A stretch of 64,000 nucleotides of DNA from Trichococcus alkaliphilus (GTDB lineage Bacteria > Bacillota > Bacilli > Lactobacillales > Aerococcaceae), in NCBI RefSeq assembly GCF_003008695.1, contig NZ_PXZT01000003.1:189439-253438 (forward strand), in the 5' to 3' direction. A program made the position numbers and the translations under genes. Position 1 is the first letter of the stretch; each line of letters opens with the position of its first letter. This document shows, in pieces, positions 1-64,000 of the stretch. The notes under the pieces are model-generated. The model was not told where the DNA came from, made no database searches, and saw only the letters and a list, made by a program, of their open reading frames with translations.

Positions 1-916
1 TCAGATCCGTTCTGTCGTACAGATCCACGTGGCCGGCGCCGGCAACCTCAAACAGTTCTTTCGGTTCGGTAGCCATTTTGTAGGCATCCTCACTGAAATA
101 TCTCGAATGCGCATGCTCACCGATAATGAACAGAATCGGTCTAGGAGAAATCGTCTGGATGTAGTTCATCAACGGGAAGTTCATGAAAGCCATGGCGCTC
201 GTCTTCGTGAAGGCACCGATCGAGTTCGGGTGGAAGCCGCGTTTCATCGCATAATAGCCGAAGAATTCACTGCTGATCGGATCCATTCCTTCAGGGATAG
301 CATACACCGGCTCGCTTGGGAAGGCTGGCGTCAATTCCGGTTCATCGCCCTCGAAATCTTTCCAGCGTTGTTCACCTAGTTGGTCAAACAGCTGTGTGCG
401 TTGTTCATCCCTCATGCTGTCTGCCCAGCCGTAGCGCATCACCCGGCTCATATCATACATGCTGACGGTGGCAACCGCTTTGATCCGCGTGTCGACCTGC
501 GCCGCTGTCACTGCAAACCCGCCGCTGCCGCAGATTCCGATCACGCCGATCTTAACCCTGTCCACAAATGGACGCGTGCCGATGTAATCCACCGCCGCAC
601 TGAAGTCCTCGGCAAAGATATCCGGAGACGATATATGCCTTGGCGCGCCGCTGCTCTCTCCGTTATAGGATTCATCGAACGCTATTGCCACAAATCCGCG
701 TTCCGCCATATTCTGCGCATATATCCCTGCGCCTTGTTCCTTTACGCCACCGTATGGGGTGCCGACGATAATGGCAGGATATTTTTGGGATGTGTCGATG
801 TCTTTTGATAAATATAGGTCCGCCGCGACGGTTATGCCGTAGCGGTTTTTGAAAGTGACCTGCTCAACCGTTACCTTATCGCTGAGTGTGAAAGTTCTGT
901 ACGTATTCTCGGTCAT
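1..916 (-). CDS. alpha/beta hydrolase (dienelactone-hydrolase-like), 3' end beyond window
   Basis: The reading frame is open from an ATG at 916 to the window edge, so 305 residues are visible and the C-terminus is missing. A GGAGG lies 8 bases before the ATG. The fold signature is clear: GTPYGG early (oxyanion region), a nucleophile elbow GICGSGG at residues 127-133, an acidic residue in FIIGEHAH (about 264-270) and a histidine in GAGHVD (His296). The elbow can be read with Cys129 or Ser131 as nucleophile, so the chemistry (DLH-like thiol or serine hydrolase) is open. No signal peptide, so cytoplasmic. Related proteins are broad ester or C-C hydrolases; the substrate is unknown. Confidence 0.85.
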   Translation of the reverse strand, partial: MTENTYRTFTLSDKVTVEQVTFKNRYGITVAADLYLSKDIDTSQKYPAIIVGTPYGGVKEQGAGIYAQNMAERGFVAIAFDESYNGESSGAPRHISSPDIFAEDFSAAVDYIGTRPFVDRVKIGVIGICGSGGFAVTAAQVDTRIKAVATVSMYDMSRVMRYGWADSMRDEQRTQLFDQLGEQRWKDFEGDEPELTPAFPSEPVYAIPEGMDPISSEFFGYYAMKRGFHPNSIGAFTKTSAMAFMNFPLMNYIQTISPRPILFIIGEHAHSRYFSEDAYKMATEPKELFEVAGAGHVDLYDRTDL

Positions 917-1070
917 GTCATTTCCTCCAAATTATTCATGATTATGTTCGTTTAATCTCTAAGCAGTGAGCTTAAGTTGATTCTACGACTTAACCTTAAC
1001 GTGAAGTCAAATGTTTTTTCATAAATAATTTGGAGGTTGAAAATAGGAACTATAGAAATGCAGTATGGCT

Positions 1071-1625
1071 TTATATGATTTTGTAACTGATATGCGTTCT
1101 TCCAGCCGGGAGTCCAATCAACTGAACCCTCTCCAACTTGACATCACTGTTTTCAAGATCCTCGAATGGCCGAAAGCCGGTCCGTAAAAACCAAGGCACG
1201 ATATCAACTTGCAATTCATCTATTAAACCGGTTTTTAAACAGAGCGGTGTGGTCAGTGCGCTGCCTATGATGTTCACATCTTTTTCACCCGCTGCCGCTT
1301 TGGCTTGGAGGATTGCATCAGCGACGCCAGTTGTTACAAAAGTAATAGTTACCTTGTCTGATTCTTTTGGGTGCTTTTCTGGAACCTTATCGGTAAAGAC
1401 AAATATCGGAACTTGGTATTCATACTCGACATACCAATCAGGATCTTCCGCCATCCCATATTCCTTTTGGGACATCACAACCGACCCGGTCGTCAAAATC
1501 GACTCCTTCATGACTTCCGTTTCCTTCAGCAAATCCAAATCTGCATACAACGTATTGACACTGCCATTACTATCCTCCGCAAATCCATCCAAAGAAATGG
1601 TCAGGCCTAGAATAACTTTTCCCAT
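1071..1625 (-). CDS. dihydrofolate reductase-family protein (RibD C-terminal-like)
   Basis: 184 residues with the start MGKVILGLTISLDGFAED, which matches the first strand and loop of the RibD C-terminal/DHFR-like fold (YwjB/YyaP type), and a conserved NIIGSALTT segment near residue 115, where the nucleotide-binding GG/GS turn lies. These proteins are probably NADPH-dependent reductases; none of the small Firmicute members has a settled substrate. The ribosome site is TAGGAGAAAG before the ATG. It appears to be a single-gene unit, with a possible promoter just upstream at 1670-1699. Confidence 0.85.
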   Translation of the reverse strand: MGKVILGLTISLDGFAEDSNGSVNTLYADLDLLKETEVMKESILTTGSVVMSQKEYGMAEDPDWYVEYEYQVPIFVFTDKVPEKHPKESDKVTITFVTTGVADAILQAKAAAGEKDVNIIGSALTTPLCLKTGLIDELQVDIVPWFLRTGFRPFEDLENSDVKLERVQLIGLPAGRTHISYKII

Positions 1626-1669
1626 GTGCTTTCTCCTATCTGAATTTATTTTGTCGGTTTTAATAATCC

Positions 1670-1699
1670 TTATAAAGACAATAATCAGTCTATTTTCAA
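1670..1699 (-). promoter_or_regulatory. possible sigma-A promoter for the DHFR-like gene
   Basis: On the minus strand TTGAAA (1694-1699) is followed after 18 bases by TTATAA (1670-1675), about 45 bases before the start codon at 1625. Motif match only. Confidence 0.4.
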
Positions 1700-1825
1700 C
1701 AAGGATGATAATTTGGAGATATATTTCGATATAGTGAGCCGTGAACAGGTGTTAAATGCAAAATATCTTTAGCTTTGTAACGATTATCGCACATATCTTT
1801 TGTTTTGCGAACTTTTGCGAATATC

Positions 1826-1863
1826 AAAAAAAATCCTCGAAACACTGTTCGAGGATTTTTTTC
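1826..1863 (-). terminator. intrinsic terminator after the MATE operon
   Basis: Perfect 8-bp stem TCCTCGAA/TTCGAGGA (1834-1841 with 1848-1855), extended by A/T pairs, with T tracts on both sides so it could work in both directions. It lies just beyond the stop of the small gene at 1877. Confidence 0.85.
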
Positions 1864-1876
1864 TATGAAAATTTTA

Positions 1877-2251
1877 TTAGCTGAAATCTTTATCTGTGCT
1901 GTCATCCATCGTCTGAATAGCCAGTTCCAATGACTTAATTCTTCTTTCCAGAAGGGTTTTCTGGGGACTGCCCGGTTTCGACTTGGCATAGATGCCTTCA
2001 ATCGAGGGAAGCAAGCCAGCAAGCAAGATGCGGGCGTCCGCCAAGTCTTCTTGGGTGAAAGGATGGGGCTTTTCATCCCAAACTTGTTCCAGCACAGCCA
2101 AGCCGATGCGGAGAGCCTGGAGCCGTTTCGCCACCAATGTCGTGTTGGCGCCTTTGTCGGTCATGCTGCTCAATGCATTTTCGGATTTGCGGATGGTCGA
2201 CTGGAAGGATTTCAGTGATTCAGCTTTATCTGCTTCAGTCAGTGCTTCCAT
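1877..2251 (-). CDS. conserved hypothetical protein, MATE-linked
   Basis: 124 residues counted from ATG 2251, which has AAGGAG about 10 bases upstream; the longer frame would need a TTG start at 2257. The protein is soluble and largely helical, with many Leu, Ala, Glu and Lys residues and no membrane segment, signal peptide or recognisable motif. Its 5' end overlaps the end of the MATE gene by 17 bases, so it is translated from the same message. I do not recognise a family; a regulatory or accessory role to the exporter is only a guess from the overlap. Confidence 0.7.
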   Translation of the reverse strand: MEALTEADKAESLKSFQSTIRKSENALSSMTDKGANTTLVAKRLQALRIGLAVLEQVWDEKPHPFTQEDLADARILLAGLLPSIEGIYAKSKPGSPQKTLLERRIKSLELAIQTMDDSTDKDFS

Positions 2252-3563
2252 ATGCAACAGCTCCTTTTTCGGTGGCGTTCGCTAAATAGAGCGCAAATCC
2301 GGCAACGATCAGCTCGGAAAGCACAAACGCTGACCAAATGCCCGTCATTCCCCAGAGGCTACTTAATAGGATCGCCATCGGCACAATTACTGCCAGTCCC
2401 CTCAGAATCGAAAGGACAAAGGCGGCTCGTGCCTTTTCGGTTGCGCTGAGGATCATCGCCGTCACGATATTGATTCCGACAAAGAAAAATCCAAGAAAAT
2501 AGATTTTCATTCCGCTGTCAGCCAACTTTAGTATCACCGGATCTTTTTCGTTGTTGAACAGACCGATCAGCGCTTCCGAGTTGAAGAAGGTCCCTAGGTA
2601 AATCAAGGCAGCGATGAAACCTGCCGTCAGCAATGCATAGCGGTTCACGCGCCGGACCGTCTTGCGGTCCTTCAACCCATAATACTTGCTGATGAGCGGC
2701 TGCACACCTTGACCCAGCCCGGTAAAGATTGCGACCGCGACAAAGGCAATGTTTGCGACAATCCCGTAGGCGGCAACCCCTTTGTTTCCCTCGAGCCCCA
2801 AAATCAACAGGTTGAAGGTCGTCAGCACGACCGCCGAGGACACTTCCATGACGAAAGTGGAAGATCCCAGATTGAGGATGTCCTTGATTGCCGGACGCGT
2901 CAGCTTGTACTTCAAAATAGCAGGCCAGGATTTCTTTCTTGCGAAGTGGATCGAGAGGATACCCAAACTGATAATCGGCGCAATGCTCGTCGCAAAGGCG
3001 GCACCGAACATCCCCATTTTAAACGGGAACAGAAAAATGTAGTCCAGGATCACATTCGAAACACTTCCGCCAAGCATCGCCAGCATGGCTAGTCTGGGAT
3101 TGTTGTCGTTGCGGACGAAAGCCAGAACCGTATTGTTCAGGATGAAAAATGGCGCAAACACCATAATCGTTGCCATGTAGGCATGTGTCAAAGGCAATGT
3201 GACCGCATCGGCACCCAAAACCGATGACAATGCCCTTGAACCGAACAGTCCGAGAACAGCGACCAGCAGGCCTGCCAGTGTGCCTAGCTTAAGCGCTCCT
3301 GCGAAAACCGCTTCGGCTTCTTTGTGTTTGTTTTGAGATTTCAAGATACCGAAACGGGCTGCCCCGCCGATACCGATCATCAAACCGATGCCGTGGATGA
3401 TGCTAAAGACCGGGATGGCGAAATTCAGTGCCGCAATCCCGGTGGCCCCCAATGCCTTGGCTATATAGTAGGTGTCGGCCAAAATGTAGAACGATACGCC
3501 GATCATGCCCAAAATATTCAGGCTGACGTACTTCGAAAAATCCTTCAATAGTGATTTTTCCAT
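2235..3563 (-). CDS. MATE-family multidrug/cation antiporter
   Basis: 442 residues with about 12 hydrophobic segments and the spacing typical of MATE proteins (usual length 440-460). Visible signatures include a GLGQGVQPLISKYYG segment at the start of the C-terminal half and an N-terminal GMIGVSFYILADTYYIAKALG segment. These proteins export drugs or metabolites in exchange for Na+ or H+. The start is placed at 3563 (MEKSLLKDF), because AAGGAGA sits 8 bases upstream; a frame extension to 3581 has no ribosome site. It has its own perfect promoter and an attenuator-like leader, and is cotranscribed with the small gene that overlaps its end. Confidence 0.93.
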   Translation of the reverse strand: MEKSLLKDFSKYVSLNILGMIGVSFYILADTYYIAKALGATGIAALNFAIPVFSIIHGIGLMIGIGGAARFGILKSQNKHKEAEAVFAGALKLGTLAGLLVAVLGLFGSRALSSVLGADAVTLPLTHAYMATIMVFAPFFILNNTVLAFVRNDNNPRLAMLAMLGGSVSNVILDYIFLFPFKMGMFGAAFATSIAPIISLGILSIHFARKKSWPAILKYKLTRPAIKDILNLGSSTFVMEVSSAVVLTTFNLLILGLEGNKGVAAYGIVANIAFVAVAIFTGLGQGVQPLISKYYGLKDRKTVRRVNRYALLTAGFIAALIYLGTFFNSEALIGLFNNEKDPVILKLADSGMKIYFLGFFFVGINIVTAMILSATEKARAAFVLSILRGLAVIVPMAILLSSLWGMTGIWSAFVLSELIVAGFALYLANATEKGAVAYGSTD

Positions 3564-3581
3564 GCTGCTGTCTCCTTCCAA

Positions 3582-3670
3582 AATAAAAAAGGTGTCCCGA
3601 AAACATTCCTTCCAAGACCTAACGGAATGTTTCTGAACACCTTGAACTCTTTACCCGGTGGCAAAAAGAG
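3582..3670 (-). promoter_or_regulatory. structured leader with terminator-like hairpin before MATE gene
   Basis: In the 5' UTR a hairpin AAACATTCC/GGAATGTTT (3624-3632 with 3601-3609) is flanked by an outer stem AAGGTGT/ACACCTT (3637-3643 with 3589-3595) and followed directly by six T residues, that is, an intrinsic terminator just before the ribosome site. Upstream is a second hairpin CTCTTT/AAAGAG (3665-3670 with 3647-3652) whose loop carries CACC, complementary to the GGTG of the terminator's 5' arm. This layout suggests attenuation or a riboswitch. I do not recognise the aptamer. Confidence 0.6.
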
Positions 3671-3697
3671 GGTTATCTATTTTGTTAATATCATTTG

Positions 3698-3726
3698 ATT
3701 ATAATTTTTCAGGGGCGGATTGTCAA
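3698..3726 (-). promoter_or_regulatory. consensus sigma-A promoter for MATE gene
   Basis: TTGACA (3721-3726), spacer of 17, TATAAT (3698-3703) on the minus strand: both hexamers and the spacing are perfect. It lies about 135 bases before the MATE start, just past the stop of the upstream gene. Confidence 0.9.
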
Positions 3727-3739
3727 CGGCGGCATCAGT

Positions 3740-4564
3740 TCAACTTGCCCTGGGCTTAACTTCAAATTTTTTCACACTGAAAAATAGGCAACCAACCGTA
3801 ACCGCCGCTATATCAACAAACGTCCTTAACAATAAGTCAATCATATCAGCATCAAACACGAGCGGCATGAAGAAGTTAAACAGAAACAGATTCAGGCCAA
3901 ACAACATGCCTCCAACAATCAGCGCATTTGTGGTCCTGTTGCGCTGCTGAACATATTTGTTGAACCAAGCCAAAACACAGGCAGTGGTAAGTCCCGTCAC
4001 TGCGCACCAAATAATGGTTTCCAAAGTTTTTTCCGCAAAGGACGAATAAATATCCAATACATAGTACTGAATCAGCCGCCCGATAATAAACAGCACCGTA
4101 ATGGCAACAATCGCCGGAAGACTGCTGTTCCATGGTACTTTACTATTCTTTTTTGCCTCGTTTCTTCCAAGCATGACTCCTACCAAAGCACCCATGACCA
4201 GCAGAGAAAAAGTATCAGCCAGGGGATACGTGATTCTGTCAAGCGGTGCGGCGTGCGGCAACGGCTCGAGCAGATACACAATCCAAATCAGACTGCAGGC
4301 AACACTAAATTTAAGTCCTTGCACTACCCTGCTCCCCGACAACTGATTGTACACCAGCAAAAACATCGCTGCTATCAATGAATAGGCAATGACACCATAC
4401 ACAGAAAAAGCTATCGGCATCGTACCGTTGATCACAAACACACTTGGGGGCAAAACCGACTGTTCTCCAGGCGGAATCAACAGCTGTCCAATTATCCTAG
4501 AAAAGGTTGTCATCACGCCCACAAAAAGAATTTTGAGTATACATTTCGTTTTCCCGACCACCAC
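3740..4564 (-). CDS. polytopic membrane protein, unknown function
   Basis: 274 residues with about seven or eight hydrophobic stretches; a long loop with NGTMPIAFSV and a polar linker (GRNEAKKNSKVPW) separate two groups of membrane spans. I do not recognise a family motif, catalytic residue or ABC/MFS signature. The downstream MATE gene has its own strong promoter, so cotranscription is unlikely. The start at 4564 is the first in frame; no strong ribosome site is obvious upstream, and an internal ATG (MTTFSRIIG, residue 18) is an alternative. Confidence 0.7.
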   Translation of the reverse strand: MVVGKTKCILKILFVGVMTTFSRIIGQLLIPPGEQSVLPPSVFVINGTMPIAFSVYGVIAYSLIAAMFLLVYNQLSGSRVVQGLKFSVACSLIWIVYLLEPLPHAAPLDRITYPLADTFSLLVMGALVGVMLGRNEAKKNSKVPWNSSLPAIVAITVLFIIGRLIQYYVLDIYSSFAEKTLETIIWCAVTGLTTACVLAWFNKYVQQRNRTTNALIVGGMLFGLNLFLFNFFMPLVFDADMIDLLLRTFVDIAAVTVGCLFFSVKKFEVKPRAS

Positions 4565-4672
4565 CGCACCTCACTTATTTATCAATTTATGGTATCTTAC
4601 TTTGGTTCACACGGCTTGATAACTTCATTATGGAACAAAAATTCACTTCCGCCTGTCATCTGCATCAGCTCT

Positions 4673-5575
4673 TTACTGATCTCTGTACACTTCGGTCATG
4701 CCCTGTTTTTCTTTATTTAAGCATATTTCCTGAATTTCCCGCTCTACTCTCGCATTAAATTGCTTGCCAAAAACCCCAAGTGTCACTGCACCAAACATCA
4801 AGCCCAGAGCAATGATGACCCACTGTGCCAAGTTACTGCCTGCTAGTGAAACCACTGTGTAGATCAAACCCAGTGATGCATTGCCAATGCCGTGTAGGGT
4901 TGCTGCAGTAAAATAATTGCGTTTGGAAATGATGTATCCGATTGAAATAATCAAGCTCGACAGCATACATTGCAGGATGAATACAGCAAACCAAAGCGGC
5001 GACAGTGCAAAAGCTTGACTCTGCCACTGGGTAGCATAAAATATCCACGGAAGGTGCCAAATACCCCATATAAAACCGAGGATCAGAGAACCTTTTACAA
5101 AACCATACTTTACCAGCATTTTGTCGAGGGCATAACCGCGCCAACCAAATTCTTCATTGGATGGTCCGTAAAGGTACATAAAAAATAGGAAGCTTAGTAC
5201 CGATAGCGGTTTTTGTATGAAGCTCTTGAGCGTTTCAAAATCCGGATATTCGCCTAAAGCTAAACTTAGTGCGCCAGTCATGAGCGAAACAAATAAGGTC
5301 AAGTATAGGAGTACGAACCAGGCTCCAAGCCATGTCGGTATAAACCGCTCAAAATAATCTCTGCGTGCTTCTTTCGTATACGTTTTCAAAACCATAATGA
5401 TCCCGACGCAAGAAGGTGCAATGCCGGCGGTGAAAACAAACAGATAATCACCCATTGTTGTGTTATTGATGCCAAGCATTACCGGTATCATCCCGACTAT
5501 CCATGTCCACAGAATTGTCGCTGCAAAGAAAATCCACAAATGCCTTGTTTCCTTCTTGCTGAGTTCGTTTTTCAT
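4673..5575 (-). CDS. CPBP-family intramembrane glutamic protease
   Basis: 301 residues with about eight membrane segments. The CPBP/Abi motifs are all present: SNEEFGWRGYAL (motif 1, EE...R), FIWGIWHLPW (motif 2, histidine) and a later ATLHGIGNASLG (motif 3, HxxxN). These are membrane proteases related to Rce1 and to bacteriocin self-immunity proteins. The start is set at 5575 (MKNELSKKE) with GAGGGG 5 bases upstream; the longer frame to 5650 overlaps the neighbour and lacks a ribosome site. It follows the small membrane gene at 5610-6080 by 34 bases, so the two are probably cotranscribed. Confidence 0.88.
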   Translation of the reverse strand: MKNELSKKETRHLWIFFAATILWTWIVGMIPVMLGINNTTMGDYLFVFTAGIAPSCVGIIMVLKTYTKEARRDYFERFIPTWLGAWFVLLYLTLFVSLMTGALSLALGEYPDFETLKSFIQKPLSVLSFLFFMYLYGPSNEEFGWRGYALDKMLVKYGFVKGSLILGFIWGIWHLPWIFYATQWQSQAFALSPLWFAVFILQCMLSSLIISIGYIISKRNYFTAATLHGIGNASLGLIYTVVSLAGSNLAQWVIIALGLMFGAVTLGVFGKQFNARVEREIQEICLNKEKQGMTEVYRDQ

Positions 5576-5609
5576 TGGTTCCCCTCTCTTCCAGATTTTC
5601 ACATCGGAT

Positions 5610-6080
5610 TCACGAGTGCATTTCTCTGCGATGTTGCAAATGGATTCCAATATGACCTATACCGAAAATGATGACGGAAACCATCAGCCAGATCACTCTT
5701 CCGTATAATCCCAGAAAAAAGAAGGCAACAACCGGCAATGTCGCAGCTGCGACGGGTATCCCATAAAAACTACTATAAAAGTCCTTCCACGTCCTGTTGC
5801 TTTTGAAATAGCGTATCCACCAGCATTCATACAGAATCATGAGAACAAATGCCGCAATCAGCCAGAAACTCCAAACCGACCACCCTTGAATATTGAAGTC
5901 GGAAAACACAAGGGCTGCGCCAGTAACAACAACTTGTCCGACTCTTTCAAAAACAAGCAGTACTTTATTTTCATCCTTAAAGTCATATCCTCTGGGCTGA
6001 TACTTTGTCCATATCAGATTGGGAACAATCAGCATCATCATAAAGACAAGTCCAACGTAAGAAAAACCAAAATGCCCCAT
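5610..6080 (-). CDS. small membrane protein of unknown function
   Basis: 156 residues with four predicted membrane helices; aromatic and Trp rich (ECWWIRYFK, NRTWKDFYSSFYG). A GGGGAGGAACATAG ribosome site stands before the ATG. The family is common in Firmicutes as an uncharacterised four-helix protein; I cannot name a function. It is the first gene of a likely two-gene unit with the CPBP protease. Confidence 0.75.
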   Translation of the reverse strand: MGHFGFSYVGLVFMMMLIVPNLIWTKYQPRGYDFKDENKVLLVFERVGQVVVTGAALVFSDFNIQGWSVWSFWLIAAFVLMILYECWWIRYFKSNRTWKDFYSSFYGIPVAAATLPVVAFFFLGLYGRVIWLMVSVIIFGIGHIGIHLQHRREMHS

Positions 6081-6234
6081 CTATGTTCCTCCCCTGTACT
6101 TCTATCAAAGGTATTTCTGCATGACGCTCTATCTTTTTTGACAACGATTCTGCTCACTCGGGATGTTGGTAGGATATTGCTTATACTATATCCAACTTCA
6201 GCGAATCCCATATAGCTACAGTCTATATTAGTGC

Positions 6235-6316
6235 GCAAAAAACCGCAAGAACGGTCACCATTCATGACAGTCCTTACGGATTTCTGCTTTTTTCATTTAT
6301 TGCGTATCAATGTCTC
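6235..6316 (-). repeat. duplicated rlmD 3'-end/terminator fragment
   Basis: The stretch closely resembles the end of rlmD and its terminator at about 11584-11665, including an ATTTATTGCGT run (the rlmD stop region) and the shared core of the hairpin loop, GACAGTCCTT. The stem is partly decayed (CCGTAAG/CTTGCGG) but a T6 tract remains on the minus strand, so it can still end transcription of the AraC-type gene. No transposase is next to it. Confidence 0.7.
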
Positions 6317-6394
6317 CATGCTTTCAATATGGCTTGGGAGTTGCGAAAAGGCCACTCCAATTTAGCGTGCCCTTGATCGTAATCATTGATATGC

Positions 6395-7273
6395 TTAATA
6401 GTCTGTCTTCTTTACTGGAATCCAAATTTCGCTTCTATACTTCTGATTGCCAGTGTCGGGGCTCTCATTCCACAAAATTTCAGGACCTTCAACCGCCTCA
6501 TATCCTGAAGCCGGGAACCACTCCGAGTATATCCTGCCCCACACATTTTGAAGTGTTTCCGGGAATGGCCCAATCGCCTCGAACACTGCCCAGCTGCCGG
6601 CTGCAATTTCCAACACATCAAATTCTGCGGTTTCATTACTTGTGGTTGCTACTCCGAGGTAATGATCCAGCTCCCCTTTCTCTTCCATTCTTCCCTCTGA
6701 AAAATTAGCAGAAGCACTGATAATCCCTGTTGGTTCTACATTTGAGAGAGATTTAAGTTGTTGAATAACCTCAGTGGTCAATAGTGCCGTTATTTTTTCA
6801 ATCTCTGGATTGACACCTTCAAAAACAATTGGAACTCTCTTCTTGAATCCGACCAGCGTAAAGGATTCTTTTTCAACAATGCGATAATTCATTTCACTGC
6901 CTCCTCTGATTGATAATTGAAAGGTCAACCTCGGATATGCTTTTAGCTGAGTGTTCTCACTTCTTGCTTCAGAAGGGAGAATGCCATGGATAGAATGGAA
7001 GGCACGGGAGAAAGAATCAGCTGATTTATACCCGTATTTGACTGCAGCATCGATTATTCTAAAATCATTATCCTTCAACTCAAGCGCAGCCAGCGTCAGC
7101 CTTCTTCTTCGAATATATTCCGATAAACTGATTCCTGACAAAAAGGAAAACATCCGCTTGAAATGATATTCTGAACAATAAGCAATTTTAGACACTTCCC
7201 TGTAATCAATTTCCTCCGTTAAATGCTCTTCAATGTATGCTAACGCATTATTCATAGTGCTCAAAGAATCCAT
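6395..7273 (-). CDS. AraC-type regulator with GyrI-like effector domain
   Basis: 292 residues from ATG 7273 ([11 protein letters not shown]), chosen because AAAGGAGG lies 7 bases upstream. The N-terminal 100 residues hold two helix-turn-helix units of the AraC/XylS type ([45 protein letters not shown]). Residues from about 128 ([14 protein letters not shown]) to the end form a GyrI-like/BacR-type effector-binding domain, ending in [10 protein letters not shown]. This is the Rob/YdeE arrangement: a small amphipathic ligand, often a drug, is sensed by the C-terminal half. Targets are unknown; the SRPBCC and membrane genes next to it are candidates. Confidence 0.92.
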
Positions 7274-7377
7274 CAAACGACCTCCTTTCATCATCAATAC
7301 TATCAGAGGAACTATTTATCCATCCGACAAACTGTGCACAATATAATCGACTCTATTTTAATTGTTGATTTCGGAGT

Positions 7378-7815
7378 TTATCCTATTTTTTCCGCCAGCG
7401 TTTTTATGCGCTCCAGTGCTTCTGGAATCCGGATACTGAATGTCTCTTCTTGTTCTTCGGGAACATCGGTTTTGACAATTAATGTGGTTACGCCATTTTT
7501 TTCGGAAAGAGAATAACTCTCAGTGCCCCCGGTCCACTCTTTTTCGCGTTCGTGCCGCCCATTTTCTTTCGTGTCCATACTGTGCCTGAATAATACATAC
7601 TCATTCGAATTAAATTTCGCTACCAGACTGGTCACACCGTAACCATTTATGGATGATAGGAACTGGATTTCATTTCCCTCTTTCATGATTCCCTTCATGT
7701 ATGTCCCTTCATCAATAATACTTGCCCAGTCACGGAATGTTGCATCATCCCAAAGCGTTGCCCACACTCTTTCTTTAGCCGCATTTATTTCAATTGAAAA
7801 TTGAATATTTTTCAT
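7378..7815 (-). CDS. SRPBCC (START/AHSA1-like) domain protein
   Basis: 145 residues that make up a single SRPBCC fold: the opening strand IQFSIEINAAKERVWATLWD, a mid-protein strand region and a long C-terminal helix (IPEALERIKTLAEKIG). Such proteins bind hydrophobic ligands in a deep cavity; AHSA1-type members often sit beside regulators. The ATG overlaps the end of the membrane gene upstream by 4 bases, so the two are translationally coupled. Confidence 0.85.
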   Translation of the reverse strand: MKNIQFSIEINAAKERVWATLWDDATFRDWASIIDEGTYMKGIMKEGNEIQFLSSINGYGVTSLVAKFNSNEYVLFRHSMDTKENGRHEREKEWTGGTESYSLSEKNGVTTLIVKTDVPEEQEETFSIRIPEALERIKTLAEKIG

Positions 7816-8486
7816 GTTTTACTCCTATAACCGACAACTAGTTTATATACCGGAATGGAAACAAATGCCAACGCAATGAAAATCAGTCCTACAAACATGA
7901 AGACATCGGCTTGATAGTGCCAATTTCCCCACATGTTCAAATCCTCAAAGGTTCCTCTCAACGACGGATCCGTTGCCGAAAGATCGAAATCGGATGTAAC
8001 TACCATTCTTACTCCTTTGTTTATCAAAATATATAATCCGATATTCGCGAAATAGGAAACAGCAATGACCGCAAAGTTCGATATAAATTTCTTCGTTTTA
8101 TCCTTTTTCGGATTGTTCTCCTCGTCCAAATCCTTGTAAATTCCGGTGAAAATTTTAAAAAGGCTGAAGACTGCGTAAACCAGCAACTTTAAAGAGAATG
8201 ACCCCAGTAAAGCCAATGGATCTGACGCCAGCAAATTTGTTGCGATTGTCCCCGGGGCCGCGAATACATTTAGAATTCCAGAAACAAAAAGCATTGTTGA
8301 TACTGGATTCTCCAGCATAAAATCAGATGCTCTTTTTTTGAATCCCAATAGTATGCTGATAAGCAAAATGAGGAATATCTGGATTTGCAACGTATAAAAA
8401 GTTCCCGCCTGATCTCCAAAGCTGGTGAAGAATAGAATAGGTAAGGAAATCAGCAAAGGACGCCACTTGAATTTTCGCTTTTCCAT
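7812..8486 (-). CDS. membrane protein, unknown function
   Basis: 224 residues with five or six hydrophobic segments. A lysine-rich cytosolic loop (DEENNPKKDKTKK) separates two halves, and a polar segment with DLNMWGNWHYQAD precedes the last helix. I do not recognise a family. It is the first gene of a two-gene unit with the SRPBCC protein (stop and start overlap). Confidence 0.72.
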   Translation of the reverse strand: MEKRKFKWRPLLISLPILFFTSFGDQAGTFYTLQIQIFLILLISILLGFKKRASDFMLENPVSTMLFVSGILNVFAAPGTIATNLLASDPLALLGSFSLKLLVYAVFSLFKIFTGIYKDLDEENNPKKDKTKKFISNFAVIAVSYFANIGLYILINKGVRMVVTSDFDLSATDPSLRGTFEDLNMWGNWHYQADVFMFVGLIFIALAFVSIPVYKLVVGYRSKT

Positions 8487-8847
8487 TGTATCTGCCCCCT
8501 TTTAGATCTACCAAAAAAAGAAAAAAACACTTTCAGGTCGTATGCAGTTTAAATATCCCCTTTGAAAATGTCGCACATAAGCTATCAAATTCTATTCTCA
8601 AATCTGCAATTTGCTTGATGGAAATTTGGAACGTATAATTTAATTAGGGCATTCACAAAAAAGTTCATCCCCTCTGTTTATTATTATACGTCTTGATACA
8701 GATACATATCAAAGATAAAACCGTATGAAAGACCGTGCCACCTAACTCATGACTGAAATAAGGAGCGTACGGTGGCACTTATTCAATCTTGCAGATCAAT
8801 AGCTATCCGGCTCTTCCGAATAAAGTATGATACATGGAGGTTATTTT
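8487..8847. other. intergenic stretch between divergent genes
   Basis: No coding signal on either strand. It holds an 8-bp inverted repeat GTGCCACC/GGTGGCAC (8735-8742 and 8771-8778) without a T tract, and several AT-rich stretches that may include the two divergent promoters. I cannot place a confident promoter. Confidence 0.5.
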
Positions 8848-9222
8848 ATGTCTGAGCAAGTAACCGTTGAAACATTGAAGGACTTTCTGGAAGCATTCAA
8901 TCGTCACGACCTGGATTCCATCATGAGCTATTTCGCAGATGATTGCATCTTCTATATGCCACGAGGCGCCCGGCCACGAGGTGATCGATACGTCGGAAAA
9001 ACGGAGGTTAGAGCGGGTCTGGCAAGTCGATTCGAGGGTATTCCGGACGTGCATTACGGAAAGGATCAGCATTGGATCTGCGGCAATTTGGGAGTATCGG
9101 AGTGGACTCTCACGGGTACGACTAAATCGGGGCAGCAGCTTGAGGTGCGAGGGGTTGATCTGCTCGAGTTCGCTGGCGGAAAGATCATCCGCAAGGATTC
9201 TTTCTGGAAGATACTGGAGTGA
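8848..9222 (+). CDS. NTF2-like/SnoaL-type protein
   Basis: 124 residues from ATG 8848 (MSEQVTVETLKDFLEAF), with TGGAGG about 8 bases before it. The fold signature is the SnoaL-type cone: an N-terminal helix pair ending in NRHDLDSIMSYFADDCIFYMP, then strands including GVSEWTLTGTT and GGKIIRKDSFWK. The family includes cyclases, isomerases and simple ligand-binding proteins; no specific active site can be named. It stands alone and is followed by a strong terminator. Confidence 0.85.
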   Translation: MSEQVTVETLKDFLEAFNRHDLDSIMSYFADDCIFYMPRGARPRGDRYVGKTEVRAGLASRFEGIPDVHYGKDQHWICGNLGVSEWTLTGTTKSGQQLEVRGVDLLEFAGGKIIRKDSFWKILE

Positions 9223-9257
9223 GGGGCAAGAGTGGAATTCAATGAACGGCAAGCTGG

Positions 9258-9298
9258 AAAAGAAGAGGCTCGGACTTCGGTCCTCGCCTCTTCTTTTT
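9258..9298 (+). terminator. intrinsic terminator after NTF2-like gene
   Basis: Stem AAGAAGAGGC/GCCTCTTCTT with a smaller inner stem (GGAC/GTCC) and a T5 tract on the plus strand. Confidence 0.88.
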
Positions 9299-9580
9299 GG
9301 GTTTATATTCTTTACGTATCAAATTCCCCATTTTTTAGTCCCTCTTCAGTCTGAATCCTTGTAGCAATCTTTGGATTGACCAAAAAAATGCGGCGTTCCC
9401 ATTAATTAACCAAAAACTCTTCCTGCAACAATTTCACTGGGATAATACTATCGTTCTAGTAGCAACCTATGATGTTGTGTGGCCTGATGGGAAAGAATAG
9501 TCTATCGATTCATCAACCAGCAAAAGGGAAAGCACTATCCAAATCAGTACCTTATTTCCGGTTGAAGTGGGGGTAGTTCC
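9299..9580. other. intergenic stretch with no recognised feature
   Basis: AT-rich DNA between the terminator of the NTF2-like gene and the stop of the SDR gene. I see no gene, convincing hairpin or repeat. Confidence 0.4.
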
Positions 9581-10369
9581 TTAAATCAGCCTGTTGTTAC
9601 GAAAGCCGGCCGTTAGAAAACGCCAAGTAGCCTTTCTTTTTGTCAGCCAAGCGATTTGAGCGTCATTCCTGGTGTTTCTGAGTATTCTTGGTATTAAAAA
9701 CGTTGCGACTGTACCCGGTTTATCGGCCAATATATTGAATATCTTTCTGAACTTCTCATCTGCGATGACCTGAGACTGCTGGCCGTTAGGCATTTTTGTG
9801 ATAAAATCCGTCAGCACCATCCCCGGAGATAACCTCCCTGCTATTACATCCGTACCCTCCAGTTCCAGGGCCATCCCTTTCATAAAATACGTTAATGCGT
9901 GCTTGGTAGTGCCGTACAATATTGTTTTTTTCTGGGTCATGTTGTTTGAACCAAGGCCCTCCATGCTATATATCGCGCCTTTCCCCTGTTTTAGCATTCC
10001 CGTTGCAGCAATCTGTGAACCGTATATCATACCAATAAGATTGGTCTTGATAATATTTTCGGTATCTGTTTCGCCCGTTTCCCACGCAAATATGTGAGGC
10101 GTATTTTCCCCCGCGTTATTGATCCATATATTTATCTCGCCCCATTGTGCCAAAGAATCATCCCAAAGTTTTTGCAGATTTGCTTTCTCTTGGACATTGC
10201 ATGAGACATAGATGTACTTCCCCTCAAACGGCGACAGTTCCCTTTGCATTGCTGCCGTGAGTGCTTCACCTCTCCCGGACAACGTAACATTACACCCGGC
10301 ACGCAGAAACTCGTTTGCCATAGAAAAACCAATGCCACGAGTACTACCCGTTATCACAATATTTCTCAT
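9581..10369 (-). CDS. short-chain dehydrogenase/reductase
   Basis: 262 residues with classical SDR motifs: TGSTRGIG (residues 7-14, cofactor binding), NNAG (about 89-92), an active-site serine in YSMEGLGS and the catalytic YxxxK in YGTTKHA. The C-terminus is arginine rich and somewhat unusual (WRFLTAGFRNNRLI). An NAD(P)-dependent oxidoreductase of unknown substrate. AGGGAGG stands 6 bases before the ATG. It is downstream of the CPBP gene on the same strand with a 128-base gap. Confidence 0.92.
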   Translation of the reverse strand: MRNIVITGSTRGIGFSMANEFLRAGCNVTLSGRGEALTAAMQRELSPFEGKYIYVSCNVQEKANLQKLWDDSLAQWGEINIWINNAGENTPHIFAWETGETDTENIIKTNLIGMIYGSQIAATGMLKQGKGAIYSMEGLGSNNMTQKKTILYGTTKHALTYFMKGMALELEGTDVIAGRLSPGMVLTDFITKMPNGQQSQVIADEKFRKIFNILADKPGTVATFLIPRILRNTRNDAQIAWLTKRKATWRFLTAGFRNNRLI

Positions 10370-10497
10370 AAAAAACCTCCCTATTCATCTCCCACCTACT
10401 CATGGGGCTAAGACCAGATCATTCCTTCAGGCGGAAGTCTTCTATCGGGTTGAAGATAAAACGGCATCTTAATCATATTTGTATGATGCTTATAACC

Positions 10498-11253
10498 TTA
10501 ACCCGAATACACAGAAATAATAAAGCTAACCGTCGATAATAAATTACACAAACAATGAAATACAATGGATATGTATATATTTTCCTTCTTCCATACAATC
10601 CATGCAGCAGGAAAAAATATAGAAATTCTGAATAAGTTGTTGAACGGAAGCCAAAAATGATATAACGAAAACAGTATCGTGATTATAAACGGTGCAAAAT
10701 TGCCATATCTACTTATTTTAGAAGTAAGGAAGCCTCTAAAAAACAGTTCTTCTACAATGGGACCCACGATAACATTAAGAATAAAATACCCGACGCAGGT
10801 CAACAGCAAAATATCCCTTGGATACTGTTGAAAGGATTCAATATTATTCCAATCAAAATATACAGGCATACTTTGTGTAAGCTTATTTGAAATCGGAGCA
10901 AACAAGCTGTTTTCTAATGGTGCTACCGTTACAGACATAATTCCTGCAAAAGCAAACAAAAAAGATCCGTATAGGAATATTTTCCACCAACTCATTTTCT
11001 TATAATTGGTAAATGCACTGCTTAAGGAATACCTGCCGTATTCTTTTTTACTCGCATTTAAAACTATACCTATTTCAAATGGAAATAAAATGAAGGTAGC
11101 ACAAATATAAAAAAGTAAAAGTGATGGAATGGCAGGCTTCAGACCTCCTATGACAATATACACAACAGTCAATATTGAAGAAGGAATAAAAATCAGGCAC
11201 AGTATCTTTTGCAAACTCATTTCTTTATGCACATTTTTTTGATAAGTTGTCAT
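10498..11253 (-). CDS. CPBP-family intramembrane protease (second copy)
   Basis: 251 residues with about seven membrane segments and CPBP motifs VEELFFRGFL (EE...R), LFSLYHFW (histidine) and SIVFHCLCN (HxxxN). It is only distantly similar to the one at 4673-5575. The gene is visibly richer in A+T than the housekeeping genes nearby, which suggests transfer. GTGAGGTGACCT precedes the ATG. Possible roles are membrane protein processing or peptide-bacteriocin immunity; not decided by the sequence. Confidence 0.9.
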   Translation of the reverse strand: MTTYQKNVHKEMSLQKILCLIFIPSSILTVVYIVIGGLKPAIPSLLLFYICATFILFPFEIGIVLNASKKEYGRYSLSSAFTNYKKMSWWKIFLYGSFLFAFAGIMSVTVAPLENSLFAPISNKLTQSMPVYFDWNNIESFQQYPRDILLLTCVGYFILNVIVGPIVEELFFRGFLTSKISRYGNFAPFIITILFSLYHFWLPFNNLFRISIFFPAAWIVWKKENIYISIVFHCLCNLLSTVSFIISVYSG

Positions 11254-11335
11254 AGGTCACCTCACATTATTATTTCATCCTGGACTTTAGATGACCACCC
11301 AATACACTCAGATGGCGATAGGAAGCAATAAAATT

Positions 11336-11530
11336 TAGCCGCAGAGATCAATACTACTGTCTCAATGTGCAGTATCTGCGGGAACAAGCCCATCGGCTCT
11401 GGAAGCTGCATAAGCTGTATCCGCCTTCGTGGAATAACTGAAGGTCGCGTGCCAATGTAGCTGGGTTGCACGATGCGATCAGGGGCTATGCCCAAAGCCG
11501 CTTTGATAAACGATTTCGGTCCTTCACAAT
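11336..11530 (-). pseudogene. decayed partial copy of the rlmD 3' end
   Basis: The minus-strand reading contains fragments that match the RlmD C-terminus next door: FIKAALGIAPDRIV against FIEAALEIAPKRIV, and GLFPQILHIETVV against DLFPQTLHVESVV. DNA alignment shows an 11-base loss that removes the catalytic YVSCNP segment and a later 2-base gain that restores the frame. The open frame 11262-11612 is therefore a remnant, not a gene. It sits directly downstream of intact rlmD, on the same strand. Confidence 0.8.
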
Positions 11531-11583
11531 CATTATAGACCCTTGGGATGGCCATCGCTAAGCGCGACATCTTTTTGGACGCA

Positions 11584-11640
11584 CAAAAAGCCGCAAGACC
11601 CGTCACATTCATGACAGTCCTTGCGGCTTTCTAATTTTTT
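11584..11640 (-). terminator. rlmD terminator
   Basis: Stem AAAGCCGCAAG/CTTGCGGCTTT (11620-11630 with 11587-11597), with a small inner GTCA/TGAC stem and T5 on the minus strand. The same element is found at 6235-6297. Confidence 0.85.
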
Positions 11641-11644
11641 CTAT

Positions 11645-13027
11645 TTATTTATTGCGTGTCAACGCCACGACTGATTCCACATGCAGTGTTTGTGGGAACA
11701 GATCCACTGGTTGGATGCTGCCTACGCTGTAGCCGCCTTCGTGGAATAATTGTAGATCGCGTGCCATAGTAGCTGGGTTGCAGCTGACGTAGACGATGCG
11801 CTTAGGAGCGATTTCCAAAGCAGCTTCGATGAAGGCCGGTTCCAAGCCTTTGCGTGGAGGATCGACAACCAAGACATCTGCTTTGACGCCTTCAGCAGCC
11901 CATTTCGGCATTACTTCTTCGGCAGCGCCGGTTTCGAAGGTAATGTTTTCGATGTTGTTTGCTGCTGCATTCATTTCGGCCATTTTCACGGCATCGGGAA
12001 CGACTTCCATCGCATAAACGTGTTTCGCTTTTTCAGCCAATGACAAGGAGATCGTTCCGATTCCGCAATAAGCATCGATGACGGTTTCTTCGCCTGTCAA
12101 TTGTGCAGCTTCGATTGCCAATTTATAAAGTTTTTCCGTTTGGATCGGGTTCACTTGATAGAATGAGCGCGAAGAGATGGCAAATGTATGGCCCATCAGT
12201 TTGTCGTGATAAACGTCTTCACCGTGCAGGACGATGGTTTCGTCACCCAGGATGACATTGTTTTGTTTCGGGTTCACGTTTTGGACGATGCTGACCACTT
12301 CCGGTAAAGCCTCCAAGATAGCTGGAATGATTTTACTTTGCGGGAACAGTTTCGCCGTACGCGTCACCAGGACTACCATCATTTCGCCTGTGTAATAACC
12401 GCGGCGGATCATGATGTGACGGATATTTCCGGTATGTTTCTTCTCGTCGTATGCTTTCACATTGAATTCTTGCAGAATGTCACGGACTTTTACGATGGCT
12501 TCATCGATTTTTGGATCCTGGATCTGGAAGTTTTCCATCGGGATCAGTTCATGGGTGTTGGTACGGAAAAATCCGGTAACCAATTTTCCGTCTTTTTGAC
12601 GTACTGGGATCTGTGCTTTGTTGCGGTATCCCCATGGATTTTCCATTCCGATTGTCGGTTTGACTTCGACTTCAGGCATTTTGGCAATGCGTTTCATCAC
12701 TTGTTCGACGTTGTTCTTTTTGAAAGCCAATTGGGCAGAGTAACGCAGATTCTGCAATGGCATCGTACCAACGCGTGTTCCTTTAACATCGCGTGTCGGA
12801 ATACGGTCAGGAGAACTGCTCAGTCTTTCCTCAATGCGGGCGAATCCAAAAGATTTGCCGACTTTCGTCACTTTGATGGTGGCCCGTTCACCCGGTAGTC
12901 CATCCGCTACAAATAATGGATAACCCTCAACTTTTGCGACACCCATACCTTCTGACGTTAAGTCCTCAAATGTTACAGTCATCTTCTCATTTTTTATTAC
13001 CGGTGCTACCGTATATTGTTTTTTCAT
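11645..13027 (-). CDS. rlmD: 23S rRNA (uracil-C5) methyltransferase, RumA/RlmCD family
   Basis: 460 residues: an N-terminal TRAM domain (about 14-72), a central RNA-binding part and a SAM methylase domain with DAYCGIGTISLSLA (SAM loop), VDPPRKGLEP and the catalytic YVSCNPATMARD. The family makes 5-methyluridine at 23S rRNA U1939 and, in Bacillus, also U747. The four-cysteine Fe-S motif that many family members have after the TRAM domain is absent here: the matching place reads KGTRVGTMPLQNLRY with no cysteine. The start MKKQYTVAP has a modest ribosome site (GAGGAGTACAC). Confidence 0.95.
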   Translation of the reverse strand: MKKQYTVAPVIKNEKMTVTFEDLTSEGMGVAKVEGYPLFVADGLPGERATIKVTKVGKSFGFARIEERLSSSPDRIPTRDVKGTRVGTMPLQNLRYSAQLAFKKNNVEQVMKRIAKMPEVEVKPTIGMENPWGYRNKAQIPVRQKDGKLVTGFFRTNTHELIPMENFQIQDPKIDEAIVKVRDILQEFNVKAYDEKKHTGNIRHIMIRRGYYTGEMMVVLVTRTAKLFPQSKIIPAILEALPEVVSIVQNVNPKQNNVILGDETIVLHGEDVYHDKLMGHTFAISSRSFYQVNPIQTEKLYKLAIEAAQLTGEETVIDAYCGIGTISLSLAEKAKHVYAMEVVPDAVKMAEMNAAANNIENITFETGAAEEVMPKWAAEGVKADVLVVDPPRKGLEPAFIEAALEIAPKRIVYVSCNPATMARDLQLFHEGGYSVGSIQPVDLFPQTLHVESVVALTRNK

Positions 13028-13245
13028 GTGTACTCCTCAGTTCATAATTTTTCATTCGGTTCATTATACCAAAAAAGAAGGCGACTCGATACAGCAAGCC
13101 CATTTGTTTGGAAAAAATAAGTACTTTCTCATAATATCGCCTGATGCGGCGCGGCTTATCGATAGGAAGTTTCGCTCGCATTCAGTATAATAGAAGTATA
13201 TAGACTAGTTACTGACGGGTACAGGAAGAAAGCGAGGATGACAAA

Positions 13246-13644
13246 ATGAGCGGACAACGGATTATTCCCTTTTTGACGTTACCGGGGACTGCAGAAGCAG
13301 CGATGCACTTTTATGTTTCCATTTTCCCGAATTCCAGCGTGACCTCCCTCACCAAAATCGATGAGGATGAACACGGTGAAGGCGGCCGCGTGATTAATGA
13401 GCAGTTTGTTTTGAATGGACAGGAAGTCATGGCGATGGACATGGAAGAGGATTTCTTGCCGGATATGACTTGGGCCGTTTCCCTCTACGTGGACTGCGAA
13501 GATGAAGCCAGCTTCGACAACTACTTTGATTCGTTATCCGCGGATGGCGTTGTGATGATGGGACCTGAAGCGGTCGGCGAATTACGCGCGGTAGCTTGGG
13601 TGACCGACCAATTCGGCGTCACCTGGCAATTGGTTTGGAAATAA
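13246..13644 (+). CDS. VOC-family protein (PhnB/YjdN-like)
   Basis: 132 residues with the typical opening IIPFLTLPGTAEAAMHFYVSIFPNS, a glyoxalase-like beta-alpha-beta unit, and the closing VAWVTDQFGVTWQLVWK, which is the PhnB-like (3-demethylubiquinone methyltransferase-like) subgroup. The function of this subgroup is unknown. CGAGGATGACAAA precedes the ATG. A TATAAT at 13186-13191 is a plausible -10 box. Confidence 0.9.
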   Translation: MSGQRIIPFLTLPGTAEAAMHFYVSIFPNSSVTSLTKIDEDEHGEGGRVINEQFVLNGQEVMAMDMEEDFLPDMTWAVSLYVDCEDEASFDNYFDSLSADGVVMMGPEAVGELRAVAWVTDQFGVTWQLVWK

Positions 13645-13647
13645 TAC

Positions 13648-13689
13648 GAATGGGCTGCTCCAGTTTTTTGGGGGCAGCCCATTCTTTTT
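13648..13689 (+). terminator. terminator after VOC gene
   Basis: 11-bp stem GAATGGGCTGC/GCAGCCCATTC (13648-13658 with 13674-13684) followed by T5. Confidence 0.88.
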
Positions 13690-13690
13690 G

Positions 13691-13775
13691 ATTATCGGAC
13701 TAACTCGGGCGGTCTCGCTTGCCGGTTGTCCGATTCTTTATAGTTATTGGACAAACTCGGGCGGATTCGCCTGCT
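13691..13775. repeat. two copies of a 52-bp repeat between convergent genes
   Basis: The block around ATCGGACTAACTCGGGCGG recurs 52 bases later as ATTGGACAAACTCGGGCGG, each followed by a CTCGC/TTCGC element. The first copy can fold through TCGGAC/GTCCGA (13695-13700 with 13728-13733). It is a different family from the repeats at 15577-15732. Confidence 0.6.
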
Positions 13776-14184
13776 ATTCTTCTGCTAAAAGCGCTGGCAA
13801 GTCGGCTACGGTGTCCAGATTGACGGATCCGACCGCTTTGCCATTCTCCAGCCTGATTAAGAGCGGAACAAACTGGACGCCGTAGGTATCCAGCACCTCG
13901 TCATAGTTGGCATCATTGACGCGCTTTTTCGTGTTGTAGTAATAAGCGGTCTGCCCAGTTTCCGTCAATTTTTCCTCCAGTATCGGACGGAATTCCTTGC
14001 AGTAAGGGCAATTATCGAAGCCGAAATAGAGGTAAGCCACATCCTGCGCGACCACTTCTTCGTATTCCGTCTCATTGTTGATAGCCACGATAGGTGAACT
14101 CTCCTCTTTCCCGCAGGCCACAAGCAGCATCAGCAGGCCGCTCAAAAATAATAAGGACAAAAATCTCTTCTGTTTTTTCGGCAT
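13774..14184 (-). CDS. thioredoxin-like lipoprotein
   Basis: 136 residues from ATG 14184 (MPKKQKRFLS), with AAAGGGGAT before it. A lysine-rich start, a hydrophobic stretch and a lipobox LVAC make it a surface lipoprotein. The mature part is a thioredoxin fold with active site CPYC in FDNCPYCKEF and a cis-proline in FVPLL. It resembles the PedC/bacteriocin-transport accessory and YneN-like proteins. It is probably a membrane-anchored thiol-disulphide oxidoreductase acting outside the cell. Confidence 0.88.
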   Translation of the reverse strand: MPKKQKRFLSLLFLSGLLMLLVACGKEESSPIVAINNETEYEEVVAQDVAYLYFGFDNCPYCKEFRPILEEKLTETGQTAYYYNTKKRVNDANYDEVLDTYGVQFVPLLIRLENGKAVGSVNLDTVADLPALLAEE

Positions 14185-14230
14185 ACGGCAGATCCCCTTT
14201 CGTGTGAAAGCTTCTTTTTTCCAGTATAAC

Positions 14231-14283
14231 AAAAAATGCCCGATAGCTCTCGTCATAACACCGAGAGACCGGGCATTCTTTCT
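14231..14283 (-). terminator. dagK terminator
   Basis: Stem ATGCCCG/CGGGCAT with inner CTCTCG/CGAGAG and T6 on the minus strand. It lies between dagK and the lipoprotein gene on the same strand. Confidence 0.85.
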
Positions 14284-14294
14284 ATTTTTAGTCC

Positions 14295-15326
14295 TTAGTT
14301 CTTGCCGTCGTATGGCAAACGTTTGTCATTCACTTCATCCGGGTGCAAAGTTTCAACTTCCTTCATGAAGCCTGTGCCGGCACCTTCCAGAATGCCTTCA
14401 TCGACTTCTTCGATTGGATCAGCGTAATCGGAAGTGTTGCCGATGATTTTGATGTGCTGCTGGTGGTTCGTGAATGTAGTCGGTGCATCACCGCCGTACT
14501 CACCATCCAAGTTGATCATCAAACGCGAACCATCCATGGATTCTGCTTTCACAAAGCTGGTATGTGTGTAAAGGACGTTCGAATTTTCCAGATGTCTGCC
14601 CCCGTTCAACACTTGGGCCAACAGTTGCAGGATTTCGAAGATGTTCGCTGTCTTCACGACAAAAAGCGTGAACTTGCCATCCCCCAAAACGATGTTCGGA
14701 TCGATCGTCTCAAAGCCGCCTACCGAGTTGGTCAAGGCTACGAAAAACATGGAAGCCATGCCGTCGTATACGCCGTCTTCATACTCGATGCGCATGTGCA
14801 TCGGTTTGAGCTGCGGGATTTTTTCGGCGCCTTTCACCAGATAGGCAAGGTAGCCAAAAATGGTCTTCAGCTTCGCAGGGACGTCGTAGGTCAAATCCGT
14901 CAGATAGCCGCCTGCTGCGATATTTATGAAATAAGTGCCATTCGATTGACCGATATCCATCGGGATGACATTTCCGTCAGCGATGACGCGGGCTGCATCC
15001 AATAGGTTCGAGCGCGGAATCTTCAAAGCACGGGCATAGTCATTTGTGGTCCCTGCAGGTATGATGCCGACTGTCGGTCTGTGGTCCAATCCGGCGATGC
15101 CGTTGACGACTTCGTTTACGGTACCGTCTCCGCCTGCTGCAACAATCAGGTCGAATCCGGCCAAAGCGGCACGTTCCGCTTCTTTTGTTGCGGAAAGGGG
15201 TTCTGGTGTCGTGGCATAGGCACTGGCCTCATAGCCTGCTTCTTCCAATATTTGAAGGATGTCAATCATGCTTTTTTTCAGCATTTCTCTTCCGGAAGTA
15301 GGATTGTAAATTACTCTTGCTCTCAT
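14295..15326 (-). CDS. dagK: diacylglycerol kinase (lipid kinase)
   Basis: 343 residues from ATG 15326 (MRARVIYNPTSG), picked because TGAGGA lies 7 bases upstream; the longer frame to 15368 has no ribosome site. The DagK catalytic motifs are present: YNPTSGRE, AAGGDGTVNEVVNG (nucleotide site) and IPAGTTNDYARAL. It phosphorylates diacylglycerol released when phosphatidylglycerol donates glycerol phosphate to lipoteichoic acid, so it supports the ltaS gene product in this window. Cytoplasmic face of the membrane, no membrane segment. Confidence 0.94.
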   Translation of the reverse strand: MRARVIYNPTSGREMLKKSMIDILQILEEAGYEASAYATTPEPLSATKEAERAALAGFDLIVAAGGDGTVNEVVNGIAGLDHRPTVGIIPAGTTNDYARALKIPRSNLLDAARVIADGNVIPMDIGQSNGTYFINIAAGGYLTDLTYDVPAKLKTIFGYLAYLVKGAEKIPQLKPMHMRIEYEDGVYDGMASMFFVALTNSVGGFETIDPNIVLGDGKFTLFVVKTANIFEILQLLAQVLNGGRHLENSNVLYTHTSFVKAESMDGSRLMINLDGEYGGDAPTTFTNHQQHIKIIGNTSDYADPIEEVDEGILEGAGTGFMKEVETLHPDEVNDKRLPYDGKN

Positions 15327-15576
15327 TCTTTTCCTCATCTTTCTAGGCTCATCTGTTATGTAGGTCACAATTGATCTTTTCTTGTCAAACCACTCAATTA
15401 ATGATTATATCACCTAAATCATAATAATACTAATTGTTGAACTGGAAAAAGATAGGTTTATTGCGATTTTTTTTAGAGTTTATTATTTCAGAAAAAAAGC
15501 CTGTTTTGTGTTTTGCACTGAACCGGAAACTTTTCGCAGAAGCTCAAGCAGATACAAAGGATCGATTTCCTGGTGT

Positions 15577-15732
15577 GGCTGGTCTCGCCGGGAATTGCGG
15601 GCATTTCGCATCCCGATTTCCCGGTGAACACTGTCTCACCGGGAATTGCGGGCATTTTGTATCCCGATTTCCCGGTGAACACTGTCTCGCCGGGAATCCG
15701 AAGCCTATTTCTTGCCGATTTCCCGGCGAGCT
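15577..15732. repeat. tandem 51-bp palindromic repeats
   Basis: Three units with a period of exactly 51 bases (GTCTC at 15582, 15633 and 15684). Each unit folds into a hairpin TCRCCGGGAA/TTCCCGGYGA with an inner GGG/CCC pair. The last unit is diverged. Since 51 is a multiple of three, chance open frames run through both strands, with repeated SPGIAGI and DFPVNTV; they have no ribosome site and I do not take them as genes. Confidence 0.8.
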
Positions 15733-15750
15733 CCATTTTGATTGGAAGTG

Positions 15751-15780
15751 AAAAAAACCAACCTCCCGAAGGAAGTTGGC
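15751..15780 (-). terminator. intrinsic terminator after gatCAB and its 3' element
   Basis: Stem CCAACTTCC/GGAGGTTGG (one mismatch) around TTCG, followed by T7 on the minus strand. It lies 28 bases past the structured element that follows gatB. Confidence 0.85.
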
Positions 15781-15807
15781 TGGAATGTGTGCAACGCAAA
15801 CGCGTTC

Positions 15808-15909
15808 TGAATCCCAGTAATCTCCGCCTAAGCTGAAAACCCCATCGCGACTAAAACCGGGTCGCGTTGGGGTTTTCCTCTTAGTGCTCGATTCCTAAAG
15901 CGGGATTCA
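15808..15909 (-). ncRNA. structured 3'-UTR element, copy A (after gatB)
   Basis: It begins 8 bases after the gatB stop codon. Helices: P1 TGAATCCC/GGGATTCA (15902-15909 with 15808-15815); P2 AGGAATC/GATTACT with one mismatch; an internal loop GAGCA opposite GGCGGA; P3 CTAAG/CTTAG; P4 GAAAACCCC/GGGGTTTTC continuing into CGCGAC/GTCGCG. The same architecture is found after the CBS-ACT gene (29813-29917) with different helix sequences but kept pairing. It has no T tract of its own, and a separate terminator follows, so it is not simply a terminator. Confidence 0.6.
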
Positions 15910-15916
15910 TCACGCT

Positions 15917-17347
15917 CTATCTTTTTTCTAGTTCTTGTGCTAGTAGTTGGTTGACCATGCCTGGGTTGGCTTGGCCTTTGGTTTGTTTCATGATTTGGCC
16001 TACTAGGAAGCCTTTGGCGCGGTCTTTTCCGGCTTTGAAGTCGTCAACGGATTGTTGGCTGTTGTCCAAAACGGCGTTGATGATCGGCAACAGTTGCGAC
16101 GGATCGCTCATTTGGATCAGGCCTTCTGATTCGACGACTGCTTTTGCGTCGCCGCCTTTTGTTGCCAACAGGCGGAAGACTTTCTTGGCGATTTTCGTGC
16201 TGATGGTGCCGTCTTCGATCAAGGTGATCATGCCGGCAAGGTTCGCTGGCGTCAGTTTGGTGTCGGCCAGTTCCACTTTTTCGCTGTTCAGGTAAGCTGA
16301 TACTTCACCCATCAACCAGTTGGAAGCCAATTTGGCATCCGCACCGGCAGCAAGAGTGCCTTCGAAGAAGTCGGACATTTCTTTCGAAAGTGTCAATACC
16401 ATTGCATCGTACTCAGGTAGGTCGTATTCCGAAATGTATCTTTCGCGACGTTTTGCAGGCATTTCCGGAATGCTTGCTTTGACACGGTCGATCCATTCCT
16501 GGGAAACGGTCAAGCCTGGCAGATCCGGTTCAGGGAAGTAACGGTAATCACTTTCGCCTTCCTTGACGCGCATCAGGATTGTTTCGCCATTTGTTTCATC
16601 GAAACGGCGTGTTTCCTGTTGGATGACGCCGCCAGCGTTCAATACTTGCGCTTGGCGTTTTTCTTCATGAGCCAAACCTCTGCGGACGAAGTTGAAGGAG
16701 TTCAGGTTCTTCAATTCTGTCTTCGTGCCGAATTTTTCTTGGCCGAATGGGCGGATGGAGATGTTGGCATCGCAACGCATGGAGCCTTCTTCCATCTTCA
16801 CATCGGATACGTCTGTGTACATGATGATTTGGCGAACCGCATCCAGGTAAGCATACGCCTCTTCAGGGGAGCGCATATCCGCTTCTGATACGATTTCGAT
16901 CAATGGCGTTCCTTGACGGTTCAAATCGACATAGGAATAGCCGTCCGATCCGTGCATGTTTTTGCCGGCATCTTCTTCAAGATGGACGCGTTCGATGCGG
17001 ATTTTTTTCTTAATGCCTTCCACTTCGATTTCGACCCAGCCGTCATGGCCGATTGGGTTATCCAATTGGGAAATTTGGTAAGCTTTCGGATTGTCCGGGT
17101 AGAAGTAGTTTTTGCGGTCGAAGTGCGTTTCCGTCGAGATTTCGCAGTTCAAAGCCAAAGCAGCCTTCATGCAGAATTCGATAGCTCTTTTGTTGATGAC
17201 AGGCAAGACGCCCGGGTAGCCCCAGTCGATGACGTTTGTGTTTGTGTTCGGTTCTGCCCCAAAGTGTGCTGGAGATGGGGAGAACATTTTTGATTCAGTT
17301 TTCAATTCCACATGGACTTCCAGTCCGATGACTGTTTCATAATTCAT
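15917..17347 (-). CDS. gatB: aspartyl/glutamyl-tRNA amidotransferase subunit B
   Basis: 476 residues, the usual GatB length. It opens with [14 protein letters not shown] and contains the GatB signature region ([33 protein letters not shown]) plus a YqeY-like tail domain that binds tRNA (ending [16 protein letters not shown]). With GatA and GatC it converts Glu-tRNA(Gln), and where needed Asp-tRNA(Asn), to the amide form, using ATP and ammonia from GatA. GAGGAAAAC precedes the ATG. It follows gatA by 12 bases. Confidence 0.98.
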
Positions 17348-17359
17348 AATGTTTTCCTC

Positions 17360-18814
17360 CTACAGGTTTGGGTGTTGATCAAGATAGTCGTTTGCTTGTT
17401 CCAAGGCAAAAGCGGCTTGATAGATCTTCGCTTCTTCGAAGTAGTTACCGATCAATTGGATACCGATTGGCATGCCGTCAGCCGAGAAACCGCCAGGAAC
17501 GGAAATGGCCGGAACGCCCGCCAAGTTGATCGTTACTGTCAACAAGTCGTCCATGTACATAGCCAATGGATCGTCGTTCTTTTCGCCGATTCCGAAAGCA
17601 GTCGTTGTAGTGGTTGGTCCCAGAATCAGATCATAGCCTGCGAAGATGTTCGCAAAGTCGCGTTTGATCAGCGTGCGGACTTGTCCAGCTTTCTTGAAGT
17701 AAGCATCATAGAAACCGGCGCTCAATGAGAAGGATCCCAACATGATGCGGCGTTTCACTTCCATCCCGAAACCTTGGGAACGGCTCTTGATGTACAATTC
17801 ATCCAATGAATTGACATTTTCTGCGCGGTAGCCATAACGCACACCGTCAAAACGTTGCAGGTTGGATGAAGCTTCCGAAGAAGCGATGATGTAGTAAGCA
17901 GGGATTCCGTATGCCAAAGTCGGCATGCTGACTTCTTCCACGGTAGCGCCCATTTCTTCGAATTGGGCAGCTGCTTTTCTTACAGCCTCTTGGATTTCAG
18001 CGGATACGCCCTCTTGGAAATATTCTTTCGGCAAAGCAATCTTCATGCCTGCGACATTTCCGTTCAGGTTCGCGCTGAATTTAGGCACTTCCAGCTTCAT
18101 GCTTGTCGAATCTTTGGCATCATAGCCGCTGATTGCTTCCAACAACAAAGCGTTGTCGGTTACGTTGCGTGTCATCGGGCCGATTTGGTCAAGGCTGGAC
18201 GCAAAAGCGATCAAGCCGTAACGGGATACGCGGCCGTATGTCGGTTTCATGCCGACGATGCCGTTGAAGGCGGCCGGTTGACGGATACTTCCGCCTGTGT
18301 CGGAACCCAATGAAGCGACGACTTCACCGCTGGCAACCGCAGCAGCAGAGCCACCGGATGAACCGCCGGGAACTTTTGTCAGGTCCCAAGCATTTTTGGT
18401 TTTTTTGTAGTAAGAGTTTTCCGTGCTTCCGCCCATGGCAAATTCGTCCATGTTCAGTTTTCCGACGTTGACGGCGCCGGCTTGCTTCAATTTCGTGACG
18501 ACTGTTGCGTCATAGATCGGCATAAAATCGCCCAACATGCGGCTCGCGGCTGTCGTTGTCACGCCTTCAGTAACGATGTTGTCTTTGATCCCTAAAGGAA
18601 TACCGTTCAGGACATTGCCGTCAGCGTAGCCTTTTTCGTCCGCAGCTTGCGCTTGTTTCAAGGCTCCTTCTTCGTTCAAAGCCAAGAATGCTTCCACTTT
18701 TCCGTCTGTTTCAGCGATGCGTTTGAAGGCTGCTTGTGTCAGTTCCACGGAAGAAAATTCTTTGTTGACTAAACCTTCATGCAGGCTCGTTAGCGTTTCA
18801 TTGAAAATACTCAT
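17360..18814 (-). CDS. gatA: aspartyl/glutamyl-tRNA amidotransferase subunit A
   Basis: 484 residues of the amidase-signature family. The Ser-cisSer-Lys triad is visible: lysine in [10 protein letters not shown] (near 78), the loop [15 protein letters not shown] and the nucleophile in [14 protein letters not shown]. It hydrolyses glutamine and passes ammonia to GatB. Its start overlaps the gatC stop by 4 bases, and gatB follows closely, so the complex is made from one message. Confidence 0.98.
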
Positions 18815-19116
18815 GCGCCTTCCACCTCGTTATCTAAAATTGCCGGCACTTGGATCATGCCGTCTTCGGCTGTCTTGACGTTTTTGAATAAGAGGTCGCG
18901 ATCCGTTCCTGGTTCCGCTACATCTTCACGCATGACATTCTTCAATGCATAGCCATGAGAAGTCACGGGTACATCCGTTGTATCGACTGCTTCCAATTGT
19001 TCCACCATGTCGATGATGTCGCCCAATTGTTCTGTAAAATGTTTTATTTCGTGAGGAGCGAATTCCAGCTTGGCCAGTTTTGCTACGTGACGCACTTGCT
19101 CTTCAGTGATTGCCAT
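18811..19116 (-). CDS. gatC: aspartyl/glutamyl-tRNA amidotransferase subunit C
   Basis: 101 residues, typical length, opening [19 protein letters not shown] with a [20 protein letters not shown] segment that wraps GatA. It stabilises the GatCAB complex. AGAAAGAAGGGT precedes the ATG. It is first in gatCAB; camS lies 168 bases upstream on the same strand. Confidence 0.97.
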
Positions 19117-19284
19117 GTAATACCCTTCTTTCTGTCGTTTTGTGTAGTCATCGTTTTTTTACATACCTGTTCATTTTAGCATAAAAATCATCGGTTTGTG
19201 GGAGTTTTCTCACGTTTCCAGCACTTTCTGAAAACAGAAAAAGCGGAACGGGTTCGTTCAGCCCTGATTAAGGAAAACTGTGCC

Positions 19285-24734
<5,450 letters not shown>

Positions 24735-25073
24735 AATTGCCATCCTTTCTTTTGTTGCCTTTGTTTCAGAGTATGTATGGGTGCGTTCTTTTTGATAGGT
24801 TCAAGGCGATGGTGCAGCCTTATCGTTTCTGATTTGCATCATGGTTTAGTCTATCATTTTAGAGCGTGGCTATCAATGAATCCCCGGATATTTTAAATAG
24901 TTTTTAACCCTTGTTCCCCTAGGTCGGTTCAGTTTCTTTTCAATCCATTATGCCATTCTTTTGGCTGTTTATGGCAAAAGAACTTCCTTTTCCGTATGTC
25001 AGGGGTTACAATGAAGACAGTAGTCAGCATACCGATAGGAACCTGTTTGATATTAGCCTAAGGGGTGGATTTC
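24735..25073. other. divergent intergenic region upstream of pcrA
   Basis: Holds the pcrA upstream region on the minus strand and the upstream region of the small plus-strand gene. I see AT-rich stretches but no hairpin, repeat or convincing consensus promoter. Confidence 0.4.
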
Positions 25074-25304
25074 ATGACGAAAAAAGGGTTAGCGTTTTAT
25101 CTGGTAAGTTTGTTTATCATCTTAATGATTTGGACGTTCCAAATCCCATACTCGCAGGCTCTTTCAAGGGAAGTCGCACAAGGTATCCGCGATTCCCAGG
25201 AACAAAAATTGCTTGTCACGGATCCGGAAAGCAACAAAGTCTACGTTACGCCTGTCAGCACTAGCGAAGGCGTCATATCCCCCCGTGCACCGAGACGTAA
25301 CTGA
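25074..25304 (+). CDS. small single-span membrane or secreted peptide
   Basis: 76 residues from ATG 25074 (MTKKGLAFYLVSLF), with AAGGGGTGG upstream. One hydrophobic helix at residues 5-23 is followed by a charged outer part with a basic end (SPRAPRRN). I know no family. The ribosome site, the signal-anchor shape and the strong terminator just downstream support it being real, but it could be a chance frame. Confidence 0.5.
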   Translation: MTKKGLAFYLVSLFIILMIWTFQIPYSQALSREVAQGIRDSQEQKLLVTDPESNKVYVTPVSTSEGVISPRAPRRN

Positions 25305-25347
25305 TCCTCCATCTGTCCCCATTATGGCTGCCATGCCATCCAAAATA

Positions 25348-25397
25348 AAAGTCCTGCCGCTGAATCATTTGCGTGATTCAGCGGCAGGACTTTCTTT
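25348..25397. terminator. strong bidirectional terminator
   Basis: Perfect 20-bp stem (25348-25367 with 25374-25393) with a 6-base loop and flanking A/T tracts. It lies between the convergent small gene and the GntR gene. Confidence 0.9.
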
Positions 25398-25403
25398 GTC
25401 GAT

Positions 25404-26060
25404 CTATTGGGCTAGGATATCGTTTGTGTCTTTCAACGTTTCGAAGAAGAAGATGAGGTATTCGCCCATCTTGTCGTAATCCTTATCGCGTATGCAGATG
25501 CTCACTTCATGATAGAGTGCGAGCAATTTGGCTTCGTTTTGATAACGATCTTCATCCATCAGATCACTGTTGTTGGAATAAGTGCTATGGATGTCGTGGG
25601 CAGTCGTCATGATCACTTTTTTCATAAATTGGTTATCGCTCTCGGCGATGAACGTCTCAAAGAGTCTGTATTCATTCTTGAAATAACCAGTCGCATCCCG
25701 ATAATTCAAGTACTCCACTTGTTTTTCAAGGATATTTTCGAAAGTTTTATAGTCCAAGGCGATGTCGTTTTCCTTCAGATACTGCAGGTAGTTCATGATA
25801 AGGCCTGCAATCAGTTCCAGGCGTTCCAACAAGCCCTCGTTGGAGATCTTCTTCTCGGCCACGATATAGCCTTTGTAAGTGATGGATTTCACTAACCCTT
25901 CTTCCTCCAGCAACAGCAGCGCTGTGCGGATCGGTGTCCGGCTCATGAACAAAGCTTCCGAAATGAGTTGTTCGGTTATTTTGGTTCCAGGAGGCCAAGA
26001 ATTACTGTCGATTTTGTCTTTTATGTAGTCGTACGCTTTATTGAATAGTCTATCCTCCAT
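25404..26060 (-). CDS. GntR-family regulator with FCD-like domain
   Basis: 218 residues from ATG 26060 (MEDRLFNKAYDYI), with GAAGGA upstream. The winged helix is at residues 1-70 (PPGTKITEQLISEALFMSRTPIRTALLLLEEEGLV); the helical C-terminal part resembles FCD domains, which bind small carboxylic acids through a metal site. It starts 45 bases after the PurK-like gene and is probably cotranscribed with it, so it may control or sense the same small molecule. Confidence 0.88.
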   Translation of the reverse strand: MEDRLFNKAYDYIKDKIDSNSWPPGTKITEQLISEALFMSRTPIRTALLLLEEEGLVKSITYKGYIVAEKKISNEGLLERLELIAGLIMNYLQYLKENDIALDYKTFENILEKQVEYLNYRDATGYFKNEYRLFETFIAESDNQFMKKVIMTTAHDIHSTYSNNSDLMDEDRYQNEAKLLALYHEVSICIRDKDYDKMGEYLIFFFETLKDTNDILAQ

Positions 26061-26105
26061 GAATTGATTCCTTCCTTCATATAAGAGAGCGGACACCTGT
26101 TTCCG

Positions 26106-27236
26106 TTACTCTGTAGATTCTAACAAGCCGTTTTCTTCCAGTTCATTGATGAGGATATCCGGGTTGTCACCCAATAATGTGACGTGACCCATTTTCCGTT
26201 TCGCGCGGTGTTCTTTTTTTCCGTAAAAATGGAAGTGCCAATCCGGTTTGGTCAGCAGCAGAATAAGTGCTTCATCAAGTTTTTCTTCCATGATGTTGAA
26301 CGTCACGCTTGTATCGTACAGCTGGATTTCCGGAATGGGCAATCCACAGATGCAACGGACAAGGACTTCATATTGAGAGATGCTGCAGCCGTCCAACGAA
26401 TAATTGCACGAATGGTGTGGACGGACGACCAAACGGTTCACATAGAGGGAACCCGACGACGTCATGAATGTCTCGACCGTCAAAATTCCGGTCAGATTCA
26501 TGGCCTTCGCAGCCAGTTTGCCGATATGCTCCATCTCTTTCTGGATATTTCCGCCTACGCGTGCAGGCGTGATGGTCTTCACAAGTTTTTGCTCCCGGTA
26601 GACCGTCTCCGTGACGGGGAATGACGTGAACACATTGTTCGCGTCCTGTGCTACTGTAATGGTCAACTCCATCTCGAATGGGATCCATGCCTCCAAAATG
26701 CACGTTCCTTTTTTCAGCAAGGCTGACGCCCTGCCAAAATCCTCTTCGCTGTACAAAAGATGCTGGACCGGTGTGGCCGCTTCCACACGGATTGGCTTCA
26801 GCACACATGGGAAGCCGATGCTTTTGACGGCCTCTTCCATGTCTTCGATGGTCGTTATCGTCGCGTAAGGCGTTACGTTTATGTTCAAGGATTCCAAAAA
26901 CGCTTTTTCGATCAACCGGTCTTGGGTGATGGAAAGGCTATCCGGATCCTGCGGTATAGCGATATAAGGATTGATTTGCGTCAGCAACATCGTATCCACG
27001 GCTTCGGATTCAAAGGTCAGCACATCCGATTTTGCCGCGAGATCCGTCAGCGCATCGAAGTCCGTATATTTCTTGGTTATCTGCCAATCAGCTATTTGCC
27101 CAGCCGGACAGGCAGGATCGGCGTCCAAGATGCCTATTTGGTAGCCCATTTTTTTGGCCTCCAAAGCAATCATACGGGCGACATGTCCTCCGCCAATAAT
27201 ACCGATTGTTTTCCCGGGTAAAATTTGATTCGGCAT
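26106..27236 (-). CDS. PurK-like ATP-grasp protein, atypical
   Basis: 376 residues with the PurK fold: GIIGGGH (12-18), an ATP-grasp core, VRPHHSCNYSLDGCSISQYE near residue 275 (PRPHNSGHYTIE...SQFE in true PurK) and the C-terminal RKMGHVTLLGD. PurK adds bicarbonate to aminoimidazole ribonucleotide. The canonical glycine-rich loop after the ATP-binding lysine (GGYDGKGQ) is missing: residues 145-160 read VLKPIRVEAATPVQHL. It lies with a GntR gene, not in a purine operon. Either a PurK paralogue with a new substrate or a weak PurK. The ATG has no strong ribosome site. Confidence 0.8.
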   Translation of the reverse strand: MPNQILPGKTIGIIGGGHVARMIALEAKKMGYQIGILDADPACPAGQIADWQITKKYTDFDALTDLAAKSDVLTFESEAVDTMLLTQINPYIAIPQDPDSLSITQDRLIEKAFLESLNINVTPYATITTIEDMEEAVKSIGFPCVLKPIRVEAATPVQHLLYSEEDFGRASALLKKGTCILEAWIPFEMELTITVAQDANNVFTSFPVTETVYREQKLVKTITPARVGGNIQKEMEHIGKLAAKAMNLTGILTVETFMTSSGSLYVNRLVVRPHHSCNYSLDGCSISQYEVLVRCICGLPIPEIQLYDTSVTFNIMEEKLDEALILLLTKPDWHFHFYGKKEHRAKRKMGHVTLLGDNPDILINELEENGLLESTE

Positions 27237-27381
27237 GTGATCACACTACTCTCTTGGATTTTCATTAGAATTTTGTTAAAAAAGTCTTTACCAAATCATT
27301 TTATCACTATATTCGACGAATGTCGCCATGCAAAAACTGCCTGTTTGTAGAATTTTCGTGAGAAATAAAGGTAGTTGAGCC

Positions 27382-27441
27382 AAAAAAACGCGCAGACAGT
27401 GGGTTACCTCCTCAAAAGGCCCAATCTGTCCGCGCGTTTCT
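27382..27441 (-). terminator. terminator after glucosaminidase gene
   Basis: Long stem ACGCGC...GACAG paired with CTGTC/GCGCGT and T7 on the minus strand. Confidence 0.82.
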
Positions 27442-27452
27442 GTTTGTATGCT

Positions 27453-28073
27453 TCAACTATCATATTCATAAAGTGCATGCTGTTCAATGACTGCTATCAG
27501 CTTGGCCGCATAATCCGGATCGGTCGCATAGCCGCAATCCTGGAGAGCCTGGGCCGCTTCCTGATAGGTTGTTGCCTGCAGAACCGGTGCGTATTGGCTC
27601 GGATTCCAAGAGGTGCCGTTGACGAACAGCAACGCATGGTCCTGGACCGATTCCGTCCAGCTGTCGTATACTCTGAAGTTCGCTTGAATGGTTACCCACT
27701 GGCCGTTGTAGTATTCATTGGTTGTCAAGAGTACCGTATTTCCCGGATCATCACCCTTCATGCCGTAAAGATTGTTGTAGACGGCAGACAGTTCGCTCTC
27801 TCCCCAATCCGATTCGAGGATCGCTTGCGCAATGCTGATGCTGGCGTGGACACCATATGCTGCTTGCATCTGCTGTGCGGCAGGGGCGACATTGGCGATG
27901 AAGCCGTTCCCCTGATTACTGCCGTACTCCGGGATAACCGGAACAATTGTAGAAAAATCGCCGATGAGCGACAGACTTGCCATAAAACTGATCAACAAGA
28001 AAAATAAAATCTTGATTGCTTGAGCGGATGCCGATTGCGGTTTTTTTCGAGTCCGCTTTCTCTTTCGTGCCAT
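27453..28073 (-). CDS. glucosaminidase (GH73/FlgJ-type), membrane-anchored
   Basis: 206 residues from ATG 28073 (MARKRKRTRKK), with GGAGGAACAT upstream. A very basic cytosolic tail and one hydrophobic helix (about 21-43) anchor it; the outer part is a GH73 domain with the catalytic glutamate in AQAILESDWGESELS, NNLYGMKG and a C-terminal YAAKLIAVIEQHAL. It cuts the N-acetylglucosaminyl bond of peptidoglycan. No LysM or choline repeats. It follows the carboxypeptidase gene at a distance of 37 bases, so a wall-remodelling pair. Confidence 0.92.
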   Translation of the reverse strand: MARKRKRTRKKPQSASAQAIKILFFLLISFMASLSLIGDFSTIVPVIPEYGSNQGNGFIANVAPAAQQMQAAYGVHASISIAQAILESDWGESELSAVYNNLYGMKGDDPGNTVLLTTNEYYNGQWVTIQANFRVYDSWTESVQDHALLFVNGTSWNPSQYAPVLQATTYQEAAQALQDCGYATDPDYAAKLIAVIEQHALYEYDS

Positions 28074-28110
28074 ATGTTCCTCCATCTATTTGGTTGTGCT
28101 GCTTTACCTG

Positions 28111-28962
28111 CTATTGTTTACTGTTCCCGAGTGCTTCATTTTGCTTAAGGATCGCAACATATTCTTCCAACGTCAGATTCTGTTCAGTCATGTAAACAGC
28201 GTTCTCTACGCCTACATACCGAAAATGCCACGGTTCAAAATTGATGCCGGTTATGGCTTCTTTCGATTTTGGATAGCGCAGAACGAAACCGTATTTGGAT
28301 GCATTTTCTTTCAGCCACAGCCCTTCCGGATAGTTTTCCAAATCCGGGAATAAGCCTGAATTGCCTTCTTGGTTGGCTAACGCAGTCGATGTGATATCCA
28401 CGGCGAGCCCGGTTGTGTGTTCGCTGGCATTAGGCAAGGCGATATATTCTTCCGTCTTTGCGCGTGCCTCTTCTTCAGACAAACCTGAGGCCAGATAATT
28501 TTGATAGTTGACGTCATAGTTTGCTTGCTGTTGCTCGATGGAGCGGTAACCTGAAATCATCGTGAAATCCATTCCGGCGGCTTTCCCGGCTTCCAACAGC
28601 GCTAAGAATGGGTCCTTTATCCTGCTGTCGATCTGATAGCCGCTCTCGGTCAGGTAAAACTCCATTGCGATTTCTGCAGCAAGCTGATTTTCCCTGTTCA
28701 CCAAAACCAGATTCCAATCAGTTGAGGAAGCGGCCGGTGTCACGATAACTTTGGACTCGGCTTCATCGACTGCAGCTTCGGAAGAGGCTTGCGATTCTTC
28801 GGAATGATTGCTTGTTGTCGAATCCTGCTGACTGTTTGACGGTTCATCGTCATCGGTTGTGCACCCTGTGAAAAAGAGCATCGCCAGCAAGAGCCCCGCT
28901 AGGAAACGCAGTCTTTGTGCGTACCTCTCAGGTGTATTGGAGTATTTTTTATTCGTTTGCAT
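28111..28962 (-). CDS. D-Ala-D-Ala carboxypeptidase, VanY/DdcY-type lipoprotein
   Basis: 283 residues with a signal peptide ending in the lipobox FTGC and a Ser/Glu-rich linker, then the VanY domain. The zinc site is visible: SEHTTGLAVDI (SxHxxGxAxD) and EPWHFRYVG (ExWHxRYVG). It removes the terminal D-alanine (or cuts the LD bond) of peptidoglycan stem peptides on the outer membrane face. Likely cotranscribed with the glucosaminidase gene downstream. Housekeeping type; nothing here points to glycopeptide resistance. Confidence 0.93.
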   Translation of the reverse strand: MQTNKKYSNTPERYAQRLRFLAGLLLAMLFFTGCTTDDDEPSNSQQDSTTSNHSEESQASSEAAVDEAESKVIVTPAASSTDWNLVLVNRENQLAAEIAMEFYLTESGYQIDSRIKDPFLALLEAGKAAGMDFTMISGYRSIEQQQANYDVNYQNYLASGLSEEEARAKTEEYIALPNASEHTTGLAVDITSTALANQEGNSGLFPDLENYPEGLWLKENASKYGFVLRYPKSKEAITGINFEPWHFRYVGVENAVYMTEQNLTLEEYVAILKQNEALGNSKQ

Positions 28963-29062
28963 CTTCTGCCCTCTTCTGGTCTGTAATTTTTTGTTATGCC
29001 TATTTTAGCACAAACTCCCGCCAATCCACACCCAAAAAGTAAGCCTACGCTCAAATCCAAAC

Positions 29063-29093
29063 GAAAAGCCAAGATAGTATCATCTCGGCTTTC
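29063..29093 (-). terminator. hairpin after HTH gene
   Basis: 11-bp stem AAAGCCGAGAT/ATCTTGGCTTT with one wobble and a short T run on the minus strand. A weak terminator. Confidence 0.6.
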
Positions 29094-29107
29094 CGGTTTA
29101 TATTCTG

Positions 29108-29644
29108 TTATTCAGTAATTTTTGTGATGGTATCAGGTGTATTTTCATTGAACCATTCAAGCAGATTGATTTTTTCCGAATCGATCTGATGACGGATGAT
29201 GCTAGGCAAGCGCAGATCGATGATATCTTTGTAACTCCAGAAATCATAATTGCACTCAAGCCGGAGTGTGGTGATTGCCGGTCTATGGATTTCTGAATCA
29301 TGGACTGTCTCATCGGTAGTATACCATTTGAAATCAGCCAAATCCGTCGCTATCCATTTTTTGGCGACTTGATATTTCAGGAAATGATATTCTCTTACAG
29401 GGTTATCTGCCACTTCGGGTAGAATTTCGGCATTTCGGCAAACTTTCTGGACAAGCATCCATTCATAATCGGTGAACAATTTTGAAATGATCTGCATGTT
29501 CTCTGGTTTTAAACCATGCTCTCCTTTTTTCCAGCGATCCCAGCTCTGAGGCGAGATCCCTAGTTGATTGGCATAAAAAGCTTTTTCACTGACATATTGC
29601 TCTTTGATCGTATACAAGACAATTGTTATAAGTGCATTATTCAT
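29108..29644 (-). CDS. HTH (XRE-like) DNA-binding protein
   Basis: 178 residues, ATG 29644 with TTGGAGG upstream. A helix-turn-helix lies at residues 22-50 (FYANQLGISPQSWDRWKKGEHGLKP); the rest is a helical/mixed domain rich in Trp and Asp (KKWIATDLADFKWY; YDFWSYKDIIDLRLP) that I do not recognise. The gene is AT rich compared with its surroundings. A palindrome beside its -10 box suggests autoregulation. Confidence 0.72.
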   Translation of the reverse strand: MNNALITIVLYTIKEQYVSEKAFYANQLGISPQSWDRWKKGEHGLKPENMQIISKLFTDYEWMLVQKVCRNAEILPEVADNPVREYHFLKYQVAKKWIATDLADFKWYTTDETVHDSEIHRPAITTLRLECNYDFWSYKDIIDLRLPSIIRHQIDSEKINLLEWFNENTPDTITKITE

Positions 29645-29673
29645 TTATGTAACCTCCAATCTATCATGTTCTT

Positions 29674-29696
29674 ATTATACACTTATTACGTGATAA
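29674..29696 (-). promoter_or_regulatory. -10 box with overlapping dyad, HTH gene
   Basis: TATAAT (29674-29679) and immediately upstream the near-palindrome TTATCACGTAATAA (29683-29696, 12 of 14 symmetrical). It lies where a repressor would block RNA polymerase. The -35 box is weak. Confidence 0.5.
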
Positions 29697-29711
29697 AAGA
29701 AATAATTTGCT

Positions 29712-29751
29712 TAAAAAAACCGCCCACTCCGTTTATGTTGGAGTGAGCGGC
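29712..29751 (-). terminator. terminator after liv operon and its 3' element
   Basis: Stem CCGCTCACTCC/GGAGTGGGCGG with one G-T pair and T7 on the minus strand, 62 bases past the structured element. Confidence 0.87.
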
Positions 29752-29812
29752 TTGCTTATTTGTATGGTTTTGCTTGGTGAACGGGATTATTTGGATCCTT
29801 TTAGAACGGTTC

Positions 29813-29917
29813 TGAATCCTAGAGTTCTCCGCCTAACGCTGTTCATGCCCACTCAGCCAAACCCAGGCTGCGCAGTCCTGAACCTCGTTAGTGCTCAAAC
29901 TCTGAGCTCAGGATTCA
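29813..29917 (-). ncRNA. structured 3'-UTR element, copy B (after CBS-ACT gene)
   Basis: It begins 8 bases after the TAG stop, exactly as in copy A. P1 TGAATCCT/AGGATTCA (29910-29917 with 29813-29820); P2 AGAGTTT/GAACTCT; internal loop GAGCA opposite GGCGGA; P3 CTAACG/CGTTAG; P4 GTTCA/TGAAC plus CAGCC/GGCTG. Compared with copy A, paired positions change together in P1, P2 and P3, while the unpaired loop core is identical. Confidence 0.6.
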
Positions 29918-29924
29918 TCACACA

Positions 29925-30578
29925 CTATACTCTTTCTGGTTTGTAGATGATCGATCCGATTTCGTAGCCGTGTTCTTCCAGTCTGGCACGGATGCCGTCG
30001 ATGTCTTTGCTTTCCAACTGGATGACGACTTGGACATAGCCCATTTTGCGGTAAGTCGCGATCTGTTGGATGTTGATGTTCTCATCGGAGAAGATATCGG
30101 TCAGGTCTTCGAGAACGCCTTTTTTGTCTTCATGGATATTGACGACAACGCGGACGCCCGGTGTGTAGTAGCCCAGCACATCGATGAAGGCAGAGAAGAT
30201 ATCCTTTTCGGTGATGATGCCGATCAGGCGGTTGCCTGCCTCGACGACCGGCAATACGCTGATGCCATTCTCACGCATCATTACGGCAGCTTCTTCCAAA
30301 AGAGCTTCCTTGTTGATCGTCACGACGCGTTTTTCCATGATGTCGGCCACTGTCGTTTTATTCAACAGATAGTTGACTTCATGCATATCCAAGCTGGTCA
30401 TGCTGGAAGGTGTATTGCGTTCGATGATGCCCTCCGTGATCAAGCCCACGATGGTCTCGCCTTGAACGACCGGCAGACGGTGAATCTTGTGCTCTTTCAT
30501 CATATCCAAAGCTTCGATGATTTTTGTTGAAGGTTGAATCGTTACTAAATCCGTTGACATATAGCTTTGTACATCCAT
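29925..30578 (-). CDS. CBS-domain protein with C-terminal ACT domain (AcuB-like)
   Basis: 217 residues: two CBS motifs (1-60, MDVQSYMSTDLVTIQPSTKI; 75-130, VADIMEKRVVTINKEA) and an ACT-like domain (about 140-217, VRVVVNIHEDKKGVLEDLTDIF). CBS pairs bind adenosyl ligands and ACT domains bind amino acids. It is the last gene of the liv operon, 3 bases after livF. A natural inference is that it senses branched-chain amino acids and nucleotide state, but the target is unknown; AcuB itself is not well understood. Confidence 0.9.
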   Translation of the reverse strand: MDVQSYMSTDLVTIQPSTKIIEALDMMKEHKIHRLPVVQGETIVGLITEGIIERNTPSSMTSLDMHEVNYLLNKTTVADIMEKRVVTINKEALLEEAAVMMRENGISVLPVVEAGNRLIGIITEKDIFSAFIDVLGYYTPGVRVVVNIHEDKKGVLEDLTDIFSDENINIQQIATYRKMGYVQVVIQLESKDIDGIRARLEEHGYEIGSIIYKPERV

Positions 30579-30581
30579 TGT

Positions 30582-31286
30582 TTAGCCTCCTAAGTAAGCT
30601 TTCTGAACTTCGTCACTTGCTAATAATTCTTCCCCGGTTCCGGTCAATACGATATTTCCCGTCTCCAATACATATCCGCGATTCGCGATTTTCAGCGCAA
30701 CGTTGGCGTTTTGTTCGATCAAGAGGATCGTCGTGCCTTGTTTCTGGATATCCTGGATGATATGGAAGATTTCCTTGATGAAGATTGGCGCCAGCCCCAT
30801 CGAAGGCTCATCCAGAAGCAACAGCTTCGGCTTCGTCATCAAAGCGCGGCCCATCGCCAACATCTGCTGTTCCCCGCCGGACAAAGTGGCCGCATCCTGA
30901 TTTTTTCTTTCGCGCAAAATCGGGAAACGTTCGAATACCGCTTCCAGATCACCGGCAAGGTTCTGTTTGTCTTTGCGGGTGAAGCTTCCCAGGTCAAGGT
31001 TTTCCTGTACGGTCAAACCTTTGAATACATGGCGGCCTTCCGGAACTTGGGCGATCCCTTGCTCAACGATTTTTCTGGTCGCCACATTATGGATAGGTTT
31101 CCCCAAATATTCGATTTCGCCTGAAGACGGTTTTACCAACCCGGAAATCGTACGCAAAATGGTGGACTTCCCTGCTCCGTTGGCTCCGATCAAAGTCACG
31201 ATTTCGCCTTCATTCACTTCAAAGCTGATATCTTTGATGGCTTGGATCATGCCATAATGCACAGATAGATTTTTTACTTTCAGCAC
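30582..31286 (-). CDS. livF: branched-chain amino acid ABC transporter, ATPase LivF
   Basis: 234 residues, typical LivF length. Walker A GANGAGKST, signature LSGGEQQMLAMGRAL, Walker B LLLLDEPSMGLAP and the H-loop region TTILLIEQN. One of the two ATPases that power uptake of Leu, Ile and Val. It begins one base after the livG stop. Confidence 0.96.
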   Translation of the reverse strand: MLKVKNLSVHYGMIQAIKDISFEVNEGEIVTLIGANGAGKSTILRTISGLVKPSSGEIEYLGKPIHNVATRKIVEQGIAQVPEGRHVFKGLTVQENLDLGSFTRKDKQNLAGDLEAVFERFPILRERKNQDAATLSGGEQQMLAMGRALMTKPKLLLLDEPSMGLAPIFIKEIFHIIQDIQKQGTTILLIEQNANVALKIANRGYVLETGNIVLTGTGEELLASDEVQKAYLGG

Positions 31287-31287
31287 G

Positions 31288-32061
31288 TTAGTCGCCTCCT
31301 AGATAAGCCTTGATTACGGCTGGATTTTTTTGGATTTCTTCCGGCGTTCCTTTGGCAAGCAGACGGCCGTATTCCAACACATAGATTCTTTCGCACACGT
31401 TCATGACCAAGGACATATCATGCTCGATCAAGACGACTGTGATTTTGAAATCTTTCTGTATTTTGCGGATCAAAGCAGTCAATTCCGCAGTCTCTTGCGG
31501 ATTCATGCCGGCTGCCGGCTCATCCAGGAATAGGATTTTCGGATTCGTCGCCAAAGCTCGGACGATTTCCAAACGACGTTGCTCGCCGTAAGGAAGATTT
31601 TTCGCCAATACATCATATTTCTTTTCCAATTCGAAAATGGCCAACAGTTCCAAAGCTTTTTCACGCATTTCTGCTTCCTTGCGGTAATAAGTCGGCGTGC
31701 GCAACAAGCTGTGGAAAGTATTCTCACCCATAGTGCTGTGCATCGCGATCAGTACATTGTCGATGACCGTCAATTCCTTGAAGAGGCGGATGTTTTGGAA
31801 GGTACGCGCCAAGCCGAGATCCGTAATTTTGTAAGGCGCTTTTCCGTTCAACAACACTTTTTTGTTGTCGATCTCCAATTCAATCGTGCCTTCTGTCGGA
31901 ACGTAAACACCGGTCAGCAAGTTGAAGAAGGTCGTTTTTCCAGCACCATTTGGACCGATCAGACCGACCAATTCATTTTCTTCGATCGCAAAATCGACAT
32001 TGGATACAGCGGCCAAACCGCCGAAGTTTTTGGTCAATTCTTTTACTTCTAATAGGCTCAT
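31288..32061 (-). CDS. livG: branched-chain amino acid ABC transporter, ATPase LivG
   Basis: 257 residues with Walker A GPNGAGKTTFF, a signature region NLPYGEQRRLEIVRAL, Walker B ILFLDEPAAGMNP and the C-terminal LAKGTPEEIQKNPAVIKAYLGG that marks the LivG/BCA subfamily. Stop and start overlap with livM. Confidence 0.96.
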   Translation of the reverse strand: MSLLEVKELTKNFGGLAAVSNVDFAIEENELVGLIGPNGAGKTTFFNLLTGVYVPTEGTIELEIDNKKVLLNGKAPYKITDLGLARTFQNIRLFKELTVIDNVLIAMHSTMGENTFHSLLRTPTYYRKEAEMREKALELLAIFELEKKYDVLAKNLPYGEQRRLEIVRALATNPKILFLDEPAAGMNPQETAELTALIRKIQKDFKITVVLIEHDMSLVMNVCERIYVLEYGRLLAKGTPEEIQKNPAVIKAYLGGD

Positions 32062-33047
32062 TATTGGACCTCCTTCTTAGCAGAATCTTTTTTCCCAAAG
32101 CGCTTCATCAAAGCGGACATCGTAAATTCACGGTTGCCCAATAATCCGCCTGGACGGAATACCATGATGGCGATGATGGCCAGAGCGTAGAAAATCATCC
32201 GCAGCTCGCCAAACGCTTGCAGATACGTATTCAGGACACCCAACACAACGGCTGCGACGACTGTGCCGGTTACACTGCCGATTCCGCCGAACACGACGAT
32301 GATCAGCACGTCGATCGATTTTTGGAAAGTGAAATCGCCCGGATTGATTACGCTGAAATAAGTGCCGTACATGGAACCGGCGATGCTGGCAGTCGCCGCA
32401 CCGATCATGAAGGCGATGACTTTGTATGTTGTTGCGTTGACACCCATCGACTCGGCAGCAATTTCATCTTCGCGGATGGCAATAGTCGCACGGCCAGGGC
32501 TGCTGTTGATGTAGTTGACTGTAAGGATGGTCGATACGATCAGTATCACGAACAAAGCCATGATGAAACCAGCATTCGATTCGAAAGGGAAAGAGATGCC
32601 GCTGATTCCGCGGGCACCATTGGTCAGTTCACCCATATTCAGAATCAGGATACGGATGATTTCAGCTACCCCCAAGGTCGCAATCGCCAAGTAGTCGCCT
32701 TTCAGACGGAGCGTCGGTATTCCGACGATCAAAGCCACGATGATGGAGATGATCATGCCCACGAACAAGCCGACAAAGAAGCCCGCCAAGCCTTCTATCA
32801 AATCGCCGATTATGGCACCACTATAGGCACCGATTGCCATAAAACCGGCATGTCCCAGTGAGAACTGGCCGGAAAATCCGATGACCAGATTCAGTCCGAT
32901 CGCCAAGATGATGTTTATCAAGATTGTAACTAAAGTTATTTGGTAGAAGGGAGAAATCATATTTGTGCTGACGCCGATGAACAGTACGACAGCCATCACA
33001 GCGATAAGAATGAGCCAACCTAGATTTGTTTTATTGAATTGTTTCAT
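32061..33047 (-). CDS. livM: branched-chain amino acid ABC transporter, permease LivM
   Basis: 328 residues from ATG 33047 (MKQFNKTNLGW), preferred because AGGTG lies 6 bases upstream; the GTG at 33056 is an alternative. About eight to ten membrane spans; GLNLVIGFSGQFSLGHAGFMAIGAY and the permease loop FMIGAATASIAGSMYG are typical. It forms the channel with LivH. Confidence 0.95.
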   Translation of the reverse strand: MKQFNKTNLGWLILIAVMAVVLFIGVSTNMISPFYQITLVTILINIILAIGLNLVIGFSGQFSLGHAGFMAIGAYSGAIIGDLIEGLAGFFVGLFVGMIISIIVALIVGIPTLRLKGDYLAIATLGVAEIIRILILNMGELTNGARGISGISFPFESNAGFIMALFVILIVSTILTVNYINSSPGRATIAIREDEIAAESMGVNATTYKVIAFMIGAATASIAGSMYGTYFSVINPGDFTFQKSIDVLIIVVFGGIGSVTGTVVAAVVLGVLNTYLQAFGELRMIFYALAIIAIMVFRPGGLLGNREFTMSALMKRFGKKDSAKKEVQ

Positions 33048-33056
33048 TTTTATCAC

Positions 33057-33935
33057 CTACACTTTCTCTTTTGTATTTTTCCCGAAGATTCCGGAAGGTT
33101 TAACGATCAGGATGATGATCAGGATCAAGTACACGACTGCATCTTTGAACATCGATCCGCCATAAGCGCTGACCAAAGTCTCGATGATTCCGATGACATA
33201 ACCGCCGACCATGGCTCCAGGGATGATGCCGATGCCGCCGAATACTGCCGCAACGAAGGCTTTCAGACCTGGTGTCACACCCATCAATGGCGAGATCGAA
33301 TTATAATAGATTCCGACCAATACACCTGCCGCTCCGGCTAAGGAAGAGCCCAGAACGAACGTAAAGGAAATGACGTTATCCACGTTGATCCCCATCAATT
33401 GTGCTGCTTCAGGATCAGTACTGACTGCCCGCATCGCTTTTCCCATCTTTGTGTACTTCACGATGACCTGCAGAGCGATCATCAGAATGACCGTCGTCAG
33501 GAAAATCAGGATCTGCTGCGAGTTGATGGTCACACCGCCGAATGTCCAATTCCGGACTATCAATGCTGTCGGGAAGGCCTTCACCTGCGGACCCATTATA
33601 TAAATCATGACATTTTGCAATAAATAAGAAACCCCGATGGCTGTAATCAGCGTCGCTACCCTTGTTGCGCCCCGCAACGGTTTGTAGGCGACCTTCTCGA
33701 TGACCACCCCTAAAATGGCACAAAAAATCATTGAAATCAGAATGGATGGGAAAAGACCAAGGCCAACGTTTTGGATCAAAGCATATCCAAGGTACGCGCC
33801 CACCATATAAATGTCCCCGTGGGCAAAGTTAATCAATTTGATGACACCGTATACCATCGTGTACCCTAGCGCAATCAAGGCGTAGATACTTCCCAACGAT
33901 ATACCGTTTATCAGCTGTTGAACTAAATTTTCCAT
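33057..33935 (-). CDS. livH: branched-chain amino acid ABC transporter, permease LivH
   Basis: 292 residues from ATG 33935 (MENLVQQLINGISLGSIYAL), with GAGAGGTG upstream; a longer frame reaches 33980. The opening, GYTMVYGVIKLINFAHGD and the C-terminal GGIGIIPGAMVGG identify LivH. The gap to livJ holds a hairpin and a possible extra -10 box, which would allow less permease than binding protein to be made. Confidence 0.95.
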   Translation of the reverse strand: MENLVQQLINGISLGSIYALIALGYTMVYGVIKLINFAHGDIYMVGAYLGYALIQNVGLGLFPSILISMIFCAILGVVIEKVAYKPLRGATRVATLITAIGVSYLLQNVMIYIMGPQVKAFPTALIVRNWTFGGVTINSQQILIFLTTVILMIALQVIVKYTKMGKAMRAVSTDPEAAQLMGINVDNVISFTFVLGSSLAGAAGVLVGIYYNSISPLMGVTPGLKAFVAAVFGGIGIIPGAMVGGYVIGIIETLVSAYGGSMFKDAVVYLILIIILIVKPSGIFGKNTKEKV

Positions 33936-33978
33936 TTTACACCTCTCTTTTCTTCTGCTGTGCAGAAGTTTTTCTTTC

Positions 33979-33984
33979 ATTATA
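33979..33984 (-). promoter_or_regulatory. possible internal promoter before livH
   Basis: A perfect TATAAT on the minus strand 44 bases before livH; the -35 (TAAACT, 17 bases away) is poor. If active it would let livHMGF be transcribed apart from livJ. Confidence 0.35.
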
Positions 33985-34052
33985 CTGTATTGTTCGCCTA
34001 TAGTTTACTATTATTCACGCACGATGAGGGATTCTCTAATGAAGAGGTTAAA

Positions 34053-34090
34053 CATAAAGAAAGGTGCTCAGCAAATTCTGCCAGCACCTC
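34053..34090 (-). terminator. hairpin between livJ and livH
   Basis: 7-bp stem AGGTGCT/AGCACCT with inner GCAG/CTG pairs and TTTCTTT on the minus strand. Probably a partial terminator that sets a higher level of binding protein. Confidence 0.7.
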
Positions 34091-34159
34091 ATTGTGTTAC
34101 TTTAGAATCAAACGGTCTATTCAGGTTTCAATGCCGCAATGTTGTGCGCCAGACTATTT

Positions 34160-35305
34160 TTATTTAGCTGGTTCCACAACAGAGTTGCCGACTTCTACAC
34201 CATCTTGTAATTCAATAACGAAAGCGGATTTGATAGGGTTGTGGTTCTCGTCAAATGAGAATGTACCCGTTACGCCTTCGAAATCTTCAGTTGCCGCTAA
34301 AGCGTCTGTAATTGCTTGAGGCTCTGTGCTGTCAGCAGTCGTGATTGCGTCGAATACTAATTGCGCAGCATCGTAAGCCAAAGCTGCGAATGAATCTGCA
34401 GGTTTGCCGTACTCTGCTTCAAAAGCAGCCAAGAATTCTTGTACTTTAGGGTCTTCACTATTCGGAGTGAAGTGGCTAGCGTAGAATACATTATCGACGT
34501 TGTCGGCACCTGCCAATTCAACCAATGTTGAGTTAGCGAAGCCATCCGGTCCTAGGATCGGTTGCGTGATTCCCATTTCGCGGGCTTGCTTGATGATCAG
34601 TCCGCCTTCTTCATAGTACCCAGGCAAGAAGATGACATCATAATCCATTTGTGCAATGTTTGTTAAGATCGCTTTGAAGTCGGTATCGCCGGCTGTGAAG
34701 TTTTCTTCCGCTACGATTTCTCCTTCAAATGTTTCTTTGAATGCATCCGACAAGCCGATTGCGTAGTCAGTGGAGTTATCCACTAAGATGACAGCTTTTG
34801 TAGCTTGCAGATCTGTTTGGGCGAATTCAGCCAAGGCTTTACCTTGGAATGAATCTTGGAAACATACGCGGAACACGTATTCCAACACGGAATCGCCATC
34901 CATAGTTACAGCATCACCTGTAGCAGCAGGAAGGATCGCTGGTACTTTTGCTCTTGTGACTGCTGGAGATTGCGCATTTGCTGCACCCGTTGTAGCAGGT
35001 CCCAGGATTGCGACAACATTATCTTCAGTAGCTAAACGAGTCGCAACCGATGTGGATTCTGAAGGCTCAGATTTATTATCGTAAGATACGTATTCAATCT
35101 GTTTGCCCAATAAACCATCTGCAGCGTTCTGTTCTGCAACTGCCATTTTGATCCCTTGATCCATCAGCGTGCCGTATGCACTCGCACCGCCTGATAATTC
35201 GAAGTTACCACCCAATTTGATTGTATCGCTCTCTTCTGTCGCGCCATTGCCGCATGCTGCAAGTACGAATACAGATGCCAAGCCCATCAATAATTTCTTT
35301 TTCAT
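34160..35305 (-). CDS. livJ: branched-chain amino acid-binding lipoprotein
   Basis: 381 residues. Signal peptide with lipobox LAAC, then a type I periplasmic-binding fold: IKLGGNFELSGGASAYG opening, AILGPATTGAANAQSPAV and GPDGFANSTLVELAG. It is the surface receptor that delivers Leu/Ile/Val (or related) to LivHM. It is first in the operon and sits behind the CodY-overlapped promoter. Confidence 0.95.
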   Translation of the reverse strand: MKKKLLMGLASVFVLAACGNGATEESDTIKLGGNFELSGGASAYGTLMDQGIKMAVAEQNAADGLLGKQIEYVSYDNKSEPSESTSVATRLATEDNVVAILGPATTGAANAQSPAVTRAKVPAILPAATGDAVTMDGDSVLEYVFRVCFQDSFQGKALAEFAQTDLQATKAVILVDNSTDYAIGLSDAFKETFEGEIVAEENFTAGDTDFKAILTNIAQMDYDVIFLPGYYEEGGLIIKQAREMGITQPILGPDGFANSTLVELAGADNVDNVFYASHFTPNSEDPKVQEFLAAFEAEYGKPADSFAALAYDAAQLVFDAITTADSTEPQAITDALAATEDFEGVTGTFSFDENHNPIKSAFVIELQDGVEVGNSVVEPAK

Positions 35306-35709
35306 CTAAATAATCCTCCCCATCTCACTATATGTTAATAATTCGTTGCAAATCCAAAGAAAAGGCCCTCATCCTTCTCCTTAAAATTTAATGTCATTAG
35401 TATAGAATATTCTGACAATTTAAGCAACCCAATTTTGGTCTTTTTTGGCAAAAAGCGAATGTTCTTTTTTTACCCTACCTCAAAAAGGCTCCGTTGCAAC
35501 AAAACCAATCAAATGACTTGCCTGACAACGGACATTTTTCGTCCAAAAACAACTGCTCCTTTTTTCTCATTTTCCGGAAAGTCATACTGAACAAAACCGC
35601 AAATTCAGGTGTATTATTTGCACAATAATACGAAAATGACTTGATTAAAATTCAAAAATGCTTATGATTGAGATATTATTTCATTTCGAGAGGAAGTGCA
35701 GTACTTACT
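35306..35709. other. divergent intergenic region, livJ and FUSC-like gene
   Basis: Contains the livJ promoter and CodY box (35399-35427) and a stretch of near-poly-A/T DNA. The 5' UTR of livJ is about 90 bases with no clear hairpin. I see no gene and no riboswitch. Confidence 0.5.
35399..35427 (-). promoter_or_regulatory. livJ promoter with CodY box
   Basis: TTGCTT (35422-35427), 17-base spacer, TATACT (35399-35404) on the minus strand. Between them lies AATTGTCAGAATATT (35406-35420), which matches the CodY box AATTTTCWGAAAATT at 13 of 15 positions. CodY bound by isoleucine/valine/leucine and GTP would cover the promoter, giving direct end-product repression of the transporter. Confidence 0.75.
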
Positions 35710-36216
35710 ATGTTCCATTTGGATAAGGAGAAGTTCCGCGTAGGCATGCGTACGACCAAATCCGGCGTTGCTGTCGGGTTTTGTGTCCTGCTGTTCAAAC
35801 TGTTGGACCGAGGTTCTCCTATGTTGGCCGGTTTGGCGGCAGTCTTTGCTTTGCGTGAAGATTGCTCGCAGTCACTCCATCATGGCATCCGTCGTGTCGG
35901 AGGCAATTCTGTCGCCGGTATCCTCGGAGTCGCCTTGATTGCCATCAAAGATTTTCTGGGACTGGATTTTTCTGTGGATTTCTTCGGTACGATCATCGCC
36001 GTCATCATCCTGATTACGGTCTGCAATGTCCTGGACATGTCGACGGCTATCGTCGGCGCGACCGCGACCTTCCTTGTCGTTTTCTACAATATAGACGACA
36101 CCGAAAAGATCACGTACGCCATCCAAAGGGTACTGGACACAGTCATCGGCACTTCCATCGCCATCGGGGTCAACTACCTGCTGCCAGGCGCGCCTCAAGC
36201 ACCATCCGAAAACTGA
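35710..36216 (+). CDS. aromatic acid exporter/FUSC-like small membrane protein
   Basis: 168 residues from ATG 35710 (MFHLDKEKFRVGMRTTKSG). The track to 35668 needs TTG. Four or five membrane helices with the conserved FRVGMRTTKSGVAVGFCVLLF and VFALREDCSQSLHHGIRRVGGN that mark the N-terminal half of DUF939/aromatic acid exporter proteins. Full-length relatives are often about 300 residues or more with a soluble tail, so this is a short form. GAGAGGAAG stands 14 bases before the ATG, a rather long spacing. Confidence 0.82.
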   Translation: MFHLDKEKFRVGMRTTKSGVAVGFCVLLFKLLDRGSPMLAGLAAVFALREDCSQSLHHGIRRVGGNSVAGILGVALIAIKDFLGLDFSVDFFGTIIAVIILITVCNVLDMSTAIVGATATFLVVFYNIDDTEKITYAIQRVLDTVIGTSIAIGVNYLLPGAPQAPSEN

Positions 36217-36228
36217 ATATCTGCAGAA

Positions 36229-36273
36229 TAAAACGCGCAAGCTGCCATCGGTTGGCCGCTTGCGCGTTTTTTC
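36229..36273. terminator. bidirectional terminator
   Basis: Perfect stem AAAACGCGCAAGC/GCTTGCGCGTTTT with T6 on the plus strand; it lies between the convergent FUSC-like and ABC permease genes. Confidence 0.88.
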
Positions 36274-36278
36274 TATGC

Positions 36279-39200
36279 TTATTCGACTGACTTGAGCGCT
36301 TCGATCATGTCCACTTGTTTCAGTTTGCGGTGCATGATCAGCATGACGACGCTTGAGAACAATAACGACAGCAGACCTGAATACAGGTAACTGATCGGCA
36401 TGATGGTCGGCGGGAACATCATGAAGTCGATTTCCACCATTTTGAGAACGACTGTGCTCAAAATTTTCCCGAGAACAAACCCGGACAAAATGCCCAGCAA
36501 GGTTAGGATCAACGACTCTCTGTAGATGTACAAGCTCACTTCCACATCGTAGAACCCCAATACTTTGATGGTCGACAGTTCTCTGATTCGCTCCGATACG
36601 TTGATGTTCGTCAGACTGTACAGGACAACGAAAGCCAAGGCAGCCGCGGACACGATCAATACCAGTGTGACGATATCAAGACTCCCCAAGGTTTCAGCGA
36701 AGCTGCGGTCGACGGAGTTGATGAATGTCACCAGCGCCACAGCCTGTTCTCCCATCGCTTCGGATCCGAATCTCCGTTCCCAACTTTCCGGTTCGTCAAA
36801 CAGCAAAAGATCGGTTGTCGGTTCCGCGGCTTGGATAAAAATCTCTTCATAAAGGGATGATGTCAAGTAAATATAGTGGTTGACGTAGTTCTCGGTGACA
36901 GCCTTGATCGGCACCTGATAGGTCTGCATTTCATCGTTGCGGATTTCGATGCTGTCCCCCGGTCCGACGCCTGCCAAATTTGCCAATTTTTCCGAGATGA
37001 CGGCTCCCTCATCAGTCAGCGCGATCGGTTCTTGGGTTGAGCGGTCACGCAGGCTGACAAAATCCGAAAGATTTTCGGTTCCCAACGGAGAAAAAACCGT
37101 GACGTTCTGCAGGTTCACACCTTTTTTATCGAGTTTATAGCTCTCCTGGACCACTTTGAGATGGTCCGTAATTTCAGGAGTCGCAGCGATCAGTTCGTCA
37201 TAAGAAGTGATGTCTTCCTCGCTTGCTTCCGGACGCATCGCCGTGATTGCATTGTAGCGCATCACCTCATTGAACTGCGTGTCCGCCAAGCCGGAGATGG
37301 AATTCTTGATGCCATATCCGGTCAGAATCAAGGCGGTACAGCCGGCCACACCCAGAATCGTCATCATATTGCGCGCTTTGTAGCGCAGCAAGTTCCGTAC
37401 CGTTATCTTTGAATTGAAGCTCAGACGATCCCAAACGAACGTCAGTCGTTCCAAAAGCACACGTTTGCCGTTCTTAGGCGCTTTCGGCCGCATCATCGCT
37501 GCTGGATTTTCCCGGAGTGACGTATGGGCAGCCCATGCGGCCGGGCCGATGGTGCAGAGCAGCGCAATAGCTATGGAAATCAGTGCGTAGGACAGGTAAT
37601 ACGTGATCTTCACGGAAGGCAGGCTGTACATGGACCCATAAGCATCAAAGATGACCGCAGGGAAAATATTGTAACCGGCCACCAAACCGAGGGATGTCCC
37701 CACAATGCAAGCAATCGCTGCATAGATCAAATATTTTTTGGCGATGTCGAAATCGCTGTAGCCAAGGCCTTTCAGCGTTCCCATCTGTTGGCGCTGTTCA
37801 TCCACCATCCGGGCCATCGTCGTGAAGCTCACCAAGGCCGCAATCAGGAAGAAAAACACCGGAAAAATTTCTGCGATGGCCGAGATGCGGTCGGCATTGT
37901 CGCGAAATTCCTGATAACCAGGATTGCCGGATCGATCCGTCACATAGTAGACAGGGTCGACCAGATCGGACAAAGCTTGTTTCGCTTCCTCGACCTGCCG
38001 TTCCCCATCGGCTATCTCGATTTCTGCATCGCCCCGCTGAGCTTTGAACGTGGCCAAGCCCTCTTGATACTCTGCTTCGCCCTGCTGGATTTCCTGCCAA
38101 GCTTCAGCAAGGGCCTGTTCACCGCTCGCACGTTGGCTTTCCAACTCGGCCCAGCCGTTGTTGATCTGTGCCTGCCCGTCCTCCAGCTGGGTCAATGCAG
38201 ACGCCAATTCCAATCTGCCGTTCTCCAATGCTGTCCCTTGTTCGGCGAACTGAGCATCTGCGGCTGCAATTTGGGCATCGGCATCGGACATGAATGCCGC
38301 AATTTTTTCTTCCAGCAGTTGTTGCTGCCTCAGCAATTCTTCTCCTCTGCCAGCCAGCTCGACGCCGGCTTCCTCCAAGAGGTGCTGTTCTTCCAATAGA
38401 GCGGCCTCTTCACTGGCCCGTTCCGTTTGGAAAGCCGCGGCAGCTCCGGTTAAGGCTTCATGCCTGCTCGTTAAGGAGGCGCCCTGTTGCTCCAACTCAC
38501 TTTGGCGGATAGCTAAATCCGCTTCGGCTTGAACCAGAGCTGCCTGCTCCGCATCCAAAGCTGCTTGTTGATCAGCGACAGCTGCCCAGCGTTCCGCAAC
38601 GCTGGGGTCCGTTTCTGGATCCAAAGCTGCCAAGGCGTCCCTTTCAGCATCGATGGCGGCTTGCCTTGCGGAGAACTCCGCTTGTTTGGTTGCTTTTTCC
38701 GTTTGGAAGGCTGTCATGTCAGCAGTGAAAATAGTCAGTTCGTTCTGATAGGCTGCCGCATCGGTCTCCAGACTCGTCTGCTCGACCAAAAGCAGTTCGC
38801 CTTTTGTGGCTAATGCGGTTGCCCGTTCTTGCAGCTCCACACCTTTGGCCTCCAGTGAGGCTTGGGTCTCTTCAACTTCGGCTTGCCCATCCATTAAAGA
38901 CTGCGCCAAATCAGCGATTTCGCGTCCTTCCGGTGTGTCGGGCAGGCTCGCCAGCAGCACCTCCAATGAAGCCGCCGCTGAAGCATCCGACCCGCTCCCT
39001 AGCAGGGAGTCTTTCTGCGACTCCCAGGCAACTTTTGCCTCATCGTAGAGCGCTTTGTTTTCCAGGTAGGTTGCCAGGCCTGCGCGGTATTCGGCCATGC
39101 CCGCGTCGATTTCGGCTTGGCTGGCGGCTAAGGTGTTCTCGGCTTTTGCGATTTCATCCAGAAACAACTGGCGATTTTCTTCATGGGTCGCTGTGCCATC

Positions 39201-40103
39201 ATCCAATTGTTGCCGGGCATCCTGAAGTTCCTGCTCGACTTCCGCAAGCTTGTCTTTCCCTTCCTGCAGTTCATCCTCCGCATCTTTGATTTCCCGCTGA
39301 CCTTCTGCTCGGATTTCGTTGATGCGTTCCAACGGTCTCCCGTTCAAGGCGAGCTCCACTTCATCGGCCAGGCTGTCCACCTGATCGTCATAGCTGTCCG
39401 TGTAGCCAATTTCCGCTGCTTCGGGAGCGATCGTCAGGTAAGCCTCCGTGTAGATGTTGCCGAGTATGTCCGAAACGGGCACGACAACGAAAGCATCCAG
39501 GCTGCCTTTCCCGACGTTCGTAGAGCCACGCATCATCGTTTCGATGTACATCGGCGAGTCGACGAAACCGACGACCGTGTATTCCTGCTCTTTCAAGGAA
39601 ATGCGATTTTCCTTTTCCTCCTCACTGAGCCCTTCTTCGGGCTCGTGGCGGAAGATGATGGTATCCCCAATCTGATAAGTGTTCATCAAATTCTGTTTCG
39701 CATCCAAGGCGATTTCCCCGCTTGTCTCCGGCAATCTGCCATCGACGAGCTCATATTCATTGACCGGATCCGCACCGCTTTGCAACGGGAAGACTTTTAC
39801 GAGAAAGTCGCTGCCGTCCATTTCGATATCCACCGTACGCATCGGATGGGCGGTCAAATCGGACGTTTCCGCCAGAATGGCGATGTCCGCTTCTTCCAAT
39901 CCGTAAGTGGACAGCACCTTCAGGTCATACAGGTTGTTTTCTTCATAATATTGGTTGGCGGTATCCAGCATATCCGGACCCGCCGCTTTGATGCCGGCAA
40001 AGAAAGCCACGCCCAACGTAATGATAGCCAATAACGCTAAGAAGCGCGCCTTACTTTTGCCTATCTCTATCCAGATGTCTTTCCATAGCGCCTTCTTCTT
40101 CAT
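36279..40103 (-). CDS. giant FtsX-type ABC permease with coiled-coil domain
   Basis: 1274 residues. N-terminal helix (about 17-37, ARFLALLAIITLGVAFFAG), an outer MacB-like domain, then from about 250 to 720 a very long Gln/Glu/Ala-rich coiled coil, then an FtsX core (EIFPVFFFLIAALVSFTTMARMVDEQRQQMGTLKGLGYSD), a second outer domain and the closing FtsX core. Two FtsX units and an extracytoplasmic coiled coil are typical of large Firmicute peptide-exporter or lipoprotein-release ABC permeases. Substrate unknown. It follows its ATPase gene by 15 bases. Confidence 0.9.
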   Translation of the reverse strand: MKKKALWKDIWIEIGKSKARFLALLAIITLGVAFFAGIKAAGPDMLDTANQYYEENNLYDLKVLSTYGLEEADIAILAETSDLTAHPMRTVDIEMDGSDFLVKVFPLQSGADPVNEYELVDGRLPETSGEIALDAKQNLMNTYQIGDTIIFRHEPEEGLSEEEKENRISLKEQEYTVVGFVDSPMYIETMMRGSTNVGKGSLDAFVVVPVSDILGNIYTEAYLTIAPEAAEIGYTDSYDDQVDSLADEVELALNGRPLERINEIRAEGQREIKDAEDELQEGKDKLAEVEQELQDARQQLDDGTATHEENRQLFLDEIAKAENTLAASQAEIDAGMAEYRAGLATYLENKALYDEAKVAWESQKDSLLGSGSDASAAASLEVLLASLPDTPEGREIADLAQSLMDGQAEVEETQASLEAKGVELQERATALATKGELLLVEQTSLETDAAAYQNELTIFTADMTAFQTEKATKQAEFSARQAAIDAERDALAALDPETDPSVAERWAAVADQQAALDAEQAALVQAEADLAIRQSELEQQGASLTSRHEALTGAAAAFQTERASEEAALLEEQHLLEEAGVELAGRGEELLRQQQLLEEKIAAFMSDADAQIAAADAQFAEQGTALENGRLELASALTQLEDGQAQINNGWAELESQRASGEQALAEAWQEIQQGEAEYQEGLATFKAQRGDAEIEIADGERQVEEAKQALSDLVDPVYYVTDRSGNPGYQEFRDNADRISAIAEIFPVFFFLIAALVSFTTMARMVDEQRQQMGTLKGLGYSDFDIAKKYLIYAAIACIVGTSLGLVAGYNIFPAVIFDAYGSMYSLPSVKITYYLSYALISIAIALLCTIGPAAWAAHTSLRENPAAMMRPKAPKNGKRVLLERLTFVWDRLSFNSKITVRNLLRYKARNMMTILGVAGCTALILTGYGIKNSISGLADTQFNEVMRYNAITAMRPEASEEDITSYDELIAATPEITDHLKVVQESYKLDKKGVNLQNVTVFSPLGTENLSDFVSLRDRSTQEPIALTDEGAVISEKLANLAGVGPGDSIEIRNDEMQTYQVPIKAVTENYVNHYIYLTSSLYEEIFIQAAEPTTDLLLFDEPESWERRFGSEAMGEQAVALVTFINSVDRSFAETLGSLDIVTLVLIVSAAALAFVVLYSLTNINVSERIRELSTIKVLGFYDVEVSLYIYRESLILTLLGILSGFVLGKILSTVVLKMVEIDFMMFPPTIMPISYLYSGLLSLLFSSVVMLIMHRKLKQVDMIEALKSVE

Positions 40104-40118
40104 CGTCGTCTCCCCCTC

Positions 40119-40820
40119 CTACCATTCGATTTCTGATACTGGTTTGGGATTCGGATTTTCATGGACTGCCCTTACTTTGGCATTGTTGATTTCAATGATC
40201 CGGTTCGCCATGGCTGCGATGGCTTGGTTGTGCGTAATGACGATGACTGTCGTTCCGGTATCGAGGCACGTATCCTGCAGCAATTTGAGCACTTGTTTGC
40301 CCGTTTCGTAATCCAGTGCCCCGGTCGGCTCGTCGCAAAGCAACAGCTTGGGCTGCTTCGCCAAAGCGCGGGCGATGGCGACGCGCTGCTGTTCGCCTCC
40401 CGAGAGCTGCGCTGGGAAGTTGTCCATGCGCTCGCCCAAGCCTACCTCACGCATGACTTCGGCAGCGTCGCGGGCATGCGGGGATATCTGCGAGGCAAGC
40501 TCCACGTTCTCCTTCGCCGTCAGGTTAGGCACCAGATTATAGAATTGGAAGACGAAACCGACATCCCGCCTTCTGTAGGTCGTCAAGGCTTTTGAAGTGA
40601 ACTGGGAGATGTCCACTCCATCGATGCTGATATGGCCTTCATCGGCATCATCCATTCCTCCAAGGATGTTCAGAACGGTGGATTTCCCGGCTCCACTGGG
40701 CCCCAATATCACTACAAACTCTCCTTCGTTGATGTCGAAGCTGATTTTGTCGTTGGCTGTGATGCGTGTCTCGCCCATCTGATAAAATTTACTGACATTC
40801 TTTAAGGAAATGTACGCCAT
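40119..40820 (-). CDS. MacB/LolD-type ABC ATPase
   Basis: 233 residues from ATG 40820 ([16 protein letters not shown]), with GAAGGG about 8 bases upstream; the frame extends to 40883. Walker [10 protein letters not shown], signature [15 protein letters not shown], Walker [13 protein letters not shown]: MacB/LolD subfamily. It drives the large permease encoded next to it, which couples ATP use to an outer stalk instead of a channel. Confidence 0.94.
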
Positions 40821-40986
40821 CATGTATCCCTTCATTTCTTGATTGATTTGTATTCTGAAGCTTTCCGGAAAAATGATCCGCAATTCCGCAATATAGTTAA
40901 CTGTTTTATTAGTACAATCGTATACAAACGCGCGCAGAAATGCAATCGGAGCCCTAATCTTTGGTTAAGCCCACTCTCAGACGGGT

Positions 40987-41037
40987 ATGCAAAAAACGAC
41001 CCGGGAAACCTGAACGTTTCTCCTGAGGTCGTTTTTC
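40987..41037 (-). terminator. terminator after nitroreductase gene
   Basis: 10-bp stem AAAAACGACC/GGTCGTTTTT with inner pairs and T6 on the minus strand. Confidence 0.85.
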
Positions 41038-41052
41038 ATTGCCTGAATCGTG

Positions 41053-41580
41053 CTATTCGACGATATTGCTGGCGATTTTTTCCAACGTGCGTGGTCTGTC
41101 ATGTAGATAGCCGTGCGGATAACCTGCCACCATCCCGGCAACAGGCGTGAAACCTTCGGGAATCTGCATTTTTTCGCGGATCCCTTCAGCATCCAATGTG
41201 CCGTTCGCCATCAGTCCCATCAGGAAGCAACTTCCCAAAAGTTCTGCGGTTGCCTGCAAGTGCATATTTTCTACGATTGCGGCCGCACTGGCGATGCTGC
41301 CTGGTTTAGCCGGTTCCTTGGCGGAAACAACGAAAAAGGCAGGTGCTCCGTACAACGGGTCCTTATCCTTGTTGCCCGTCACTTCCTTAGCCGCATATGT
41401 AATCGCTGCCAATATTTCCGAATTTTTTATGACCGTGATATGGTAATCCTCAAAGCGACCGCGGCTGATTGGTGCATTTTGGCCAGCTTGCAGCATAATT
41501 TCGATTTGTCCTCGGGATAGCCCGAACGTTTGGAAGTTGCGTGTTGTTTGTCGTGTATGCATTACTTTCATAAAATCCAT
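41053..41580 (-). CDS. nitroreductase-family flavoprotein
   Basis: 175 residues from ATG 41580 (MDFMKVMHTRQTTRNFQ); the GAGGG is only 3 bases from it, so MKVMHTRQ at 41571 is possible too. HTRQTTRNF (FMN phosphate contacts), AGQNAPISRGRFEDY and GMVAGYPHG are typical. FMN-dependent NAD(P)H oxidoreductase with an unknown substrate; somewhat shorter than the average family member (about 200). Confidence 0.9.
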   Translation of the reverse strand: MDFMKVMHTRQTTRNFQTFGLSRGQIEIMLQAGQNAPISRGRFEDYHITVIKNSEILAAITYAAKEVTGNKDKDPLYGAPAFFVVSAKEPAKPGSIASAAAIVENMHLQATAELLGSCFLMGLMANGTLDAEGIREKMQIPEGFTPVAGMVAGYPHGYLHDRPRTLEKIASNIVE

Positions 41581-41936
41581 TTCATTTCCCTCACTTCTCA
41601 AAAAATAACTATACTATATGGCTATTATACCCTTTCAGGCACAAAAAATGAACGGAAATCGAGGCTTACAGAAAAAATCATTCTGCATGATCACTGCTTA
41701 GCTGTTCAGCAATCAAAGCCACGTTTCCGTCCAAGAGGGAGGAGTTTCTTCTGCGGGTACAGAAGAGGAAAAAAGAAACTATTATCTTTGGGTATAGATA
41801 CAGTATAGCCGCGATTTTTGAATATTTAATGAAGGAAAGCATCCTTTTTCGTGACCATTCCGGGAAGAAAGCCATTTTCAGATGGACATATCTATGATAA
41901 AGTAAGTGCAACAAAAGAACGGAGAAACTATATACT
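41581..41936. other. divergent intergenic region
   Basis: Contains a perfect TATAAT for the nitroreductase gene (41624-41629, minus; the -35 TTCATT is weak) and the upstream region of the flavoprotein gene. I see no other gene, repeat or hairpin. Confidence 0.5.
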
Positions 41937-43202
41937 ATGAAAACACGCATCATTATTGTCGGTGGAGGTTCGAGTGGTCTGATGGCGGCTTGCACTGCTG
42001 CCGAATCAGGGGCTGAAGTGACGCTCCTCGAACAAAATCCAAGTCTAGGGAAAAAATTGCTTCTGACAGGCGGCGGACGCTGCAACGTCACCAACAATCG
42101 TCCCGAAGAGGAAATCATCCGGCACATTCCCGGAAACGGAAAATTCCTCCACAGCAGCTTTACCCAATTCAGTCAATATGACATTATGACCTTCTTTATC
42201 GAACGCGGAGTCGCCCTGAAGGAAGAGGATCACGGCCGGATGTTCCCTGTCACGGACAAAGCCCGTACTATCCTCGAAGCATTCATAGAGGAACTGAAGC
42301 GGCTTCAGGTCCAGATTCGGACTAACATAAAAGTGGAACGCATCCTGATCGAAAATGGACAGGTGACCGGTGTCCTTTTGGAGGATGGCGAGATCCTCCC
42401 GGCCGATCGGATCATCCTGGCAACCGGTGGGAAGGCTCTTCCGCGCACAGGATCCAAAGGCGATGGCTACAAGTTCGCCAAAGCAGCTGGACACACCATC
42501 ACGGAACTGTACCCGACCGAAGCACCGATCACATCCGATGCGGACTTCATCCGTTCAAGCGAACTGAAGGGACTTTCCTTACGCAACGTTGCCCTCAGCA
42601 TTAAAAATAAAAAAGGCAAAACTGTCGTGTCCCATCAGATGGACATGATTTTCACCCACTTCGGCGTGTCCGGCCCCGCAGCTTTGCGCTGTTCGATGTT
42701 TGTCCACCAGACGATGAAGCGCGATAAAACCGACATCGTCACGATGTCATTGGATGTCCTGCCGGAACTTTCATTGGGTGCCGTCGAGCAACAGTTGCAG
42801 AAGCTCATCAAGGACCAACCGGAAAAGAGCGTCAAAAACGGCTGGAAAGACCTGATGCCGGAGCGTTATCTGCTTTTCGGCTGCAGCCAGGCCGCTATCG
42901 ACCCGCAGAAATCCCTGAAGGAATTGACGCCGAAGGAAATCAAAGCTTTCGCCGACTTCTGCAAAAATTTCTCCTTTGAAGTGAACGGCACGCACCCATT
43001 GGATAAGGCCTTCGTCACCGGCGGCGGCGTCTCCACGAAGGAAATCAATCCGAAGACGATGGAAAGCAAACTGACGCGGGGTCTTTATTTCTGCGGCGAA
43101 CTGATCGACTACAACGGCTACACAGGCGGCTACAACATCACCGGTGCCTTTGTCACAGGGCACACTGCTGGGCAGCATGCAGCTGCAGATCGGGACGAAT
43201 AA
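41937..43202 (+). CDS. BaiN/HI0933-family flavoprotein (NAD(P)/FAD oxidoreductase)
   Basis: 421 residues. FAD-binding opening TRIIIVGGGSSGLMAACTAA, then LTGGGRCNVTNN and the GLYFCGELIDYNGYTGGYNITGAFVTGH tail, all hallmarks of the HI0933/YhiN/BaiN family (usual length about 400-420). A probable reductase with unknown physiological substrate. AACGGAGAAAC lies before the ATG. Confidence 0.94.
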   Translation: MKTRIIIVGGGSSGLMAACTAAESGAEVTLLEQNPSLGKKLLLTGGGRCNVTNNRPEEEIIRHIPGNGKFLHSSFTQFSQYDIMTFFIERGVALKEEDHGRMFPVTDKARTILEAFIEELKRLQVQIRTNIKVERILIENGQVTGVLLEDGEILPADRIILATGGKALPRTGSKGDGYKFAKAAGHTITELYPTEAPITSDADFIRSSELKGLSLRNVALSIKNKKGKTVVSHQMDMIFTHFGVSGPAALRCSMFVHQTMKRDKTDIVTMSLDVLPELSLGAVEQQLQKLIKDQPEKSVKNGWKDLMPERYLLFGCSQAAIDPQKSLKELTPKEIKAFADFCKNFSFEVNGTHPLDKAFVTGGGVSTKEINPKTMESKLTRGLYFCGELIDYNGYTGGYNITGAFVTGHTAGQHAAADRDE

Positions 43203-43215
43203 AAACATCCATGCG

Positions 43216-43268
43216 CAAAGAGAACGGAGTCACCTCATTTTTGAGGCAGCTCCGTTCTCTTTTTTCTT
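43216..43268 (+). terminator. terminator after flavoprotein gene
   Basis: 13-bp stem AAAGAGAACGGAG/CTCCGTTCTCTTT and T6. It can also serve the opposing rRNA methylase gene. Confidence 0.87.
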
Positions 43269-43290
43269 TTGATTTTTGGGTAGCCTGGGC

Positions 43291-44475
43291 CTATCTCGTC
43301 AGTTTTTTGATGATGAAGACCTTCAGGTAATCACTGGTCTTGCTGCCTGCCGGAACAGCGAAGTCGCTCGGCAGATGGAAGGTTTCCAGGATACGGTAGT
43401 CACAATGGCTGTTCTTGAAGGCTTGGTCGATGTCCTGTTTGAAATTCTTTTCCTTGTAGTTGGCTGCGTTGGAAGAAACGATCAGCGTACCATCTGGTGC
43501 GGTGATCTGGATCAGTTCCTCCAACAACTGGGTGTAATCCTTCGTGACTGAAAAAGTCCGCTTTTTGGTGCGAGCAAAGCTCGGCGGATCGATGATGGTC
43601 ACGTCGTACTGCAATTCCTTGCGGATGGCGTAGCGGATGAAATCGAAGACATCCATGACATAGATTTTCTGCGCCTCGCCATCCAGGTTGTTGACGGCGA
43701 ATTGTTCTTTGGTGCGTTCCAATGAGCGGTTTGCAACATCGACACTTGTTGTTTCGATTGCTCCGCCCATGGCAGCAGCCACCGAGAAGGCACCCGTGTA
43801 GCTGAAAGTGTTCAGTACCCGCTTACCTGCCGCATACCGCTCCGTCAGAGCGCCGCGTACGTCGCGCTGATCCAGGAAAATGCCCGTCATCAGTCCATCA
43901 TCCAGATAAGTCGCATAGTTGATGCCGTTCTCCTTCACGATCAGAGGCGTCGGGGCTGCTTCACCCGTGACGAAGCGGCTGATCAGGCTGTCTTTCCGTT
44001 GGTAACGGAATTTTTCATAGATGCCCTTCGTTTCCGGGAAGACCGCTTGAAAAGCAGCGATGATGGCGGTTTGGTAGCGGAAGATGCCTCCGCTGTACCA
44101 GGATACCACCGCAAATCCGTCATAATGGTCGATGGTGACACCAGGAATGCCGTCACCCTCCGCATTGAAAATCCGATAGGTAGTCGTTTCCGGATCCGAT
44201 TGCAGATCCGTGCGCTTACGTTTCGCTTTTTCGAACTTGTTTTTGAAGAACGCTTCATTGAAACTATCCGTGTTATCCAACGAAAATACCCACCCGACGC
44301 CTTTGTTCTGTTTGGCCAAATAGGCTCTTGCTACGAATGCCTGGCGAGAATCGACCAGTTCGACGATTTCGCCCTCAGAAAAGCTGAGTTCATTTGGGAA
44401 ATCCTCGAACTGCAGCAAGGGATTCCCTGCCTTAATTTTTTTTTCGCTTATTTGCGTAATGATTATTTTTTTCAT
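43291..44475 (-). CDS. class I SAM-dependent rRNA methyltransferase (RlmI-like)
   Basis: 394 residues. A PUA domain (1-75) precedes a Rossmann methylase with NTFSYTGAFSVAAAMGGA (SAM loop) and TIIDPPSFART (catalytic DPPS). RlmI methylates C5 of C1962 in E. coli 23S rRNA; this is the Firmicute form with an extended tail. Its start overlaps the stop of the VanZ-like gene by 4 bases. Confidence 0.93.
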   Translation of the reverse strand: MKKIIITQISEKKIKAGNPLLQFEDFPNELSFSEGEIVELVDSRQAFVARAYLAKQNKGVGWVFSLDNTDSFNEAFFKNKFEKAKRKRTDLQSDPETTTYRIFNAEGDGIPGVTIDHYDGFAVVSWYSGGIFRYQTAIIAAFQAVFPETKGIYEKFRYQRKDSLISRFVTGEAAPTPLIVKENGINYATYLDDGLMTGIFLDQRDVRGALTERYAAGKRVLNTFSYTGAFSVAAAMGGAIETTSVDVANRSLERTKEQFAVNNLDGEAQKIYVMDVFDFIRYAIRKELQYDVTIIDPPSFARTKKRTFSVTKDYTQLLEELIQITAPDGTLIVSSNAANYKEKNFKQDIDQAFKNSHCDYRILETFHLPSDFAVPAGSKTSDYLKVFIIKKLTR

Positions 44476-45125
44476 AGTTTTCTTCCTTTATAGTCAATTG
44501 TCCGTTCTGCACTGCTGTGTTTTTTTGAAGATACCCAGATGCCGTAGCCGATTGCTGCACCCAACGTATTGAAGAAGACATCATCGATATGCGTCACGCC
44601 CGTCTGAAAGATGAGCTGGAGGAACTCGATCATGGCGGAAAAAAGAAAGCCGACCGCCGTCACTTTGAGGAAACTGCATTTTTTTCTGAACAGATACGGA
44701 CCCACGAAGCCCAACGGCATAAACCAGACGACGTTCCCCCACGAATTATACCAGGCCGAAAAACCGGAGTCCCCGTAAAAGAGCTTGACCGTATCCACCA
44801 ACGGCAGCCAATGGATCGCCGACCAATCGATTTTGTGATACTCGACGGTCCAGAAAGTCTCCTCGTTGCGGAAAACCGTCAGTTGAAGCAGCAGCACGAT
44901 GTAGATAAACAGAGCATGCAGCAAACCTTCCTTATATAAGGGGATTTTTTTGCCCGTCTTGCGATGTCTGTGCAACAGATAAGCGGCCCGAAGAACCAGA
45001 AAAATCAAATAATACAGTATAGTCTTGTCCACGCTGTTGAAAACTAATTGTATGAGCGGAAAATGATTGACAGATGATTCCAGAGAAGCAGCCACCCACT
45101 CATACAGCCCTTGTAAAAATATCAT
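44472..45125 (-). CDS. VanZ-family membrane protein
   Basis: 217 residues with about five membrane segments and VanZ motifs: GNVVWFMPLGFVGPYLF, SAMIEFLQLIFQTGVTHIDDVFFNTLGAAIGYG. VanZ-like proteins confer low teicoplanin resistance in one operon, but most chromosomal members have no known role. Cotranscribed with the rRNA methylase downstream. Confidence 0.9.
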   Translation of the reverse strand: MIFLQGLYEWVAASLESSVNHFPLIQLVFNSVDKTILYYLIFLVLRAAYLLHRHRKTGKKIPLYKEGLLHALFIYIVLLLQLTVFRNEETFWTVEYHKIDWSAIHWLPLVDTVKLFYGDSGFSAWYNSWGNVVWFMPLGFVGPYLFRKKCSFLKVTAVGFLFSAMIEFLQLIFQTGVTHIDDVFFNTLGAAIGYGIWVSSKKHSSAERTIDYKGRKL

Positions 45126-45253
45126 AATCTATGCTCACCTTTGTCAGTTTTGTTCCTTTAATCAGATACATGGAAAGACCCATTTTCTCGAAAAATCCTG
45201 AAAAAAGCAACTGTTCTTGATAAAAACTTAGGAAAAACTTTACGGTGCTTCGA

Positions 45254-45282
45254 TTGACTATCAAAAGCATTCAGAATATAAT
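45254..45282 (+). promoter_or_regulatory. sigma-A promoter for ltaS
   Basis: TTGACT (45254-45259), spacer of 17, TATAAT (45277-45282): a near-perfect match, 105 bases before the start codon. Confidence 0.88.
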
Positions 45283-45295
45283 GACACTAGCTCAT

Positions 45296-45364
45296 TTTAC
45301 ATAAAATTCACAAACAACACACATTACCCTTAAAAATTCACATGAAATTTACATGTGTTCCACA
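45296..45364 (+). promoter_or_regulatory. TTYACA direct repeats at 11-bp spacing (response-regulator-like boxes)
   Basis: Two clusters follow the promoter. First: TTTACA 45296-45301, TTCACA 45307-45312, CACACA 45318-45323. Second: TTCACA 45337-45342, TTTACA 45348-45353, TCCACA 45359-45364. The 11-bp phase puts them on one face of the helix. Such arrays are typical of PhoP and WalR boxes. Their place after the transcription start suggests repression. A perfect inverted repeat CACATG/CATGTG (45339-45357) overlaps the second cluster. Confidence 0.5.
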
Positions 45365-45387
45365 AGATATCATAGGAGGTCTCTTTT

Positions 45388-47565
45388 TTGAAACAAAAAT
45401 TAACTGAACAGTTGCAGACGCGATTCGGGTTTTTCCTGTTCGCCGTCGTCCTTTTCTGGCTAAAGACCTATTTCGCTTACCACACAGCGTTCTCTTTAGG
45501 CGTAGACGGCTGGTTCCAGCAGCTGATTCTTTTTATCAATCCAATCGCAACGACTTTATTGATTCTGGGGATTTCCCTTTTTGTGAAGAATCCTAAAAAA
45601 GGCTACCGGAGTCTGATTGCTCTGTATTTTTTCAATTCCTTTCTTTTGTTCGCCAATGTCGTCTATTATCGTGAATTCACGGATTTCTTGACGCTTAAGA
45701 CCATTTTCGGTTCAGCCAACGCAACCAAAAACCTTGGTTCCGGCGTCATCGCCATGATGCAGCCGATCGACCTGTTCTATTGGATCGATGCTTTCGTCCT
45801 AATCTACGTCTATAAGAAATTCGTCAGCAAAAACCGCGACGAACGCATCTTCAAGAAAAGATGGGCATTTGCGACAGTGGCAGCCTCGATTGCGATTTTC
45901 GCCGCTAACCTGGGTCTGGCTGAAATCAGCCGCCCGCAATTGTTGACGAGAACATTTGACCGCAACTATATCGTCAAATACTTGGGAATCAATGTCTACA
46001 CGCTCTACGACGGGATCAAGACAGCCCAGGCCAACCAAGTGCGCGCAAGCGCGGACAGCTCAGACATGGCTAGCGTCCTTGATTATTTGGGTGAACATTA
46101 CGCCGAACCAAATCAAGCATACTTCGGACAAGCGGAAGGCAAAAACGTCGTCTACATCCATCTGGAAAGTATGCAACAGTTCCTGATCGATTTGTCGCTT
46201 ACCGATGAAACAGGCACGACTGCGGAAGTCACGCCGTTCCTGAACAGCTTGTATCACAGTAGCGACTCCAACAGTTATAGCAACATTTTCCACCAGACTG
46301 GACAAGGAAAAACAAGTGATGCCGAACTGATGTTGGACAATTCACTGTTCGGATTGCCTCAAGGATCAGCCTTCACACAGGTTGGTGCGGATAATACGTT
46401 CCAATCTGCACCGGCCATCTTGAGCGAAACCTTTGGCTACACGTCAGCCGTTTTCCACGGCAATGTCGGCTCTTTCTGGGATCGCGATAATGTCTACAAA
46501 TCTTTTGGCTATGATTATTTCTTTGATGCCGACAGCAGCTACACGCTGACGGATGAGAATTCGGTAGAATACGGGTTGAAGGATAAATTGTTCCTGCAGG
46601 AATCGGCTCAATACCTGGAACAATTACCGCAGCCTTTCTATGCGAAGTTCATAACTGTATCGAACCACTTCCCGTTCCCTGAAGACGAGATGAACAACAC
46701 CTTCGCTTTGGATACCGGCGATGAAACGGTTGACGGTTATTTCAATACCGTCCACTATGCTGATGAGGCCTTGGCTGAATTCTTCCAATATATGAAGGAT
46801 TCAGGACTTTATGATAATACGATTTTCGTATTGTATGGCGACCACTTCGGAATTTCCAGCTCACGCAATGAAACGGTTGCGCCGCTCATCGGAGCGAATG
46901 CAGACTTGTGGGGTGCCTATGACGACGCCATGATGCAAAAAATTCCGCTCATCATCCATAACCCGGGTTCCGGCACCGGCCAGATCAGCGATGTCTATGG
47001 CGGCCAGATCGATATCTTGCCTACTGTGATGCATCTGCTTGGTGTCGATACTTCAGCCTATGTCCAACTTGGACAGGATCTGTTGTCGGCGCAAAATGAG
47101 GGAATCGTCGTTTTCCGTAACGGAAGCATCGTGACGAGCGAATATACCATTTTAGGAAATACTGTTTATCATACCCAAACAGGTACACTTGCTTATCAGA
47201 CCGAAGAAGTGATCCAAAAGGTTGCTGAAATCCGAGCTCAAGCTGAACTGCAGCTGGCCATCTCCGATCAGATCATCAACGGAGACTTGCTTCGCTTCTA
47301 CACACCTGACGGATTCGTGCCGGTCGACAAGAGCCAGCACAGCTATGTGGATTCTCCAGCCGAACTGGAAGCGGACATCGCGGAATTGGGCAATCTGAAC
47401 ACTTCCTTGTACTACACGAACAACGGCGTCTCAAGCGTTCCGCTTTATCAGACGGATGCTCCTGAGTTCCCTGCCAACCAAGCCGCTGCTGAAGCAACCG
47501 TAACGGAAGAACAACCCGTTACTGAAGAAGCCCCAGCAGAAGGACAGACAGAAACAGTTGAATAA
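45388..47565 (+). CDS. ltaS: lipoteichoic acid synthase, LtaS family
   Basis: 725 residues from a TTG start at 45388, supported by AGGAGG 8 bases upstream. Five N-terminal membrane helices (about 10-170), then an extracellular sulfatase-like domain. The nucleophile threonine is Thr309 in GQGKTSDAE; VYIHLESMQ and FVLYGDHFGI provide manganese ligands. It polymerises glycerol phosphate from phosphatidylglycerol onto a glycolipid anchor. The last 40 residues are acidic and Pro/Thr/Glu rich, an extension that is not needed for catalysis. Next to a two-component system that faces it. Confidence 0.95.
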   Translation: MKQKLTEQLQTRFGFFLFAVVLFWLKTYFAYHTAFSLGVDGWFQQLILFINPIATTLLILGISLFVKNPKKGYRSLIALYFFNSFLLFANVVYYREFTDFLTLKTIFGSANATKNLGSGVIAMMQPIDLFYWIDAFVLIYVYKKFVSKNRDERIFKKRWAFATVAASIAIFAANLGLAEISRPQLLTRTFDRNYIVKYLGINVYTLYDGIKTAQANQVRASADSSDMASVLDYLGEHYAEPNQAYFGQAEGKNVVYIHLESMQQFLIDLSLTDETGTTAEVTPFLNSLYHSSDSNSYSNIFHQTGQGKTSDAELMLDNSLFGLPQGSAFTQVGADNTFQSAPAILSETFGYTSAVFHGNVGSFWDRDNVYKSFGYDYFFDADSSYTLTDENSVEYGLKDKLFLQESAQYLEQLPQPFYAKFITVSNHFPFPEDEMNNTFALDTGDETVDGYFNTVHYADEALAEFFQYMKDSGLYDNTIFVLYGDHFGISSSRNETVAPLIGANADLWGAYDDAMMQKIPLIIHNPGSGTGQISDVYGGQIDILPTVMHLLGVDTSAYVQLGQDLLSAQNEGIVVFRNGSIVTSEYTILGNTVYHTQTGTLAYQTEEVIQKVAEIRAQAELQLAISDQIINGDLLRFYTPDGFVPVDKSQHSYVDSPAELEADIAELGNLNTSLYYTNNGVSSVPLYQTDAPEFPANQAAAEATVTEEQPVTEEAPAEGQTETVE

Positions 47566-47566
47566 C

Positions 47567-47610
47567 CAAAAGAGCTGCCGGAATATTAAAATTCCGACAG
47601 CTCTTTTTTT
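47567..47610. terminator. bidirectional terminator
   Basis: Stem AAAGAGCTGcCGGAAT/ATTCCGaCAGCTCTTT with one mismatch and T7, between convergent ltaS and the histidine kinase gene. Confidence 0.88.
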
Positions 47611-49030
47611 AACCATTTTTTTCAAATGCTGCTTTCGTTGGCAATGTAATCGTGAAGGTTGTTCCCTCGCCTGGATTGCTTTTCACGTCGACAGTCCCTT
47701 TATGGTTCATCACTAAAGATTGGACCACAGCCAAACCGATTCCCGATTCTCCGAATTTAGTGTTCTTTCTGGAAACATCAACTTTGTAGAACCTTTCCCA
47801 TATACTCGTGATATCCTTTTTCTCGATGCCGATGCCCGTGTCTTTGACCTGGATGATCTGCTGCTCGCCATCCGGGAACGACGACAGGGTGATGGTTCCG
47901 TTTTTCGTGAACTGGATAGCGTTTTGAGTGAGGTTCACCATGATCTGGATAAAACGGTCATAGTCCGCGTAGATCCGATCCGCTGCATCCACCTGGACGA
48001 TGATCAGGTCATCCTTCGCCTGCGCTTTAGCCCGCATCTGTTCCGCGACATTCTCCAGCGCTTCCTTGGCGGAAAACTCCTGCTTCACTAAGACGATCTG
48101 ATTGGAGCGGATCTTTTCATAATCAAGGTTTTCATTCACCAAACGGATCAGCCTTTTGGTTTCTTTCTGCATCAGTTGCATGCTCCGATCCCGGCGTCCT
48201 TCGGGAATCATGTGATGCTGAATCCCCTCCAGGATGCCGTTGATCGTCGTGAGCGGCGTGCGCATCTCATGGGCTACGTCCATCATGAACTGACGCCTTA
48301 AATTCTCTTGGCGTTCGACTTCCTCGTTGGAGGCTTTCAAAGACCTTGCCATTTGGTTGAAATCCTCCGACAGCTCATCAAATTCATCTTTGTGATGATT
48401 CTCCAGCGAGATATCAAAATTGCCTGACGCAATCTCATGGGTGGCCCTCCGCATGCGCTTGATGCGCCTTGTCAGATAATTGGCGATGCCGAGGCTCAAT
48501 ACAATCGCGATGCCCCCGGAAGTCAGCACAGCCACAAGCAGGTTGTGCTCAATTTCGTTGATTTCGTCCTCGATCCCTTTTACCGGCGAGCCTACCGCTA
48601 TGAAGCCTGTGAAATCGGCCGTAGTCGCATTAAAAAGCGGGAGATAAACCGTCAAGAAGCGTTTTTTTTCGTTCAGGAAGCCGCGATCCCGCTCCGTCAA
48701 AGAAATCCGTTCCCCTTCTGAGAGCCTCTCAAAATCCTCCGTGCTGATCCCGCTCGTATACAGATCCGTCGCTTGCGGATAAACCATATGATCTTCTGCA
48801 TCAAAGATGGCAAACGAAACGTCCTGGTTGGACACCAAAGTCGAACCGCTTTCCAGTTGCTGGACCGTCATGTTCTGATCGATGATCGATTCGGCATAGC
48901 CGTACAGCTGCGCCTCTTTCTCGTCGTAGACATTACTGGTGACGTATTGGATGATCAGGATGCCTGTCGTACTGACGGTTATGAGAATCAAGGCGAAAAA
49001 AGCCAGGGTTTGTTGATAGACGTACTTCAT
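47609..49030 (-). CDS. sensor histidine kinase
   Basis: 473 residues. Two membrane helices (about 10-32 and 165-187) flank an outer sensor domain of about 130 residues; then HAMP (LTRRIKRMRRATHEIASGNFDI), HisKA with the phosphorylated histidine in DVAHEMRTPLTTINGIL, and HATPase motifs VNLTQNAIQFTK, VKDTGIGIEK and SGIGLAVV. Overlaps the regulator gene by 4 bases. Signal unknown. Confidence 0.95.
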   Translation of the reverse strand: MKYVYQQTLAFFALILITVSTTGILIIQYVTSNVYDEKEAQLYGYAESIIDQNMTVQQLESGSTLVSNQDVSFAIFDAEDHMVYPQATDLYTSGISTEDFERLSEGERISLTERDRGFLNEKKRFLTVYLPLFNATTADFTGFIAVGSPVKGIEDEINEIEHNLLVAVLTSGGIAIVLSLGIANYLTRRIKRMRRATHEIASGNFDISLENHHKDEFDELSEDFNQMARSLKASNEEVERQENLRRQFMMDVAHEMRTPLTTINGILEGIQHHMIPEGRRDRSMQLMQKETKRLIRLVNENLDYEKIRSNQIVLVKQEFSAKEALENVAEQMRAKAQAKDDLIIVQVDAADRIYADYDRFIQIMVNLTQNAIQFTKNGTITLSSFPDGEQQIIQVKDTGIGIEKKDITSIWERFYKVDVSRKNTKFGESGIGLAVVQSLVMNHKGTVDVKSNPGEGTTFTITLPTKAAFEKNG

Positions 49031-49740
49031 TTCTCATCTACTCCGCTGTCGTCGAATTTGTAGCCGACTCCCCAAACCGTCTGGATCACTTGCGGTCCGA
49101 CCGCTTCTATTTTTTGCCTCAATTTCTTGATGTGGGCATCGATTGTGCGTTCATCCCCGTAATAAGGATCTTCCCAGATCCGTGTCAAAAGGTGTTCCCT
49201 CGAAAATACTTGTTTCGGGTGTTCCGCCAACAATGCGAATAGTTCGAATTCCTTCGGCGTCAAACTTTCGATCTGGTTCCCGTCGAGATAGGCTTCGCGT
49301 GTGATCGTGCTGATTTTGACATGATCGGTGAGTACATCGAAATCGTCCGTAGCCTGCACCTGCGAGTGATCGACCTTAGCGCGACGGTGCATCGCTTTGA
49401 TGCGGGCGATCAGGGTCAATGGACTGAATGGCTTCGTGACGTATTCATCCGCGCCGATTTCCAGACCGATGACTTGGTCGCTTTCCGAATCGCGCGCCGT
49501 CAGCATGATGATCGGCACAAACTGGGAGATTTTCCTTATTTCACGGCAGACCTGCATGCCATCCATGCTCGGCAGGTTCAGATCGAGGATGATCATATCC
49601 CATTTTCTGTCTTCCGCCGCGAACGCCTCCAGGCCCTCTTTCCCGTCATGCTTGAATGCAGCTTGCCAGCCTTCATTCTCAAAAAACATCGCCATCATTT
49701 CGCAGACGGCTTCATTGTCTTCTATCATCAAAATTTCCAT
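49027..49740 (-). CDS. OmpR/PhoB-family response regulator
   Basis: 237 residues from ATG 49740 (MEILMIEDNEAV), with GGAGA 6 bases upstream; a longer frame to 50124 is spurious. The receiver has the phosphorylated Asp in MIILDLNLPSMDGMQV and KPFSP; the C-terminal winged helix is complete (ESLTPKEFELFALLAEHP; DERTIDAHIKKLRQKI). It pairs with the kinase encoded next. The ltaS upstream repeats are a candidate target; not proven. Confidence 0.95.
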   Translation of the reverse strand: MEILMIEDNEAVCEMMAMFFENEGWQAAFKHDGKEGLEAFAAEDRKWDMIILDLNLPSMDGMQVCREIRKISQFVPIIMLTARDSESDQVIGLEIGADEYVTKPFSPLTLIARIKAMHRRAKVDHSQVQATDDFDVLTDHVKISTITREAYLDGNQIESLTPKEFELFALLAEHPKQVFSREHLLTRIWEDPYYGDERTIDAHIKKLRQKIEAVGPQVIQTVWGVGYKFDDSGVDEK

Positions 49741-49865
49741 AGCGACTCTCCTTTTCATTTCCTTTATTATATCTTTTTTTCCGATGAGCGGCATCATTTC
49801 CAGTCTACGATACCACATACCTTTGAAGTTTCTATGAATAAATGGGGAAATCGGCGTTTCCGACA

Positions 49866-49893
49866 GAAAAAGCCCCGGAATCCGGGGCTTTTG
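49866..49893. terminator. hairpin after ssb-like gene
   Basis: 12-bp stem AAAAGCCCCGGA/TCCGGGGCTTTT with a 2-base centre; T tract short. Probably bidirectional. Confidence 0.7.
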
Positions 49894-49903
49894 TGGGGGA
49901 GCA

Positions 49904-50239
49904 TCAGACTGCTTCCTGTTCTCTTTTCGCTTCCACGAAATACAGTTCTTCCACGACCAATTCGATGACATAAACGTGCTGCTCTTGCTTATTGACGTAG
50001 GAACGCGAAACCAAATGGCCGTTGACACCGATCTGGTTCCCTTTGGCGCAATACTGTTCAACCAGATTTGCGGTTGCTCCCCAAAACACGACAGGTATGA
50101 AATCCGCCTGCGGTTGGCCTTCATCCGCTTTCCTTAGCCGTTGCACCGCCAGTGTATTGTTGCAGACTTGCCTTTCCCCATTCACCTGTTGCACTTGGAT
50201 GGGCCGCACCAGCCGCCCAATCAATGATACTTGATTCAT
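49904..50239 (-). CDS. short single-stranded DNA-binding protein
   Basis: 111 residues covering one OB fold: MNQVSLIGRLVRPIQV, a core with ADFIPVVFWGATANLVEQYC, and GHLVSRSYVNKQEQHVYVIELVVEELYF. It ends in REQEAV, so it lacks the long flexible tail and the acidic DDDLPF-like tip that replicative SSB uses to recruit partners. This makes it the secondary SsbB/YwpH type, linked to competence in related bacteria, and not the main SSB. It stands alone. Confidence 0.88.
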   Translation of the reverse strand: MNQVSLIGRLVRPIQVQQVNGERQVCNNTLAVQRLRKADEGQPQADFIPVVFWGATANLVEQYCAKGNQIGVNGHLVSRSYVNKQEQHVYVIELVVEELYFVEAKREQEAV

Positions 50240-50308
50240 CCTTTCATTCCTCCTTCTGCTTGACTTACTGTCTATAATATCCGCAAAAAGGCAGGCTTGA
50301 TTTTTTTC

Positions 50309-50354
50309 AAAAAAATAAACCTGAAGACTTTTCTCAGTCTCAAGGTTTATTTTC
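50309..50354 (-). terminator. terminator of the rapZ-yvcK-whiA operon
   Basis: Long stem AATAAACCT...AGACT paired with AGTCT...AGGTTTATT and T7 on the minus strand. Confidence 0.88.
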
Positions 50355-50359
50355 CTGTA

Positions 50360-51301
50360 TCAGCGGATGGCTTTCCCCATCCGCAATGAATCGGCGTAGT
50401 CGTTTATTTTTCGCAAACGGTGGTTGATGCCGGATTTGGATATGACTCCGCTCGGTATCATTTCACCAAGTTCCTTCAGGCTGATGTCGGGATTCTCCAA
50501 GCGGATCACGGCGATTTCCTTCAGCTTGTCAGGTAATCTTCCAAGTCCTACTGTCGCTTCGATGAATTCGATGTTGGCGATCTGTTTTGCCGCCGCATCG
50601 ATCGTCTTGTTCATATTCGCGTTTTCGCAATTCACGAGGCGATTCACGGAATTACGCATGTCTCGGATGATCCGCACGTCCTCAAACTTCATCATCGCAT
50701 TATGGGCACCGATCAATGCCAGAAAATCGGCGATCTTCTCGGCTTCCTTGAGATAAGTGATGAATCCGTTGCGACGCTCGATCGTCCGCGCGTTCAGGTC
50801 AAAGTGATTCATCATATCACAGATGTCTTGGTTGTGGTCCTCATAGTTGGAATAGATTTCCAGATGATAACGGCTCGTTTCCGGGCTGTTCACCGAACCA
50901 CCGGCCATGAAGGCGCCGCGCAGGTAAGAGCGTTCCTTCTGGTTATTGTTCATGATATCTTCGGAAACTTGCGTCTTGAAGGACAGCCCGTCGAAAATGC
51001 TCAGATCGCTCAGCAATTCCGTAACGCCTTGCTTCAGGCGCACAATATAGACGTTATTCTTCTTCAGCTTCATTTTGCGGCGCACCAACAATTCGCTTTC
51101 GAATGAGTAGTGATCCTTCAAGAGAACGTACATCCGTCTGGCGATTGCCGCATTTTCTGTCTGGACATTCAGGACAAATGACTGGTTATAGATGCTGACC
51201 GACCCGCTCATCCTGATCAACGCGGTCAGTTCGGCTTTCGCATGTTCGCGGTGCACTTCCAATGTTGTCAATTCTTTTTTTACTTCAGATGCAAAAGACA
51301 T
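50360..51301 (-). CDS. whiA: WhiA, sporulation/cell-division regulator homologue
   Basis: 313 residues from ATG 51301 ([11 protein letters not shown]), with AAAGGAGG upstream. N-terminal LAGLIDADG-like homing-endonuclease fold without catalytic residues, C-terminal helix-turn-helix ([30 protein letters not shown]). In low-GC bacteria WhiA binds DNA and affects division and chromosome segregation. Third gene of rapZ-yvcK-whiA. Confidence 0.96.
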
Positions 51302-51343
51302 ATGTGCCTCCTTTCCGACAGCTTCTTTCAATCAGAAAAAAGG

Positions 51344-52342
51344 TCAACAGATAGTTTTGATATTAGAGATTAGATTGATCAGTTCCGAAACGACTTTTTT
51401 GCCGTCGTGGTAAACGCCGCCGTTCTTCATATCCAGGAAATCCGCGGAAATGACACGGCAATTTTCTTCGCGCAATCCTTTGAAGTCATGGCGTACTTGC
51501 AACAGATATTCTTCGTCGGCTTGTTGATTGAGGTATTCATCCGGCACTTTTTCCGTGTTCACCAGGACGGTGTCGATGAATTTCGCTTTCAGATGGTCAT
51601 GCAATACCTTGATGTGCTCGGCATCGCTGAAGCCCTCCGTTTCGCCCAATTGCGTCATGATGTTGCAGATGTATACTTTCTCGGCTTTGGTCTCGATGAC
51701 CGCTTGCCCCAGATCACTGATCATCAGGTTAGGCAAAATGCTCGTATACAGGCTTCCCGGTCCGATGACGACCATATCCGCCTCCAGGATGCTGTTGATG
51801 ACGTGACGGGAGGCGACGGCATCCCTTGTTTCATCCAACGGTTTGACATACACCCGTTCGATTTTTTTGCGGCCATTTGCGATTTTTGACTCGCCCTTGA
51901 TGACCGTACCGTCCTTGAACTCTGCGTATAGTGAGAGTGGCTCGTCAGCTGCGGCGTAAATTTTGCCTTTTACGCCCATCATGACGGACAGCAATCGAAT
52001 GGCATCAAAAATGTTCCCTTTCATTTCAGTCAGAGCCACAATGATCAGGTTTCCGATTGCGTGCCCGGAAACGAAGGAATCCTTTGAATTGAAACGGTAC
52101 TGGAAAATGTCCTTTTCCAATTTCGGCATATCGGAGAGCGCAATCAGGCAGTTGCGGATATCCCCGGGAGGCACAATGTTGACATGGTCGCGGATGATGC
52201 CGCTGCTGCCGCCGTCATCAGCCACCGTGACAATGGCCGTGATATCCGTGTTGTGATTCTTCAGTTCTTCCAGAATGACCGGCAAGCCCGTTCCGCCGCC
52301 GATAACGACGATTTTCTTCGTTCTGCTCGGATTTTGACTCAT
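51344..52342 (-). CDS. yvcK: YvcK/CofD-like gluconeogenesis and cell-shape factor
   Basis: 332 residues. [20 protein letters not shown] opening, [15 protein letters not shown], and [15 protein letters not shown] are diagnostic of the CofD-like YvcK family. It binds UDP-sugars and is needed for normal wall synthesis on gluconeogenic carbon. Its start overlaps the rapZ stop by 4 bases. Confidence 0.96.
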
Positions 52343-53229
52343 GACCGATTCACCGTCTCTTTGCGTTTATTCCGATCACGGTGGGTCGTATTCACTTGAT
52401 AGCCCGCACTCTTCAATTGCAGGCTGGTGCGTTCCGCCAAAGCGACAGAGCGGTGTTGCCCGCCAGTGCAACCGATGGCGATATTCACGCTGGTCTTGCC
52501 TTCTTTTTTATAGCCAGGAATGATGTATTCCAGTAGGTCGATGAATTTTTTGTAAAAAATTTCCGTCTCCGGTTGCTTCATAACATAATCATAGACTGGC
52601 TTATCCAGCCCCGTCAACGGACGCAGTTCATCTACGTAATGCGGATTGGGCAAAAAGCGGACATCCATGACGATGTCGGCATCGATCGGTAAGCCATACT
52701 TGAACCCAAAAGATACGACTTCGATATGGAAAACATCCTTGTCGTCGACTTTGAATGTATCCAACAGCCGTTCCCTTAATTGGCGCGGTGTTGTTTCGCT
52801 CGTGTCGATGACCAATTGCGACCGATTGCGGATATCCTCAAGCAGTTCCCTTTCTTTGTGGATTCCTTCCAGTACGGTTCCGCCTGATTGGGTAAGGGGA
52901 TGGCTTCTTCTTGTCTCTTTGTATCGGGAAACAAGCACATCGTCCTTCGAATCAAGGAAGATGACTTTGGTTGTGATGAAGGAAGTATTGTCCAAACTGT
53001 CCACAGCAGACATGATTTCATCAAAGAATGCACGGGAGCGCAGATCGATCACTAAGCAGATCCTGCTTATTTTACCCGATTCCTTTACAAGCTCCCAAAA
53101 TTTCGGTAATAAACTTGGGGGCATATTATCTATACAGAAATAGCCTAAATCTTCAAATGTCTGTAAGGCCACCGTTTTCCCGGCGCCGCTCATCCCCGTT
53201 ATGACTACCAATTCGAGAGTGTCTGCCAT
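52339..53229 (-). CDS. rapZ: RapZ/YvcJ nucleotide-binding protein
   Basis: 296 residues from ATG 53229 ([12 protein letters not shown]), with GGAGG 7 bases upstream. Walker [20 protein letters not shown], and the C-terminal [14 protein letters not shown]. In Bacillus YvcJ is a GTPase affecting competence; in E. coli RapZ guides RNase E to a small RNA. The role in this lineage is not known. Confidence 0.96.
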
Positions 53230-53264
53230 TGTAATTCCTCCAGTCAAATATATATATATGTTCA

Positions 53265-53273
53265 TTATAACAT
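53265..53273 (-). promoter_or_regulatory. extended -10 promoter of rapZ operon
   Basis: TGTTATAAT on the minus strand, an extended -10 box (TGnTATAAT), 36 bases before the start codon; the -35 is weak. A run of TA repeats follows it in the 5' UTR. Confidence 0.65.
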
Positions 53274-53306
53274 ACCGGGTGTATCATTTGTCTATTTCTG
53301 AACATT

Positions 53307-55213
<1,907 letters not shown>

Positions 55214-56395
55214 ATGATAGAATTTAAAAATTTAACCAAGCGATTCCCGGGTGGGAAAATTGCAGTGGACTCCCTTAACCTGACGTTCAATGACGGAGAG
55301 TTCATTGTATTCATCGGAACAAGCGGCAGCGGTAAAACAACTTCCATGAGGATGATCAACCGCATGATTGAACCTACCTCCGGCGAAATACTGATCAACG
55401 GAAAAAACATCAAGGACATGAATGCAGTGGAATTGCGCCGCCAAATAGGTTACGTCATCCAGCAAATCGGTCTGATGCCACACATGACCATCTTCGAAAA
55501 CATCGTCATGGTTCCAAAATTACTGAAATGGCCTGTTGAAAAACAAAAAACAATTGCAGAGGAGCTGATCCAAAAAGTCGATCTTCCATTGGATTTTCTG
55601 GAACGCTACCCATCAGAACTGTCAGGCGGCCAGCAACAACGCATCGGTGTTATCCGTGCTTTGGCAGCCGACCAGGACATCATTTTGATGGATGAACCTT
55701 TCGGAGCACTGGATCCAATCACCCGTGATTCGCTGCAGGAACTTGTCAAACAGCTGCAGCAGGAATTGGGCAAAACAGTCATCTTTGTAACCCACGATAT
55801 GGATGAGGCTTTGAAACTGGCAGACCGGATTGTCATCATGCAGGAAGGAAAAGTCGTCCAATTCGACACTCCCGACAACATCCTGATGGACCCCGCGAAC
55901 GAATTCGTCGAAAATTTCATCGGCGAGGAACGCCTCAGCCAAGCGCGCACGAATTTCCGCACAGTGGAACAAATCATGATCCGTGGCCCGGTATCCGTTT
56001 CGACTGATCAAATTCTATCAGAAGCGATCAAACTGATGCGCACGCGTCGAGTCGACAGCTTATTTGTGACAGATATGGACGATGTTTTGTTGGGCATGTT
56101 GAGTGTCGAAGCGATCAACCAGAACCTCCGCAGACCGGTAACTGCTGGCGAAATCATGAGTGAAGTTTCTTTTGTCCGTGAAGGTACGCTCGTTAGGGAC
56201 GCTTTGCAGCGTATCCTGAAATTGGGTTATAAAAACATTCCTGTTGTGGATGCAAAAAACCATCTGATCGGCTTGATCACCCGCACTTCCATTGTGGACA
56301 TGGTATACGATACGATATGGGGAGACATAGAGCCTGAAATGCCCGCTGAAGAGGTAATCGAAACGACCGCAGACATTGAAACGGTTAAGGGGTGA
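55214..56395 (+). CDS. opuCA: osmoprotectant (betaine/carnitine/choline) ABC ATPase
   Basis: 393 residues. Walker A GTSGSGKTTS, signature LSGGQQQRIGVIRAL, Walker B IILMDEPFGALDP; then two CBS motifs (about 255-375: MIRGPVSVSTDQILSEA; AGEIMSEVSFVREG) that sense ionic strength or cyclic di-AMP in relatives. AGAGGTGAAACC precedes the ATG. First of four tightly packed genes. Confidence 0.95.
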   Translation: MIEFKNLTKRFPGGKIAVDSLNLTFNDGEFIVFIGTSGSGKTTSMRMINRMIEPTSGEILINGKNIKDMNAVELRRQIGYVIQQIGLMPHMTIFENIVMVPKLLKWPVEKQKTIAEELIQKVDLPLDFLERYPSELSGGQQQRIGVIRALAADQDIILMDEPFGALDPITRDSLQELVKQLQQELGKTVIFVTHDMDEALKLADRIVIMQEGKVVQFDTPDNILMDPANEFVENFIGEERLSQARTNFRTVEQIMIRGPVSVSTDQILSEAIKLMRTRRVDSLFVTDMDDVLLGMLSVEAINQNLRRPVTAGEIMSEVSFVREGTLVRDALQRILKLGYKNIPVVDAKNHLIGLITRTSIVDMVYDTIWGDIEPEMPAEEVIETTADIETVKG

Positions 56396-56399
56396 TGAT

Positions 56400-57038
56400 A
56401 TGGACTTTTTGACAACAAACGGTTCCGAGTTACTCTTTAAAACCGGTGAGCATTTCTACATCTCAGCCTTAGCTCTGATGCTTGGCGTGCTGGTTGCCGT
56501 TCCTTTGGGCATCGCCTTGACCCACTTCAAGCGTTACTCCGGTTTTATCATCAGTTTTGTTTCGATTCTCCAGACGGTCCCTTCCTTGGCGTTACTCGCC
56601 TTGATGATCCCACTTTTCGGGATTGGAAAACTTCCCGCGATCGTAGCTTTATTCATCTATTCCTTGTTGCCGATTCTGCGCAATACGTTCATCGGCATCT
56701 CGAATGTGGACAACAACATCATCGACTCAGCAAAAGGGATGGGCTTGACCGACAACCAGATCATTCTGCAAGTGAAATTGCCTTTGGCAGCTCCGGTCAT
56801 CATGTCCGGAATCCGCTTGGCGGGAGTGTACGTCATCGCCTGGGCGACGCTTGCTTCGTATATAGGAGCCGGCGGTTTGGGTGATTATATTTTTAACGGA
56901 TTGAATGTATACGATCAGGAAATGATCATTTGGGGAACTTTACCGGTGACCGTATTGGCTTTATTGGCTGATTTCCTGCTTGGAAAGCTTGAACGATTCG
57001 TTTCTCCACAGACAACATCTGCAAAAGGAGGAAACTGA
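56400..57038 (+). CDS. opuCB: osmoprotectant ABC permease
   Basis: 212 residues from ATG 56400 (MDFLTTNGSELL), with AAGGGGTGATGAT upstream; the longer frame begins inside opuCA. About five or six membrane helices with the permease signature GMGLTDNQIILQVKLPLAAPVIMSGIR. One of two permease subunits. Confidence 0.94.
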   Translation: MDFLTTNGSELLFKTGEHFYISALALMLGVLVAVPLGIALTHFKRYSGFIISFVSILQTVPSLALLALMIPLFGIGKLPAIVALFIYSLLPILRNTFIGISNVDNNIIDSAKGMGLTDNQIILQVKLPLAAPVIMSGIRLAGVYVIAWATLASYIGAGGLGDYIFNGLNVYDQEMIIWGTLPVTVLALLADFLLGKLERFVSPQTTSAKGGN

Positions 57039-57040
57039 TT

Positions 57041-57991
57041 ATGAAGAAACACATAAAAATATGGTTGCTGTTTCCGCTGACGTCACTTTTGTTGGCCGCC
57101 TGCTCCTTGCCTGGCCTTGGCGCATCAGTGAACAATGAAGGCATCGTCATCACCGGTGGGACAACGACAGAAATGCAAATATTGAGTTATATGGTCAGAG
57201 GGATGGTCGAACATTACCTGCCGGACGCTTCCGTGGATATGGTCAATAATCTTGGTTCATCGACCTTGAATCACCAAGCTATGATAGGCGGGGATGCGAA
57301 TGTATCGGCTGTCCGCTACACAGGGACATCTCTGACCGGTGAATTGGGCATGGAGCCTCTTACGGATCCCGAATTGGCTTTGGAGACGGTAGTCAAGGGT
57401 TTCGATGAACAATTCGATCAAGTTTGGTTCCCATCCTATGGCTTTGCCAACACGTACGCTTTTTTGGTGACACGTGAATTTGCCGAAGAAAATAATTTGG
57501 AGACCATCAGCGACCTCGCAACATTGGCCCCGAATCTGAGAGCCGGCGTCGACAATTCCTGGATGGAGCGGGAAGGTGACGGTTACGAAGCCTTCAAAGA
57601 TACCTATGGCTTTGATTTCCAGCGCGTCTATCCGATGCAGGTCGGTCTCGTATATGATGCTCTGCAGGCGGATGAAATGGACATCGTTTTGGGCTATTCC
57701 ACAGACGGACGGATCGCGAGCTATGACCTGGTCGTTCTCGAAGACGATCTGCAGCTATTCCCGCCTTATGATGCCAGCCCCGTTGCCTCCAAAGAAATTC
57801 TGGAAGCTTATCCTGAACTGGAGACCATCCTGCTGAAATTGGAGGACACGCTGACTGATGAAATGATGCAGGCGATGAACTATGAAGTCGATAACGACTT
57901 GGTGGAAGCCCAAACAGTCGCCCAAAATTTCCTGGAAGAGAACAGCTATTTTGAAGATAAAGAAGTTACATCCTTAAAGGAGGGCGAATGA
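57041..57991 (+). CDS. opuCC: osmoprotectant-binding lipoprotein
   Basis: 316 residues. Signal peptide with lipobox LAAC, then an OpuAC/OpuCC-type binding protein; IVITGGTTTEMQILSYMVRGMVEHYL opening and GYSTDGRIASYDLVVLEDD match the family. It captures a quaternary amine such as betaine or carnitine. AAAGGAGG precedes it. Confidence 0.94.
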   Translation: MKKHIKIWLLFPLTSLLLAACSLPGLGASVNNEGIVITGGTTTEMQILSYMVRGMVEHYLPDASVDMVNNLGSSTLNHQAMIGGDANVSAVRYTGTSLTGELGMEPLTDPELALETVVKGFDEQFDQVWFPSYGFANTYAFLVTREFAEENNLETISDLATLAPNLRAGVDNSWMEREGDGYEAFKDTYGFDFQRVYPMQVGLVYDALQADEMDIVLGYSTDGRIASYDLVVLEDDLQLFPPYDASPVASKEILEAYPELETILLKLEDTLTDEMMQAMNYEVDNDLVEAQTVAQNFLEENSYFEDKEVTSLKEGE

Positions 57992-58665
57992 TGAATCTAA
58001 GCGAAATGAATATGCTCCAGCAGTTGCTTTACTATTATAGAGAAAATGGTAGCTATGTCTTCGAACAGTTCACCCGCCATTTTCTGATTTCCATTTATGG
58101 GGTGCTGTTCGCCGCAATTGTAGCAATCCCACTCGGTTTCTGGATCGCACGCAATAAAAAATTGGCGGATTGGATCATCGGCGCAGCCAATGTCATCCAG
58201 ACCATCCCTTCCCTGGCGCTGTTATCCATTTTGATGCTGGGACTCGGACTTGGGTCGGATACCGTCATTGCGACAGTCTTCCTGTATTCGCTGCTGCCGA
58301 TCATCAAAAACACCTATACCGGTGTGCGGAATGTGGATGCCGCTTTGTTGGATACGGGTAAAGGCATGGGGATGACGCGGATGCAATTGACTTATCTGGT
58401 CGAATTGCCGTTGTCGCTTTCCGTCATCATGGCCGGCTTGCGGAATGCCTTGGTCGTTGCCATCGGCATCACCGCCATCGGCACCTTCATCGGCGCCGGC
58501 GGATTGGGGGATATCATTTCCCGCGGTGTCAATGCGACGAACGGGACAGCCATCATCCTAGCCGGCGCAATCCCGACCGCTTTGATGGCCGTTCTGGCGG
58601 ATTGGTTGTTGGGTCTGATGGAAAAACGTCTGGACCCCTCCAGCAAAGTTAAGCGTAATCGTTGA
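57988..58665 (+). CDS. opuCD: osmoprotectant ABC permease
   Basis: 225 residues; the start overlaps the opuCC stop by 4 bases, with GGAGGG upstream (ATG at 57991 is equally possible). Six membrane helices with GKGMGMTRMQLTYLVELPLSLSVIMAGLR. Second permease of the OpuC system. Confidence 0.94.
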   Translation: MMNLSEMNMLQQLLYYYRENGSYVFEQFTRHFLISIYGVLFAAIVAIPLGFWIARNKKLADWIIGAANVIQTIPSLALLSILMLGLGLGSDTVIATVFLYSLLPIIKNTYTGVRNVDAALLDTGKGMGMTRMQLTYLVELPLSLSVIMAGLRNALVVAIGITAIGTFIGAGGLGDIISRGVNATNGTAIILAGAIPTALMAVLADWLLGLMEKRLDPSSKVKRNR

Positions 58666-58691
58666 GCGCACAAAATAAGCAGTGAAACCGA

Positions 58692-58735
58692 AGAATAAGG
58701 CGCTTCCATACAAAGTGGATCGCCTTATTTTTTCG
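58692..58735 (+). terminator. opuC operon terminator
   Basis: 9-bp stem AATAAGGCG/CGCCTTATT with inner TCCA/TGGA pairs, then T6. Confidence 0.87.
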
Positions 58736-58867
58736 ATTTTTGGGAATTCTGCAGAGCTTTCCCATCGGATAATTTCTTTTAATGATTTTCCATTTGTGAT
58801 AGAATAGATTGGACTCTAGACGGACAGACATTCTGATCTAGCAAGAGATACTTAAGGAGTGGTATAA

Positions 58868-60745
58868 ATGTGTGGTTTTGTTGGATATATCCATGGATCG
58901 ACTGCATGGAACCATCAGACTGTGATTGAAGGTATGATGAATAGGATCGTGCACCGCGGGCCAGACAGCGGCGGCATGTATTCTGATGACAAGGTAACGT
59001 TAGGCTTCCGCCGATTGAGCATCATCGACCTTTCCGATAACGGGAAGCAACCGATGTACAGTGCCGACGGAAATTTGGTATTGGTGTTCAACGGCGAAAT
59101 CTTCAACTTCCAGGAGTTGCGCGAAGATCTAAAACAAAAAGGACACGTCTTCCATTCCAAAACGGACAGTGAAGTTTTGATTTACGGCTACAAAGAATAC
59201 GGTTATGACTTCGTGAAACAATTGCGCGGCATGTTCGCGTTCGCGATCTGGGACAAAGTGAACGATACGATGTTCATCGCCCGTGATGGCTTCGGCATCA
59301 AACCGTTGTACTATACGACAAACACAACCGACGGCAGCTTGCTTTTCGGTTCTGAAATCAAGTCATTTTTGGCTCACCCTGCTTTCATCAAAGAAGTGAA
59401 CAAGGATGCTTTGCGCCCTTACTTGACGCTGCAATACTCTTCAATGGGCGAAACCTTCTTCAAGGGCGTCCACAAATTGAAACCGGCGCATTATATGGTG
59501 CTTAAAGGCAACGATATCCATACGGTCGAATATTGGGACAAGAAATTTCATGCCGAAAACGGCACTTTGGAAAGCTATGTGGAAGAAATTAAAGCAACGA
59601 TGGCCGATTCCGTTCGCGCCCACAAAATCAGTGACGTGAAAACCGGCGCTTTCCTTTCCGGCGGTGTCGATTCCAGCTTGATCACAGCTTTGATGAAACC
59701 GGAAAAATCTTTCTCGGTCGGCTTCTCCGAATATGAAAAAATGTTCAACGAAACCAACCAGGCTGCCGATCTTTCCGACATCCTCGGCATCGAGAATGTC
59801 CGCAAGTACATCTCGCCTGAGGAAGCTTTCCATGCCCTGCCTACCATCCAATACCATATGGATGAACCGCAATCGAATCCGTCTTCCGTTCCGTTGTATT
59901 TCTTGGCTGAATTGGCGAAGAAAGATGTGACAGTCGTACTTTCGGGTGAAGGCGCAGATGAAATTTTCGGCGGCTACTCTTGGTATGAGCCATCCAAGAA
60001 AATGGAGACCTATGAAAAGGTCCCTTACAGCCTGCGAAAAGGCATCGGCAAATTGGCCCACAAACTGCCGAAGAATACGCTGACGACCTTCTTGGTCAAA
60101 GGCGGCCAAAAAGTTGAAGAACGCTTCATCGGCCAAGCCATCGTCTGGGACGAAGAAGAAGCTGTGGATATCCTGAAGCCAGCATACAAAAATGGCCCGG
60201 ATATCCGTTCGATCACCAAACCGATCTATGACGAAGTAAAAGGCCAGGATGATGTGACGAAGATGCAGTATCTCGATCTGAACCTTTGGATGCCTGGGGA
60301 TATCCTGTTGAAAGCCGACAAGATGAGCATGGCCCACTCGTTGGAGCTGCGCGTACCTTTCCTGGACAAAGAAGTCATGGAATTGGCGAAACGCATCCCT
60401 TCCGATTACCGTGTCAACGAAATCGATACGAAATACGTGCTGCGCAGAGCGGCTGCCGATGTCCTGCCGGAAGAATGGGCGAAACGTCCGAAGTTGGGCT
60501 TCCCTACTCCTATCCGTCACTGGCTGCGTGAAGAAGAATTCTACAACGAAGTCAGAAAAGCTTTCGCTTCAGACTATGCGGCAGAATTTTTCGACACCGA
60601 CAAGCTCGTGCAGATCCTCGATGACAACTATACGAAGAAATTGGATTACGGTCGCCAAATCTGGACTGCCTACATCTTCCTCGTCTGGTACAAACGTTTC
60701 TTCATCGATGAAACGCCTCTGTCTGCGGAAGCTTTCGTAGCTTAA
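58868..60745 (+). CDS. asnB: asparagine synthase (glutamine-hydrolysing)
   Basis: 625 residues. Cys2 of MCGFVGY is the glutaminase nucleophile; RIVHRGPDSGG and RRLSIIDLS shape that site. The C-terminal synthase half has the PP-loop GAFLSGGVDSSLITAL and VVLSGEGADEIFGGY. It makes asparagine from aspartate, ATP and glutamine. AAGGAGTGGTATAA precedes the ATG. Monocistronic, with a strong terminator. The presence of both asnB and gatCAB means asparagine can be made by two routes if Asp-tRNA(Asn) is used. Confidence 0.97.
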   Translation: MCGFVGYIHGSTAWNHQTVIEGMMNRIVHRGPDSGGMYSDDKVTLGFRRLSIIDLSDNGKQPMYSADGNLVLVFNGEIFNFQELREDLKQKGHVFHSKTDSEVLIYGYKEYGYDFVKQLRGMFAFAIWDKVNDTMFIARDGFGIKPLYYTTNTTDGSLLFGSEIKSFLAHPAFIKEVNKDALRPYLTLQYSSMGETFFKGVHKLKPAHYMVLKGNDIHTVEYWDKKFHAENGTLESYVEEIKATMADSVRAHKISDVKTGAFLSGGVDSSLITALMKPEKSFSVGFSEYEKMFNETNQAADLSDILGIENVRKYISPEEAFHALPTIQYHMDEPQSNPSSVPLYFLAELAKKDVTVVLSGEGADEIFGGYSWYEPSKKMETYEKVPYSLRKGIGKLAHKLPKNTLTTFLVKGGQKVEERFIGQAIVWDEEEAVDILKPAYKNGPDIRSITKPIYDEVKGQDDVTKMQYLDLNLWMPGDILLKADKMSMAHSLELRVPFLDKEVMELAKRIPSDYRVNEIDTKYVLRRAAADVLPEEWAKRPKLGFPTPIRHWLREEEFYNEVRKAFASDYAAEFFDTDKLVQILDDNYTKKLDYGRQIWTAYIFLVWYKRFFIDETPLSAEAFVA

Positions 60746-60763
60746 GATTGTTGATTGAAAATG

Positions 60764-60802
60764 CAAAAGAGAGTTACCCGACAAGGGTAACTCTCTTTTT
60801 TA
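60764..60802 (+). terminator. asnB terminator
   Basis: Perfect 14-bp stem AAAGAGAGTTACCC/GGGTAACTCTCTTT with a 5-base loop and T6. Confidence 0.92.
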
Positions 60803-60898
60803 CCTGTTCCTCTCGTTTTCAGATAGTGGTTATGCTTTATCATCTGTGCATGTAAATGGTATCATGTATCTATAACAAATTGGAAAGAAGGTTATTCT

Positions 60899-61519
60899 AT
60901 GGCCAGAGTTTTAGTTGTGCGCGCGCATCCTTTCGACAGCAGCGTCTCCCGTTCCATGAAAGTCCTGGATGCTTTTCTGGAGGAATACAAAGCTGTGAAT
61001 CCTTACGATCGCATCAAGGACATGAATCTTTATGAAGTCGCAATCCCTGAAATCGACCGGGATCTTTTGACTGCATGGAAAGAATTGTCGAAAGGTGTGC
61101 TATTTGATCAATTGACTTCCCGTCAGCAGGAAAAAGTGACGCTCTTCAATCACTACACAGATGATTTCTTGTCCATGGATAAGATCATCATCGCCAATCC
61201 TTTGTGGAACATGCACGTGCCGGGTCGCCTGAAGACGTGGATCGATACTATCACTGTCGCCGGACAGACATTCCGTTACACGGAATCCGGAGCGGTCGGC
61301 ATGGTCCCGGATAAAAAATTGCTGCATATCCAAGCAAACGGAGGCCTCTTCGACGGAAGCGACCCTGCCAGCCAGTACATCAAGAGCATTTTCCGCTTTC
61401 TGGGAGTCGAAGAAATCTCGCAACTTTTCGTTGAAGGCATGGACACATACCCGGACCGTGCCGATGAAATCGTTGCGGATGCGATCGAAAAAGCCAAACA
61501 ATTGGCCAAAACTTTCTGA
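60899..61519 (+). CDS. azoR: FMN-dependent NADH-azoreductase
   Basis: 206 residues with a flavodoxin-like fold: VLVVRAHPFDSSVSRSMKVL (FMN phosphate loop), ANPLWNMHVPGRLKTWIDTI and LHIQANGGLFDG. It reduces azo dyes and quinones with NADH; the native role is probably quinone detoxification. GGAAAGAAGG precedes the ATG. Confidence 0.94.
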   Translation: MARVLVVRAHPFDSSVSRSMKVLDAFLEEYKAVNPYDRIKDMNLYEVAIPEIDRDLLTAWKELSKGVLFDQLTSRQQEKVTLFNHYTDDFLSMDKIIIANPLWNMHVPGRLKTWIDTITVAGQTFRYTESGAVGMVPDKKLLHIQANGGLFDGSDPASQYIKSIFRFLGVEEISQLFVEGMDTYPDRADEIVADAIEKAKQLAKTF

Positions 61520-61532
61520 TAAACCTTCAAAT

Positions 61533-61560
61533 AAAAAAGAAGCCCGCGGGCTTCTTTTTT
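61533..61560. terminator. bidirectional terminator
   Basis: Self-complementary AAAAAAGAAGCCCG/CGGGCTTCTTTTTT, with T6, between azoR and the convergent phosphoglucomutase gene. Confidence 0.87.
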
Positions 61561-61570
61561 GTTGCATTGC

Positions 61571-63298
61571 TTATTCAGCGGTCAAAGTACGGATGCTTGC
61601 TTCGAAAGCAGCAACTTTTTCGTCGACTGCGGATTGGCTTTCCGCTTTGGCACCGATATAGAATTTGATTTTTGGTTCTGTTCCGCTTGGACGGATGGCG
61701 ATCCAGCTGCCATCTTCCAGGAAGTATTTCAGCACATTCGAGCTCGGCATATCGATGCTCTCAGTTGAACCATCAGGGAATGTCTTCGTCGAGTTGCCGA
61801 AGTCTTCCGTGATCGATACGGCGATGCCTGCGAAGTCTGACGGTGCTTCAGAACGGAATTGAGCCATCAGCGCCTTGATTTTTTCTGCTCCAGTGATGCC
61901 GGACATCGTGACGGAAATTGTCTGTTCTTTATAGTAGCCGTGCGTTTCGAAGATTTCGACCAAGCCGTCATACAGCGTTTGGCCTTTTTTCTTGTAGTAA
62001 GCCGCTACTTCAGCAATCAATACTAGGGCTTGGATAGCGTCTTTGTCGCGGACGAACGGTTTTGCCAGATAGCCGTAGCTTTCCTCGAAACCGAACAAGA
62101 ATTCCTTGCTGTGGTCTTCTTCGTACTGCTTGATTTTTTCTGCGATGAATTTGAATCCGGTCAGAACATCAACCATATCCGCACCGTATGATTTTGCGAT
62201 TGCGGTAGGCAACTCGCTGGATACGATTGATTTCAGGGCTGTACCGTTGGCTGGCAATGTGCCGGCCGCTTTTTTCGCGCGCAGCAAGTAATCCAGCATC
62301 AATGAAGCGATTTGGTTACCAGTCAGGACAACGTACTCGCCTTTTGCTTTGCGGACGGCCGCACCCAAGCGGTCAGCATCCGGATCGGTCGCGACCAAAA
62401 TATCGGCATCCAGTTCCGTACCCAGTTTGATGGCGTATTCGAATGCGCCTGCTTCTTCCGGATTCGGTGATTTCACGGTGGAGAAGTTCGGATCCGCTAC
62501 TGCCTGTTCCGGCACGAGATAGATGCCTTCAAATCCGGCATTCTTCAAAGCGCGTTCACCCATCATCTGACCAGTCCCATGAAGAGGCGTGAAGACCAAT
62601 TTCATTTCTTTGCTCATTTCATGGACAAGGGCAGGATCGACGGTCACTGTTTTGACCAGCTCAAGATAAGCTGCGTCGATCTCTTCTCCAAGCATTTTGA
62701 TCAAACCGGCTGCTTTCAGCTCTGCTTCATCACCCACTTGGATCATCAGTGGATTTTCGATTGCTCTTACATATTCAGTCAAAGCGTCCGCATCGTCAGG
62801 AGTCATCTGGCCGCCGTCGTCTCCATAGACTTTATAACCATTGTAATCAGCCGGGTTATGGCTCGCTGTGATCATGATGCCCGTTAGCGCATTCAAATGT
62901 CTTACCGCAAAGGATAATTCAGGTGTAGGACGTAAGCTTTCAAAAACGAAAGCCGGAATGCCGTGCGCACCCAATGTCTTCGCTGCCTCCATCGCGAACT
63001 CCGGAGATTGGTGTCTGGAATCGTAAGCAATCGCAACGCCACGTTTTTTCTCTTCTTCACCTTTCGCCTCCATCAAACGAGCCAATCCTTCGGTCGCTTG
63101 GCGTACTGTGTAGATGTTCATTCGATTGATGCCGACTCCCAGGATGCCGCGCATACCGGCAGTCCCGAATTCCAGCGGAGCAAAAAAAGCATCTTTCAGT
63201 GCTTCTTCATTTCCCTCCAAAGATTGCAATTCTTCTTTTAATGTAGGTTCTAATAAGGCAAAATTATTCCATTGTGCGATGGTTTCTTGATAAGACAT
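61571..63298 (-). CDS. pgcA: alpha-phosphoglucomutase (phosphohexomutase family)
   Basis: 575 residues from ATG 63298 ([10 protein letters not shown]), with AAGGA 8 bases upstream. The phosphoserine loop is [15 protein letters not shown], the metal site [10 protein letters not shown], the sugar loop FGFEESYGY and the phosphate loop [12 protein letters not shown]. It interconverts glucose-1- and glucose-6-phosphate and so feeds UDP-glucose and the glycolipid anchor of lipoteichoic acid. Confidence 0.96.
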
Positions 63299-63375
63299 TT
63301 TCATCATCCTTCCCATATTAGTTTAACCATATTATAACATTATTTACATGCATTATGAGCGAAAAGATGGAATCT

Positions 63376-63416
63376 ACAAAAAAAGTTCACGCTCTGAAAT
63401 CAGAACATGAACTTTA
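63376..63416 (-). terminator. trxB terminator
   Basis: Stem AAAGTTCA/TGAACTTT with inner TCTGA/TCAGA and T7 on the minus strand. Confidence 0.87.
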
Positions 63417-63466
63417 GTGATATTTATCGATTTGAAAACAACTTGACTGTTTTGATGAATATTTTC

Positions 63467-64000
63467 TCAGTCCGCTGTCTCGGCAGCCGCTTCGGCAGCT
63501 GCCATACGGTCATGCAGATCTTCGATGTAAGAAAAAGCGCGGTTTCCGGCTTCCCCGCCATCTCCGACAGCAGTCGTGATTTGGCGCAGAAGTTTCTGGC
63601 GCACATCCCCGATGGCAAAGATGCCCGGTATGGCGGTCTCCATATGCTGATTCGTGATGATCCAGCCTTCTTCATCCGTGATCCCCAGATCAAGGAAGGC
63701 ATCCGATTGCGGCAAAATGCCGACATAAATAAAGACGCCGTCCACGGCTTTTTCAGTGATTTCGTTGGTATTTTTGTTCCGGATTACTACGCCCGTGACT
63801 TTTTGTCCATCGCCCTTGATTTCTTCCACAAAGGAATCCCACGTAAAGGAAACTTTCTCATTCTTAAAGGCACGGTCCTGGATGATTTTTTGGGCGCGCA
63901 AGGCATCACGTCGGTGCACGATGTTGACGTCCGCAAATTGCGTCAAGTAAGTCCCTTCCTCCACGGCAGAATCTCCGCCGCCGACCACTGCCAATTTTTT
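63467..64000 (-). CDS. trxB: thioredoxin reductase, C-terminal part (5' end beyond window)
   Basis: The frame runs off the right edge; 178 residues are visible. VVGGGDSAVEEGTYL and VHRRDALRAQKI form the NADPH-binding part, and GIFAIGDVRQKLLRQITTAVGDGGEAG is the closing FAD motif. The CxxC active site should lie just beyond the window. The gene reduces thioredoxin with NADPH. The short alanine-rich tail (AAAEAAAETAD) is unusual. Confidence 0.94.
   Translation of the reverse strand, partial: KKLAVVGGGDSAVEEGTYLTQFADVNIVHRRDALRAQKIIQDRAFKNEKVSFTWDSFVEEIKGDGQKVTGVVIRNKNTNEITEKAVDGVFIYVGILPQSDAFLDLGITDEEGWIITNQHMETAIPGIFAIGDVRQKLLRQITTAVGDGGEAGNRAFSYIEDLHDRMAAAEAAAETAD

Follow-up and report, generated by a model that had tools for sequence, protein, structure and literature searches.

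The window, the whole 64-kb stretch of Trichococcus alkaliphilus DNA analysed here, carries two copies of a folded element, both on the minus strand. Copy 1 lies directly 3' of gatB (15917..17347, minus strand; Pfam GatB_N and GatB_Yqey) and copy 2 directly 3' of a gene encoding a CBS-ACT domain protein (29925..30578, minus strand; Pfam CBS and ACT), each preceded by the stop codon of its gene. A covariance model made from 37 diverse sequences (R3) matches copy 1 at 15804-15916 (103.8 bits) and copy 2 at 29809-29924 (82.3 bits), both on the minus strand, and finds no third copy in the window. The two had been put forward as a pair of related folds, and so they are: they belong to one family, can be aligned with each other and fold strongly, with energies of -56.3 kcal/mol (z = -8.16) for copy 1 and -49.9 kcal/mol (z = -5.09) for copy 2, and for neither copy did any of 200 shuffles fold equally well.

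The folded core of copy 1 (15804..15916, minus strand) comprises an outer helix, a GA/GA step, helix P1, a 5' bulge, helix P2, a GAGCA/GCGGA internal loop, helix P3 and an apical hairpin. That of copy 2 (29809..29924, minus strand) has the same architecture built from other helix sequences (the CTAACG/CGTTAG class). Read directly from the letters, P1 is TGAATCCC/GGGATTCA in copy 1 and TGAATCCT/AGGATTCA in copy 2, a second helix is CTAAG/CTTAG in the one and CTAACG/CGTTAG in the other, and GAGCA stands opposite GGCGGA in both, all as originally described. The length proposed at that time, about 100 nt, proved too short, since inclusion of the termini common to other copies gives an element of about 120 nt running from AG-AGCGTGATGA to TCAGAACGCGTTT. 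With boundaries taken from those other copies, copy 1 would extend over 15798..15918 on the minus strand (AGAGCGTGATGA...TCAGAACGCGTTT) and copy 2 over 29802..29926 on the same strand (AGTGTGTGATGAATCC...GGATTCAGAACCGTTCTA). The AG at the left boundary would then belong to the element itself and also complete the TAG stop codon.

Each copy was also said to be followed by its own terminator. After the gat copy, an intrinsic-terminator-like site was called at 15756..15781 on the minus strand by its match to the consensus. The one after copy 2, in the putative liv operon, was read by eye on the minus strand, and the terminator scan near that copy returned a plus-strand site only. Just beyond the gatB terminator, at 15563-15729, a different repeat (CGATTTCCCGGTGA...) occurs three times at a spacing of 51 nt, and hairpin-like CCGGTGA/CCGGAG repeats are found beside elements in other Trichococcus loci as well (L044, L281).

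Architecture and distribution of the family

The copies share a plan more than a sequence. Short termini, the GA/GA step and an unpaired 5' bulge before an AG/CU step recur, most members have the GAGCA/GCGGA internal loop, and the helix sequences vary. Trichococcus copies begin with AGAGYGNGA, AGGATRNGA or AGTGTGNGA and end with GAACRCGTTT, TCRACTA or CGTTCTA. The strong covariation foreseen in the original prediction is evident. In alignments fitted to the models, a procedure that itself favours the structure, 93.7% of cells pair among 37 diverse sequences (alignment A6), 94.9% among 110 distinct Trichococcus copies (A4) and 95.9% among 67 distinct copies from the lineage G237 (A7), and slid controls of A6 reach at most 42.2%. 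The pairs changed on both sides number 38 of 38 in A6, 33 of 38 in Trichococcus and 22 of 38 in G237. A reading of UGAUGA as a Box C/D or k-turn motif was dropped, part of it being paired in P1.

Helices are exchanged between copies. The 99 complete rows of the 110 Trichococcus copies contain 28 combinations of the 5' arms of P1 and P2, and 9 of 45 types of inner hairpin arm occur with more than one type of P1. The element may be described as an imperfect palindrome in DNA, nested and about 110-125 bp long, with conserved unpaired bases inside it and exchangeable helices.

Other modules were encountered along the way. A second core type within like termini, (C)CCGTACGTTGGAG opposite GAAACGGTAGTGG, replaces GAGCA/GCGGA at L022 1501-1612, L023 1501-1612, L042 1501-1609, L033 and L116, and it occurs also in G023, another genus of the family. 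In several copies (L090 about 10224-10389, L032 about 1309-1478, L054 about 1621-1791, and L024), the right half after TTAGG is replaced by a further module, CACTCAAACGTCACAGTGCGACGTTTGAGGTCTTT..., which gives the impression of a repeat that was nested in the element or swapped into it. At proS (L273-L275) and at two other genes (L043, L084), stop codon and element have another hairpin pair (GGATGCACTGTG...CAAGTGTATCATGGCTCTAAGCGATTGAAATCGCAAGAGCCATGACAAATCCC) between them.

The core pattern GAGCACTAA-N25-55-TTAGGCGGA has 8 exact matches in the genome from which the window comes, and its reversed control has none. A covariance-model search, which had been suggested together with the original prediction, was made with a model of those eight core copies (R1). 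It gave 20 matches in the same genome at E<=1, 13 of them at E<=2e-20, eight of these 13 being the copies that built the model and hence matching by construction. The same model found the element in all 13 genomes of the genus Trichococcus (7-36 matches each, E<=0.01) and in 2 of the 28 other genomes of the same draw. A broader model of 38 sequences (R2) matched at E<=1e-4 in at least 32 of 395 genomes of the order, representing at least 14 of 80 genera, figures that are lower bounds because nine candidates were scored per genome. A strict pattern found at least 120 stretches in a collection holding one genome per species. Among the 80 matches listed by name, all bear names of Lactobacillales (the order being judged by the names), including Levilactobacillus, Lactiplantibacillus, Ligilactobacillus, Companilactobacillus, Periweissella, Pediococcus acidilactici and Trichococcus. 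At the level of the class, with E<=0.001 as the limit, R3 matched in 7 of 121 genomes, of which six lie outside the order. These matches follow a similar plan, and some lie in tandem (G446, G500, G506). Ten genomes, picked as already positive and with up to 150 candidates scored in each, gave at least 150, 144, 110, 100, 58, 16, 10, 8, 8 and 1 matches. There are thus many dispersed copies with common ends, as in MITE-like elements.

Such numbers bear on a prosaic account, that the elements are ordinary transcription terminators or the decayed ends of insertion sequences, alike in appearance. The elements are palindromic and lie between stop codon and terminator, as that account would have it. 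Against it, the copies in the window have no T-tract after them, a separate terminator-like site follows copy 1, and loops and termini recur in a structure in which all 38 pairs covary. Already contradicted by the copy counts and the architecture, this account is hardly credible.

The comparison with Rfam that had also been suggested showed that none of the 4227 families of Rfam 15 covers the element. Within the window no match reached its gathering score, and at E<=10 either copy drew sub-gathering matches only. A search of 20 loci of relatives at E<=0.5 gave five matches, one above the gathering score and four below, the latter being the plastid psbA 3'UTR twice (L295) and two microRNA families (L133, where they lie on a tandem copy of the element). 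We take the four below gathering as hairpin look-alikes. The match above gathering is the BsrC small RNA (RF01410), which lies at L055 2634-2720 in the genome G025 at a distance of about 1 kb from an element. Copy 1, searched against plasmid and phage records, gave no match, nor did literature text searched with sequence words from the family, and nothing corresponding was found described there.

Gene borders and signs of movement

Placement was examined in 60 Trichococcus stretches, in which 112 of 117 matches were considered and 70 lead an array. One weak match (L083 3688) and four partial ones (L088 19522, L091 5548, L096 9818, L103 6923) were left out, and one duplicate place was dropped. 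By the calls of a crude ORF finder, the gene next upstream shares the strand of the element for 62 of the 70 array-leading copies, and 54 of the 70 start between -7 and +7 nt from a same-strand stop codon, counts that are to be read with the knowledge that the stretches were chosen around known matches and that orthologous sites recur, so that neither the 70 arrays used for placement nor the 33 used for linkers (below) are independent. Genes ahead of the copies include, by Pfam, groEL, argS, proS, gatB, mnmG and ychF. Where a copy stands 122 or 245 nt from a gene, another element type precedes it. Between successive tandem copies there are 8-13 nt of linker in 40 of 41 cases and 32 nt in the remaining one. 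Among the loci found by the strict pattern, 51 of 128 matches fall in the interval from -5 to +10 nt around a same-strand ORF end, reckoned roughly from the core, and 40 of 128 have no same-strand ORF end within 400 nt upstream.

Placement after stop codons, as originally predicted, therefore holds for Trichococcus (54/70), but it fails in G237, where none of the 40 copies examined, the best-scoring of its 150 scored matches, follows a stop codon. Judged by rough motifs, the left flank holds a ribosome-binding site and start codon in reverse in 11 of the 40 (the right flank in 2) and a T-tract in 8 (the right flank in 0), and about half show neither. The same position relative to genes in different lineages, as would be looked for in a cis-regulatory RNA, is thus not seen. 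Perhaps the rule common to both is that the left end lies at a gene border, the kind of border depending on the lineage.

The same gene ends bear different subtypes in different species, as seen at argS, groEL and gatB, and orthologous sites may be occupied or empty, as is the case with MITE-like elements. The end of mnmG is filled in G000 and G008 and empty in G001, G003, G005 and G010. proS was located in 12 of 13 genomes. In three of these (G005, G011, G012) other DNA comes next and there is no element, in G004 there is at most a short stretch resembling a left end, and the other eight have whole, decayed or other-type elements. A second gene was located in all 13 genomes. Stop codon and terminator have no element between them in G001 and G005, other DNA follows in G009, and eight genomes have elements or remnants (three left halves in a row in G000), the locus being unreadable in G007 and G010 because a fixed offset missed the gene end or a contig end cut the locus. 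The three left halves in G000 (L285, G000:C19 near 167298) stand 3' of this gene, their right halves absent, and are succeeded by terminator-like sequence. Between species, start points at the same stop codon differ by a few nucleotides, which suggests separate insertions.

The linkers within arrays hold a further trace. The final 2 nt of the gene end recur in 22 of 53 linkers (6.4 under the null; 0 of 2000 shuffles), its final 3 nt in 11 of 46 (3.7 under the null; 1 of 2000 shuffles). Repeats of the last 4 nt, in 3 of 27, are not above chance (252 of 2000 shuffles reach that number). Around ends of class a, identical 4-mers stand flush on either side in 8 of 113 cases against 0.9 under the null, this being the best of 96 offsets and lengths scanned, and the same scan gave no clear signal for ends of classes b and c. 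Most copies lack an exact target-site duplication. The 2-3 nt repeats in the linkers, together with the flush 4-mers of class a, make it likely that insertion duplicates a short target, for the most part imperfectly.

The many copies, the tandem arrays, the different subtypes or absence of the element at orthologous ends, the repeats in linkers and the exchanged helices all speak for mobility. The element is, we think, probably a non-autonomous mobile palindrome, similar in kind to EFAR, REP and BOX, whose fold is maintained mainly as DNA. Of the three readings offered with the original prediction, we favour that of a mobile palindrome whose fold is preserved, and a regulatory RNA in the 3' UTR is disfavoured as the main reason for the fold.

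DNA or RNA

The latter reading nonetheless deserves attention. It supposes a structured 3'-UTR RNA, acting in stability, ribosome release or attenuation, that is selected as RNA and copied between genes. The position of most array-leading Trichococcus copies no more than 7 nt from a stop codon, on the sense strand, is what one would expect of such an RNA, and the strict sense orientation at these stop codons would be easier to understand if RNA mattered. The covariation in all 38 pairs, and the fact that several species have insertions near one and the same stop codon but at slightly different places, can also be counted in its favour. Set against these are the absence of G237 copies after stop codons and the orthologous genes that have other subtypes or no element. 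Moreover, about a quarter of the G237 copies (the 11 of 40, by the rough motif) lie upstream of genes and reversed, so the mRNA would carry the complement of the element.

A fold kept as RNA is expected to tolerate G-U far above A-C, and the two kinds of mispair were therefore counted. G237 (A7) has 36 G-U and 34 A-C among 2493 cells. Trichococcus (A4) has 69 G-U and 38 A-C among 3934 cells, two pairs holding 37 of the 69 G-U and 7 of the 38 A-C. The diverse set A6 has 43 and 15, and A5, which overlaps A4 and A6, has 34 and 5. Eight tRNAs from the same DNA served as a control and gave 13 G-U and 0 A-C among 175 pairs, the control being small and drawn with ARAGORN, which itself favours standard pairs. 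G-U is thus clearly above A-C in two of the four alignments counted (A6 and A5); a preference for wobble pairs is lacking in G237, is weak in Trichococcus and does occur in the broader sets.

G-U above A-C in A4, A5 and A6 is the outcome that selection as RNA would lead one to expect; the equality in G237 is not. The counts point to, without proving, a DNA hairpin in the copy-rich lineage. Taken together with the placement in that lineage, they speak against the view that the fold exists chiefly to serve as a regulatory RNA of the 3' UTR, and as a general account we consider such an RNA unlikely. In Trichococcus itself, given the 69 G-U against 38 A-C, the element may still have a role as RNA.

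Mechanism and comparison with known systems

How might a mobile palindrome come to lie where these elements do? In the scheme we envisage, an enzyme acting in trans would recognise the folded hairpin, in single-stranded or extruded DNA, by way of its conserved bulges. New copies would be inserted beside a gene border, duplicating a few nucleotides, and older copies would be pushed away and then decay. The site tolerated or targeted in Trichococcus would be a few nucleotides past the stop codon, in sense orientation, and that in G237 would often be upstream of a ribosome-binding site or just past a T-tract. Transcription should place the hairpin in the 3' UTR, where it may have a secondary effect on mRNA decay, by analogy with REP.

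The RAYT/Y1 transposases were considered as the mobilising enzyme and set aside, as the search of the element's own genome for a Y1 transposase found only one gene, and that one broken. Its remains, at L126 1480-1934 (G000:C9), are split into two frames and lie beside a putative tnpB-like frame. No ends of the element were found near the broken gene in the 1.6 kb read. A version of the element that carries a gene was sought in loci totalling 2.38 Mb, overlaps included and the first 28 loci skipped, and no pair of ends was found around a gene. The distant matching ends that had been candidates turned out to be tandem or nested copies, or the ends of two separate copies 4.3 kb apart.

A wider version of the scheme would posit a superfamily of mobile sites in folded DNA that extends across the Bacilli, moved by a trans-acting enzyme that reads the shape of the hairpin and finds gene borders (in Trichococcus, a few bases past the stop codon), perhaps on DNA exposed at the termination of transcription or translation. 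Its helices would evolve by pairwise replacement, so that shape would be inherited and not sequence. This we put forward tentatively, as a doubtful extension.

An element with at least 150 copies in one genome, one that in Trichococcus follows such core genes as groEL, gatB, argS and proS, is yet absent from the families of Rfam. Covariation screens could mistake elements of this type for riboswitch-like RNAs. The count of G-U against A-C may serve to separate palindromes kept as DNA from RNAs, though the distinction is clear here in one lineage only. The family also raises the question of what it is that puts DNA close by stop codons in the one lineage but ahead of ribosome-binding sites in the other.

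Among known systems, the attC sites of integrons, including the VCRs, have a fold conserved over sequence, bulged bases, a length of about 120 bp and an arrangement in arrays. One might accordingly suppose that the elements are attC-like folded recombination sites, gained and lost by a tyrosine recombinase. The likeness extends to structure conserved above sequence, unpaired conserved bases, size, arrays and the site after stop codons. The ends of the elements do not, however, fit the R-box consensus of attC core sites (GTTRRRY/RYYYAAC), the linkers of 8-13 nt hold no genes, there are no cassettes between copies, and several of the host genes are core genes. The integron-type integrase TIGR02249 scored over its cut-off in none of 10 genomes, which had sub-cut-off matches only, as had 13 of 14 control genomes. 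Kinship with attC is on this evidence quite improbable.

The mycobacterial MIRU are small repeats inserted at stop codons in sense orientation. Compared by description, they resemble the Trichococcus element in both respects. They differ in that their targets are the places within operons where a stop and a start codon overlap, and in that they are not known to be nested palindromes. The REP and BIME sequences of enterobacteria, extragenic palindromes like those described here, occur in arrays near the 3' ends of genes and are mobile in trans. REPs are shorter, however, and are tied to RAYT Y1 transposases, whereas the Trichococcus element faces the gene with one end and its own genome has the single broken Y1. 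According to PMC2267715, PU-BIME is said to act as mRNA stabiliser and attenuator. Table 3 of the same paper gives BOX and RUP of Streptococcus pneumoniae as non-autonomous intergenic repeats present in many copies. By description only, the Trichococcus element shares these traits with them, being non-autonomous, intergenic and multi-copy.

The EFAR repeats of Enterococcus faecalis, reportedly the subject of work by Venditti et al. in 2007 and presumably identical to Efa-1, are modular palindromic miniature elements with a variable assembly of sequence types. They are known from one species, and their targets are stem-loops that are largely lost on integration. The Trichococcus element, set beside them by description only, is likewise palindromic, intergenic and miniature and occurs in a member of the Lactobacillales. 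It differs in that the terminator stays downstream and the stop codon forms the border, and in that its family spans many genera. Efa-1 is 163 bp long, has 65 members (18 of them complete) and folds into two adjacent stem-loops, according to PMC2267715. By description, EFAR would seem the nearest described kind, and the element family may by the same analogy be filed with the palindromic non-autonomous repeats, a kind already known.
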